From Naasia sp. (lineage in GTDB: Bacteria; Actinomycetota; Actinomycetes; Actinomycetales; Microbacteriaceae): 64,000 nucleotides of DNA. The position numbers were made by a program, and so were the translations under genes. The stretch covers positions 1 through 64,000 of the forward strand of contig JAODAX010000045.1 in NCBI GenBank assembly GCA_025463675.1, in the 5' to 3' direction. Shown here in pieces: positions 1 through 64,000 of the stretch. Every line of letters begins with the position of its first letter. The first letter of the stretch is position 1. A model generated the notes under the pieces. The model was not told the origin of the DNA, searched no databases, and was given only the letters and a program-made list of their open reading frames with translations.

Positions 1-2
1 CC

Positions 3-359
3 CTCTACGGCATGGTCACCGAGTACGACGAGCAGGGCAACTACAAGTTCCCCGAAGGCTTCGACCCGGAGACCAACGAGTGGAAGGAAGGCTTCGAGGA
101 GCAGCGCGCCAAGTGGGAGCAGGAGTACGCCGACGCCCAGGCCCGCTGGGAGCAGCACAAGGAGCAGATCGTCAAGACGATCGCGGACGAGGCGGCCGGC
201 ATCACGTCGTCGTCCAGCTCCAGCTCCAGCTCGAGCTCCGGCGGCTCGTCCGCCTCGGGCTCCTCGTCCTCCTTCACCAGCGAGTCCCGCTCCGGCGGCA
301 CCCTGGCGGACGACGAGTCGCTCGCGGCGCTGCGTGAGCGTCTGTCCAGCAACAACTAG
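3..359 (+). CDS. rpsA: 30S ribosomal protein S1, C-terminal end (5' truncated by window edge)
   Basis: Frame reads LYGMVTEYDEQGNYKFPEGFDPETNEWKEGFEEQRAKWEQEYADAQARWEQHKEQ followed by a Ser-rich tail, typical of the actinobacterial RpsA C-terminus; lies upstream of coaE. Confidence 0.85.
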   Translation, partial: LYGMVTEYDEQGNYKFPEGFDPETNEWKEGFEEQRAKWEQEYADAQARWEQHKEQIVKTIADEAAGITSSSSSSSSSSSGGSSASGSSSSFTSESRSGGTLADDESLAALRERLSSNN

Positions 360-389
360 CAGCATCTGACCGCGCCGCTCGGCGCAGTC

Positions 390-437
390 GAAACGACCTC
401 GCCGCGGTAGGAACAACTACCGCGGCGAGGTCGTTTC
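390..437 (+). terminator. Strong intrinsic-terminator-like hairpin downstream of rpsA
   Basis: Perfect 21-bp inverted repeat gaaacgacctcgccgcggtag-gaacaa-ctaccgcggcgaggtcgtttc. Confidence 0.75.
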
Positions 438-471
438 TGTAGCGGCGAGGCCGCGTCGGTAGGCTTGTCCG

Positions 472-1068
472 ATGCCCCTGATCGGACTCACCGGCGGGAT
501 CGCCTCCGGCAAGTCGACGGTCGCCCGCCGGCTCGCAGAGCTGGGCGCCGCCGTCGTGGACGCGGACGTGCTCTCCCGCGACGCGGTCGCCCCCGGCTCA
601 CCCGGCCTGCGGGCGGTGTATCGGGAGTTCGGGGACGGCGTGCTCACGGCGGACGGCTCGCTCGACCGGCCGGCGCTCGGCGCGATCGTCTTTGCGGACG
701 GCGACGCCCGCGAGCGGCTCAACGCGATCGTGCACCCGGAGGTCAGCCGGCTCTCGCACGCCGCCTTCGCCGCCGCGATCGCCGCCGACCCGGACGCGGT
801 CGTCGTCTACGACGTGCCGCTGCTCGTCGAGGCGGGCCGTGCGGACGAATTCGATTCCGTCGTCGTCGTGCACGCGCCGGCCGAGGAGCGGATCCGTCGG
901 ATGGTCCAGCTGCGCGGGATGGCAGCCGAGGAGGCGGAGCGCCGGGTGCGCGCGCAGGCGTCCGACCAGGAGCGCCTCGCGATCGCCGACCACGTGATCG
1001 ACGCCTCCCGAACGCTCGAGGACACCCTCGCCGCCGTCGACAGCCTCTGGGGCACGCTCCGGGCCTGA
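472..1068 (+). CDS. coaE: Dephospho-CoA kinase
   Basis: MPLIGLTGGIASGKSTVARRLAELGAAVVDAD: P-loop and CoaE signature. Confidence 0.95.
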   Translation: MPLIGLTGGIASGKSTVARRLAELGAAVVDADVLSRDAVAPGSPGLRAVYREFGDGVLTADGSLDRPALGAIVFADGDARERLNAIVHPEVSRLSHAAFAAAIAADPDAVVVYDVPLLVEAGRADEFDSVVVVHAPAEERIRRMVQLRGMAAEEAERRVRAQASDQERLAIADHVIDASRTLEDTLAAVDSLWGTLRA

Positions 1069-1138
1069 CTGGTCCCGAGTACAGCCCGATCGGGGCTGGA
1101 GACACATCGGCGATGCGCCCACGGCGAACCGCCGCCCG

Positions 1139-1161
1139 ATGTCGGTGGGCGAAAATAGACT
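1139..1161 (+). promoter_or_regulatory. RecA-NDp / PafBC-type DNA-damage promoter of uvrB
   Basis: aTGTCGGTG-N8-TAGACT matches the recalled consensus TTGTCRGTG-N8-TANNNT; the ATG lies 7 nt downstream of the -10. Confidence 0.75.
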
Positions 1162-1167
1162 TGCGGG

Positions 1168-3234
<2,067 letters not shown>

Positions 3235-3247
3235 AGCTGTACGTTCC

Positions 3248-3811
3248 TCAGCGGACGGAGGCTCCCCGCAGGAGGAGCAGGGTGCCACCGACGAGGAGAG
3301 GATGAGGACGCCGGCCGCCGCGGCCAGCCAGCACAGCCGGAACGCCGCAACGATGACCGGGGCGACCGGCGCCAGCAGCAGGGCGATCGGCAGCGTCAGC
3401 CCCGGGGCGACGCCGAGGATCGCCGCGCCGGGGGCACCGAACCGGGTCCAGGACGCTTCGAACAGCGACCCGGCCGAGAGCAGGGTCAGCGCGCCGAGGA
3501 AGACGATCGGGACGAGCAACAGGACGTCGCCGGCGCCGAGCAGGTAGACGTCGACGCGGTGGATTCCGATGAACCAGTGGTTCGTCGGCACCTCGGGCCC
3601 GAGCAGAATGAGGAAAATCCCCGTCACGTACGCCGAAGAGCACCCCGTTGGTGAGCAGCGTCCCGATCGTGAAGGTGCGCCGCGTGGTGCCGAGCGTGAG
3701 GCTGAACGGGAAGGCGGTCGCCACCCCGTAGACGCCCAGGGCGACCATGAACCCGCTGAGCGCCCCCGCAACGGCGGGGTTCGATCGTGCACCCTGGACC
3801 GCGTTCGCCAT
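3248..3811 (-). pseudogene. Small polytopic membrane protein gene with two compensating frameshifts
   Basis: Hydrophobic N-terminus (MANAVQGARSNPAVAGALSGFMVALGVYGVATAFPFSL...TLLTNGVLF) continues in the +1 frame (SAYVTGIFLILLGPEV...LAAAAGVLIL) and returns to the first frame near 3290 (LLVGGTLLLLRGASVR*). Confidence 0.6.
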
Positions 3812-4091
3812 GTCGGCGCCGGTGGGGAGGCGCTGTATCGAGCGGATCCTGCCGGCCGCCGCCGCGGCGATGAGTCAGCGCGAATGGAACCGGCTGGGCG
3901 ACCAGGGTCGGGCGTGGGTCCTGAAGAGCCGCCTCTTCATCCAGCTCGGCGTCATCCTCTCCAGCATGCCGCCGGAAGCCGCCGCGGCGTTCCTCAGCGA
4001 GATGCCGGCGACGGTACGGATGCTCTACCGGCTGCTCGGGGGCCGGCAGTATCTGGCGCACCGCAGGCGGGTCTACGGCACCGCCGCCTGA
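3810..4091 (+). pseudogene. C-terminal remnant of a hemerythrin-like protein
   Basis: [70 protein letters not shown] resembles the C-terminal tail of actinobacterial hemerythrin-domain proteins; the metal-binding N-terminal part is absent. Confidence 0.45.
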
Positions 4092-4136
4092 CCGACGCGC
4101 GGTGCGCCGACCGCCGACAGCGAAACCGGACATCGG

Positions 4137-4158
4137 TGTCGGAGGGCCGACCTACACT
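4137..4158 (+). promoter_or_regulatory. RecA-NDp / PafBC-type DNA-damage promoter of uvrA
   Basis: TGTCGGAG-N8-TACACT, with the in-frame GTG 7 nt after the -10 (4165). Confidence 0.65.
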
Positions 4159-4164
4159 CTTGAG

Positions 4165-7050
<2,886 letters not shown>

Positions 7051-7061
7051 ACCGGACCGCG

Positions 7062-9065
7062 ATGGCGCAGGCCCTCAGCTACCGGCCCCAGGCCGGTGAG
7101 ATCCCCACCGACCCGGGCGTGTACCGGTTCTCCGACGCGGCGGGACGGGTGCTCTACGTCGGCAAGGCGAAGAATCTCCGCTCCCGGCTGAGCAACTACT
7201 TCGCACCTCTGCACACGCTGCACGAGCGGACGCGCCGGATGGTGACGACCGCATCGAACGTGCAGTGGACGACGGTCGCCAGCGAGTTCGAGGCGCTCCA
7301 GCTCGAGTACACCTGGATCAAGGAATTCGCGCCGCCGTTCAACGTCAAGTTCCGCGACGACAAGACCTACCCCTACCTCGCGGTGACCATGGCGGACGAG
7401 GCGCCGCGCGTTATCGTCACCCGCAACCGGAAGATCTCGGGCGCCCGCTACTTCGGTCCGTACCCGAAGATCTGGGCGGTCCGGGAGACGATCGACCAGA
7501 TGGTCCGGGCTTTCCCGATCCGAACCTGCTCGGACAGCTCCTACAAGCGGGCGATGGAGAGCGGCCGGCCGTGCTTCCCCGGCCAGATCGGGCGCTGCGG
7601 CGGACCATGCTCCGGAAAGGTCTCGGTCGCCGACCATCGGGCGATCGTCGACGAGTTCGTCGCGTTCATGGCCAGCCCGGACCCGCGGATGATCGCGCAG
7701 ATGACCCGGGACATGAAGCAGGCATCCGCCGACCTCGACTTCGAGCGCGCCGCCGAGCTGCGCGACCGGATCGGCGCCCTGGAGAACGTGCTCGAGTCGA
7801 GCGCGGTCGTGCTGCCAGACACGGTCGAGGCGGACGTCTTCGGCATCGCGCACGACGAGCTCGCCGCGGCCGTCCAGCAGTTCCGGGTGCGCGGCGGCCG
7901 GGTGCGCGGCGTGCGCTCGTGGGTGGTCGACAAGGAGCTCGACATCGGCCTCGGCGACCTCGTCGACTCGGTCCTGCAGAGCGCCTACGACACGAGCGAG
8001 CCGCCCCCCAGGGAAATCATCGTCCCCGAGCTGCCGGAAGACGCGGTGGCCCTCGAGCAGCTGCTGAGCGGCCTTCGCGACCGGGGCGCCGTCCGGCTGC
8101 GCGCCGCTCAGCGCGGCGACAAGGCGGCGCTGTTGCAGACGGCCACGCTGAACGCGAAGCAGTCGCTGATGCTCTACAAGACCCGCCGAAGCGCCGACTA
8201 CGTCGCCCGCAGCCGGGCGCTGACCGACTTGCAGGAGGCGCTCGGGCTGAGCGAGGCGCCGCTCCGGATGGAGTGCTTCGACGTCTCGCACCTGTCCGGC
8301 ACCAACATCGTGGCGTCGATGGTGGTCTTCGAGGACGGCCTGCCGAAGAAGGACCAGTACCGTCGCTTCAACGTCGCGGAGTCGAGCGATGACACCGAGT
8401 CGCTCCACCAGGTGCTCAGCCGGCGCCTCGGCTACCTGGCCGACGCGCCACCGACCGCCGGGGGAGCGCTGCCCGCAGAGCGGGAGTTGCCCGTCACCGT
8501 CGCCTCCGCGAGCGACGAGGACGACCCCGACGTGCTGACCGACGAGATGGACGGTGAGGACGGCGCCGCGAACGGCATCCCCGAGGAGGAGCCGGAGGAG
8601 CTGGGTGCCGCGCCCCGGAGGCCGGGCAAGTTCTCCTACCGACCCAACCTGCTCATCGTCGACGGCGGCCAGCCGCAGGTGGCCGCCGCGGCACGCGCCC
8701 TCCGCGAGTCCGGCGTGTCCGGGATCGCGCTCGTCGGCATCGCCAAGCGCCTGGAGGAGGTCTGGCAGCCGGACAGCGACTACCCGGTGATCCTGCCCCG
8801 CAACAGCGACGCGCTGTTCCTGCTGCAGCGCATCCGCGACGAGGCGCACCGGTTCGCCATCACGCATCAGCGCACACGGCGGAAGCGCGACATCACGTCG
8901 GTGCTGAGCGAGATCCCCGGCCTCGGCGCTGCACGGGTCCGCGACCTCCTCCGGCACTTCGGCTCCGTCGCCCGGCTCAAGCAGGCGACGCCCGAGGAGA
9001 TCTTGGCCGTCAAGGGCATCGGCCCCAAACTCGCCGCGACCATCGCCGAACGGCTCGCCGGGTGA
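7062..9065 (+). CDS. uvrC: Excinuclease ABC subunit UvrC
   Basis: GIY-YIG N-terminus ([33 protein letters not shown]) and C-terminal HhH; starts 11 nt after the uvrA stop. Confidence 0.97.
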
Positions 9066-9107
9066 GCCGCGGGTAGGCTGGAGGCCTCCTCTACGGGAAG
9101 CAGCGAA

Positions 9108-10025
9108 TTGAGTCCGGAAGCACGTCCGCCCGGCGACGCGGGCACCCCGATGCCCCGCACCGCGGCTCGCCAGTCGGTGCTCGTCGTCACGGGGATGTCC
9201 GGCGCCGGCCGCAGCACGGTCGGCAACGCACTCGAGGACCTCGGCTGGTACGTGGTCGACAACCTGCCTCCGCAGATGCTGCTGCCGCTGCTCGACGTCG
9301 CCGAGCACGCCGGTGAGAGCCTGCCGCGCGTCGCCGTCGTCGTCGACGTCCGAGGCGGCGCGCTGTTCTCGGAGCTGCGGGACGTGGTGCCGCGGCTCAA
9401 GACGAGCGCCCAGGTGCGCATCCTCTTCCTCGAGGCCACCGATCAGGTGCTCGTGCGTCGGTTCGAGCAGGTCCGGCGACCGCACCCGCTACAGGGCGAC
9501 GGCACGCTGCTCGACGGGATCTCCGAGGAGCGCTCGCGCACCGCCCAGGTCCGCGAGCAGGCGGACATCGTGATCGACACCTCCGAATTGAACATCCACC
9601 AGCTCGCCACCGTCGTGACCGAGCTGTTCAGCGAGGCCGACACTCCGGGCGTGCGGGTGACGCTCACGAGCTTCGGCTACAAGTACGGGCTGCCCGCCGA
9701 CGCGGACATCGTCGCCGACGCCCGCTTCCTGCCGAACCCGTACTGGGTGCCGGAGCTGCGGCCCGGCACCGGCCTCGACGCCGACGTCAGCGCGTTCGTG
9801 CTCGGCCAGGAGGGCGCAGCTGAGTTCGTGGACGGCTACGCCGCCGCCCTCACCCCGGTGCTCGCCGGCTACCGGCGCGAGAACAAGCGGCACGCGACCA
9901 TCGCGGTCGGCTGCACAGGCGGCCGGCACCGCTCCGTCGCCATCGTCGAGGAGCTGGGGCGCCGGCTGCGCTCGCAGCCCGGCGTCAGCGTCAGCGTCAA
10001 GCACCGCGACCTCGGCCGGGAGTGA
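9108..10025 (+). CDS. rapZ: RNase adapter RapZ / YvcJ family nucleotide-binding protein
   Basis: [34 protein letters not shown] ... [15 protein letters not shown]. Confidence 0.95.
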
Positions 10026-10236
10026 CCGGCCGCCCAACCCTCGACCGTTGGTTGACTATCGGCGAGGACGGGACGGCTAGGGTGGGGATTACCGGGGAGA
10101 GCGCGACTTCCAGTCGGTTGACTTCCCGCTCTGATCAGCGAGTTCGTGTACCCGCTCGATGCTGCGGGAGTCTTCGGGCGCGGTACGGGCGTCGCAGAAG
10201 TGCGACACTGGGGGACATGGGGAAGGGACGAGCCTC

Positions 10237-11214
10237 GTGGCATTGACCGCGGACGTGAAGGACGAACTGGCAAAGGTCGAGGTCGGCAAGACGACCGTGC
10301 GGGCCGCGGAGCTGGCGACGATCCTCCGCTTCGCGGGCGGGCTGCACCTCATCTCGGGCCGCATCGCCGTGGAGTCGGAGCTCGACTCCGCACAGGTCGC
10401 GCGCCGGGTCCGCAAAGACCTCGCCGAGCTGTACGGCGTGCGGGGCGACGTCGCCGTCATCTCCGCATCGGGCGTCCGACGGACGAGCACCTACGTGGTG
10501 CGCGTCATTGAGGGCGGCGAGACCCTCGCCCGGCAGACCGGTCTGCTCGACGCGCGCCGCCGGCCCATCCGCGGGCTGCCGAACCGCCTCACCACCGGCA
10601 CCACCGAGGATCTCTCCGCCATCTGGCGCGGTGCCTTCCTCGCCCGCGGCACGCTCACCGACCCCGGCCGCTCCGCAGCCCTCGAGGTGACCTGCCCCGG
10701 CAACGAGACCGCCATGGCGCTCGTCGGCGCCGCCGGGCGGCTCGACGTGTCGGCGAAGGCGCGTGAGGTGCGCGGCGTGCACCGTGTCGTCATCAGAGAC
10801 GGCGAGGCCATCGGCGAGATGCTCGAGAAGATGGGCGCGCTCGAGACCCGGCAGAACTGGGAGGAGATGCGCCAGCGCCGCGAGGTGCGCGCCACCGCCA
10901 ACCGGCTGGTCAACTTCGACGACGCCAACCTGCGCCGCTCCGCGCAAGCAGCCGTCGCCGCCTGCGCCCGCGTCGAGCGCGCGCTCGAAATCCTCGGCGA
11001 GGACATCCCTGAGCACCTGAAGTACGCCGGCCGGCTGCGCCTCGCGCACCGCGACGCGAGCCTCGACGAGCTCGGTCATCACGCCGACCCGCCGATGACG
11101 AAGGACGCGGTCGCGGGCCGCATCCGCCGGCTCCTTGCGATGGCCGACAAGAAGGCGATCGAGACCGGCGTCCCCGGCACCGACGCGAATCTGCCGCCGG
11201 ACCTCGACGACTGA
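10237..11214 (+). CDS. whiA: DNA-binding protein WhiA
   Basis: [16 protein letters not shown]... [18 protein letters not shown]...[31 protein letters not shown] start. Confidence 0.95.
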
Positions 11215-11340
11215 TCGCCCTGGGAGCTTCCTCCCGGTCGCTTCACGGGAATAGCGCACCGCGCGCCCAGTTCTAGACTGGGACAGTCCCGATGGAGCTC
11301 CTTCGGAGTGCCCGCGGGCGACGAGAGGAGAACCCCCGAT

Positions 11341-11967
11341 ATGGCTGAGTACACGCTCCCCGAGCTGGGCTACGACTACGGAGCGCTCGAGCCGCACATC
11401 AGTGCGACGATCATGGAGCTGCACCACAGCAAGCACCACAACACGTACGTCACCGGCGCCAACACCGCACTCGCGCAGATGGCCGAAGCCCGCGACAGCG
11501 GCAACCTGGCGAACATCAACAAGCTCGAGAAGGACCTCGCCTTCAACCTCGGCGGTCACGTCAACCACTCGATTTTCTGGACGAACATGTCGCCCGACGG
11601 CGGCGACAAGCCCACCGGTGAGCTCGCCGCGGCGGTCGACGACGCGTTCGGCTCGTTCGACAAGTTCCAGGCGCACTTCGGCGCCGTCGCACTCGGCGTG
11701 CAGGGCTCCGGCTGGTCGCTGCTCGCGTACGACGCGATCGGCGGCAACCTGGTCATCGAGCAGCTGTTCGACCAGCAGGGCAACATCCCCGCGTTCACCA
11801 TCCCGCTGCTCATGCTCGATGTCTGGGAGCACGCGTATTACCTCGACTACAAGAACGTCCGCGCCGACTACGTGAAGGCCTGGTGGAACGTCGTGAACTG
11901 GCCGAACGTGCAGCAGCGCTTCGACGCCGCCCGCGCCGGAGCACGGGGGGTGCTGCTCCTCCCGTAA
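11341..11967 (+). CDS. Superoxide dismutase (Fe/Mn family)
   Basis: [37 protein letters not shown] ... [19 protein letters not shown]. Confidence 0.96.
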
Positions 11968-11988
11968 CCCGAGGACAACCCCCTCGGG
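11968..11988 (+). terminator. Hairpin downstream of sod
   Basis: cccgagg-acaaccc-cctcggg inverted repeat overlapping the sod 3' end. Confidence 0.4.
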
Positions 11989-12020
11989 CGGCCCCTGCCT
12001 CGGCGTTCGGTGAGCGCTAG

Positions 12021-13106
<1,086 letters not shown>

Positions 13107-13113
13107 CGCCTCG

Positions 13114-14319
13114 ATGACCCTCCGAACCCTCGACGCGCTCGGCCCCCTCGCGGGCCGGGCCGTCGTCGTCCGGTGCGATTTCAACGTCCCGCTGAAGGAC
13201 GGCGCGATCACCGACGACGGCCGCATCCGCGCATCGCTGCCCACCCTCACCGCGCTGCTCGAACAGGGCGCGCGCGTCACGGTCGTCTCGCACCTCGGTC
13301 GACCCGCCGGGACGCCGCAGGAGATGTACAGCCTCGGGCCCGTCGCCGCGCGGCTCGGCGAGCTGCTCGGCACGTCCGTCGCGTTCGACAGCGCGCCCGC
13401 GGCGGAGACGCCCACGGAGCTCGCCGACGGCGCGATCCGGCTGCTGGAGAACCTGCGGTTCGACCCGCGCGAGACGAGCAAGGACGCGGGGGAGCGGCAG
13501 GCGTACGCCGACGAACTCGCCGCGTTCGGTGAGGTATTCGTCTCTGACGGCTTCGGGGTGGTGCACCGCAAGCAGGCGAGCGTCTACGAGCTGGCGACGA
13601 CCCTGCCGAGCGCGGCGGGCACGCTCATCGCGGCCGAGCTCGAGGTGCTGGAGCGGCTGACCACCCGCCCGGAGAAGCCGTACGCGGTGGTGCTGGGCGG
13701 CTCGAAGGTCAGCGACAAGCTCGGGGTCATCGATGCCCTGCTGCCCCGCGTCGACGCGGTCCTGGTCGGCGGCGGCATGCTGTTCACCTTCCTCGCCGCG
13801 CAGGGCCACGCCGTGGGCGGGAGCCTGCTCGAGGACGACCAGCTCGACACCGTGCGGGGCTACCTGCAGCGCGCCGAGGAGCTCGGCGTCGAGATCGTGC
13901 TGCCGACGGACGTCGTCGTCGCCGATCGGTTCGCCGCCGACGCGGCGCACGAGGTCACCGCGGCGGACGCCATCGAGGGCACCCCCTTCGGCGCGTCGGG
14001 CCTCGGCCTCGACATCGGCCCCGAGACGGGCCGACGCTTCGCCGAGATCATCGCCCGCTCGAAGACGGTGTTCTGGAACGGCCCGATGGGCGTGTTCGAG
14101 TTCGACGCCTTCGCCGAGGGCACCCGCGCGGTCGCCGATGCGCTCACCCGCGTGGACGGCCTGTCGGTCGTCGGCGGCGGCGACTCGGCCGCCGCGGTCC
14201 GTGCACTGGGCTTCGCCGACGACCGGTTCGGGCACATCTCGACCGGCGGCGGCGCCAGCCTCGAGTTCCTCGAGGGCAAGGAACTACCCGGCCTGGAGGT
14301 GCTCGGATGGCAGGCGTGA
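13114..14319 (+). CDS. pgk: Phosphoglycerate kinase
   Basis: [29 protein letters not shown] ... [16 protein letters not shown]. Confidence 0.97.
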
Positions 14320-15098
14320 GCCGCACCCCGCTGATCGCGGGAAACTGGAAGATGAACCTGGACCACCTGCAGGCGATCGCGTTCGTGCAGAAGCTCGCGT
14401 GGACGCTGAAGGACTCGGGCCACCGCTACCAGGACACCGAGGTGGCGATCTTCCCGCCCTTCACCGACCTGCGCAGCGTGCAGACGCTCATCTCGGCGGA
14501 CAAGTACGAGATCGCGTTCGGCGGTCAGGACCTGTCCGCGCACGATTCCGGCGCGTACACCGGCGAGGTGTCCGGCGCGTTCCTCGCCGCGCTCGAGTGC
14601 GGTTACGTGCTGATCGGCCACTCCGAGCGGCGGCAGTACCACGGCGAGACCGACGAGGTCGTCGCCGCGAAGGTGCAGGCGGCCCTGCGGCACGGCCTCA
14701 TGCCGGTGATCTGTGTGGGCGAGACGGCGGAGGATCGGGAACAGCACGGTCCCAGTGCCGTGCCGGTCGGTCAGCTCCGCACCGCCCTGCAGGGGGTGCC
14801 CGCGGACGCGGACATCGTCGTCGCCTACGAGCCGGTCTGGGCGATCGGCTCCGGGCAGGCGGCGACGCCCGAGCAGGCGCAGCAGGTCGCGGCCGCGCTG
14901 CGGCAGCTCCTCGGTGAGGTGCTCTCGGCCGAGGCGGCCGAGCGCACCAGGGTGCTCTACGGCGGCTCGGTGAAGGCATCGAACATCGCCGGCTTCCTGC
15001 GGGAGCCGGACGTGGACGGTGCACTCGTCGGCGGCGCCAGTCTCGACCTCAAGGAGTTCTCGAGCATCGTCCGCTTCCAGAAGCACGTCGGGGTGTAG
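14307..15098 (+). CDS. tpiA: Triose-phosphate isomerase
   Basis: [15 protein letters not shown] ... [12 protein letters not shown] ... LYGGSVK; overlaps the pgk 3' end. Confidence 0.97.
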
Positions 15099-15196
15099 TC
15101 GCGCTTCTCCCCGCGCGGATGCCGCCGGCGCGCTTCGGTGCGCCTATACTCGACCTCGGTCCGGCCCCGGCCGGGCGACCAGACGAAAGGTTATGC

Positions 15197-15448
15197 GTGG
15201 AAATCCTCGCAGTCGTGCTCCAGGTGGTGCTTGGGCTCACCAGCCTGCTCCTCACCATGCTCATCCTGCTGCACCGCGGACGCGGTGGTGGCCTCTCCGA
15301 CATGTTCGGCGGCGGCGTCACCTCCAACCTCGGCGCCTCCGGAGTAGCGGAGCGCAACCTCAACCGAATCACCGTGATTCTCGGCCTGCTCTGGCTCGCC
15401 TGCATCGTGGTTCTGGGGCTCATCACACGGTTCGACGCCGGCGTCTGA
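15197..15448 (+). CDS. secG: Preprotein translocase subunit SecG
   Basis: VEILAVVLQVVLGLTSLLLTMLILLHRGRGGGLSDMFGGG; GTG start within the 15119 ORF. Confidence 0.92.
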   Translation: MEILAVVLQVVLGLTSLLLTMLILLHRGRGGGLSDMFGGGVTSNLGASGVAERNLNRITVILGLLWLACIVVLGLITRFDAGV

Positions 15449-15478
15449 CGCCGACGTAAAGCAGAACGGGGTACATCA

Positions 15479-15847
15479 GTGGCATCTGGCGGCAGTGCGA
15501 TCCGCGGCTCGCGGGTCGGCGCGGGGCCCATGGGGGAACAGGACCACGGCTTCCACGCCGAACGGGTCGCTGTCTCCTATTGGGACGCCCTCGGCAATGA
15601 AACCGTCCGGTACTTCGCGGCGAGCCTGCCCGACGATGAGATCCCGGACACCATCGACTCCCCGTCCAGCGGCCTGCCCGCGGGCCGGGACAAGGACCAC
15701 CCGCCGGCCGTCCAGAAGACGGAACCGTACAAGACCCACCTCGCGTACGTGAAGGAGCGCCGCTCGGAGGAAGAGGCCGAGCAGCTCCTCGAAGAGGCGC
15801 TGAACCAGCTGCGCATCCGCCGCGGCAAGATCCCGGCGCAGTCCTAG
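15479..15847 (+). CDS. rbpA: RNA polymerase-binding protein RbpA
   Basis: MASGGSAIRGSRVGAGPMGE... C-terminal RRGKIPAQS; actinobacterial RbpA. Confidence 0.93.
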   Translation: MASGGSAIRGSRVGAGPMGEQDHGFHAERVAVSYWDALGNETVRYFAASLPDDEIPDTIDSPSSGLPAGRDKDHPPAVQKTEPYKTHLAYVKERRSEEEAEQLLEEALNQLRIRRGKIPAQS

Positions 15848-15857
15848 ACCGGCACCT

Positions 15858-15894
15858 GCGAAAGGCCCCGACCGAACTGGTCGGGGCCTTTCGC
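15858..15894. terminator. Intrinsic terminator between convergent rbpA and pgl
   Basis: Perfect 16-bp inverted repeat gcgaaaggccccgacc-gaact-ggtcggggcctttcgc. Confidence 0.85.
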
Positions 15895-15923
15895 GTGGAT
15901 CAGGAAAACCGCTCCCAGAGGAG

Positions 15924-16691
15924 TCAGTAGGACGAGGCGATGAGGGTCTCGGGGACGTCGGCGGCCGCCGCGCGGTCGACGAAGAACACCGTGCGCCGGC
16001 GGCCGGTGACGCCCGCGGCGGGTACCTCGTTCGCGGTCGCGCCGGCCAGGGCGAGCCCCAGCGCGGGCGCCTTGTCCCCCCCGGCGAGCACCAGGAAGAT
16101 CCGCTCCGCCGAATTGATCGCGGGCAGCGTGAGGCTCAGCCGGTCCGGCGGCGGCTTGGGCGCGTTGCGCACTGCCACGACGGTGCGGTCGCCGCTGCGG
16201 AGGTCGCGCTCCGGGAACAGCGACGCGACGTGCCCGTCCGGGCCCACGCCGAGGTAGAGGATGTCGAAGCGGGGGAGCTGCTTGCCCTCCGGAGCGGCGA
16301 GCTCCAGCTCCCGGGCGTAGGCGGCGGCCGCCTCGTCGAGGTCCGGGATGCGGTCCGACGCGGGGAACGCGTGAATGTTCGCCTCCGGGGTGCCCAGCGC
16401 GTCGAGCAGCGCCGCGCGGGCCTGTGTCTCGTTGCGCTCCGGATGGCCGAAGGGCAGGAAGCGCTCGTCCCCCCACCAGAAGTGCACGCGCGCCCAGTCG
16501 AGGGTGCTGCGCGCACTGGAGTCGCGGATGGCACGTTGGGTCGCCTCGCCCATCCCGCCGCCGGTGAGGACGACGTGCGCCTCCTCGTTCTCGTCGAGGA
16601 GGTCGAGCAGCTTGGTGATGCTGCGGGCGGCGACCGAGCCGACGAGGGAGTCGGTGTCCGGGTGGACGATCACCCGGCGTTCGCTGGTCAT
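15924..16691 (-). CDS. pgl: 6-phosphogluconolactonase
   Basis: HVVLTGGGMGEATQRAI ... LGVGPDGHVASLFPER; next to opcA/zwf. Confidence 0.94.
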   Translation of the reverse strand: MTSERRVIVHPDTDSLVGSVAARSITKLLDLLDENEEAHVVLTGGGMGEATQRAIRDSSARSTLDWARVHFWWGDERFLPFGHPERNETQARAALLDALGTPEANIHAFPASDRIPDLDEAAAAYARELELAAPEGKQLPRFDILYLGVGPDGHVASLFPERDLRSGDRTVVAVRNAPKPPPDRLSLTLPAINSAERIFLVLAGGDKAPALGLALAGATANEVPAAGVTGRRRTVFFVDRAAAADVPETLIASSY

Positions 16692-17677
16692 CGCGTCTCC
16701 CCGCTTCCCTCAGGTCCGGCCACAGTAGCAGGCAGGTCCATCGGGCCGCGGAGCCGGGACAGCCCCCGCGTGATCACGTCGCCGTAGAGCTCGTCGGCGC
16801 CGAGCCGACGCAGTTCCTCGGCCAGGCAGTCCCGGAGGCTCCGACGGGGGAGCGACACCTCGTGCATCGGCTTACCCGGCTGCACCAGCCGCGCAATGTT
16901 GCCCTCCGGGCGGTCCAGCTCGATGATCCCGGAGCGCCGGACGAGCCGCACGCTGTGGATCCCACTCGACCCGGTGGCCCGGCTGGAGACCTCGTGACTG
17001 ACCGGCACCTGCAGCTGCAGGCCGAGCCAGGCGGCGAGCAGCGCGGTGGACGGGGAGTCCTCGGCGCCCTGCACCTCGACCCCGATGACCGGTTCGAACG
17101 GCGGCTGGTCGAGCACCGCGGCGAGCTGGGCCCGCCACAGCGTCAGCCGAGTCCACGCGAAGTCGGTGTCCCCGGGCGTGTGGGTGCTGGCGAGGTGCTG
17201 CAGGAAGCCCAGCGGGTCGGCCTGGCTGGAGGCGTCCGTGATGCGGCGCTGTGCGATGTGGCCAATGGGGGAGTCGGCGACCCGCTCGGGCGCCTCGCCC
17301 GGCCACCACGCCACGACCGGTGCGTCCGGCAGCAGCAGCCCGGTGACGAGGCTCTCCTCGTCCTCGGACGTTGCGCCGTAGGCGCGCAGGACGATGACCT
17401 CGCTCGCGCCCGCGTCGCCGCCGACCCGGATCTGACCGTCGACCTTCGCCGGCTCGTCGGGGGTGATCTCCGGGTCGCGAGCGACCACGATGACCCGCAT
17501 CGGGTGCTCGCGGGAGGCGTCGTTGGCAGCCTCGATGGCCTCCTCCTCGTGCCCGATCTCGGTCGCGATGACGAGGGTGAGCACGCGGCCGAGGGCGACG
17601 GCGCCACCCTCCTCGCGGATCTTCACGAACGCCTTCGCGATCGCGGACGTCGTCGTGTTGGGCAGATCGACGATCAT
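16688..17677 (-). CDS. opcA: Glucose-6-phosphate dehydrogenase assembly protein OpcA
   Basis: MIVDLPNTTTSAIAKAFVKIREEGGAVALGRVLTLVI...; position between zwf and pgl. Confidence 0.94.
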   Translation of the reverse strand: MIVDLPNTTTSAIAKAFVKIREEGGAVALGRVLTLVIATEIGHEEEAIEAANDASREHPMRVIVVARDPEITPDEPAKVDGQIRVGGDAGASEVIVLRAYGATSEDEESLVTGLLLPDAPVVAWWPGEAPERVADSPIGHIAQRRITDASSQADPLGFLQHLASTHTPGDTDFAWTRLTLWRAQLAAVLDQPPFEPVIGVEVQGAEDSPSTALLAAWLGLQLQVPVSHEVSSRATGSSGIHSVRLVRRSGIIELDRPEGNIARLVQPGKPMHEVSLPRRSLRDCLAEELRRLGADELYGDVITRGLSRLRGPMDLPATVAGPEGSGETR

Positions 17678-19212
17678 GGCCGCCTCCAGGTCCGGCCGTC
17701 CCGAGTCATCAGCGCGTCGGCGGACGACGGGCCCCAGGTTCCGGGACGGTACTGCTCGGGTCGTCCCTGCGTCGTCCAGAACTCCTCGATCGGATCGAGG
17801 ATCTTCCAGGACAGCTCCACCTCCTGGTGGCGCGGGAACAGCGGCGGCTCGCCGAGGAGCACGTCGAGGATGAGCCGCTCGTACGCCTCGGGGCTCGCCT
17901 CGGTGAACGCGTGGCCGTAGCCGAAGTCCATCGTCACGTCGCGGACGACCATGCCGGCGCCGGGGACCTTGGAGCCGGACCGGATGGTGACGCCCTCATC
18001 GGGCTGCACGCGGATGACGATCGCGTTCTGCCCGAGCTGGGTGGTCTGGCTCGGGGCGAACAGGTACTGCGGAGCGCGCTTGAACACGACGGCGATCTCG
18101 GTGACGCGCCGGCCGAGCCGCTTCCCGGCGCGGAGGTAGAACGGCACGCCGGACCAGCGTCGAGTGTTGATGTTGAGGCGCATCGCGGCGTAGGTCTCCG
18201 TGACCGACTGCGGGTTCATGCCCTCCTCGTCGAGGAAGCCGACGACCTTCTCGCCGCCCTGCCAGCCGCCGGAATACTGCCCGCGGGCGGTCGACGCCGC
18301 GAGGTCCTTCGGCAGACTGACGGCCGCGAGTACCTTCTCCTTCTCCGCCCGCAGGTCGCGCGCGTCGAAGGAGATCGGCTCTTCCATCGCGGTGAGCGCG
18401 AGCAGTTGGAGCAGGTGATTCTGGATCACGTCGCGTGCCGCGCCGATGCCGTCGTAGTAGCCGGCCCGGCCGCCGACGCCGATGTCCTCGGCCATCGTGA
18501 TCTGCACGTGGTCGACGTAGTTGGCGTTCCAGATCGGCTCGTAGAGCTGGTTGGCGAAGCGCAGCGCCAGGATGTTCTGGACGGTCTCCTTGCCGAGGTA
18601 GTGGTCGATGCGGAAGACCGAATCGGGCGGGAAGACGCTTTCGACGACCGCGTTCAGCTCGCGCGCCGTGGTGAGGTCGCTGCCGAACGGCTTCTCGATC
18701 ACGACTCGGCGCCAGGCCCCGTCCTTCTGCTCGGCGAGACCGGACCGGCGCAGCTGCTCGGTGACCACCGGGAACGACTTCGGCGGGATCGAGAGGTAGA
18801 ACGCGTGGTTGCCCATCGTGCCTCGCGCTTCGTCCAGCTTCTCGATGGTGGAGCGCAGCTCGTCGAACGCCGCGTCGTCGTCGAAGCTGCCGGGCACGAA
18901 GCGGATGCCGGCGGACAGCTGCTTCCAGACGTCCTCGTCGAAGGGTGTGCGGGAGTACTGCTTGACCGCGTCGTGGACCACCTTCGAGAAGTCCTGGTCC
19001 TCCCAGTCCCGCCGCGCGAAGCCGACCAGCGCGAAGCCGGGAGGCAGCAGGCCGCGGTTCGCGAGGTCGTAGACGGCCGGCATCAGCTTCTTGCGCGACA
19101 GGTCGCCGGTGACACCGAAGATGATCAGGCCGGAGGGACCGGCGATGCGGTTCAGCCGCCGATCGATCGGCAGGCGCAGGGGGTTGAAGTCCGGTGTGAT
19201 CTCGACCGGCAT
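17674..19212 (-). CDS. zwf: Glucose-6-phosphate 1-dehydrogenase
   Basis: IFGVTGDLSRKKLMPAVYDLANRGLLPPGF ... RIDHYLGKETVQNILALRFAN. Confidence 0.97.
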   Translation of the reverse strand: MPVEITPDFNPLRLPIDRRLNRIAGPSGLIIFGVTGDLSRKKLMPAVYDLANRGLLPPGFALVGFARRDWEDQDFSKVVHDAVKQYSRTPFDEDVWKQLSAGIRFVPGSFDDDAAFDELRSTIEKLDEARGTMGNHAFYLSIPPKSFPVVTEQLRRSGLAEQKDGAWRRVVIEKPFGSDLTTARELNAVVESVFPPDSVFRIDHYLGKETVQNILALRFANQLYEPIWNANYVDHVQITMAEDIGVGGRAGYYDGIGAARDVIQNHLLQLLALTAMEEPISFDARDLRAEKEKVLAAVSLPKDLAASTARGQYSGGWQGGEKVVGFLDEEGMNPQSVTETYAAMRLNINTRRWSGVPFYLRAGKRLGRRVTEIAVVFKRAPQYLFAPSQTTQLGQNAIVIRVQPDEGVTIRSGSKVPGAGMVVRDVTMDFGYGHAFTEASPEAYERLILDVLLGEPPLFPRHQEVELSWKILDPIEEFWTTQGRPEQYRPGTWGPSSADALMTRDGRTWRRP

Positions 19213-19244
19213 GTCGGCTCCTTATGAGGCGGGCGGGTTGCCCG

Positions 19245-20855
19245 TCAGGTTCGGCGTACTGCGTCGAACAGCGCCGCCGTTGCCGCGTCGGACGTGAGGT
19301 TGAGGCGGAGCACCGGGCGGCCGTGCTCGGCGAGCACTCCGGCGTCGCCGGCGGCCTGAGCCTGGATCAGCTGGCCGAACGTGAACGGCCGGTCGGGGAT
19401 GGCCAGGTCGGTGCGCGCGTCGGCGGTGATCTGCAGGAACACCCCGGTCGCCGGTCCGCCCTTGTGGTACTGGCCGGTGGAGTGCAGGAACCGGGGGCCC
19501 CAGCCGAAGGTTACGGGACGCTGCGCGCGCGCTGCGAGCAGGTCGCGGAGTTCCGCGAGCCGCGGCAGCGCGAGCCGGTCGACGTATGCCTGGACGGACA
19601 GGTAGCCGTCGGGGCCGAGCCGGCCGAGCAGCGCGTCGATGGCCCCGGCGAGGTCGGCCGTCCCGCGGACGATGTCGTCGGTGCCGCGCACCTCGATCCC
19701 GCCCTCGGCGAAGGCCGTCGGAGTGGGCTCCGGGGTCGCGTCGAGCAGGCCGCGCGCGGCGATCTTCGCCGACTCCACATCGGGCTGGTCGAAGGGGTTG
19801 ATACCGAGCAGTCGGCCGGCGACCGCGATCGCGTACTCCCAGGTCAGGAGCATCGCACCGAGCGAGCCGCTCATCACGATCTCGCCCGCTTCGAGCTGCG
19901 CGCGGTGCCCGTGTGCCGCGGCGTCGGCGACCAGTCGGACCACCTGGAGGTCGGGCAGGTCCGCCCCGAGCTCGGGCGCGTCGGTGCCCAGCACGACGGG
20001 GAGGAGGCCGGTGCCGTCCTTGCCGGTCGACTCGGCGACGAGCTGCTCCGCCCAGTCCGCGAAGCCCACGATGTGCGTGCCGTCCGCCACGATGCCGAGC
20101 TTGTCCTTGAGGGGTGAGGTGCCCGCGATCGCGGCACCCAGGATCAGTCCGGGGTTCTCGTCGGAGTCGGTGGCGAGTGGCAGGAGCTCCGCGTCGGCCT
20201 CGTCGAGCAGCTGACCGATGTCGGCGCCGGCGAGGCCCGACGGCACCAGGCCGAAGGCGGTGAGCGCGGAGAACCGGCCGCCGACATTCGGGTCGGCGTT
20301 GAACACCCGGTACCCCGCCTCGCGAGCCGACGCATCGAGCGGCGAGCCGGGGTCGGTGACGACGATGATGCGCCCACGCGGGTCGACGCTCGCATCCTGG
20401 AACGCCTTCTCGTAGACCCGCCGCTGGCTGTCCGTCTCGACGGTGGAGCCGGACTTGGACGAGATGACGATCGCGCTGGCCTCGAGCCGGTCGGTCAGCG
20501 CGGCGAGGACCTGCCCGGGCTCGGTGCTGTCGAGCACCGTGAGGGCCACTCCCGCCGTGCGCGTGATGACCTCCGGCGCGAGCGAGGAGCCGCCCATGCC
20601 GCCGAGGACGATGTGTGAGATCCCCGCCGCGTGCAACTCGTCGCGCAGGCTGACGATCTCCGCCACCAGCGGACGCGAGACGGAGACCGCCTCGGTCCAG
20701 CCCAGCCGCTTCGCGGCTTCCTCGATCGCGGCCTCGCCCCACAGGTCGGGGTCCAGCCCGGTGATGCCGGAGGCCACCCGGTCGGCGACGAGCTGTGGGA
20801 GGACCCGCTCGACGGCCTCGCGGGCGGCGCCGCCGACCTCGATGCGGATACTCAC
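19245..20855 (-). CDS. pgi: Glucose-6-phosphate isomerase (compact actinobacterial form)
   Basis: [20 protein letters not shown] ... [25 protein letters not shown] start with 4-nt overlap to tal. Confidence 0.88.
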
Positions 20856-21973
20856 CTGGCACCGTCGAGGGCGCCGGTGACCGTCTCGGTGAGCTCGGTC
20901 CAGGAGACCACGAACTTCTCCACGCCTTCGGACTCGAGCAGCTCGGTCACCTCGGCGACCGAAATGCCCTGCGCCTCGACGGCCTCGATCAGGGCCTGCG
21001 CGTCGTCGTAGGCGCCGGTCACCGTGTCGCCGGTGATGGTGCCGTGGTCGAAGGTCGCGTCGAGCGTCTTGCCCGGCATCGTATTGACGACGCCGTGGGT
21101 GACCAGCTCGGTCACGTAGAGGGTGTCCGGCAGGTCGGCCGACTTGACGCCGGTGGACGCCCACAGCGGCCGCTGCCGGTTGGCGCCCTTCTCCTGCAGC
21201 GCGAGCGCGCGCTCGGTGGCGAACTGCTCGACGAACAGCTTGAAGGCGAGCCGGGCGTTGGCGATGCCGGCCTTGCTCTTGAGCGACCGCGCCTCGTCCG
21301 TGCCGACCGCTTCGAGGCGCTTGTCGATTTCGGTGTCCACGCGGGACACGAAGAACGACGCGACCGAGTGGAAGGTCGACAGGTCGATCCCGGCGGCGTC
21401 GGCCTGCTCGAGCCCGCTGAGGTAGGCGCCGATCACGTCGGCGTAGCGCTCGAGGCTGAAGATCAGCGTCACGTTCACGCTGATCCCGGCCGCGATCGCC
21501 GCGGTGATCGCCGGCAGCCCCGCCTTGGTGGCGGGAATCTTGATCATCACGTTCGGCCGGTCGACCTTCGCCCAGAGGGCCTTCGCTTCGCTGATGGTGG
21601 CGTCGGTGTCGTGCGCGGCGCCCGGCGTGACCTCGATGGAGACGCGGCCGTCGTAGCCGTTCGTCGCGTCGTAGACGGGCCGGAACACGTCGGCGGCGCG
21701 CTGCACGTCGGCCGTCGTGATCTCGAAGACCGCGCTGGTCACATCGGTGCCCGACGCGGCGAGCTCGCGCACCTGCTCGTCGTAGGCCTCGCCCTTGGCG
21801 AGGGCCGACGCGAAGATCGTCGGGTTGGTGGTGACGCCCACGACGTTCTTCTCGTCGATCAGCTTCTGCAGCGCGCCGGAGTTCAGTAGCTCGCGCGACA
21901 GGTCGTCGAGCCAGATGCTCACTCCCGCCGCGGAGAGCTCGGCGGTCGGGCTGGTGGTGGAGGTGTCGGTCAT
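20852..21973 (-). CDS. tal: Transaldolase
   Basis: [43 protein letters not shown]. Confidence 0.96.
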
Positions 21974-21999
21974 TTTCTCTTCCTCGTCTGCCGGTCGCC

Positions 22000-24114
<2,115 letters not shown>

Positions 24115-24255
24115 GAAATTGTGCGGCCGAAATCGGCCTGTCCAAGTATAGAAGGGGGCCTTCGTCGGGGGGCGCGGCCTTGACACTGTGTGACGCCGGG
24201 CGGACCCTGCCGCCCGGACGGCCCGGTGCGACCTCGACGTCGCGTAGAATCGGCT

Positions 24256-25191
24256 GTGGTGAGCACGGCAGTAGAGGGCGGTACACAGGTCGGCGGGGCG
24301 AAGCGCCCCGTCTCCTTCCCGACCAAGGCGAAGGCGTTCCTCGCCCTCACCAAGCCGCGGGTGATCGAGCTCCTCCTCGTCACCACCGCGCCGGTGATGA
24401 TCCTGGCCGCGAACGGCATCCCGAGCCCCTGGCTGATCGTCGCCACGCTCGTCGGCGGGGCGCTGAGCGCCGGCAGTGCCAACGCCTTCAACTGCTACAT
24501 CGACCGCGACATCGACGCGGTCATGCACCGCACCAAGCGGCGCCCCCTCGTGACCGGTGAGGTCACGCCGCGGGAGGCGCTCGTCTTCGCCTGGGTGCTC
24601 GGTGTGGTCTCGACGGTCTGGCTGCTGGCCTTCACCACGTGGCTCGCCGCCGCCCTGTCCGTCGGCGCGATCCTCTTCTACGTCTTCGTCTACACGCTTT
24701 GGCTCAAGCGGCGCACCGAGCAGAACATCATCTGGGGCGGCATCGCTGGCTGCTTCCCGGTGCTGATCGGCTGGGCGGCGGTCACGGGCGAGCTCAGCTG
24801 GGCGGCCTTCATCCTGTTCGCGGTCGTATTTCTCTGGACGCCCCCGCACTACTGGCCGCTGTCGATGCGCTACCGCGAGGACTACGCCTCGGTGAACGTG
24901 CCGATGCTGGCCGTCGTGCGCTCCGGCAAGGTGGTCGGGCTGCAGACGATCCTTTACGCATGGGCGACGGTGGTCTGCTCGCTGCTGCTAATTCCGGTCG
25001 CCGGCATGGGCATCGTCTACAGCCTTGCGGCCGTCGCGTCGGGCACCTGGTTCGTCTACGAGACGCACCGGCTGTACGGACTCGCGATCCGCGGCGAGGA
25101 GCCGAAGCCGATGCGGGTGTTCCACGCCTCCATCACGTACCTGACGCTGCTTTTCCTCGCGGTGGCGATCGACCCGCTGCTGCCGTTCTGA
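24256..25191 (+). CDS. ctaB: Protoheme IX farnesyltransferase (heme O synthase)
   Basis: [26 protein letters not shown] ... [24 protein letters not shown]. Confidence 0.96.
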
Positions 25192-26183
25192 TGCGCACCC
25201 CGCTGTCCTGGCTCGCGGAGCGGGTGGAGCTCGGCCCGCGCGCGCTGCGCTGGGGCACCACCGCGGCGCTGATCGCCAGCATCCTGATCATCATCACCGG
25301 GGGAGTGGTGCGGGTCACCGGCTCCGGGCTCGGCTGCCCGACCTGGCCCGAGTGCTCGGCCGGGTCGATCGCCACGACGCCCGAACTCGGCATCCACGGC
25401 CTGATCGAGTTCACCAACCGGGCGCTCACCGGCGTGCTGGTCGCCGCCGTCGGGTGGGCGATCCTCGCCGCGCGCCTGCAACGGCCGCGGCAGCGGGTGC
25501 TCACTCGACTCGCCTGGTCCCAGTTCTGGCTGGTCGTCGTCAACGCGATCGCCGGTGGCATCAGCGTGCTCGCCGAGCTGAACCCGTGGGTGGTGGCGAT
25601 GCACTTCCTGCTGGCCATCGCGCTACTCGCGACCACGACCCTCACCTGGCACCGCGCCCGCCAGTCGGCGCAGGCGGTCGTTCTCCCCGCCTCCGACGGC
25701 GTGCTCGCCTGGGCGCTGACGGGCGCGACCTTCGTCCTCATCGTGATCGGCACCACCGTGACCGGGTCGGGACCGCATTCGGGCGACAGCGCCGACGTGC
25801 CGCGGATGGGTTTCAACTGGATTGCGGTCACGGTGGTGCACGGGGTGCTCGCGGTGGTCGTGATGGCACTCGCCGTCGCCCTGCTGCTGCGTCTGCGCCG
25901 CCCGCCGGAGGCGGCGGTCGCCCGGCGTCGGGTGGTCACTCTGCTCGGGGTCCTCGCCCTGCAGGGCCTGATCGGGGTGGTCCAGTCGCTTATCGGCCTG
26001 CCCGAGGCGCTCGTGGTGCTGCATCTGCTCGGTTCGGCGCTCGTCTGGGTGGGCACCGTCCGCGTGCTGCTCGACGTCCGTCCCCGCCTGTTCGGCGCCG
26101 TGCTGCCGGTCGCGGGCGACGCCCCTGGTCAGCCAGTCTTTGAACCTGCTCGAAACCCGGTGGGTGCGCCGCCCGCCGGGTGA
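25191..26183 (+). CDS. ctaA: Heme A synthase (COX15/CtaA family)
   Basis: GGVVRVTGSGLGCPTWPECSAG ... IEFTNRALTG ... GTTVTGSGPHSGD. Confidence 0.94.
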   Translation: MRTPLSWLAERVELGPRALRWGTTAALIASILIIITGGVVRVTGSGLGCPTWPECSAGSIATTPELGIHGLIEFTNRALTGVLVAAVGWAILAARLQRPRQRVLTRLAWSQFWLVVVNAIAGGISVLAELNPWVVAMHFLLAIALLATTTLTWHRARQSAQAVVLPASDGVLAWALTGATFVLIVIGTTVTGSGPHSGDSADVPRMGFNWIAVTVVHGVLAVVVMALAVALLLRLRRPPEAAVARRRVVTLLGVLALQGLIGVVQSLIGLPEALVVLHLLGSALVWVGTVRVLLDVRPRLFGAVLPVAGDAPGQPVFEPARNPVGAPPAG

Positions 26184-26371
26184 CGCGCCACCCCGGGTCA
26201 CGTAGAATCACGGAAGACGCAGCGTCCGCGTCGACCCGCCGAGAAGCTAGCGCGCAGCGCGCTCGAGGCAGCACGGAGCCAGGAGCCCGTCCGCGGAATG
26301 CTTCCGGGCCACCGTGCGTTGGGTCGGGTGGAGCCACCGAACGAAGCGACGCAAGGAAGAAAAGGTAATTC

Positions 26372-27790
26372 ATGTCCGACGTCTTGATCGATCGCCCGGA
26401 ACTCGCAAGCCTCGGGCAGTACGAGTTCGGCTGGTCCGACACGGACGCCGCGGGTGCCACCGCGCGCCGCGGGCTCTCGCCGGAGGTCGTCACCGACATC
26501 TCCGAGCTGAAGAACGAGCCCGAGTGGATGCGCGCCACGCGCCTCAAGGCGCTCAGCATCTTCGAGCGCAAGCCGATGCCGACCTGGGGTGCCGACCTCA
26601 GCGAGATCGACTTCGACAACATCAAGTACTTCGTGCGCTCCACCGAGAAGCAGGCCCAGTCGTGGGAGGACCTGCCGGAAGACATCCGCGCCACCTACGA
26701 GAAGCTCGGCATCCCGGAGGCGGAGCGTCAGCGCCTCGTCGGCGGCGTCGCCGCGCAGTACGAGTCCGAGGTCGTCTACCACCAGATCCGCGAGGACCTG
26801 GAGGAGCAGGGCGTCATCTTCATGGACACCGACACGGCGCTGCGCGAGCACCCGGAAATGTTCCAGGAGTACTTCGGCACGGTCATCCCGTCCGGCGACA
26901 ACAAGTTCGCCGCGCTGAACACGTCGGTCTGGTCGGGCGGCTCCTTCGTCTACGTCCCGAAGGGCGTCCACGTCGAGATCCCGCTGCAGGCCTACTTCCG
27001 GATCAACACCGAGAACATGGGCCAGTTCGAGCGCACGCTGATCATCGCCGACGAGGGCAGCTACGTGCACTACATCGAGGGCTGCACGGCGCCGATCTAC
27101 AAGTCCGACTCGCTGCACTCCGCGGTCGTCGAGATCATCGTCAAGAAGAACGCGCGCGTTCGGTACACGACCATCCAGAACTGGTCGAACAACGTCTACA
27201 ACCTGGTCACCAAGCGGGCCATCGCCCACGAGGGCGCGACCATGGAGTGGATCGACGGCAACATCGGCTCCAAGGTGACGATGAAATACCCGTCCATCTA
27301 CCTCGTCGGCGAGCACGCCAAGGGAGAGACCCTCTCCGTCGCGTTCGCCGGCCCCGGCCAGCACCAGGACGCCGGCGCGAAGATGATCCACATGGCGCCG
27401 TACACGCAGTCGTCGATCGTCTCCAAGTCGATCGCGCGCGGCGGCGGCCGTGCGGGCTACCGCGGCGAAGTCCGGGTCGACCCTGCCGCGCACCACTCGG
27501 CGAACACCGTGCGTTGCGATGCGCTCCTGGTCGACACGATCTCCCGCTCCGACACCTACCCGGCCATCGACATCCGGGTGGACGACGTCCAGCTCGGCCA
27601 TGAGGCGACCGTGTCGAAGGTGAGCGAGGAGCAGCTGTTCTACCTCATGTCCCGCGGCATGCCGGAGGACGAGGCGATGGCCATGATCGTGCGCGGCTTC
27701 ATCGAGCCCATCGCTCGCGAGCTCCCCATGGAGTACGCCCTGGAACTCAACAAGCTCATCGAGATGGGTATGGAAGGCAGCGTCGGCTAG
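26372..27790 (+). CDS. sufB: Fe-S cluster assembly protein SufB
   Basis: [33 protein letters not shown] ... SubB signature [14 protein letters not shown]. Confidence 0.97.
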
Positions 27791-29029
27791 GTGACGGACA
27801 GCACTGAGAACACGGAGATCACCTCACTGGCGACCCCATCCGGCGACACCGCGGTCGAGGTGACGGGCACCGGCACACGGGCGGCCATCATCTCGGATGC
27901 CACCACGCGGCACGCCGCAGTCCCCGTGCAGACGCGCAACGCGCGCTTCACGTCGACCGAGGTCGCCGACTTCCCGGCCGTCACCGGTCGGGAGGGCAAC
28001 TGGAAGCTCACGCCCGTCGACCGCATCCGGGAGCTCCTCGACGGTGCCCTCGACGGCACCGCATACCCGGTCGTCGCCGAGCCGTCCCCGGGCGTCGACG
28101 TCCGCTGGGTGGACCGCACCGACGCGCGCATCGGACTCGGGGGCATCCCCGAGGACCGGGCGTCCGCGAACGCGTGGTCCGGCTTCGGCGCCGCGCTCGC
28201 GATCACCCTGAGCGGCGAGGAGCACACCGAGCTCACCGTCGCGCGCTCCGAGTTCGGCAGCGCCCCGCGCGCCGCACACACGATCGTCGAGGCGAAGCCG
28301 TTCAGCGACTCCCTCGTGGTGCTCGACAACTCCGGCCCGGCGCTGCTGGTGGAGAACGTCGAGATCCTCGTCGGTGACGGCGCGAAGCTCACCCTCGTCA
28401 CCGTGCAGGACTTCGACGGCGACGCCCGCTACCTCGCGAATCACTTCGCCCGGGTCGGCCGCGACGCCACCTTCAAGCATGTGGTCGTCTCCCTCGGCGG
28501 CAGCGTCGTCCGGGTCAACCCGTCGGCGACCCTCGCCGAGCCGGGCGCCGACGGCGAGCTGCTGGGGGTGTACTTCGCCGATGCGGGGCAGCACCTCGAG
28601 CAGCAGGTGTTCCTCTTCCACCAGGCGGCGAACACGCGCGGCCGCGTCAACTACAAGGGCGCGCTGCAGGGTCAAGGCGCGCGCTCGGTCTGGATCGGCG
28701 ACGTGCTGATCGGCCCGGACGCGAGCGCCACCGACAGCTACGAGCAGAACCGCAACCTGGTGCTCACCGACGGCACCCGCGCCGACAGCATCCCGAACCT
28801 CGAGATCGAGACGGGCGACATCCTCGGCGCCGGTCACGCGAGCGCGACCGGCCGTTTCGACGACGAGCAGCTCTTCTACCTGCAGTCCCGGGGCATCCCG
28901 GAGGCCGAGGCCCGCCGGCTCGTGGTGCGCGGCTTCCTGCTCGACGTGATCCAGCGCATCGGCTCGGCCGACCTCGAGGCGCGTCTAGGCGCGGCGATCG
29001 AGGCGGAGCTCGCGGGCGGCCCCCGATGA
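27791..29029 (+). CDS. sufD: Fe-S cluster assembly protein SufD
   Basis: SufD-family core (GQHLEQQVFLFHQAANTRGRVNYKGALQGQGARSVWIGDVLI ... DEQLFYLQSRGIPEAEAR) immediately after sufB. Confidence 0.95.
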   Translation: MTDSTENTEITSLATPSGDTAVEVTGTGTRAAIISDATTRHAAVPVQTRNARFTSTEVADFPAVTGREGNWKLTPVDRIRELLDGALDGTAYPVVAEPSPGVDVRWVDRTDARIGLGGIPEDRASANAWSGFGAALAITLSGEEHTELTVARSEFGSAPRAAHTIVEAKPFSDSLVVLDNSGPALLVENVEILVGDGAKLTLVTVQDFDGDARYLANHFARVGRDATFKHVVVSLGGSVVRVNPSATLAEPGADGELLGVYFADAGQHLEQQVFLFHQAANTRGRVNYKGALQGQGARSVWIGDVLIGPDASATDSYEQNRNLVLTDGTRADSIPNLEIETGDILGAGHASATGRFDDEQLFYLQSRGIPEAEARRLVVRGFLLDVIQRIGSADLEARLGAAIEAELAGGPR

Positions 29030-29349
29030 GCGGCGTGAAGGCGTGTGCCGCCGGAGACCTGCGCGTCGATCAGGCGACGCGCGTCGTCATCGATGGCATC
29101 GCCATCGCGGTCGTGAAAGACAGCGCGGGCACCATCCACGCGCTCGGCGACACCTGCACCCACGGCGACATCTCGCTCTCCGAGGGCTTCGTCGAGGACG
29201 ACACGCTGGAATGCTGGGCCCACGGCTCGCGTTTCGAGCTGACCACGGGCAAGCCGCTCACCCTCCCCGCCTACGAGCCGGTGCCGGTGTTCCCGGTCAC
29301 CGTCGTCGACGGCGATGTGTACATCGATCCGACGCCCATCAGCGTCTGA
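29026..29349 (+). CDS. Rieske-type non-heme iron ferredoxin
   Basis: CTHGDISLSEGFVEDDTLECWAHGSRFEL: CxH...CxxH Rieske ligands. Confidence 0.92.
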   Translation: MSGVKACAAGDLRVDQATRVVIDGIAIAVVKDSAGTIHALGDTCTHGDISLSEGFVEDDTLECWAHGSRFELTTGKPLTLPAYEPVPVFPVTVVDGDVYIDPTPISV

Positions 29350-29374
29350 CCTCCGAGAACCCCGAAAGGCCCCC

Positions 29375-30132
<758 letters not shown>

Positions 30133-30136
<4 letters not shown>

Positions 30137-30468
30137 TGAGCGCCGTCTCCCTCGCGCCGCAGCGCTACGACGAGATCATCGAGGCCCTCAAAGACGTCGT
30201 CGACCCGGAGCTCGGTGTCAACATCGTCGACCTCGGCCTGATCTACGACCTCGCCTGGGATGAGGAGAACGACGCGCTGATCATCAGCATGACCCTCACC
30301 TCCGCGGGCTGCCCCCTGACCGACGTGATCGAGGAGGACACCGCGCAGGCCCTCGACGGCCACGCCGAGCGGTTCCGCATCAACTGGGTGTGGATGCCGC
30401 CGTGGGGCCCGGAGAAGATCACCGACGACGGCCGCGAGATGATGCGCGCCATCGGCTTCTCGATCTAG
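30133..30468 (+). CDS. Metal-sulfur cluster assembly factor (DUF59/MIP18-like, SufT family)
   Basis: YDEIIEALKDVVDPELGVNIVDLGLIYDL ... LTSAGCPLTDVIEEDTA. Confidence 0.92.
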
Positions 30469-30481
30469 CGGTTACCCACGG

Positions 30482-30533
30482 ACTGCCCACTTCTGTTGCC
30501 TCTCCGGAGGAAAAGGCGACAGAAGTGGGCAGT
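30482..30533. terminator. Long hairpin between convergent DUF59 gene and bioY
   Basis: actgcccacttctgttgcc ... ggcgacagaagtgggcagt: ~19-bp arms with one G-T wobble, 14-nt loop. Confidence 0.7.
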
Positions 30534-30552
30534 TCGTGTGTGCCGGGTGCTG

Positions 30553-31140
30553 TCAGCGGGCGCCGCGGGCCGCGGCGAACCAGCCGAGGCGGATGACGCC
30601 CGCCGCGATCGCCGCCTTCACGACCCCGCCGATCAGGAACGGGTAGAGGCCCGCGGTGAGCGTCTGCTCGAGGTTCAGGCCCAGCGAGAACGCGAGCCAG
30701 GGGAGGCCGACCGCGAAGACGATCGCGGAGCCGGCGAGGTAGGAGACCATGCCGCCGAGGAAGCGGCGGTCCCATGCCCGCTCGGCCAAGTGGCCGGTGA
30801 GCGCGGCGGCCAGCACGAAGCCGACGATGTAGCCGCCGGTCGGGCCGGCGAGCACGCCGAGGCCGGCCTCGCCGTCACTGAAGACGGGCAGTCCCAGCAC
30901 GCCGACCACACCGTAGAGCAGCATCGCGAGGGTCCCGCGAAGCGCGCCGAGCGTGCCGCCGACGAGCAGGACGGCGAGCGTTTGCCCCGTGATCGGGACC
31001 GGCCAGAGCGGCACGGCCACCTGCGCGAGTCCCGCGGTCAGCGCCGCACCGGCGATGACGAGCGCCGCGTCGCCCGCGAGGGAGCGGGGGAGGACGCGGT
31101 CGGCGAGGACGGGGCGGGCGGCGAGCGAAACGGACGACAT
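30553..31140 (-). CDS. bioY: Biotin transporter BioY
   Basis: AQVAVPLWPVPITGQTLAVLLVGGTLGALRGTLAMLLYGVVGVLGLPVF ... GPTGGYIVGF. Confidence 0.94.
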   Translation of the reverse strand: MSSVSLAARPVLADRVLPRSLAGDAALVIAGAALTAGLAQVAVPLWPVPITGQTLAVLLVGGTLGALRGTLAMLLYGVVGVLGLPVFSDGEAGLGVLAGPTGGYIVGFVLAAALTGHLAERAWDRRFLGGMVSYLAGSAIVFAVGLPWLAFSLGLNLEQTLTAGLYPFLIGGVVKAAIAAGVIRLGWFAAARGAR

Positions 31141-31254
31141 GGATCTCCCGGGGAGCTGGCGGGCCGGGGCCGGGCGGCCGTCGGCGGAATTTATACTAGG
31201 GGGCCGCCGTTTCCGGTATCGGTATCCCTCCTCCTGAAGAAAAGGTCGTTTCCT

Positions 31255-32853
<1,599 letters not shown>

Positions 32854-32874
32854 CGCCCGCGGGCGCCCCTGACG

Positions 32875-33939
32875 CTACTGCGCCCCTGCGGCCGGCTGCT
32901 GCTGGGTGATGCAGTGGATGCCGCCGCCGCGCGCGAACAGCTCGCGCGCGTCGAGGGTCACCACCCGGCGCCCCGGATACTGCTCGGCCAGGATCCCGGC
33001 CGCGCGGTCGTCGGCGGCGGGGTCGCCGAAGCCGCACGCGAGGACGCCGTCGTTGACGAGGACATGGTTGACGTAGCTCCAGTCGGTCCAGCCGTCGGTG
33101 CCCTCCACGTCCGGCGACCGCAGGGCCGCAGGTGCCGGCAGGCGGACGATCTCGAGCGACCGGCCGGCGGCGTCGACGGCCGCCTTGAGCGTGGCGATGA
33201 CCTCGGCGGTCACAGCATGGTCGGGGTGGCCGGGATCGGTCTGATCGTGCACGAGCACGCGGCCGGGCGCGGCGAAGGTGGCGACGATATCGACGTGGCC
33301 GCGCGTGCCGAACCGCTCGTAGTCGCGAGTGAGGCCGCGCGGCAGCCAGATGGCCGCCGTCGTGCCGAGCGTGCGGGCGAGCTCCGCCTCGATCTCCGCC
33401 CGTGACAGGTGCGGGTTGCGGCCCTCGCCGCGCTGCACCGTCTCGGTGAGCAGCACGGTGCCCTCGCCGTCGACGTGCATCCCGCCGCCCTCGTTGACGA
33501 TGGGGCTGGCCACGATTTCCGCGCCGGCGAGCCCCCCGACGAACGGCGCGATCGCCGCGTCGTTGTCCCACTCCGCCCAGTCGGGGGCGCCCCAGCCGTT
33601 GAACACCCAGTCGACGGCGCCCAGCCGGCCGTCGCCGCCGCCGCCGAGCACGAAGGTGGGACCCATGTCCCGCATCCACGCGTCGTCGAGTGCGGCGGTG
33701 TGCCGGTCGATGGACGCCGACAGGTGGCGGGCGGCGGACCCCTCGTCGTCGGGACCCACGACCACGCTGACCGGCTCGAACTCGGCGGCGGCGTTCGCGA
33801 CGGACGCCCAGGTGCGCCAGGCCGTCTCCGCGGTCTCGGCGCTCGTCCCGGTGGCGTAGCCGGAGGGCGGCCAGGCCAGCCACAGCCGGTCCTGCGGGGC
33901 GCCCTCCCAGGGCATGCGCCAGGCGGGGGACGGGGTCAT
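32875..33939 (-). CDS. Agmatine deiminase / peptidylarginine deiminase family
   Basis: MRDMGPTFVL ... NEGGGMHVDGEGTVLLTE ... GHVDIVATF ... ELFARGGGIHCITQQQPA. Confidence 0.88.
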   Translation of the reverse strand: MTPSPAWRMPWEGAPQDRLWLAWPPSGYATGTSAETAETAWRTWASVANAAAEFEPVSVVVGPDDEGSAARHLSASIDRHTAALDDAWMRDMGPTFVLGGGGDGRLGAVDWVFNGWGAPDWAEWDNDAAIAPFVGGLAGAEIVASPIVNEGGGMHVDGEGTVLLTETVQRGEGRNPHLSRAEIEAELARTLGTTAAIWLPRGLTRDYERFGTRGHVDIVATFAAPGRVLVHDQTDPGHPDHAVTAEVIATLKAAVDAAGRSLEIVRLPAPAALRSPDVEGTDGWTDWSYVNHVLVNDGVLACGFGDPAADDRAAGILAEQYPGRRVVTLDARELFARGGGIHCITQQQPAAGAQ

Positions 33940-34026
33940 GGCTCTCCTCGATCGGCGGAACGGGGCTCGGGAACCCGAGCGTATCGCTGCACTGCGCGCG
34001 CGCCGCGCTCCTATAGCGTGACCGGA

Positions 34027-35688
34027 ATGGACTCCGATCTGATCGTGCTGGGCGGCCGTGTCTTCGACGGCATCCGACTCACCCCCGCTACCGCGGTGGC
34101 CGTATCCGGTGGAGTGGTGGTGGCCGTCGGCACCGACGATGAGGCGACCGCCGCGGTCGCGCCCGGCGCCGCCCGCATCGACGCCGGCGGCGGCCTCATC
34201 GGCCCCGGCTTCCTGGACGCGCACTGCCACCCGCCGCAGGGCGGGCGGGAGCGCCTCACCTGCGACCTGACGGACGCCACCGACGCCGCGGACACGCTCG
34301 CCCGCGTGGCTGCCTACGCGGCGGCCCACCCGGACGACGAGTGGATCGTCGGCGGCGGCTGGCACATGCCGCACTTCGAGGGCGGGCTGCCGCGCGCCGA
34401 GCTCCTCGAGCAGGTGGCGCCCGGCCGGAAGATCTACCTCGTCAACGCGGACCACCACGGCGCGTGGGTGTCGCCCGCAGCCCTTGCCGCCGCGGGCATC
34501 GACCGCGCCTTCCCGGACCCCGCCGATGGCCACATCGACCGCGACGCCAGCGGCGTGCCCACCGGCACGCTGCAGGAGGGGGCGATGGACATCCTCGCCG
34601 ACGTGCTGCCGGTGCCGAGCGAGCAGGACTGGGTCGACGCGCTCGTCGAGGCGGAGCGCTATCTGCGCTCGTTCGGCATCACCGGCTGGCAGGACGCGAT
34701 CGTCGGCAGCTACGCCGGCGTCCCGGACGTGACCGACGCCTACCTGCGCGGCTACGACTCGGGTGCGCTCACCGGGCGTGTCACCGGCGCGCTCTGGCTG
34801 CCTCGCGGCTTCGGCCTCGACGAGGTGCCCGACGTGGTCGCGCGCCTGGTCGCGCAGCGCGAGCGCATCGGGCTGCGCAGCAACGAGGGTGGCGGCACCT
34901 TCCGCGCCACGACGGTGAAGATCATGCAGGACGGGGTGCCGGAGAGCAGGACGGCCGCCCTCAAGCAGCCCTACCTCGACCCGCACGGGCACCCGACCGA
35001 CACGTCGGGGCCGTCGCACTTCGCGCCGGAGGTGCTCGACGCCGTGGCGGTCGCGCTCGCGCGGGAGGGCTTCCAGCTGCACATCCACACGATCGGCGAC
35101 CGGGCGATCGCGGAGGCGCTGCACGCCGTCGGGCTCGCCAACGCCGAGCAGCCCATCGACCGGCTCCGCCACCACTTCGCGCACGTGCAGCAGGTGGATC
35201 CCGCGGACATCGCCACGATGGCCGCGCTCGGCGTCACCGCGAATCTGCAGGCGCTGTGGGCGTGCAACAGCGATCAGATGACCGACCTGAACCTGCCGCT
35301 GGTCGGCCAGGAGCGCTTCTCGCAGCAGTACCCGTTCGCGTCGATGGCCCGGGCCGGCGTCCGGCTCGCGATGGGCTCGGACTGGCCGGTGTCGACACCG
35401 GATCCGTGGCAGGCGATCGCCGTTGCCGTGACGCGCATGGAGCCGGGGGAGACCCGGTTCCCGCCGCTCGGCTCGGGTGAGGAGCTCACCCTCGAGCAGG
35501 CGCTCAGTGCCTACACCGCGGGCTCCGCCCGGGTGACGCACCACGACGACGCAGGCACCATCCGGGTGGGCGCCCGCGCCGATCTCGCGGTGGCCGACAA
35601 GGACCCGTTCGCGCTGGCCGCCACAGCGCTCGGCACGGTGCGCAACGTGCTCACCGTCTCCGCCGGCCGGGTGGTGTATTCCGCGTGA
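34027..35688 (+). CDS. YtcJ-like metal-dependent amidohydrolase
   Basis: GPGFLDAHCHP ... HIHTIGDRAIAEALHAV ... MGSDWPVSTPDP. Confidence 0.88.
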   Translation: MDSDLIVLGGRVFDGIRLTPATAVAVSGGVVVAVGTDDEATAAVAPGAARIDAGGGLIGPGFLDAHCHPPQGGRERLTCDLTDATDAADTLARVAAYAAAHPDDEWIVGGGWHMPHFEGGLPRAELLEQVAPGRKIYLVNADHHGAWVSPAALAAAGIDRAFPDPADGHIDRDASGVPTGTLQEGAMDILADVLPVPSEQDWVDALVEAERYLRSFGITGWQDAIVGSYAGVPDVTDAYLRGYDSGALTGRVTGALWLPRGFGLDEVPDVVARLVAQRERIGLRSNEGGGTFRATTVKIMQDGVPESRTAALKQPYLDPHGHPTDTSGPSHFAPEVLDAVAVALAREGFQLHIHTIGDRAIAEALHAVGLANAEQPIDRLRHHFAHVQQVDPADIATMAALGVTANLQALWACNSDQMTDLNLPLVGQERFSQQYPFASMARAGVRLAMGSDWPVSTPDPWQAIAVAVTRMEPGETRFPPLGSGEELTLEQALSAYTAGSARVTHHDDAGTIRVGARADLAVADKDPFALAATALGTVRNVLTVSAGRVVYSA

Positions 35689-35899
35689 TCCGCGACGGTT
35701 TCCGTAGCGCTTCTCCGCATTCGCTGCCCGATTCGGTGCCGGACCACGGCGCACGCAACGGTTTCGATCGTGTAAAACCTGTGTCCGGATGGGCCGGCCA
35801 GGTTGTGCCGGACGCCCGACACGCCGTACTTTCGGCAAGGACGCCGGCACTCGTAGCGCTGGTCCGGCGCGCCCCCACTCTGCACCGAAGGAGGCACTC

Positions 35900-37024
35900 G
35901 TGACGACACTGGACGTCGCTACCGACACCGTGACCCAGGCTCCCGTACAGCCGGGACGCGTCCTGCTCTCCGGGGTGTCGAAGGTGTACGGCAAGAGCTA
36001 CGCCGTGCAGAACCTCGATCTCGACGTGCGGGCCGGGGAGTTCATCTCGCTGCTGGGCCCCAGCGGCTGCGGCAAGACGACGACGCTGCGGATGATCGGC
36101 GGCTTCGAGTACCCCGATGAGGGCACGATCAGCATCTCCGGCGCGGAGATGGGTCAGCTGCCCCCGCACAAGCGGCCCGTCAACACGGTCTTCCAGGCGT
36201 ATGCGCTCTTCCCGCACATGTCGGTCGCGAAGAACGTCGCCTACGGGCTCCGCTATGCGGACGTGCCGAAGGGTGCCATCGCGGGCCGGGTCGGCGACGC
36301 GCTCGCGATGGTGCGCATGAAACACCTTGCCGACCGCATGCCGGCCCAGCTCTCCGGCGGTCAGCAGCAGCGCATCGCGCTCGCCCGCGCGCTGGTGAAG
36401 CGGCCGAGCGTGCTGCTCCTCGACGAGCCGATGTCGGCCCTCGACCGGAAGCTCCGCGAGGAGATGCAGATCGAGCTGAAGCTGCTGCAGCAGCAGCTCG
36501 GCACCACCTTCGTCTTCGTCACGCACGACCAGGAGGAGGCGATGACGATGAGCGACCGGATCGCGGTGATGAACCACGGCCGGGTCGAGCAGATCGGGTC
36601 GCCCGCCGAGGTCTACGACGCTCCCGCGACGTCCTACGTCGCAGGGTTCATCGGTCAGCAGAACTTCCTCACCGGCTCTGTCACCGCTGCGGCCGCTGGC
36701 ACCCTCACCGTGGCCGTGCCGGGCGCCACGCTCGCCTCGTCCGTGCCGGCCGTCACCCCGGTCTCGGTGGGCGATGCCGTGACGGTGGCCGTCCGCCCGG
36801 AGAACGTCACCGTCACCGGCGGCTCGTCGGCGGCGACGAACGCGATCCCGGCGACCCTGATGGGCGTCAGCCAGCTCGGCTCCTACCTGCAGGTGGTCAC
36901 GATGACCGCGGAAGGCGTGAAGATCGTCGCCCGCACCAATCGCAGCGTCGACCTGCCGACGGAGCTCGGCGTTCCCGTCACCTGCAGCTGGCCGGCCGAA
37001 GCCGTCCGCGTCTACGTCGCCTGA
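35900..37024 (+). CDS. potA: Spermidine/putrescine ABC transporter ATP-binding protein
   Basis: LLGPSGCGKTTTLRMIGGFEYPDEGTISISG ... LSGGQQQRIALARALVKRPSVLLLDEPMSALD, TOBE domain; GTG start. Confidence 0.85.
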   Translation: MTTLDVATDTVTQAPVQPGRVLLSGVSKVYGKSYAVQNLDLDVRAGEFISLLGPSGCGKTTTLRMIGGFEYPDEGTISISGAEMGQLPPHKRPVNTVFQAYALFPHMSVAKNVAYGLRYADVPKGAIAGRVGDALAMVRMKHLADRMPAQLSGGQQQRIALARALVKRPSVLLLDEPMSALDRKLREEMQIELKLLQQQLGTTFVFVTHDQEEAMTMSDRIAVMNHGRVEQIGSPAEVYDAPATSYVAGFIGQQNFLTGSVTAAAAGTLTVAVPGATLASSVPAVTPVSVGDAVTVAVRPENVTVTGGSSAATNAIPATLMGVSQLGSYLQVVTMTAEGVKIVARTNRSVDLPTELGVPVTCSWPAEAVRVYVA

Positions 37025-37070
37025 TTCCGCGCCCCTCCCCCCAGCACTCGAAGAGAGAAGAGAACCCCCC

Positions 37071-38213
37071 ATGGCCCGTCGTCCCGCGCCCGTGCGCGTA
37101 CTCCTGCCTGAGGCAATGAAGGCTCAGGTCACCCGCCGGCTCTTCCTGGGCGGCGCGCTCGGCGCCGGCGCCAGCTTCGCCCTCGCCGCCTGCGCGCCCG
37201 GCACCACCGGCGGTGGTGGCGGCGGCAACGGCCTCAACGTCTACACCTGGGGCGAGTACGACGACCCGGCGGTGCTGAAGTCGTTCACGAGCGAGTTCGG
37301 CCCGTCGATCACGCTCGACAGCTACGGCTCGAACCAGGAGATGATCGCGAAGATCTCCGCGGCCGCCGGCACGAGCGGCTACGACATCACCGTCCCGACC
37401 CACCAGTACATCGCTCAGATGGCGGAACTCGACCTCCTCGAGGAGCTCGACCACTCGTTGCTGCCCAACATGAAGAACATCCAGGCGTCCTTCCTCGACC
37501 AGGACTTCGACCCGGGCAACGTGTTCAGCGTGCCGAAGGCGTGGGGCTCCACCGGGTTCGCCTACGACACCACGGTCATCCAGCGCGACCTCGAGTCGTG
37601 GGCCGACTTCTGGGACGCCGCGCAGAAGGAGGCGAGCGGCAGCTTCTCGCTCGCCGAGGACCCCAACGAGATCGCCTACGCCTTCTATCTGGCCAACGGC
37701 ATCGACATGAACACCGAGGACGAGGCGGACATCGAGGCGTTCCGCCAGTTCGTCACCACCGCCATCGCCCCGCACATCCAGGCGTTCGAGTCCTACCCGA
37801 GCGACGCGGTGGCCGCAGGCAGCCGCACGCTGGTGCACGGCTGGAACGGCGACCTCCGCCAGGGCATCATCAACAACGAGGACCAGGAGCGCTACCGCTG
37901 GGTCACCCCGACCGAGGGCCTGCCGACGTTCATCGACAACTGGTGCATCGTCAAGGGCTCCAAGAACGTCGAGTCCGCCCACGAGTTCATCAACTACGTG
38001 CTCGACCCGGAGATCTCGCTGCGGGAGCTCGAGTACATCGGTTACAACACCGCCGTCGAAGGCATCGAGGAGATGGCCGCCGACACGGTGCGCGCGGACA
38101 TCATCTTCTTCAACGAGGAGGAGACCGCGAGCCAGCAGTTCTCGCTGCTCACCACCGCCGAGGAGGCGCACGTCGCGGTCTACGACGAGCTGCGTGCCGC
38201 GGCCGGCCAGTAG
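37071..38213 (+). CDS. potD: Extracellular spermidine/putrescine-type substrate-binding lipoprotein (Tat + lipobox)
   Basis: TRRLFLGGALGAGASFALAACAPG signal, then NVYTWGEYDDPAVLKSFTSEFG; alternative ATG at 37116. Confidence 0.82.
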   Translation: MARRPAPVRVLLPEAMKAQVTRRLFLGGALGAGASFALAACAPGTTGGGGGGNGLNVYTWGEYDDPAVLKSFTSEFGPSITLDSYGSNQEMIAKISAAAGTSGYDITVPTHQYIAQMAELDLLEELDHSLLPNMKNIQASFLDQDFDPGNVFSVPKAWGSTGFAYDTTVIQRDLESWADFWDAAQKEASGSFSLAEDPNEIAYAFYLANGIDMNTEDEADIEAFRQFVTTAIAPHIQAFESYPSDAVAAGSRTLVHGWNGDLRQGIINNEDQERYRWVTPTEGLPTFIDNWCIVKGSKNVESAHEFINYVLDPEISLRELEYIGYNTAVEGIEEMAADTVRADIIFFNEEETASQQFSLLTTAEEAHVAVYDELRAAAGQ

Positions 38214-38215
38214 AG

Positions 38216-39166
38216 ATGACAGCTGACGTCGGGGTCGCCCCGCTCCGCCGCACCGGCAAGCGCCGGTGGCGGTGGAATGTGGGCATGCTCGCGCTCCCGG
38301 TGGGCGCGTGGCTGGTGTTCTTCTTCATCGTCCCGTTCGGGCTGATCGCGTGGTACAGCTTCGGCGACAAACCGAGCCTCTACCAGACGCACTCGAACGA
38401 GATCCTGTCGCTCGACCGGTACTTCGATGCGCTGGATCCGACGTTCCTGGCGATCTTCGGCCGGACGCTGAACATCGCGGTGACCGGCACCGTGATCTGT
38501 CTGCTCGTCGCGTTCCCCATCGCGTACTGGATGGCCGTCAAGCTGCCCGCCCGGTTCCAGGGCCTCGTCCTCGGCCTCGTGCTGGTGCCGTACTGGACGA
38601 ACTTCCTGGTCCGGACGATCGGCTGGCGGATCACCCTCAGCCCCGAGTCGTTCCTCGCCGACATCTCCCGCAACCTGGGGTTCGGCACACCGGACTGGCT
38701 CTACACGTCAGGGGCGGTGCAGTTGGGCGTGGTCTACAACTACCTGCCGCTGATGATCCTGCCGCTGTACGTCGCGCTCGAGCGTCTCGACCACCGGTTG
38801 CTGGAGGCGAGCCGCGACCTGGGTGCCAGCGCCGGGGAGAGCTTCCGCCGGGTGACCGTGCCGCTCTCGCTGCCCGGGATCGGGGCCGGCCTGCTTCTGG
38901 TGTTCGTGCCGCTGATGGGCGACTACATCACCCCCGCGGTGCTCGGCGGCGCGTCCGGCAGCATGGTCGGCCAGATGGTCGCCTCGCAGTTCCAGACCGC
39001 GCAGAACTGGGCCCTCGGCTCGGCGATGGCGATCGTGCTGATGCTGGCGATCGCTCTGGCGGTGATCGTGTTCGGACTGATCTTCAAGGTGATCGGCGCA
39101 CTGATCGCCCGCTCCGAGCGGGTCACGGTGCTCGATGACGGCGTGGCAGAGGGGAGGACCGCATGA
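38216..39166 (+). CDS. potB: ABC transporter permease (PotB-like)
   Basis: Multi-TM protein with EAA loop (EASRDLGASAGESFRRVTVPLSLPGI). Confidence 0.85.
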   Translation: MTADVGVAPLRRTGKRRWRWNVGMLALPVGAWLVFFFIVPFGLIAWYSFGDKPSLYQTHSNEILSLDRYFDALDPTFLAIFGRTLNIAVTGTVICLLVAFPIAYWMAVKLPARFQGLVLGLVLVPYWTNFLVRTIGWRITLSPESFLADISRNLGFGTPDWLYTSGAVQLGVVYNYLPLMILPLYVALERLDHRLLEASRDLGASAGESFRRVTVPLSLPGIGAGLLLVFVPLMGDYITPAVLGGASGSMVGQMVASQFQTAQNWALGSAMAIVLMLAIALAVIVFGLIFKVIGALIARSERVTVLDDGVAEGRTA

Positions 39167-40095
39167 CCGCGGTCAGTGAGCGTCCGGCGACGGAGGCGGC
39201 ATCCGTCGACGAGTCGGTGTCCGGGCCCAAGAAGCGCCGCCATGTCGACATCGGCACCGTCCTGATCTCCATCTGGGGCGTCCTCGGCCTGCTGTTCCTG
39301 TTCTTCCCGGTCCTCGTGATCGTGGCGTACTCGTTCAACACCGGCCGGCAGCTGCAGAGCTGGCAGGGCTTCGGCTTCACGTCCTACGTCAACGCGTTCA
39401 ACAACCCGACGATCGTGTCAACCATCTACGTGTCGATCTACGTCGCCTTCTTCACGGCGATCGTCTCCGCGATCCTCGGCTCGCTGGCGGGCGTCGCGAT
39501 GGCGCGGTCGGGCCGGGCCTGGTGGATCCCGGCGTTCACGGCACTGCTCGGGCTCGTGCTGGTGACGCCGGAGATCGTCAACGCGGTGTCGCTGCTGCCC
39601 TGGTTCGTGGACCTCGGCACCACCTGGAACCTGCCGATCTTCAGCATCGGCGTGGTGCGGCTGATCGTCGCGCACTCGCTGTTCGCGTGTGCGGTCGTCA
39701 CGTTCATCGTGCGTGCGCGGATGGCGGGGATGAGCGCGTCGCTCGAGGAGGCGGCGGCCGACCTGGGCGCGCCGCCGATCCGGCGCTTCCTCGACATCAC
39801 CTTCCCGCTGATGCGGCCTGCGGTTATTTCGGGTGCACTGCTGTCCTTCACGCTGAGCCTCGACAACACGGTCATCTCGAGCTTCGTGTCGGTCGCCGGC
39901 TCCACGCCGTGGCCGGTCTACGTGTTCTCGTCGCTGCGCTCGTCGCTGCGACCGGAGATCGCCGCCGTGTCGACGCTCATGCTGCTGCTCACCCTCGCGG
40001 TGCTGGGGCTCGTGGCGTTCGTCCTGCTCCGCGCGCAGAAGCGGGTGGGCGGCGACGCTCCCGGTCTTGCGTCCACCCTCGCCGGCGGCAACTGA
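39163..40095 (+). CDS. potC: ABC transporter permease (PotC-like)
   Basis: Multi-TM protein with EAA loop (EEAAADLGAPPIRRFLDITFPLMRPAV). Confidence 0.85.
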   Translation: MTAVSERPATEAASVDESVSGPKKRRHVDIGTVLISIWGVLGLLFLFFPVLVIVAYSFNTGRQLQSWQGFGFTSYVNAFNNPTIVSTIYVSIYVAFFTAIVSAILGSLAGVAMARSGRAWWIPAFTALLGLVLVTPEIVNAVSLLPWFVDLGTTWNLPIFSIGVVRLIVAHSLFACAVVTFIVRARMAGMSASLEEAAADLGAPPIRRFLDITFPLMRPAVISGALLSFTLSLDNTVISSFVSVAGSTPWPVYVFSSLRSSLRPEIAAVSTLMLLLTLAVLGLVAFVLLRAQKRVGGDAPGLASTLAGGN

Positions 40096-40188
40096 CCCCG
40101 GAGGCTATCCCCGCGCCTCCTTCATGTGCACGTTGTCGCGGCGCGCCACCGTTCTCCGGGTGACACGGCGCTGCAACGTGCGCCTGGG

Positions 40189-41601
40189 TCAGGAATCGAA
40201 GCCGAGGCCCAGGCTGTCGAGGACCTTGAGCAGCGGGCCGCGCCGGCCCTCCCGGTGGTCGGCCCGGTCGAGGGCACGACGCGTGAGCTGGATGCCGATC
40301 GTCGCGGCCGGCTCCGGCGGGAACGGCAGCGGCGGACGGCGCACGAGCTCCAACTCGGTGCGCTGGGTCTGCTCCCCGGAGAGCAGGTCCAGCATCACGT
40401 CGCCGGCGAAACGCGTTGCCGCGACGCCGAGCCCGGTGAAGCCGGCCGCGTACGCGATCCGCCCGGCCGCTGCCGTGCCGAAGAACACGCAGAACCGCGT
40501 GCAGGTGTCGATGGCGCCCGCCCAGCGGTGGCTGAAGCGAATCCCCTCGAGCTGCGGGAACGTCGCGAGGAAGTGCGAGGCCAGGCTCTCGTACGTGTCG
40601 TGTCGGTCCTCGTAGCGTGAGCGGATCCGGCCACCGGGATGGTAGACGGCGTCGTAGCCGCCCCAGAGGATGCGGTTGTCGGCGCTGAGCCGGTAGTAGT
40701 GGAACTGGTTCGCGGCGTCGCTGATGCCTTCGCGGCCGCTCCAGCCGGTCGAGGCGAGCTGCGCGTCGGTGAGCGGCTCGGTCATCAGCACGTAGTCGTA
40801 TACCGGAACGGTCATCAGTCGAGCGCGCTTGAGCAGAGACGGGAACACGCCCGTGCCGAGTACGACGTGGCTCGCGGTGACACTGGAGGCCGGCGTGCGG
40901 ACGGTGACCCCGGTCGCGTGCGGCTCGATGGCGGTGACCCGCGAGTCCTCGTGGATGCGCACGCCGAGTTCGGTGGCAGCCCGCGCCAGCTCCCGGGCGA
41001 GCTTGCCCGGATGTACGAGCGCGGAGGTGCCGGGGGAGCGCAGGCCGGCGAGGTAGGTGGGGGAGCGGACGAGGCTCCGCAGGGTCGTGGTGTCGAGGAA
41101 TTGGCTCTCGCCGTCGGCCGCCTCGCGCAGCCACGGCACCTGGTGCGGTTCCGTCGCCACGGTGATTCCGCCGGTGCGCTCGAACTCGCAGTCCAGCCCG
41201 AGCTCGGCGACCGTGCGCTCGATGCCGTCGAGGTTCTCCCGGCCGAGGCGGTCGAGCACATCCATTTCGTCCGGCCACCGGGAGCGGCCGTTCTCCTCGC
41301 CGTGGGTGAGGCTCGCGTCGACGAAGCCGCCGTTGCGGCCGGACGCCGCCCAGCCGATGGTCCGCGCCTCGAGCAGGACCACGTCGCGCTCTGGATCGCG
41401 CTGCTTCGCGAGGACCGCCGTCCAGAGGCCGCTGTAGCCGCCGCCCACGATCACGAGGTCCGCGGTCGTGCCGCCGAACAGCGGCCGGTAGCCGGCCCCG
41501 TTCACCCCGTCCAGCCAGAAGACCCGGCGCGCGGAGCCCTCCAATGAGGCCGCGACCGCGGCGGGGGAAGGTGAGCTGCGCTCGAAGACCGTTGTGCCCA
41601 T
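40189..41601 (-). CDS. FAD-dependent oxidoreductase, DAO family (PuuB-like)
   Basis: DLVIVGGGYSGLWTAVLAKQRDPERDVVLLEARTIGWAASGRNGGF ... GFTGLGVAATRFAGDVMLDLL. Confidence 0.85.
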   Translation of the reverse strand: MGTTVFERSSPSPAAVAASLEGSARRVFWLDGVNGAGYRPLFGGTTADLVIVGGGYSGLWTAVLAKQRDPERDVVLLEARTIGWAASGRNGGFVDASLTHGEENGRSRWPDEMDVLDRLGRENLDGIERTVAELGLDCEFERTGGITVATEPHQVPWLREAADGESQFLDTTTLRSLVRSPTYLAGLRSPGTSALVHPGKLARELARAATELGVRIHEDSRVTAIEPHATGVTVRTPASSVTASHVVLGTGVFPSLLKRARLMTVPVYDYVLMTEPLTDAQLASTGWSGREGISDAANQFHYYRLSADNRILWGGYDAVYHPGGRIRSRYEDRHDTYESLASHFLATFPQLEGIRFSHRWAGAIDTCTRFCVFFGTAAAGRIAYAAGFTGLGVAATRFAGDVMLDLLSGEQTQRTELELVRRPPLPFPPEPAATIGIQLTRRALDRADHREGRRGPLLKVLDSLGLGFDS

Positions 41602-41647
41602 GATTTTCCGAGCGTAGCGAACCGCGCAGAGCCCGACCCCGCGCGGT

Positions 41648-42487
41648 TCAGCGGGAGCTGTCCAGCAGGGCGTCCTCTTCGTCGGCGTCGGAGCGCCGCC
41701 GGGCGCTGCGGGCGGCTCGCTTGGCGGCACGGGCCTGCTCGCCCGGATCATCGGCGTTCCGATGCCGCCGCTCCTCCCGGATCGCGAACGCGAGGCCGGC
41801 GAAGCCGATCAGCGCGAACGCGGCCCACTGGAAGGCGTAGGACAGGTGGGGGCCCTCGTCGATCGCCGGCCGGATCGCGGGGAGCGGCCGCGCCTGGGTG
41901 GGCTCGGGCGACTCGGTGTCGAGCAGACCGTACGCGTCGTAGAGCTCCTCGCCGGTGATCCGCTCCACCTCGGGCAGGTGGATCGAGGCGAGCACCCCGC
42001 TCTCGCTCGTCGAGCCGGCGACGTTCGGCTCGCCCGGCTTCAGGCGCACCACGATGCTCACCGTCCCCGCCGGCGCCGCGGGCACGTCGACGGGCGCGGC
42101 GGCCGTCTCACCGATCGGTAGCCAGCCCCGGTCGACGAGGAGGCGTCCACCGGCGTCGCTCAGGAACGGCACGAGCACCTCGAAACCGGGGATGCCGCCG
42201 CGGGGACGGTTGCGGACGAGCAGGGTGTCCTCGGTCGCGTATTCCCCGGTGAGCACCACGGGTGTCCACTTGTCGTCCTCGGCCATCGTGCCGTCGCCCC
42301 GCAGAACGTCGCCCAGGGGAACGGCGCGCGCGTCGTAGTTCGCCAGGATGCGGCCGAGCTCCGCGACCTTCTCGGCCCGCCGCGCCAACTGCCAGTTGGC
42401 GAGCCCCGCGCAGGCGATCGCGAACACGACGGCGAGGAGGAAATACCGCATCCAGCGCGCCGAGAGCAGGAAACGCCAGCGGCTCAC
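41648..42487 (-). CDS. SURF1 family protein
   Basis: ACAGLANWQLARRAEKVAEL ... LLVDRGWLPIG ... YAFQWAAFALIGF; GTG start. Confidence 0.9.
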   Translation of the reverse strand: MSRWRFLLSARWMRYFLLAVVFAIACAGLANWQLARRAEKVAELGRILANYDARAVPLGDVLRGDGTMAEDDKWTPVVLTGEYATEDTLLVRNRPRGGIPGFEVLVPFLSDAGGRLLVDRGWLPIGETAAAPVDVPAAPAGTVSIVVRLKPGEPNVAGSTSESGVLASIHLPEVERITGEELYDAYGLLDTESPEPTQARPLPAIRPAIDEGPHLSYAFQWAAFALIGFAGLAFAIREERRHRNADDPGEQARAAKRAARSARRRSDADEEDALLDSSR

Positions 42488-42690
42488 GCGGTCGCCTCGG
42501 GCAGCCCGATGACCCGCACCGGGAAGTCGCGGGCGGCGAGGTAGTCGCGGAGGTAGCCGACGTGGTCGTCGCAGGCGAGCCAGAGCTTGCGTTTGCTCTC
42601 GTCGTGGATGCGCGGGTTGCGCCACTCGACCGCGCCCGTGGCGGTGCTGCTGCAGCCGGCGCGCGAGCAGACGAGCTGCCCGTCGCTCAC
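42484..42690 (-). CDS. Conserved small Cys/His protein, hypothetical
   Basis: MSDGQLVCSRAGCSSTATGAVEWRNPRIHDESKRKLWLACDDHVGYLRDYLAARDFPVRVIGLPEATA; 4-nt coupled with both neighbours. Confidence 0.75.
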   Translation of the reverse strand: MSDGQLVCSRAGCSSTATGAVEWRNPRIHDESKRKLWLACDDHVGYLRDYLAARDFPVRVIGLPEATA

Positions 42691-42992
42691 GGCGCGTCGC
42701 CGGGGCGCGGCTGCGGCGGAAGCAGGACGGGCACGATCGCCTCCGGGCGCAGCACGGTGGGCGCTGCCTGCGGCTTGGCTCCGACATTCGCGATCACGAC
42801 CGCGAAGTAGGGCAGCAGCACCGCGGCGACGACCATGAAGAGCACCCACCAGCCGCTCACGAACAGGAGCGAGGCGACACAGAGGGTGCGGATACCCATC
42901 GCGACCGTGTACTTGAGCATGCGAGCACGACGCTCCTCCTCGGGTGAGGCCGGAAGCGTGGTGATTGACTGCGACGGGCGACGCGTGCTCAT
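42687..42992 (-). CDS. DUF3099 domain-containing membrane protein
   Basis: Two-TM small protein STRRPSQSITTLPASPEEERRARMLKYTVAMGIRTLCVASLLF. Confidence 0.82.
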   Translation of the reverse strand: MSTRRPSQSITTLPASPEEERRARMLKYTVAMGIRTLCVASLLFVSGWWVLFMVVAAVLLPYFAVVIANVGAKPQAAPTVLRPEAIVPVLLPPQPRPGDAP

Positions 42993-43072
42993 GGACGGAT
43001 CAACCCTACGCCGGGAACGCTGGGAGGACGGCCGTAGGCTGAAGAGGATCGACCCCGACGGAAGGACCCCGC

Positions 43073-43783
43073 GTGACCGCTCGCACCGTGCTCGTGACCG
43101 GAGGAAACCGGGGGATCGGCTACGCCATCGCGCAGGAGTTCGTGCGCCGCGGGCACCGCGTCGCGGTCACTTCGCGCTCCGGCACCGGTGGCCCCGCGGG
43201 CGCGCTGACCGTGGCCGCCGACGTCACCGACTCGGCGAGCGTCGACGCCGCGTTCACCGAGGTCGAGCTGGTGTTGGGGCCGGTCGAGGTGGTCGTGGCG
43301 AACGCGGGCATCACCCGGGACACGCTCGTGCTGCGGATGACCGAGGAGGACTTCACCGAGGTCGTCGACACCAACCTCACCGGCGCCTTCCGGGTCGTGA
43401 AGCGCGCGTCGAAGGGCATGCTCAAGGCCCGCTTCGGCCGGGTGGTGCTCATCTCGAGCGTCGTCGGCCTGTACGGCGGCGCCGGCCAGGTCAACTACTC
43501 CTCGTCGAAGGCGGCGCTCGTCGGCATGGCGCGCTCGCTCACTCGCGAGCTGGGCGCCCGCGGCATCACCGCCAACGTGGTCGCGCCCGGCTTCATCGAG
43601 ACGGAGATGACCGCGGCCCTGCCCGCCGAGCAGCAGGCCGAGTACAAGAAGGCGATCCCCGCCGGCCGGTTCGCGTCCGCCGCCGAGGTCGCCGGAGTCG
43701 TCGCCTGGATCGCCTCCGACGAGGCCGCATACATCTCGGGCGCCGTCATCCCGGTCGACGGCGGCCTGGGCATGGGCCACTAG
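43073..43783 (+). CDS. fabG: 3-oxoacyl-[ACP] reductase (SDR)
   Basis: VLVTGGNRGIGYAIAQEF ... YSSSKAALVGMARSLTRELG. Confidence 0.92.
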   Translation: MTARTVLVTGGNRGIGYAIAQEFVRRGHRVAVTSRSGTGGPAGALTVAADVTDSASVDAAFTEVELVLGPVEVVVANAGITRDTLVLRMTEEDFTEVVDTNLTGAFRVVKRASKGMLKARFGRVVLISSVVGLYGGAGQVNYSSSKAALVGMARSLTRELGARGITANVVAPGFIETEMTAALPAEQQAEYKKAIPAGRFASAAEVAGVVAWIASDEAAYISGAVIPVDGGLGMGH

Positions 43784-43794
43784 GGCGTTCCAGG

Positions 43795-45309
43795 TCAGCG
43801 TCGCCGACGGTGCACCGACTGCGGCGTGAGATAGGCGTTCAAACCCTCGACACCGTACTCGACGCCGAGCCCCGAGTCGTGCCGGCCTCCGAACGGGGCG
43901 GAGTGATTCGAGGCGAAGAAATTGATGCCGATCGAACCGGTGTCGATTCGGCGTGCGACGCGGAATGCGGCGTCCTCGTCGTCGCCGAAGACGATGCCGC
44001 CGAGTCCGAACGGCGTGTCGTTGGCAAGCTCGACCGCCTCGTCGACGCCGTCGTAGCGAGTGATGCCGAGCACCGGACCGAAGATCTCCTCGCGGGCGAT
44101 GCGCATGTCCGCGGTCACGTCGACGAAGACCGTCGGCGAGACGTAGGAGCCGGAAGGAAATGGCGGCGGGACATCGCCGCCCACGATGGCTCGGGCTCCC
44201 TCGTCGAGTCCGGATCGGATGTAGTTCTGCACTATCCGCTTCTGCGCCTCGGACGCGACAGGGCCGAAGACCGTGTCGGGGTCGAGCGGGTCGCCTACTC
44301 GCGCCGCCGATACGGTCGCAGCGACCATCTCCACGACCTCGTCGTAGCGCTCCGACGGGGCGAGAAGGCGCGAGGCGGTGTAGCAGGTCTGGCCGCTGTT
44401 GCGCATACAGCTGCGCAACAGCACGGAACTCATCGCCGCGAGGTCGGTGTCCGGCAACACGATTGCGGCGGATTTGCCTCCCAGCTCCAACGTCACCGGC
44501 CGCAGGAGTCCGCCGCACGTAGCGGCGATGCGGCGGCCTACCGGCGTCGAACCCGTGAACGCCACCTTGTCGATGTCCGGGTGCCGGACGAGCGCATCCC
44601 CGGTCTCAGCCCCTCCGGTGACGACGTTGATCACGCCGTCCGGGATGCCGGCCTCGGAGGCCGCGTCGGCGATGAATCGGATGGACAGTGGCGTGGTCGG
44701 AGCGGGCTTGATGACGACGGTGCATCCCGCCATGAGGGCCGGCGCGAGCTTGACCAGGACCAGGTTGATGGGGAAGTTCCAGGGCGCGATCAGAGCGCAC
44801 ACGCCGACAGGGTCGAGTCGCACCACGCTCTCGCTGGCGGAGCCGTCCGCGAAGGGGCGGACGTCGAGGCGTTCCAGGTAGTCGGCGTAGCCGGCGAAGT
44901 GCCGCAGGATGGCTGCCCCGTTGCCGGCGGCACGGGAGGTCTCCGCGACGGGCGACCCGTTTTCGAGCGTGTTGGTCAGCGATAGTGCGTCCGCGCGGGC
45001 TTCCAACGCGTCAGCGAGGCGCAGGATCCGATTCGCCCGCTCTGACGGCGCCAGCGCACGCCAGCCGGGTAGCGCTGCGCGTGCGGCGCCAACCGCGGCA
45101 TCGATGTCCGCGGTCGAGGCGACCGGCGCGGCACCCCACGATTCTCCGGTCGCGGGGTCGACGACCTCGATCAGATCGGTGGACGATGCGGCACGCCACT
45201 GACCGTCGATGAAGAGATCCCCGACGCGCGTGTATGGCAGCCCGCGCGCCACGTCGTGGTGTGCGCGCGCGAAGGCGGAGTCGGCTGGCCGGGACGTGGG
45301 GAAGGTCAT
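43795..45309 (-). CDS. Aldehyde dehydrogenase family protein
   Basis: APWNFPINLVLVKLAPALMAGCTVVIKPAPTTP ... TLELGGKSAAIVLPD ... RNSGQTCYTASRLL. Confidence 0.94.
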   Translation of the reverse strand: MTFPTSRPADSAFARAHHDVARGLPYTRVGDLFIDGQWRAASSTDLIEVVDPATGESWGAAPVASTADIDAAVGAARAALPGWRALAPSERANRILRLADALEARADALSLTNTLENGSPVAETSRAAGNGAAILRHFAGYADYLERLDVRPFADGSASESVVRLDPVGVCALIAPWNFPINLVLVKLAPALMAGCTVVIKPAPTTPLSIRFIADAASEAGIPDGVINVVTGGAETGDALVRHPDIDKVAFTGSTPVGRRIAATCGGLLRPVTLELGGKSAAIVLPDTDLAAMSSVLLRSCMRNSGQTCYTASRLLAPSERYDEVVEMVAATVSAARVGDPLDPDTVFGPVASEAQKRIVQNYIRSGLDEGARAIVGGDVPPPFPSGSYVSPTVFVDVTADMRIAREEIFGPVLGITRYDGVDEAVELANDTPFGLGGIVFGDDEDAAFRVARRIDTGSIGINFFASNHSAPFGGRHDSGLGVEYGVEGLNAYLTPQSVHRRRR

Positions 45310-47330
45310 CGGGGCTCCTTCTCGGCGACGCCGGCACTTCGATCGAGTTCGATGCGGAACTGCGCGGCCCTGGCGGCGAACCAGGCGATCGACTCAGGTT
45401 TCGATACAGCACCGAGATTGACCGCCTGATCGAGCGAATGACCTGAGAAGAGCCGTTTCACCGGCACTTCCAATTTCTTGTTCGCATGGTGTGCGGGAAT
45501 TGCCGGAACGGCGACTATCTCGTCAGGGACGTGCCTCGTGCTCGTCTGCGCACGGATTACAGAGGCGATCCGAGCCGACAGTCCGTCGTCGAGCGTTGCT
45601 CCTTCCACAAGGTGGACGAAGAGCGGCATGTAGTAGGAGCCGCCCGGAAGCTCCACACCGATCACCAGAGCGTCGACGACCTCCGGAACGTGCCTCAGTG
45701 CGGCGTAGACATCAGCCGGGCCGATCCGCACGCCCTGCCGGTTCAGTGTCGCATCCGACCTGCCGTGCACGATGAACTCGCCGCGAGGGGTTTCGGTGAT
45801 CCAGTCGCCTTGGGTCCAGACACCGGGGAACCGGTCGAAATAGGTGGAACGGTGCTTCTCCCCGTCCGCATCGCCCCACAGGAAGAGCGGCATGGAGGGC
45901 ATCGGCCGACGGACGACGAGATCCCCGACCCCGCCGACCGTTCGGGTGCCGTCCTCACCCCAGCACTCCACGGCCACGCCGAGGAGCGGTCCCTGGAGCA
46001 GGCCCGCACGAACCGGCTCGAGGGGGTTCGAGCCGATGAACCCGCTGCAGATGTCGGTCCCTCCCGTGTCGGAGCCGAGGTGCACGTCCGCCTTCACGTC
46101 GCTATGCACCCACAGCCAGGTCGACACCGGCAATGGGGATCCGGTCGAGAGGATCGAGCGCAACGCAGTCAGGTCGAACAGGCTCCGGGGGCTGACCCCC
46201 GACTGTTCCACCTGTTGGAGGTAGGCGGCGCCGGTTCCGAACATGCTCGCTCGCGTCTGGGCAAGGATGTGGAATTGGCGGTCGGCGGCCCTGAAGGTGG
46301 GCGAACCGGCATATGTCACCACCGATGCGCCGGCTGCCATGTTGGAGACGAGGGTGTTCCACACCATCCAGCTGGTATTGGCGGCGACGTAGTAGAGATC
46401 TCCACGGCCCATATCCTGATTGAGACCGGTGCCCTTGACAGATTCGAGGAGAATGCCGCCGTGTCCGTGCACGATTCCCTTGGGCGCCCCCGTCGTGCCC
46501 GAGGAGAAGAGGACCCAGAGCGGATGGGCGAAGGGCACCCGCTCGAAGGTGGGCTCGACTCCGACGCGGAGGATCTCACCGAAGGAGGCTCGGGCACGGC
46601 TGGCGGTGTCCGACCCATACCGTTCTCCGACGCTTGCGGTGGCCTCCAGACCCGGCAGGCCCGCCTCGATCTCGCCGAGTCTCTCCGTCACGTCGAACGG
46701 CTTGCCGTTGTACACGTATTCCTCGACGGCTATCAGAATCCGCGGCTCCAGCTGGCGCAGGCGCCCGAGCGTCGCCGCCGCTGAGAGCTCGGGGGAGTTG
46801 AGTGTCCACACCGCGCTGATCGCTGCGGTCGCAAGGGGTCCGACGATCGCTTCCGGCACATTCGGCAGCACCGCTGCCACCCGGTCGCCCCGCTGGACGC
46901 CCCGCTCGCGGAGCCACAGTGCACAGGCGCCGACCATCTTCGCCAGCTCCGCCCAGGAGATCCCGCGTTCGACGTCATCCTCGGTAATCGCCAGAACGGC
47001 CGTCTCGTCCTGTAGACACGGATCGGACGCCGGGCGCAGCACATTTTCGGCGGAGTTCAGCCTCGCGTCGGGGAACCACACCGCTCCGGGCAGAGCTTCC
47101 ACCGCGAGGGCAGGGCCGTCCCATCCGTCGCCCAGCAGGTCGAAGTACTCAGTGACGGATACCCAGAACAGGGACAGATCCTCGACGGACCAGCGCCAGA
47201 GCTCGCGGTAGGAGCCGAGGTCAACACCGTGATGGTCCGGAACCCAGCGCATGAAGCCGATCACGCGCGAACCGGCCATGCCGGATTCGGTCGGCTCCCA
47301 CGTGACGGGAGCCGTCGACTCAACTGTCAC
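45306..47330 (-). CDS. Acetoacetate--CoA ligase-like acyl-CoA synthetase
   Basis: FMRWVPDHHGVDLGSYRELWRWSVEDLSLFW ... LFSSGTTGAPKGIVHGHGG; architecture of acetoacetyl-CoA synthetase. Confidence 0.88.
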   Translation of the reverse strand: MTVESTAPVTWEPTESGMAGSRVIGFMRWVPDHHGVDLGSYRELWRWSVEDLSLFWVSVTEYFDLLGDGWDGPALAVEALPGAVWFPDARLNSAENVLRPASDPCLQDETAVLAITEDDVERGISWAELAKMVGACALWLRERGVQRGDRVAAVLPNVPEAIVGPLATAAISAVWTLNSPELSAAATLGRLRQLEPRILIAVEEYVYNGKPFDVTERLGEIEAGLPGLEATASVGERYGSDTASRARASFGEILRVGVEPTFERVPFAHPLWVLFSSGTTGAPKGIVHGHGGILLESVKGTGLNQDMGRGDLYYVAANTSWMVWNTLVSNMAAGASVVTYAGSPTFRAADRQFHILAQTRASMFGTGAAYLQQVEQSGVSPRSLFDLTALRSILSTGSPLPVSTWLWVHSDVKADVHLGSDTGGTDICSGFIGSNPLEPVRAGLLQGPLLGVAVECWGEDGTRTVGGVGDLVVRRPMPSMPLFLWGDADGEKHRSTYFDRFPGVWTQGDWITETPRGEFIVHGRSDATLNRQGVRIGPADVYAALRHVPEVVDALVIGVELPGGSYYMPLFVHLVEGATLDDGLSARIASVIRAQTSTRHVPDEIVAVPAIPAHHANKKLEVPVKRLFSGHSLDQAVNLGAVSKPESIAWFAARAAQFRIELDRSAGVAEKEPR

Positions 47331-48864
47331 CGGAGGTCCTCGCCCGAGCGCCCTGCGATGCCGGGCGGACAAGACTGACTTCGTCCCCGCCGACCCTCAC
47401 CCGCAGGGAGGTCCAGTTCGGCAAGCGACCTGTTGCATCGAGGAAGTCTGCCGCCGTCCGCACGACCGTGCGCGGCTGCCATCGGGGCGCTGAAGCGGAA
47501 GAGCGGACGGACTCGAGCACGTCTTCGGCCATGACGAGGCGAAGGAGGAGTTCCTCCTCCTCGAGAGTGCGGCCGAGCCGCTTCGCGAAGTCGGTGTGCA
47601 GCTCGTCGAGGGTTCGCGGGTCACGGGTCTCCCGCAGTTCGCGCGTTCGTGGGAGCGAGTCCACCCTTTCGATGACCTCGGGCGCGATCGGTCCCAGGGG
47701 TTTCCCAAAATGCCCGAGCACGAATCGCACGACTTCGTCGGGCAGTCGGGAGTATCGCTCGTGTCCGCTCCGCTGTGACACCACGTTCATCAGCGCCTGA
47801 CTGCCGACGAACTGGCTGAACGGGGTCACCATGATCGGATACCCCAACTCCGCTCGCACCGTGCCCACCTCCTCGATGACAGCGGGCAACAGGTCGGTCA
47901 TCTTCAACTCCCCGAGCTGACGCTGGAGCGTGCCCATCATGCCTCCGGGCACCTGGTGCACGTGGGGGCGAACGTCGAACGGCATGACCGGACCGGGGGC
48001 CAGGCCCTGCTCACGGGCGAGCGCGTCGAGAACCGCGGTGGCGTCCCGCAGGGCGTCCCGATCGAGATTCGTCGAGATCCGTGCGGCGTCGAGATTCTGG
48101 AGCGTGGCCTCGAGCTGCGGCTGCGCCGTTCCGTTCGAAAGCGGTCCAATTCCGGTGTGCACGGCGTCCACCCCGAGTTCCACGGCGCGCTGATACACGA
48201 GTGGAGCTTCGCCGGTTGTGCAGTGCCCATGCAGTTCGAGCGGCTTGCCCACGACCGCTTCGCGCAACGCGCGAATGAGATCTGACGCGCGCTCCACCGT
48301 GAGCAGGCCACCTGGGTCTTTGAGGTAGACGGCATCGATGCTCGCGTCGGCAGCAAAGGCACTGGCGGCCTCCACGTATGCCCCGTCGGTGTGAACCGGA
48401 GACTCCGTGAAGGTGGTGGCAGCGACGACGATCTCGAAGCCCTCCTCCTTCGCCCAGCGAGCGACGGTCCTCGCCGAGGAGACATCGTTCATCGGATCCG
48501 CGATCTGGAGCCGGCGAAGACCGTGCCTGGCCATGAGGCGAAGCGACATGCGCATGACGGTCTCGGACGCGCGCTCCCAGGACATGAACCGCATCCCGGT
48601 GCTGATCGCGGACAGCGGGGTCCGCGGGGCGGCCACCCGTGCTCGGGAGATCCGCTCCCACGGGTCCTCGCCATGGGCTTTCGCTCCCATCAGCAGGTTC
48701 GTGGAGCTCGTGAAGTCGATGGCGGACAGGCCGACTCGGTCGATCGCCTCCAGTGCGGTTTCGGCCATCCCCGTCGTTATGCCGACCGCTCCCCACAGGG
48801 ACTGGTTGCCGTCGCGCAGACTGGTATCGACGAATCCCAACGATGCGGTGCATGCCTGTGCCAT
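47320..48864 (-). CDS. OadA/PycB-like biotin-dependent carboxyltransferase (HMGL-like + PYC_OADA), atypical
   Basis: FVDTSLRDGNQSLWGAV ... VYLKDPGGLLTVERASDLIRAL ... LELHGHCTTGEAP ... VHQVPGGMMGTLQRQLGE. Confidence 0.85.
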   Translation of the reverse strand: MAQACTASLGFVDTSLRDGNQSLWGAVGITTGMAETALEAIDRVGLSAIDFTSSTNLLMGAKAHGEDPWERISRARVAAPRTPLSAISTGMRFMSWERASETVMRMSLRLMARHGLRRLQIADPMNDVSSARTVARWAKEEGFEIVVAATTFTESPVHTDGAYVEAASAFAADASIDAVYLKDPGGLLTVERASDLIRALREAVVGKPLELHGHCTTGEAPLVYQRAVELGVDAVHTGIGPLSNGTAQPQLEATLQNLDAARISTNLDRDALRDATAVLDALAREQGLAPGPVMPFDVRPHVHQVPGGMMGTLQRQLGELKMTDLLPAVIEEVGTVRAELGYPIMVTPFSQFVGSQALMNVVSQRSGHERYSRLPDEVVRFVLGHFGKPLGPIAPEVIERVDSLPRTRELRETRDPRTLDELHTDFAKRLGRTLEEEELLLRLVMAEDVLESVRSSASAPRWQPRTVVRTAADFLDATGRLPNWTSLRVRVGGDEVSLVRPASQGARARTSGDS

Positions 48865-48865
48865 C

Positions 48866-50248
48866 TCAGCCTTCCTCTGCGACGCGGTCCCGCGCCTCCC
48901 ACATCTCACCGAACCACGTCGTCGTGACGGCGCCAGCGACGAAGTCAGCGTGGTCGAGGACTGCGTCGAAGACCGGCAAGGTGGTCGAGACGCCGTCGAC
49001 CCGCGTCCGTTGGACGGCCGAGCGCAGCGCAGCGACAGCGTGAGGCCGGTCCGACGCTCGCACGATCAGCTTCGCCATGAGGGAGTCGTAGAATGGCGGG
49101 ATTTCGTCCCCCGATTCGACGTGCGTGTCGACGCGGATCCCCGGGCCACGGGGAAAGTCGACGAGATGCAGGCGGCCAGGCGACGGCAGGAACCCACGTG
49201 CAGGGTCCTCGGCGTTGACACGCACCTCGATCGCGACAGCCGGCGGCACAGGATCCACATCGGGCAGCTCGGGATCTCTGCCCAAAGCGAGAAGCAGCTG
49301 CGCAGCGACAAGATCCACGCCGTAGGCCTCTTCCGTGACCGGGTGCTCCACCTGGATTCGGGCGTTCATCTCGAGGAAGACGATGTCCGAGCTCCGCGTG
49401 TCGATGAGGAACTCCACAGTGCCCGCCCCCCGGTATCCGAGCTCCCGGACGAGGGCACGCGACGAGTCGTGTAGCAGTCGGCGGCGCCCCTCGTCGATGG
49501 CGGGCGCGGGGCATTCCTCGATGAGCTTCTGATGGCGACGTTGCACCGAGCAGTCGCGATCGCCGAAGACCTGGACGCCACCCTTCCCGTCGCCGAACAC
49601 CTGGACCTCGACATGCCGCGCTGCGCCATAGAACCGCTCCGCATAGAGTGCGCCATTGCCGAACGCTGCCTGTGCTTCTGCTTCGGCTTCGCCGACCAGA
49701 GCCAGGAGTTCGTCTTCGTCGCGGGCGAGCCGGATACCGCGCCCCCCACCGCCGTACACCGCCTTGACCAGCAGCGGGAACCCGACTGATCGGCCACGCC
49801 GGATCACATCCTGGGCATCGGCGGCATCGGGCAGGGACTCCGCTCGCGCGACGGGCACGCCCGCCCGCACCGCCACCGCCCGCGCACTCGACTTGTCCCC
49901 GATGGCTCGCAGCGTCTCCGGCCGCGGTCCCGCGAACGCGATCCCTTCCTCCTCGAGCAGCTCACACAGACGAGGCTGCTCGCTCAGGAATCCATAGCCG
50001 GGATGCACCACGTCGGCACCGCTCTGAATGGCAGCCTGGGCGATCAGCTCGGGCACCAGGTAGGAGGCGTTGGCCGCGCTCGGCCCGATCACCACAGTCC
50101 GATCGGCCCGGCGAGCTGCGAGTGTCCTCCGGTCGGCGACGCTGACTCCGACGACGGCCTCCGCCCCGATTCGGTGGGCGGCCTCGACGATGCGGACCGC
50201 GATCTCCCCGCGGTTCGCGACGAATACGACCGGCCGTTCGGCGCTCAC
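48866..50248 (-). CDS. Biotin carboxylase subunit (AccC-like)
   Basis: VFVANRGEIAVRIVEAAHRIGAEAVVGVS ... VVHPGYGFLSEQP ... FLEMNARIQVEHPVTEE. Confidence 0.95.
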   Translation of the reverse strand: MSAERPVVFVANRGEIAVRIVEAAHRIGAEAVVGVSVADRRTLAARRADRTVVIGPSAANASYLVPELIAQAAIQSGADVVHPGYGFLSEQPRLCELLEEEGIAFAGPRPETLRAIGDKSSARAVAVRAGVPVARAESLPDAADAQDVIRRGRSVGFPLLVKAVYGGGGRGIRLARDEDELLALVGEAEAEAQAAFGNGALYAERFYGAARHVEVQVFGDGKGGVQVFGDRDCSVQRRHQKLIEECPAPAIDEGRRRLLHDSSRALVRELGYRGAGTVEFLIDTRSSDIVFLEMNARIQVEHPVTEEAYGVDLVAAQLLLALGRDPELPDVDPVPPAVAIEVRVNAEDPARGFLPSPGRLHLVDFPRGPGIRVDTHVESGDEIPPFYDSLMAKLIVRASDRPHAVAALRSAVQRTRVDGVSTTLPVFDAVLDHADFVAGAVTTTWFGEMWEARDRVAEEG

Positions 50249-50727
50249 AGCGCTTCGTCGATGTACGCCAGCGGTTGGCCGAACTCGACCGCCTGACCAT
50301 CGGCGACGGCGAACCCCAGCAGCCGGCCCGAGACGCCAGCCGTGACCGGATTCATCATCTTCATCATCTCTATGATTCCGATCGTTCGGTCGGCGTCCAC
50401 ATCGTCGCCTTCCACCGCGAAAGGGTCCGCACCGGGCGACGATGCACGGTAGAAGACTCCGATGATCGGGGCGGGAACGGGTGTGCCCGGCGACGGAAGG
50501 ACCGCGTCCGCGCCGGCTGCCACGGGTGCCGACGCACCGGCTGGCGAGGCTGCGGGACTCGGGACGGGACGTGACGCTTCCGGTCGCGAGCCCGTCAACG
50601 GGCCGCCCTTGGAGACTTCGACGGTGACGTCCCCGAACCGGATCGACGCCTCCGTAAGCTCGCCGTCGTCGAGCAGCGAGACCAGCCGAAGAATCTGGTC
50701 CCAGGTCACCGGCTCAGCGTCGCTCAC
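50245..50727 (-). CDS. Biotin carboxyl carrier protein
   Basis: C-terminal IIEMMKMMNPVTAGVSGRLLGFAVADGQAVEFGQPLAYID with MKM biotinylation site; GTG start. Confidence 0.92.
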   Translation of the reverse strand: MSDAEPVTWDQILRLVSLLDDGELTEASIRFGDVTVEVSKGGPLTGSRPEASRPVPSPAASPAGASAPVAAGADAVLPSPGTPVPAPIIGVFYRASSPGADPFAVEGDDVDADRTIGIIEMMKMMNPVTAGVSGRLLGFAVADGQAVEFGQPLAYIDEAL

Positions 50728-50840
50728 GGCTGCGGTCCCGCTGCATAACGCGCGTCGCGCAGTGCGATCGTCAGCTCGCGCACGACGACTGCCGAAACCA
50801 CGCGCACTCGCGTCGGTCTGGGGATGAATTCAATCGACAT
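50724..50840 (-). CDS. Small 38-aa ORF translationally coupled to the BCCP gene
   Basis: MSIEFIPRPTRVRVVSAVVVRELTIALRDARYAAGPQP*; gaggaa Shine-Dalgarno-like sequence upstream, GTGA overlap with the BCCP start. Confidence 0.55.
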   Translation of the reverse strand: MSIEFIPRPTRVRVVSAVVVRELTIALRDARYAAGPQP

Positions 50841-51087
50841 AGGTCGCTTCCTCGCGGAGTTGGGCGGCGATACATCGAGTGTGCACCGCCGCGACTTCGG
50901 AACCATGTGCGCGGATCCACTGAGTGGGGCCGATTTCATTCTGCGTATTCGACCGCCGCCCGTTCCCGGTCGGGGGGCCGAGTTCTCCGATTTCTCGATG
51001 CCGCCCAGTAGCGCAAGCCGCACAATCATCGGGGAGCCTCCGACACACTGTCTCACACGGGAAAACGCCTATCCGGAAGGTCTCGCA
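50841..51087. promoter_or_regulatory. Divergent promoter / probable IclR-regulator target region
   Basis: Intergenic region between divergent operons; contains an 11-bp palindrome ccactgagtgg (50917-50927) and the direct repeat ccgatttc (50930, 50987). Confidence 0.4.
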
Positions 51088-51996
51088 ATGGTCCGCACGC
51101 AGCTCAACAAGGGAACCGGCCCGCGCCTGGACCAGGTCAAGGGCATCATGTTCGACGTCGACGGGTGTCTTGTTCTCTCGAGCAAGGCGGGCGGCGAGGA
51201 CGGTCATCCACTGCCGGGCGCGATCGAGGTGATCCGTGAGTTGCGGTCGGCCGCGATGCCCTTCGTCGCGTTCACCAACGGCAGCTCCCGTACCCCCGAA
51301 GCGATTTCCGCAGAGCTGCGCAGCGTCGGACTGGATGTCCGGGAGGACGAGGTGTTGACGCCCGCCGTCGTCGCGGCGCGCGTGATGCTGGAGAGGCACC
51401 CGGGAGGGCGAGTGCTGGCCTTCGGCGGCGAGGGCATCACCGTGCCACTCCGCGACGCCGGCGTGGACGTCGTGGACCTTGACGCTGCGATGGCTGACGG
51501 TCCGGACGATGTCGCCGCCGTCGTGGTCGGCTGGGATTCGAGCTTCGGCCGGGCGAAGATACAGGTCGCTGCGGAGGCGCTGCTGGGCGGCGCCGCCTTC
51601 TACTGCACGTCGGCCGCTCCGGCGTTCGCGTCTCGCGGCCGGCTCAACGTAGGGGTGTCCGGGTTCATCGCGGCCGGGCTGCAGCACCTGTCGGGAACTC
51701 CATACGAACTGGTGGGGAAGCCCTCGGACGAGGCGATGGCGACGATCGCCCGCAAGCTGGGGGTGCACCCCAGCGAGGTGCTGGTCGTCGGCGACGACCT
51801 GATCCTCGAATGCAGCATGGCGGTGAGGCACGGTGCGCTCGCGGTCCTCGTGACCACGGGCATGACGGGCAGGGTGCAGGCCGAGGCCGCCGTCATCGAG
51901 AACCGACCTCATCGGATCATCGATTCGATGGATGAGTTCGCAACTATGCTCGCGCCCGTGATGGCGCTACGGAGTAAATTGGCGACGCGGAGGTGA
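51088..51996 (+). CDS. HAD-IIA family hydrolase (NagD-like phosphatase)
   Basis: GIMFDVDGCLVLSSK ... FTNGSSRTPEAISAEL ... LVGKPSDEAMATIARKLGVHPSEVLVVGDD. Confidence 0.9.
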   Translation: MVRTQLNKGTGPRLDQVKGIMFDVDGCLVLSSKAGGEDGHPLPGAIEVIRELRSAAMPFVAFTNGSSRTPEAISAELRSVGLDVREDEVLTPAVVAARVMLERHPGGRVLAFGGEGITVPLRDAGVDVVDLDAAMADGPDDVAAVVVGWDSSFGRAKIQVAAEALLGGAAFYCTSAAPAFASRGRLNVGVSGFIAAGLQHLSGTPYELVGKPSDEAMATIARKLGVHPSEVLVVGDDLILECSMAVRHGALAVLVTTGMTGRVQAEAAVIENRPHRIIDSMDEFATMLAPVMALRSKLATRR

Positions 51997-51997
51997 T

Positions 51998-52807
51998 GTG
52001 ACGGTGGCGGGCGGAAGCCTTGAGCAGGGTCGGTCAGTGACGTCGAAGGTCATCGGTCTGCTCGAGACCTTCGAGTCCGTCCCGGGCTCCCTCAGCCTCA
52101 CCGAGATCAGTGCCCTCAGCGGGATCCCGGCCTCCACCACACGCCGACTGGTGGGAGAGCTGGCCGCTTCCGGCTTGCTCGAACACACCACCGGTGGTCG
52201 CTACCAGGTCGGCATTCGGCTGTGGGAACTCGCGCAGAAGGCCGGTCGGCATCTGCGAGAAGCTGCCCGGCCGAAAATCCAGGACCTTGCGGCGATGACG
52301 AACCAGAGCGTCATGATCAGTGTGCGTCAGGGACGCGACTCGCTCGTGATCGAACGCGCGCATGGCGACCGGCAGCCGGCGAAGACCTCGAAGGTGGGTT
52401 CCCGGCTGCCCCTGCACACCTCGGCCGCGGGCAAGGTGTTGCTCGCCTTCGAAGCCGAATGGATCCGGCGCAGCTATCTGGCCGAGCCACTGCAGCGGTT
52501 GACGCAGGACACCCACGTCGATCGCGCCGGCCTGGAGCGCGAATTGGAGACCACCGCGCAGTCGGGCTACGCGCAGAGCCTGCACGAGGTGCGGGTGGGT
52601 GCCAGCGCCATCGCGGTGCCCATGTTCCACTCGGGGCAGATCGCGGCTGCAGTCTCACTCGTCACCCACTCGAGTCGGAACTCCCAGCTTAAGGGGTACC
52701 TTCCGGCGCTGCGTGCGACGTCCGCGGCCGTCGAGGGCGCGACACGCCACCTCTCCCGGGGCGTCCTTTTGGGCATCAGCCAAGATCTCACCTCCGCCGA
52801 GGTGTAG
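51998..52807 (+). CDS. IclR family transcriptional regulator
   Basis: N-terminal wHTH (LSLTEISALSGIPASTTRRLVGELAASGLLEH) and IclR effector domain (LHTSAAGKVLLAF). Confidence 0.94.
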   Translation: MTVAGGSLEQGRSVTSKVIGLLETFESVPGSLSLTEISALSGIPASTTRRLVGELAASGLLEHTTGGRYQVGIRLWELAQKAGRHLREAARPKIQDLAAMTNQSVMISVRQGRDSLVIERAHGDRQPAKTSKVGSRLPLHTSAAGKVLLAFEAEWIRRSYLAEPLQRLTQDTHVDRAGLERELETTAQSGYAQSLHEVRVGASAIAVPMFHSGQIAAAVSLVTHSSRNSQLKGYLPALRATSAAVEGATRHLSRGVLLGISQDLTSAEV

Positions 52808-52919
52808 GACCGAGCCGGCCCGTTGTCCTCGCCTCCACTGGATGAACGGGCGCCCACCCGCCCGAGCGGGCGCCAACTATGCTCCGAATCTGCGATTGCC
52901 CCAGGTCGAGGAGGATGTT

Positions 52920-54248
52920 GTGGCAGAGAATCGGACAACGAGCATGGGAATTCGAGGCCTCGACGATGCGACAGGTGGAGCAAGCGAGACGTCGGTCTGC
53001 ATTCTCCTGATCGGGACCGCGGACACCAAGCCGGACGAATTGCAGTTCATCCGCGAGCAGATAACCGCACTTGGACACCGCTGCATCCTCATGGACGTCG
53101 GCGTCAAAGGCGAGTGCCCAATCGAGGTCGACATATCGCGCCACGAGGTGATGGCGAAAGCCGGCTCTTCACTGCACGAGATCCTGCAGCTGAATCACGA
53201 GAATTCCGCCATGCAGGTGATGGCGTCCGGCGCGAGCGCATTGGCCAGCGAGTTGGCAGAGCAGGGTCGTATCGACGGCGTCCTCATCATCGGCGGAACG
53301 ATGGGCACCGACCTCGGCCTCGATGTGACCGCCGCGCTGCCATTCGGAATGGCGAAGGTTCTGCTGTCCACCGTGGCGTTCTCGCCCATCATTCCGGCCG
53401 ACCGGATCGCATCGGATCTCATGATGATCCTGTGGACCGGGGGGCTGTGGGGGCGCAACGAGGTCAGCGAATCTGTCATGCGTCAGGCAGCCGGCGCGGT
53501 GATCGGCGCCGCAGTCGCGAGCAAGAAGCGGGTGGCCGGACAGCGCCCGATCGTGGGTGTTTCATCACTCGGAACTTCCGGCCTCAGCTACATACCGCGC
53601 CTGTGGACCGAGCTGACTGACCGAGGGTACGACGTGGTCCTCTTCCACAGCGTCGGCCCGGGTGGCAGGTCCCTCGAGAACATGGCAGCGCAAGGGCGGT
53701 TGGCTGCTGTGCTCGACCTGTGCCTGATCGAACTGTCCAATCAGCACCTGGGCAGCGTCGTCCATTCAGGTTCCTCTCGGCTCGAGGCTGCCGGGAAGCA
53801 TGGCGTTCCGCAGATCATCGCCCCGGGGGCCATCGACGCCGTTGACTTCTGCACGTGGGCTCCCATGAGCACCGACCGCGCGGCGAGATTCCACGCGCAC
53901 AATCGACTCATCGGAAGCTCCGCCACCACCCCCAGCGAGAAGGTGAGCATTGCGGCGGCCATCGCCGAGAAGGTGAACCAGGCAACGGCGCCGACCTGTC
54001 TGATCATCCCGACAGGGGGAGTGAGCGAGTGGAGTCGCCCCGGGCAGCCCCTCCATGACGACGAAGGAATGGCAGCTTTCGTCGCGGCGATCCGTTCCCA
54101 CGTCGCGCCCCACGTCGAATACCGGGAGGTCGATGCGCACATCAACGACAGCCAGTTCATCGATGCGGTGATCGACAGGTTCGACACGTGGGTCGACGAG
54201 GGGAAGATCGCACGATCCGAGACGAGCGTCATGGAGCGGACCCGATGA
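52920..54248 (+). CDS. Tm-1-like ATP-binding domain protein (UPF0261 family)
   Basis: ILLIGTADTKPDELQFIREQITALGHRCILMDVGVKGE ... IIGGTMGTDLGLDVTAALPFGMAKVLLSTVAF ... IPTGGVSEWSRPGQPLHDDEG. Confidence 0.88.
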   Translation: MAENRTTSMGIRGLDDATGGASETSVCILLIGTADTKPDELQFIREQITALGHRCILMDVGVKGECPIEVDISRHEVMAKAGSSLHEILQLNHENSAMQVMASGASALASELAEQGRIDGVLIIGGTMGTDLGLDVTAALPFGMAKVLLSTVAFSPIIPADRIASDLMMILWTGGLWGRNEVSESVMRQAAGAVIGAAVASKKRVAGQRPIVGVSSLGTSGLSYIPRLWTELTDRGYDVVLFHSVGPGGRSLENMAAQGRLAAVLDLCLIELSNQHLGSVVHSGSSRLEAAGKHGVPQIIAPGAIDAVDFCTWAPMSTDRAARFHAHNRLIGSSATTPSEKVSIAAAIAEKVNQATAPTCLIIPTGGVSEWSRPGQPLHDDEGMAAFVAAIRSHVAPHVEYREVDAHINDSQFIDAVIDRFDTWVDEGKIARSETSVMERTR

Positions 54249-55579
54249 GCAGCGAACCGTGGAACACCGGCCGCCTGCTTGAGATCGACCATGCCCACGT
54301 CGTTCACCCCAACTATCCCTTCGGCAAGTCGGCTGAGGTGGTTCTCGTTCGCGGCGAGGGCATCCGTCTCTTCGACTCCGAGGGGAAGAGCTACATCGAT
54401 GGCCGATCGCAGCTGAACTGCGCAAACCTGGGCTACGGACATCCACGTCTGATTGAGGCCATGAAAGCGCAACTGGATGAATTGCAGTACGCCTCGATCT
54501 TCTACCAGTTCACCCATCCGCAGGTCGTATCCGCCGCCGAGCGAATCATCGCGAGCGCTCCGGCCGGTCTGAAGCACATACTCTTCACGTCCGGCGGCTC
54601 CGAAGCCGTCGAAAGCGCACTGACTATCGCGCGCCTGTATTGGTCGCGCGTCGGCCGAGCCCAGAAGACGAAGGTTCTCTCGCGGTATGACGGCTATCAC
54701 GGCGCAACCTCTGAGGCCTCCGCGGCGACCGGAATGGCTATGGGCGGGTTCGACGGGATGATCAATCGACCGGGACACGTCCACGCGCCGGCGGTGAACT
54801 ACTTTCGGTCCGGCAGAGGGATGCAGCCGGAAGAGTATGGGCGATTCGCGGCCCAGCAGCTGGTCGAGATCATCCAAGCGGAAGGGCCGGAGACCATCGC
54901 CGCCTTCATCGGTGAGCCGATCGTCGGCGCGGGAGGTCATGTGCCCCCGCCCCCCGGGTACTGGAGCGCGGTGCGAGAAATCTGTGATCGCTACGACATC
55001 CTGCTCATCCTTGACGAGGTGATGACAGGGTTCCATCGGACCGGACCGCGATTTGCCTCGGAACACTGGTCCGTCGCGCCCGACATTCTGGTCGTCGGCA
55101 AGGGGATCAACGGCAGTTACGCGCCGTGCGGCGCCACGATCTTCAGTGAGACGATCGGCCACGCTCTGGAGGGGGCGAAGCTCACCGGCTTCACGCACAC
55201 CGGTCATCCTCTCGCGATGGCGGCGGTGAATGCCACCCTCGATGCTCTCGAGCTTGACGGGATTCCCGAGAACGTCGCCGACATGAGCGGCATCCTGATG
55301 AACCGTCTGGAAAAGGAGTTCCTGCCATTGCCGAGGGTCGGCGCCGCCGAAGGGATGGGGCTGATGGTCACCCTGCAACTGGTTGCGGACAAGCAATCGC
55401 AGCAGCCGCTCGGCGATGAGGTCGTGCAGAAGGAAGTGGTGGCGGGCGCCCTACGACGAGGGCTCATCGTCCGCGCGCGGAATGGCCGTATCGCCCTATG
55501 CCCGCCGCTCATCGTCAGCGAAGCCGAGATCCACGAGATCCTCGACATCCTGCACCCGCTCGTAAAGAACCTCGACTAG
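54245..55579 (+). CDS. Class-III pyridoxal-phosphate aminotransferase (1)
   Basis: ILFTSGGSEAVESALTIARLYW ... LLILDEVMTGFHRTG ... VVGKGINGSYAPCGATIF. Confidence 0.94.
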   Translation: MSSEPWNTGRLLEIDHAHVVHPNYPFGKSAEVVLVRGEGIRLFDSEGKSYIDGRSQLNCANLGYGHPRLIEAMKAQLDELQYASIFYQFTHPQVVSAAERIIASAPAGLKHILFTSGGSEAVESALTIARLYWSRVGRAQKTKVLSRYDGYHGATSEASAATGMAMGGFDGMINRPGHVHAPAVNYFRSGRGMQPEEYGRFAAQQLVEIIQAEGPETIAAFIGEPIVGAGGHVPPPPGYWSAVREICDRYDILLILDEVMTGFHRTGPRFASEHWSVAPDILVVGKGINGSYAPCGATIFSETIGHALEGAKLTGFTHTGHPLAMAAVNATLDALELDGIPENVADMSGILMNRLEKEFLPLPRVGAAEGMGLMVTLQLVADKQSQQPLGDEVVQKEVVAGALRRGLIVRARNGRIALCPPLIVSEAEIHEILDILHPLVKNLD

Positions 55580-55612
55580 CAATTCCGAACTGCAGATTCA
55601 AAGGAGAATCCC

Positions 55613-57037
55613 TTGTCAGAGATCGTCGAGACGACGTCAGGCCAGCACCGATCGAAACTTCGCTCCAGCGCGATGGGCACGACCGGTCTCGTGGTCACGG
55701 TCGCGGCCACCGTCGGTGTGATGGCCGCGTTCATGGGGGCGGCGCCGATCGTCTTCATCATGTCGGGCGCCGGAGCAACAGGAACCTACCTTCTCTCAGG
55801 ACTCCTTTTCCTGATTTTCGCCGTGGGCTATCTGGCGATGAGCCGGAGGGCCGAAAGCGCGAGCGGCTTCGTCGCGTTCATCACCAAGGGGACAGGATCC
55901 CGGATCGGCGTCGCTGCCGCATACGTGACACTGCTCACCTACACCACGGTCCTCGCTGGCCTCTACGGCATCTACGCCATGTTCGCGCAGCAAGCAGCTC
56001 TCGAGCTGTTCGGTGTCGACGTGCCCTGGGGAGTGTGGGCGCTGGCCACGGTGGTCCTCTTGGGCGTTCTCTCTTTCAATCGCGTGGAGATCAGCACGCG
56101 GGTCATGGGCACCCTCGTCGTGCTCGCGGTAGCCGCAGTCCTTGTACTCGATGTCGCCATCCTGTTCAAAGATTTTGGCAGTCTGTCGCTCGCCGGGTTC
56201 TCTCCGGAGTTGGTGTTCGGCCCCGGGTTCGGCCCGGCCATGCTGTTCGCGCTCGGATCGTTCCTCGGCGTGGAGTCGACAGCCGTGTTCAGCGAGGAGG
56301 TGCGGAACCCACGGAAGACGATTCCTCGAGCCACCTACATCGCCATCGGTGTCATCGGCGGCTTCTACGTGCTCAGCACCTTTCTGGTGGGCAGCGCCGT
56401 CGGAGTCGACAAGATCATGACGGTGGCCAGCGAGAACCCGACGGGTTTCATCTTCGCCATCGCCAGCGACTATGTGGGCCCGCTGTGGGCGAGCGTCCTC
56501 AATGTTCTCGTCGTGACCAGCTTCTTCGCGGTCGTCCTCGGCTTCACGAACGTGATGAGCCGGTACCTCTTCGCGCTCGGCCGCGCAGGCATCCTGCCCC
56601 AACAGGTGGGGCGCAGTCACAAGAAGCACCAGTCGCCGCACATCGCCAGCGTGGTGACGGGGATCGCGATGCTCGTCATCCTCTTAATCTTCATCCTGAG
56701 CAACGCGGACCCGTTCGCGCACCTCTACACGTGGTTCCTGGCGATCGCAACGGTGGGCGTGCTCGCCCTGATGCTCGTGTGCTCGATCGCCGTGGTCATC
56801 TACTTCCGCAAGAACCCCGGCGATGAGGGACCGTGGCGCACGCTCATCGCGCCACTTCTCGCGACCCTCGGATTCGGTGCTGCGATCGTCGCCGTCGTTG
56901 CGAACTTCAACCTGTTCGCGGGAGATCAGGCTTCCGCGCAATGGCTGTGGGTGGCCGTGCCGCTCGTTGCCGCTGTGGGCCTCATCGTCGGTTCACAGGC
57001 GCGCTATCGGGGCCTCAACCTGGACAGCATCGGATGA
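55613..57037 (+). CDS. APC superfamily amino acid/amine permease
   Basis: ~12 hydrophobic segments; FALGSFLGVESTAVFSEEVRNPRKTIPRATYIAIGVIG is an APC signature; TTG start. Confidence 0.92.
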   Translation: MSEIVETTSGQHRSKLRSSAMGTTGLVVTVAATVGVMAAFMGAAPIVFIMSGAGATGTYLLSGLLFLIFAVGYLAMSRRAESASGFVAFITKGTGSRIGVAAAYVTLLTYTTVLAGLYGIYAMFAQQAALELFGVDVPWGVWALATVVLLGVLSFNRVEISTRVMGTLVVLAVAAVLVLDVAILFKDFGSLSLAGFSPELVFGPGFGPAMLFALGSFLGVESTAVFSEEVRNPRKTIPRATYIAIGVIGGFYVLSTFLVGSAVGVDKIMTVASENPTGFIFAIASDYVGPLWASVLNVLVVTSFFAVVLGFTNVMSRYLFALGRAGILPQQVGRSHKKHQSPHIASVVTGIAMLVILLIFILSNADPFAHLYTWFLAIATVGVLALMLVCSIAVVIYFRKNPGDEGPWRTLIAPLLATLGFGAAIVAVVANFNLFAGDQASAQWLWVAVPLVAAVGLIVGSQARYRGLNLDSIG

Positions 57038-57089
57038 TATTCGCGCCGCGCGCGAGGCCCGGCAAGCCGTCAGAGAGGAGGCCGGTGAA

Positions 57090-58367
57090 ATGAACGCATC
57101 AGGACCGAGCCAAGGGTCCGCGCTTCTGAGAAGCGAATTGGACAGGCGCCTTCCTACGGTCTCCCATGCCCGCGGCGTGTTCCTCTGGGATAGCGACGGG
57201 CGTCGATATCTGGACGCTGCGTCGGGGTCGATAGCGGCGGTCCTCGGTCACGCCCACCCGAAGGCCATCGATGCACTTCAGGCTCAGGCCGCAAAGGTCA
57301 GTCATGTCTATCGGGGCTCGTTCACGAGCGAACCCACCGAAGAGCTCGCTCGGATGCTGGTTCGACGTTCCCCCGCGCCGGTGCAGCGGGTGCAGTTCGC
57401 GAACAGCGGTTCGGAGGCGGTCGAGATTGCTGTGAAGATGGCGATTCAGTATTGGCAGGAGCGCGGTCGTCCCGAGAAGTGGAAGGTGATCAGCCGCCTT
57501 CACAGCTATCACGGGAACACGCTGGGTGCGCTGTCACTGTCCGGGCATGCCCGACGGTCCCGTTTCGAGAAGCTGCTGCATCCCTTTCCCATGGTCAAAG
57601 CCCCCGATCCATTCGATGTGACCGCTGTGGAGGACTTCGAACGGGCTCTCCTGGAGACGGGGGCCGATTCCGTCGCAGCGATCATCGTGGAACCGATCGT
57701 CGGCGCCTCCAACCCGGCGCTGGTGCCGCCGCCCGGATACCACGAGCGGCTCCGCGAGATCTGCGATGCTCACGACGTCCTGCTGATAGCCGACGAGGTG
57801 ATGAGCGGAATGCATCGCTCAGGGACGTTCCTCGCCATGGAGGAATCGACCGTCACGGCGGACATCACCACTCTGGGTAAGGGGCTGGGCGGCGGATACG
57901 TTCCGCTGTCCGCAATCCTCGTGTCGGAGCGAGTCGTGCAGGGCTTCGAGCGAGGGTCTCGGAAGCTGGAAACAGGCGGCCACACCTATGCGGCAAACCC
58001 CCTGGCGACAGCCGTCGGCGTCTCGGTGCTCGAGGCCATCGACGAAGGCGATCTGGGTCAGAACGCTGTCGATCGAGGGCAAGAACTGCTGCAGGGCCTG
58101 GCGCGACTGGAGGCCGCCCACCCGGTGGTGGAGTCGGCGCGTGGCCGCGGCCTGCTCTGCGGGCTGGTGCTGGACGATCGTCTAGTTTCCGATGCCGCGC
58201 GAGAGCTGGTCGACGCAGCCGCCGATGTCGGCTTGATGATCTATCTCGCCGGTGACGGTGAAATCAACGGTGTCCTGGTCGCCCCACCTCTAATCGTCGC
58301 GGCGGAGCACATTCAGGAGATCATCGTCCTATTGGACGCGGCCCTCTCGGCGATCGAATCCCGATGA
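57090..58367 (+). CDS. Class-III pyridoxal-phosphate aminotransferase (2)
   Basis: VQFANSGSEAVEIAVKMAIQYW ... LLIADEVMSGMHRSG ... TLGKGLGGGYVPLSAILV. Confidence 0.94.
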   Translation: MNASGPSQGSALLRSELDRRLPTVSHARGVFLWDSDGRRYLDAASGSIAAVLGHAHPKAIDALQAQAAKVSHVYRGSFTSEPTEELARMLVRRSPAPVQRVQFANSGSEAVEIAVKMAIQYWQERGRPEKWKVISRLHSYHGNTLGALSLSGHARRSRFEKLLHPFPMVKAPDPFDVTAVEDFERALLETGADSVAAIIVEPIVGASNPALVPPPGYHERLREICDAHDVLLIADEVMSGMHRSGTFLAMEESTVTADITTLGKGLGGGYVPLSAILVSERVVQGFERGSRKLETGGHTYAANPLATAVGVSVLEAIDEGDLGQNAVDRGQELLQGLARLEAAHPVVESARGRGLLCGLVLDDRLVSDAARELVDAAADVGLMIYLAGDGEINGVLVAPPLIVAAEHIQEIIVLLDAALSAIESR

Positions 58368-58483
58368 GGCCGCTAGGCCGGACGAACCGAGGCAGGTTGT
58401 TCCGACCCTCCGGGCGGTGACCGTCAGCTGACGGGCTCGAGCAGTTCATCTTCTTCCTCGGCGTGGCCAGAGAGGGGAGCGGG

Positions 58484-59125
58484 TCAGCCGCGGAGGCCGA
58501 GGAGGGGGAGCAGCGCCGAGAGGTCGCGGATGTCGAGCAGCACGTCGGCGGCCTCCCGCACGGGCGGCTTCGCGTCGAAGCCCACCGAGAGCCCGGCGGC
58601 CGCCATCATCGGCAGGTCGTTCGCGCCGTCGCCGACCGCGACCGTGCGGTCCATCGGCACGCCGCACGCCTCCGCCCACTCGCGGAGCGCGACCGCCTTG
58701 GCGGCGGCGTCGACGACGGGCCCCGACACCTCTCCGGTCAGCACCCCGTCGGCGACCGCGAGACGGTTCGCCCGCCAGTAGTCGAGGCCGAGCCGTTCCG
58801 CGAGCGGGTCGAGGATCTCGTGGAAGCCGCCGGACACCGTGCCGACGCAGCCGCCCGCCTCGTGCACCGCGGCGATCATCTCCGGCACCCCGGCGGTCAC
58901 GGTGACGCGGGCGCCGACCTCCTCGAGCACGGCGACGGGCAGACCCCGCAGGGTCGCGACGCGCTCCCGGAGACTCTGCGCGAAGTCGAGCTCGCCGAGC
59001 ATCGCGCGCTCGGTGATGCGGGTCACCAGCTCGCCGCTGCCGGCAGCGCCGGCGAGGAGCTCGATGACCTCCTCCTCGATCAGCGTCGAGTCGACGTCGA
59101 GAACGACGAGGAAGCGCGCGGCTAT
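58484..59125 (-). CDS. serB: Phosphoserine phosphatase (start codon uncertain)
   Basis: [46 protein letters not shown] ... [13 protein letters not shown]; no canonical start near the domain N-terminus. Confidence 0.88.
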
Positions 59126-60363
59126 GCCGGCACCCGCTCGCCCTTGCCGACCACGGTGATGCCGCTGTCGGTGACGGTGAAGCCGCGCGAGCGGTCCAGT
59201 TCGCGGTCGATGCCGACGCGGGCGCCCTCCTCCACGACGACGTTCTTGTCGAGGATCGCGCGCGCGACGACGGCGTTGGGATGCACGCGCACGCGATCGA
59301 AGAGCACGGAGTCGGTGACCACGGCTCCCGACTCGACCAGCGACCACGCCCCGAGCACGCTGCGCTCGACGCGGGCGCCGGAGATCAGCGACCCGAGGGC
59401 GACGATCGAGTCGATCAGCAGGCCGTTGTTGCCGTGCGCGTCGCGGACGAGCTTCGCGGGCGGCGAGTTGAGCTGCTGAGTGAAGATCGGCCACGCCTGG
59501 TTGTAGAGGTTGAACACCGGCAGGGCCGAGATGAGGTCCTGGTGCGCCTCGAAGAAGGAGTCGATGGTCCCCACGTCGCGCCAGTAGAAGCGGTCGCGGT
59601 CGGTCGCGCCCGGCACCACGTTGCGGTTGAGGTCGTACACGGCGGCGTCGCCGCGCTTCACGAAGGCGGGGATGATGTCGCCGCCCATGTCGTGATTGGA
59701 GCCTTCGAGCTCCGCGTCGGCGCGCACCGCGTCGATGAGGGCGTCGGTGGTGAACACGTAGTTGCCCATCGACGCGAGCACCTCGTCGGGCGCATCGGCG
59801 AGCCCGCGGGCGTTCTTCGGCTTCTCGAGGAACTTGGTGATCCGGGTGGGGCGGCGCTGATTCGTCTGGATGACGCCGAACTGGTCGGCGAGCCCGATCG
59901 GCTGCCGGATCGCCGCGACGGTGACGCCCGCGCCGGACTCGATGTGCGCGTCGATCATCTGCTCGAAGTCCATCCGGTACACGTGGTCGGCGCCGACCAC
60001 GACGATGATGTCGGGCTTCTCGTCGTTGATCAGGTTGAGGCTCTGCAGGATCGCGTCGGCCGAGCCGGTGTACCAGCGCTTGCCCAGGCGCTGCTGCGCG
60101 GGCACGGACGCGACGTACGAGTTGAGCAGGCCGGACAGCCGCCAGGTCTCCGCCACGTGCCGGTCGAGGCTGTGCGACTTGTACTGGGTGAGCACCACGA
60201 TCTGCGTCAGACCGGAGTTGATCAGGTTCGACAGTGCGAAGTCGATGAGTCGGTAGGTGCCGCCGAACGGCACGGCCGGCTTGGCGCGATCGGCGGTCAG
60301 CGGCATCAGCCGCTTGCCTTCTCCGCCGGCCAGCACGATGCCGAAGATCTTCCTCGATGCCAT
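59122..60363 (-). CDS. glgC: Glucose-1-phosphate adenylyltransferase
   Basis: [47 protein letters not shown]. Confidence 0.97.
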
Positions 60364-60451
60364 ACGGCTCACCCTATCGGCGGGCGCCCCCGGCCCGGAA
60401 CGGGAAGCGCCCCCTCATCAGGGCGAGGTCTGACGCGCTAACGTCGGGAGG

Positions 60452-61642
60452 ATGCGAGTGGATCTGCTGACGAGGGAGTACCCGCCGGAGGTGTACGGCG
60501 GAGCCGGCGTGCACGTGGCGGAACTGGTCCGTGCCCTGCGCGGCGACATCGACGTCCGAGTGCGGTGCTTCGGCAAGCCGCGCGACGAGGAGGGCACCAC
60601 CGCCTACCTCGTCCCCGGCCCGCTCGCGAACGCGAACCCGAGCCTCGCGACCCTGGGAGTCGACCTGCAGATGGCCTCCGACGCCGGGGGAGCGGACCTC
60701 GTGCACTCGCACACCTGGTACGCGAACGCCGCGGGCCGGCTGGCCGCGATGTTGCACGACATCCCGCACATCCTGACCGCGCACAGCCTGGAGCCGCTGC
60801 GGCCGTGGAAGGCCGAGCAGCTGGGCGGCGGCTACCGCATCTCCAGCTGGATCGAGCGGGAGGCTTTCGAGACCGCCGACGCGGCCATCGCGGTGAGCGA
60901 GGGGATGCGCCGGGACATCCTCCGCTCGTACCCCGCGATCGACCCGGCCAAGGTGCACGTGGTCTACAACGGCATCGACCTCGAACAGTGGGGTCCGGTC
61001 GAGGACGACGGCCTGCTGCGCGAACTCGGCATCGACCCCGACCGGCCGTCGGTCGTGTTCGTCGGCCGGATCACCCGCCAGAAGGGCCTGCCCTATCTGC
61101 TCCGCGCCGTGCGCAGCCTGCCTGCGGAGGTGCAGCTCGTGCTCTGCGCGGGGGCGCCGGACACCCCGGAGATCGCGACCGAGGTCGCCGACGCCGTGCG
61201 CGTGCTGCAGGGCGAGCGCACCGGGGTGGTGTGGCTCGACCGCCTGCTCAGTCGGCACGAGCTCTGCACCGTGCTGACCGCCGCGACCACCTTCGTCTGC
61301 CCGTCTGTCTACGAGCCGCTCGGCATCGTGAACCTGGAGGCGATGGCCTGCGGCGCGGCGGTGGTGGGCACCGCGACCGGCGGCATCCCGGAGGTCGTCG
61401 AGGACGGCGTGACCGGCCGGCTGGTGCCCATCGAGCAGGTCGACGACGGCAGCGGCACACCCCTCGATCCGGACCGCTTCGTGGCCGATCTGGCGCGCAC
61501 GCTGACCGAGGTGGTGAGCGACCCGGACACCGCAGGTCGGTACGGTCAGGCGGGCCGTCGACGGGCCGAGGAGGAGTTCGGCTGGCAGCGCATCGCGGCC
61601 GACACGCTGGCCGTCTACCAGTCGGTGCTGGCCGGTCGCTGA
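60452..61642 (+). CDS. glgA: Glycogen synthase, actinobacterial GlgA/GlgM type (GT4)
   Basis: MRVDLLTREYPPEVYGGAGVHVAELVRAL ... FVGRITRQKGLPYLL ... CPSVYEPLGIVNLEAMACG; divergent from glgC. Confidence 0.93.
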   Translation: MRVDLLTREYPPEVYGGAGVHVAELVRALRGDIDVRVRCFGKPRDEEGTTAYLVPGPLANANPSLATLGVDLQMASDAGGADLVHSHTWYANAAGRLAAMLHDIPHILTAHSLEPLRPWKAEQLGGGYRISSWIEREAFETADAAIAVSEGMRRDILRSYPAIDPAKVHVVYNGIDLEQWGPVEDDGLLRELGIDPDRPSVVFVGRITRQKGLPYLLRAVRSLPAEVQLVLCAGAPDTPEIATEVADAVRVLQGERTGVVWLDRLLSRHELCTVLTAATTFVCPSVYEPLGIVNLEAMACGAAVVGTATGGIPEVVEDGVTGRLVPIEQVDDGSGTPLDPDRFVADLARTLTEVVSDPDTAGRYGQAGRRRAEEEFGWQRIAADTLAVYQSVLAGR

Positions 61643-61681
61643 CGGGCGGGGCGACCTGACCGAATCGATAAGGTGGAGCCC

Positions 61682-62464
61682 ATGGCCACGGTTCTCCAAC
61701 TGTCCGACGTGTCGGTCACCCGCGAGGGCACCACAATCCTCGACTCGGTGGACTGGACGGTGGACAGCTCGGAGCGGTGGGTCATCCTGGGGCCCAACGG
61801 CGCCGGCAAGACGACCCTTCTGCAGATCGCGGCCGCGCTGCTGCACCCGAGTCGGGGCACCGCGACGGTGCTCGACCAGCGCCTCGGCGGCACCGACCTG
61901 TTCGAGCTGCGGCCCCGCATCGGCTTCGCCTCGACGGCGATGGCGCGGCGGATCCCGGCCTCCGAGTCCGTCCTCGACGTCGTCCTCACGGCGGCCTATT
62001 CGGTCACCGGGCGCTGGAACGAGCAGTACGACGACCTCGACGTGCGGCGTGCGCAGCGGGTGCTGGGGGAGTGGAAGCTCGGTCATCTGGAGAGCCGCCG
62101 GTTCGGTGAGCTGAGCGACGGCGAGCAGAAGCGCGTCCAGATCGCCCGATCGGTGATGACCGACCCGGAGCTGCTGCTGCTCGATGAGCCCGCCGCGAGC
62201 CTGGACCTCGGCGCCCGCGAGGAGCTGCTGCAGCTGCTGGGCGGCTACGCGAGTTCGCCGTACGCGCCCGGCATCATCATGGTCACCCATCACGTCGAGG
62301 AGATCCCGCGGGGCTTCACTCACGGCCTGCTGTTGGCCACGGGCAAGGTGGTGGCCGCCGGCCCCATCGCCGAGGTGCTCACATCGGACGTGCTGTCCTC
62401 CGCGTTCGGCCTGTCCCTGCAGATCACGAACGACGACGGCCGGTTCGCCGCGCGCGCGGGCTGA
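61682..62464 (+). CDS. ABC transporter ATP-binding protein
   Basis: VILGPNGAGKTTLLQIAAALLHPSRG ... LSDGEQKRVQIARSVMTDPELLLLDEPAASLD. Confidence 0.92.
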   Translation: MATVLQLSDVSVTREGTTILDSVDWTVDSSERWVILGPNGAGKTTLLQIAAALLHPSRGTATVLDQRLGGTDLFELRPRIGFASTAMARRIPASESVLDVVLTAAYSVTGRWNEQYDDLDVRRAQRVLGEWKLGHLESRRFGELSDGEQKRVQIARSVMTDPELLLLDEPAASLDLGAREELLQLLGGYASSPYAPGIIMVTHHVEEIPRGFTHGLLLATGKVVAAGPIAEVLTSDVLSSAFGLSLQITNDDGRFAARAG

Positions 62465-62484
62465 CTGTTCCCCGCAGGCTCTGC

Positions 62485-62516
62485 TAAACTCGTCTGTCGG
62501 CCGTTCGGCCACAGAC
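62485..62516 (+). promoter_or_regulatory. rpmE2 promoter -10 (TGcTAAACT) and overlapping/leader hairpin
   Basis: TAAACT at 62485-62490; hairpin GTCTGT-c-GGCC-GTTC-GGCC-ACAGAC at 62492-62516. Confidence 0.5.
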
Positions 62517-62551
62517 TTCCATCATTCCGTCAGATCAGAGGTTCGTTCGCC

Positions 62552-62803
62552 ATGAAGTCCGGCATCCACCCCGAGTACGCCCCGGTCGTCTTCCGCGACC
62601 TCGCCTCCGGGGAGACCTTCCTCACCCGTTCCACCGTCTCGAGCGCGAAGACGATGGAATGGGAGGACGGCAACACCTACCCGGTCATCGACGTCGAGAT
62701 CTCGTCCGCGTCGCACCCGTTCTACACGGGCAAGCAGCGCATCATGGACTCCGCCGGCCGTGTCGAGAAGTTCAACTCGCGCTACAAGGGCTTCGGCAAG
62801 TAG
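62552..62803 (+). CDS. rpmE2: 50S ribosomal protein L31 type B
   Basis: [31 protein letters not shown]...[30 protein letters not shown]; lacks the Zn-binding Cys residues. Confidence 0.95.
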
Positions 62804-62823
62804 TCCGCGCAACCAGCTTCGTC

Positions 62824-62849
62824 AAGGGCGTCCCGGTTGGGGCGCCCTT
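62824..62849 (+). terminator. Hairpin downstream of rpmE2
   Basis: aagggcg ... cgccctt inverted repeat. Confidence 0.5.
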
Positions 62850-62885
62850 CGTCGTTCCCCCACGTCGAGGACGTACCCTCCTTCC

Positions 62886-64000
62886 ATGACCAGCACCACC
62901 CTGACGACGCTCAACGCCCAGGTATCGCTCGGCTCGCGCTTCGCCACCGAGTTCCCGGAGCTTGCGCTGCCGTGGCAGGCCGATGAGGCGCCGGAGCCGA
63001 AGCTGCTGGCGCTCAACCTGCCGCTCGCCGCGGAGCTCGGCCTCGACGCCGATCTCCTGCGGTCCGAAGAGGGACTCCGGCTCCTCGTCGGGACCGCGGT
63101 GCCGGAGGGGGCGGTGCCGGTCGCCCAGGCGTACGCCGGCCACCAGTTCGGCGGCTTCTCGCCGCGGCTCGGCGACGGCCGCGCGCTGCTGCTCGGGGAG
63201 CTGACCGCCCGGGACGGGGCGCTCCGCGACCTGCATCTGAAAGGCTCCGGACGCACCCCCTTCTCCCGCGGCGCCGACGGCCTCGCCGCCGTAGGCCCGA
63301 TGCTGCGCGAATACCTGGTCAGCGAGGCGATGCACGCGCTCGGCATCCCGACCACGCGTTCGCTCGCGGTGGTCGCCACCGGCCGGCAGGTGCGCCGCGA
63401 ACGCTGGCTGCCAGGCGCGGTGCTCACCCGGGTCGCGTCGAGCCATCTGCGAGTCGGCTCCTTCCAGTACGCCGCCTCCACCGGCGACACGGAGCTGGTG
63501 CGTCGGCTGGCCGACGAGGCCATCGCCCGACACCATCCTGCGGCCGCGGAGGCGGAGAACCGGTACCTGGGTCTGCTCGACGCGGTCCTCGAAGCGCAGG
63601 CGGACCTGGTCGGGCGCTGGATGCTCGTCGGCTTCGTGCACGGCGTCATGAACACCGACAACACCACTATCTCCGGCGAGACCATCGACTACGGCCCTTG
63701 CGCCTTCCTCGACGGCTTCGACGCCGCCGCCGTGTTCAGCTCGATCGACACCGGCGGGCGGTACGCCTTCCGCAACCAGCCGGCCGTCCTCCAGTGGAAC
63801 CTCACCCGGTTCGCCGAGACGATCCTTTCCCTCCTCGCCGAGACCGAGGAGGAGGCCATCGCCGTGGCCACCGACCGGCTGAACGCGTTCCCGCCCCGCT
63901 ACGTCGCCATCTGGTCGGCCGGGATGCGCGCCAAGCTCGGCCTGGCGCCCGTCGAGCAGGAGGAGGTGGACGCGCTGGTCGCGGACCTGCTGCCGCTGCT
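62886..64000 (+). CDS. selO: Protein adenylyltransferase SelO / YdiU family (3' truncated by window)
   Basis: [54 protein letters not shown] ... [24 protein letters not shown] ... [24 protein letters not shown]; no stop before 64000. Confidence 0.92.

Follow-up and report, generated by a model that had tools for sequence, protein, structure and literature searches.

Gene content of the cluster

The window (the whole stretch of 64,000 nucleotides that was analysed) carries on its reverse strand the genes of a three-subunit biotin-dependent enzyme: a BCCP, a biotin carboxylase (BC) and a carboxyltransferase (CT) (Table 1). The original prediction had described these as separate adjacent genes and this is confirmed: Pfam and NCBIfam models identify three reverse-strand ORFs with minimal spacing as BCCP, BC and a protein combining PYC_OADA and HMGL-like domains. 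The BCCP and BC genes overlap by 4 bp. The CT ORF extends to a GTG at position 48909 with an alternative start at the ATG at 48864; the ATG is more likely, because the protein of the sister genome starts there and the stop codon of BC is just upstream. The neighbouring gene encodes an acyl-CoA ligase, as predicted, whose score exceeds the curated acetoacetate-CoA ligase cut-offs; its ORF spans 45306-47372 and its exact start is uncertain. At the junction to the aldehyde dehydrogenase gene, stop and start codon overlap (ATGA) and both genes probably belong to one operon. No oadB-like gene was identified among the neighbours of the cluster, in agreement with the predicted lack of a membrane-bound OadB beside the CT.

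Table 1 Features of the carboxylase cluster in the window; identities to hpe clusters refer to loci L023 and L006
Feature	Position	Strand	Evidence
Aldehyde dehydrogenase	43795-45309	-	PF00171
HpeE-type acetoacetate-CoA-ligase-like AMP-forming ligase	45306-47330	-	above NF002937 and TIGR01217 cut-offs; 62-64% identity to hpe-cluster ligase
CT (HpeB/CT-type)	47320-48864	-	PF02436 and PF00682; 62% identity to hpe-cluster CTs, 72% to sister L003
BC	48866-50248	-	PF00289/PF02786/PF02785; 68-69% identity to hpe clusters
BCCP	50245-50727	-	PF00364; biotinyl motif EMMKMMN; 45-46% identity to hpe clusters
Divergent intergenic gap	50728-51087	.	HpeHI kinase pair at this spot in sister genome
HpeD-type HAD-IIA phosphatase, divergent	51088-51996	+	PF13344/PF13242; 54% identity to hpe-cluster HAD
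IclR-family regulator (PcaR/PobR-like)	51998-52807	+	directly 3' of phosphatase; 66% identity over 97 aa to L101

The divergently encoded HAD-IIA phosphatase has an intact nucleophile motif (DVDGC), and the gene order HAD-IclR is common to the window and the sister genome. Two further loci lie in the window. Downstream of the IclR gene, a UPF0261 protein, a class III aminotransferase, an APC-type permease and a second class III aminotransferase are encoded in a row (52962-58367, forward strand), probably as a separate amine-use operon; the pair of UPF0261 and aminotransferase is found again at another locus (L161). At 39163-41751, a PotC/PotI-like ABC permease adjoins an FAD oxidoreductase of the amine-oxidising type, which suggests a locus for polyamine or amine uptake and oxidation.

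Relation to the HpeCBA carboxylases

HpeCBA, AcvCDE and XccBCA form a characterised family of carboxylases; hpe was named in 2022 in work on Rhodococcus (PMC9618137). In R. rhodochrous GD02, 4-hydroxyacetophenone or acetovanillone is first phosphorylated by the kinase HpeHI. HpeCBA then carboxylates the resulting 4-phospho-acetophenones (PAP or PAV) with conversion of one ATP to ADP and does not use the unphosphorylated ketones. HpeD takes off the phosphate group, and the proposed roles of HpeE and HpeF are the formation and the cleavage, respectively, of a CoA ester (PMC9618137). Complete hpe clusters listed in the same study include those of Actinomadura macra NBRC 14102 (our L023) and of a Rhodococcus MAG; we took the latter to be L006, which comes from a MAG of this genus and shows the gene order in full.

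In the phylogenetic tree of CT sequences, the window CT groups with L003 and L004 within a clade of 23 rows (support 100) that contains both L006 and L023, with nested sets supported by 99 and 100. This clade is apart from PYC, PycB, OadA and 5S, and the CT is thus not placed inside canonical PycB, the phylogenetic outcome that had been named as an argument against an unusual acceptor. The deepest branch of the CT family tree consists of L078 (Desulfotomaculum) and L070 (Chloroflexota); the CT genes there adjoin a UPF0261 gene and tandem kinase-like ORFs, respectively. The family is rare: of 393 genomes sampled from the family of the window's organism (own genome included), 15 encode a CT at E<=1e-100, and it was found in none of eight other genomes of the genus. 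A search of viral contigs gave no result.

Homologues to both HpeD and HpeE are present in the window cluster, and the same company is frequent elsewhere: among 80 related loci, the BCCP-BC-CT set is accompanied by a HAD phosphatase in 71 and by a ligase in 51; upstream, a split PEP-synthase-like pair is often found. The window enzyme is a further carboxylase of the HpeCBA family with an acceptor class that is already known. As the family has been characterised (PMC9618137), the acceptor can be predicted to be a phosphorylated aryl methyl ketone from among the lignin-type aromatics, and we consider it likely that BCCP, BC and CT form a three-subunit carboxylase of the HpeCBA clade that acts on an aryl methyl ketone, most likely 4-phosphorylated hydroxyacetophenone, within a HAD/ligase pathway. 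By analogy to the characterised relatives, BC would carboxylate the biotin on BCCP using ATP and bicarbonate, the carboxybiotin would swing over to the CT metal centre, and the CT would deprotonate and carboxylate the methyl group of the aryl ketone to an aryl-3-oxopropionate. The divergently encoded HAD enzyme would then strip off the phosphate and the ligase, resembling acetoacetyl-CoA synthetase (AACS), would make a CoA thioester that is cleaved later.

The similarity to the GD02 system thus includes the three-subunit biotin enzyme, the homologues of HAD phosphatase and AACS-like ligase and subunit identities of 45-69% to the hpe clusters of that study (PMC9618137). The window differs in that HpeHI was found neither in the cluster nor in the 69% complete genome, that no convincing HpeF was found there, that the phosphatase gene is divergent rather than downstream and that the gene after the ligase encodes an aldehyde dehydrogenase. 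AcvABCDEF of Sphingobium SYK-6 and XccBCA of Aromatoleum aromaticum EbN1 belong to the same family and follow the same pathway logic, but both systems carry kinase homologues (PMC9618137), while the window cluster has none. Because the kinase is missing, the cluster falls short of the definition of a complete Hpe pathway.

The nearest relative is a Leucobacter MAG (L003 and L101, one genome), in which HAD-IclR is divergent from KinA-KinB-BCCP; L101 ends inside BCCP, and BC-CT-ligase is on another contig (L003). The window has the Leucobacter layout minus KinA-KinB, with the starts of BCCP and HAD about 360 bp apart. No remnant of a kinase was detectable in the gap between BCCP and HAD, although these queries readily recover the kinase pair in L023. 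In the genome as a whole (a MAG of 122 contigs and 2.08 Mb, 69% complete), KinA was not found with single-sequence and profile searches and KinB not with a single-sequence search; given this incompleteness, the absence of the kinase is not proven. The search for the beta-ketoacyl-CoA hydrolase HpeF returned a weak match elsewhere in the same 69% complete genome (33% identity over 133 amino acids), and no intradiol dioxygenase of the usual lower pathway was found there with a search that works in controls.

It is possible, though less likely than not, that the pathway is decaying or truncated: either the kinase pair has been lost by deletion, leaving genes that no longer sustain growth on the ketone, or the kinase genes were skipped in the assembly. 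The kinase is absent exactly at the position that it occupies in the sister genome, and neither HpeF nor a ring-cleavage dioxygenase was found in the MAG; however, the five genes that remain are all intact, with conserved catalytic motifs and tight gene junctions, and in an incomplete genome the kinase may lie elsewhere, as it does in several relatives. Such decay is compatible with the assignment of the enzyme and is a rival to it only as regards a pathway that is still functional.

The acceptor site of the carboxyltransferase

All motifs reported for the CT were found: LKDPGG, LHGHCTTG and VHTGIGPLSNGT, as well as DTSLRDGNQS. This last motif had been predicted to be altered, which holds for the exchange of H to N, but not for the exchange of A to G: RDG is not distinctive, as PycB (5ks8) also has RDGHQS. 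Two deep-branching CT paralogues, in the genomes of L079 (L129) and L070 (L141), have RDGQQS and RDAQQS instead of RDGNQS or RDAHQS and branch between the Hpe clade and PYC/PycB.

Among 79 aligned CT relatives, N35, K197 and both metal-binding histidines are present in all and H251 in 78; the H to N change in RDGNQS and Glu225 in front of HxH are also found in all 79. Judged from this alignment, the altered motifs are features of the family and not chance. In the pyruvate carboxylase (PC) of Lactococcus, the metal-binding and catalytic residues are R533, D534, K703, H732, H734 and T867, and Arg606 contacts pyruvate (PMC9581989). The six metal-binding and catalytic residues are kept in 79/79 relatives, whereas the column of R606 is Thr in 77/79 (Thr104 in the window CT) and the column of Asn609 is Arg in 79/79, including the window CT. 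The arginine of the FRVFD motif was considered as the pyruvate-binding residue and ruled out: counting from R533 to R606 in Lactococcus numbering leads to the LLRGxN motif.

The predicted structure of the CT (pLDDT 86) has TM scores of 0.73-0.78 to 5S, OadA, PycB and PC; on this model, the CT would share fold and chemistry with PC-type carboxyltransferases but use another acceptor. With PycB, OadA alpha and 5S (5ks8, 2nx9, 1rqb), the CT shares the fold, the metal site, the carbamylated Lys and the Thr of VTPxSQ, but it differs in the pyruvate-binding Arg and the neighbouring Asn, has only about 25-28% identity and lacks Na+ pump subunits. It scores far under the curated cut-offs of all PYC, PycB, OadA and 5S models, with 271 and 110 bits for the PYC/PycB NCBIfam models (cut-offs 402 and 1114) and 245 bits for the OadA equivalog (cut-off 756.5). 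A canonical pyruvate carboxylase of 1154 amino acids is encoded elsewhere in the same genome. The suspicion of an acceptor other than pyruvate is thus supported by the low scores, the separate clade, the exchanges of R606 to Thr and N609 to Arg and the presence of a separate canonical PYC.

Carboxylation of a small aliphatic ketone, for example of acetone to acetoacetate that is then activated by the AACS-like ligase, would fit the score of the ligase above the acetoacetate-CoA ligase cut-offs, and the lack of a kinase in the cluster would allow for an acceptor that has no phenol OH. We nevertheless regard this as improbable: the nearest relatives are in hpe clusters that have the same ligase and an aryl ketone as acceptor, and the HAD phosphatase is retained with its nucleophile intact. 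In addition, the characterised acetone and acetophenone carboxylases (PMC5543143, PMC5214803), although they also carboxylate a methyl ketone at the cost of ATP, are biotin-free with unrelated subunits of the hydantoinase type, unlike the BC, BCCP and PYC_OADA domains in the window. Acetone carboxylation, an idea that had come from the AACS-like neighbour, was set aside in view of the published work on HpeCBA and the conserved context of HAD and kinase genes. A second carboxylase for pyruvate or another 2-oxo acid, a PycAB-type enzyme whose motifs have drifted, is highly improbable despite the shared fold and identical catalytic residues, as the pyruvate-binding Arg is replaced throughout the family, clade and scores set the CT apart, the genome already has an ordinary PYC, and oxaloacetate as product would leave the conserved HAD and AACS-like neighbours without a sensible role.

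Clusters like the one described here would ordinarily be annotated as pyruvate carboxylase or oxaloacetate decarboxylase together with acetoacetate-CoA ligase. The signature of RDGNQS, Thr in place of the pyruvate-binding Arg and Arg three residues on separates the ketone carboxylases from the pyruvate carboxylases and can correct this annotation.

Clusters without the HpeHI kinase

In several relatives of the window cluster, HpeHI is absent and a UPF0261/Tm-1-like protein is encoded in or near the kinase position, for example in L142:3969-9354 (S. bisphenolicum pBAR1), L143:2632-11222 (P. putida YC-AE1), L081, L062 and L040. S. bisphenolicum AO1 and P. putida YC-AE1 both degrade bisphenol A, and on their plasmids the UPF0261 gene (L142:3969-5201 and L143:4880-6127) is directly before BCCP-BC-CT-HAD, which is the position of the kinase; P. 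putida YC-AE1 is reported to degrade 4-hydroxyacetophenone (PMC9733184). Of the loci of at least 12 kb, 14 have a UPF0261/Tm-1-like gene without a nearby kinase, all from Proteobacteria, 41 have a kinase without UPF0261 and one has both. The raw anti-association is strong (Fisher p ~2e-8), but it comes down to five independent pairs and is then not significant. In the 16 genomes with UPF0261-linked clusters, full-length KinA is absent from ten and encoded elsewhere in six. The hpe-linked proteobacterial UPF0261 proteins form one clade (100/100) within a family of Tm-1-like ATP-binding proteins without known enzymatic function, and our literature search found no paper that ties them to a kinase-replacing function. 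UPF0261 is a candidate for replacing the kinase in the proteobacterial relatives.

The UPF0261 protein of the window (52962-54248) was rejected as the missing kinase: it is outside the hpe-linked clade and groups with unlinked paralogues. We do not propose it as kinase for this reason and because it is paired with an aminotransferase, as at the unlinked paralogue locus.

Speculative, and on balance unlikely, is that a subset of HpeCBA-type clusters works without HpeHI, with another protein making the phospho-ketone; in Proteobacteria the candidate would be the UPF0261 clade in the kinase slot, and the window may represent an independent, actinobacterial case that is solved in still another way. 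The kinase-less clusters raise the question of how the phenol is phosphorylated without HpeHI, above all in the degraders of bisphenol A, where the pathway leads to 4-hydroxyacetophenone.
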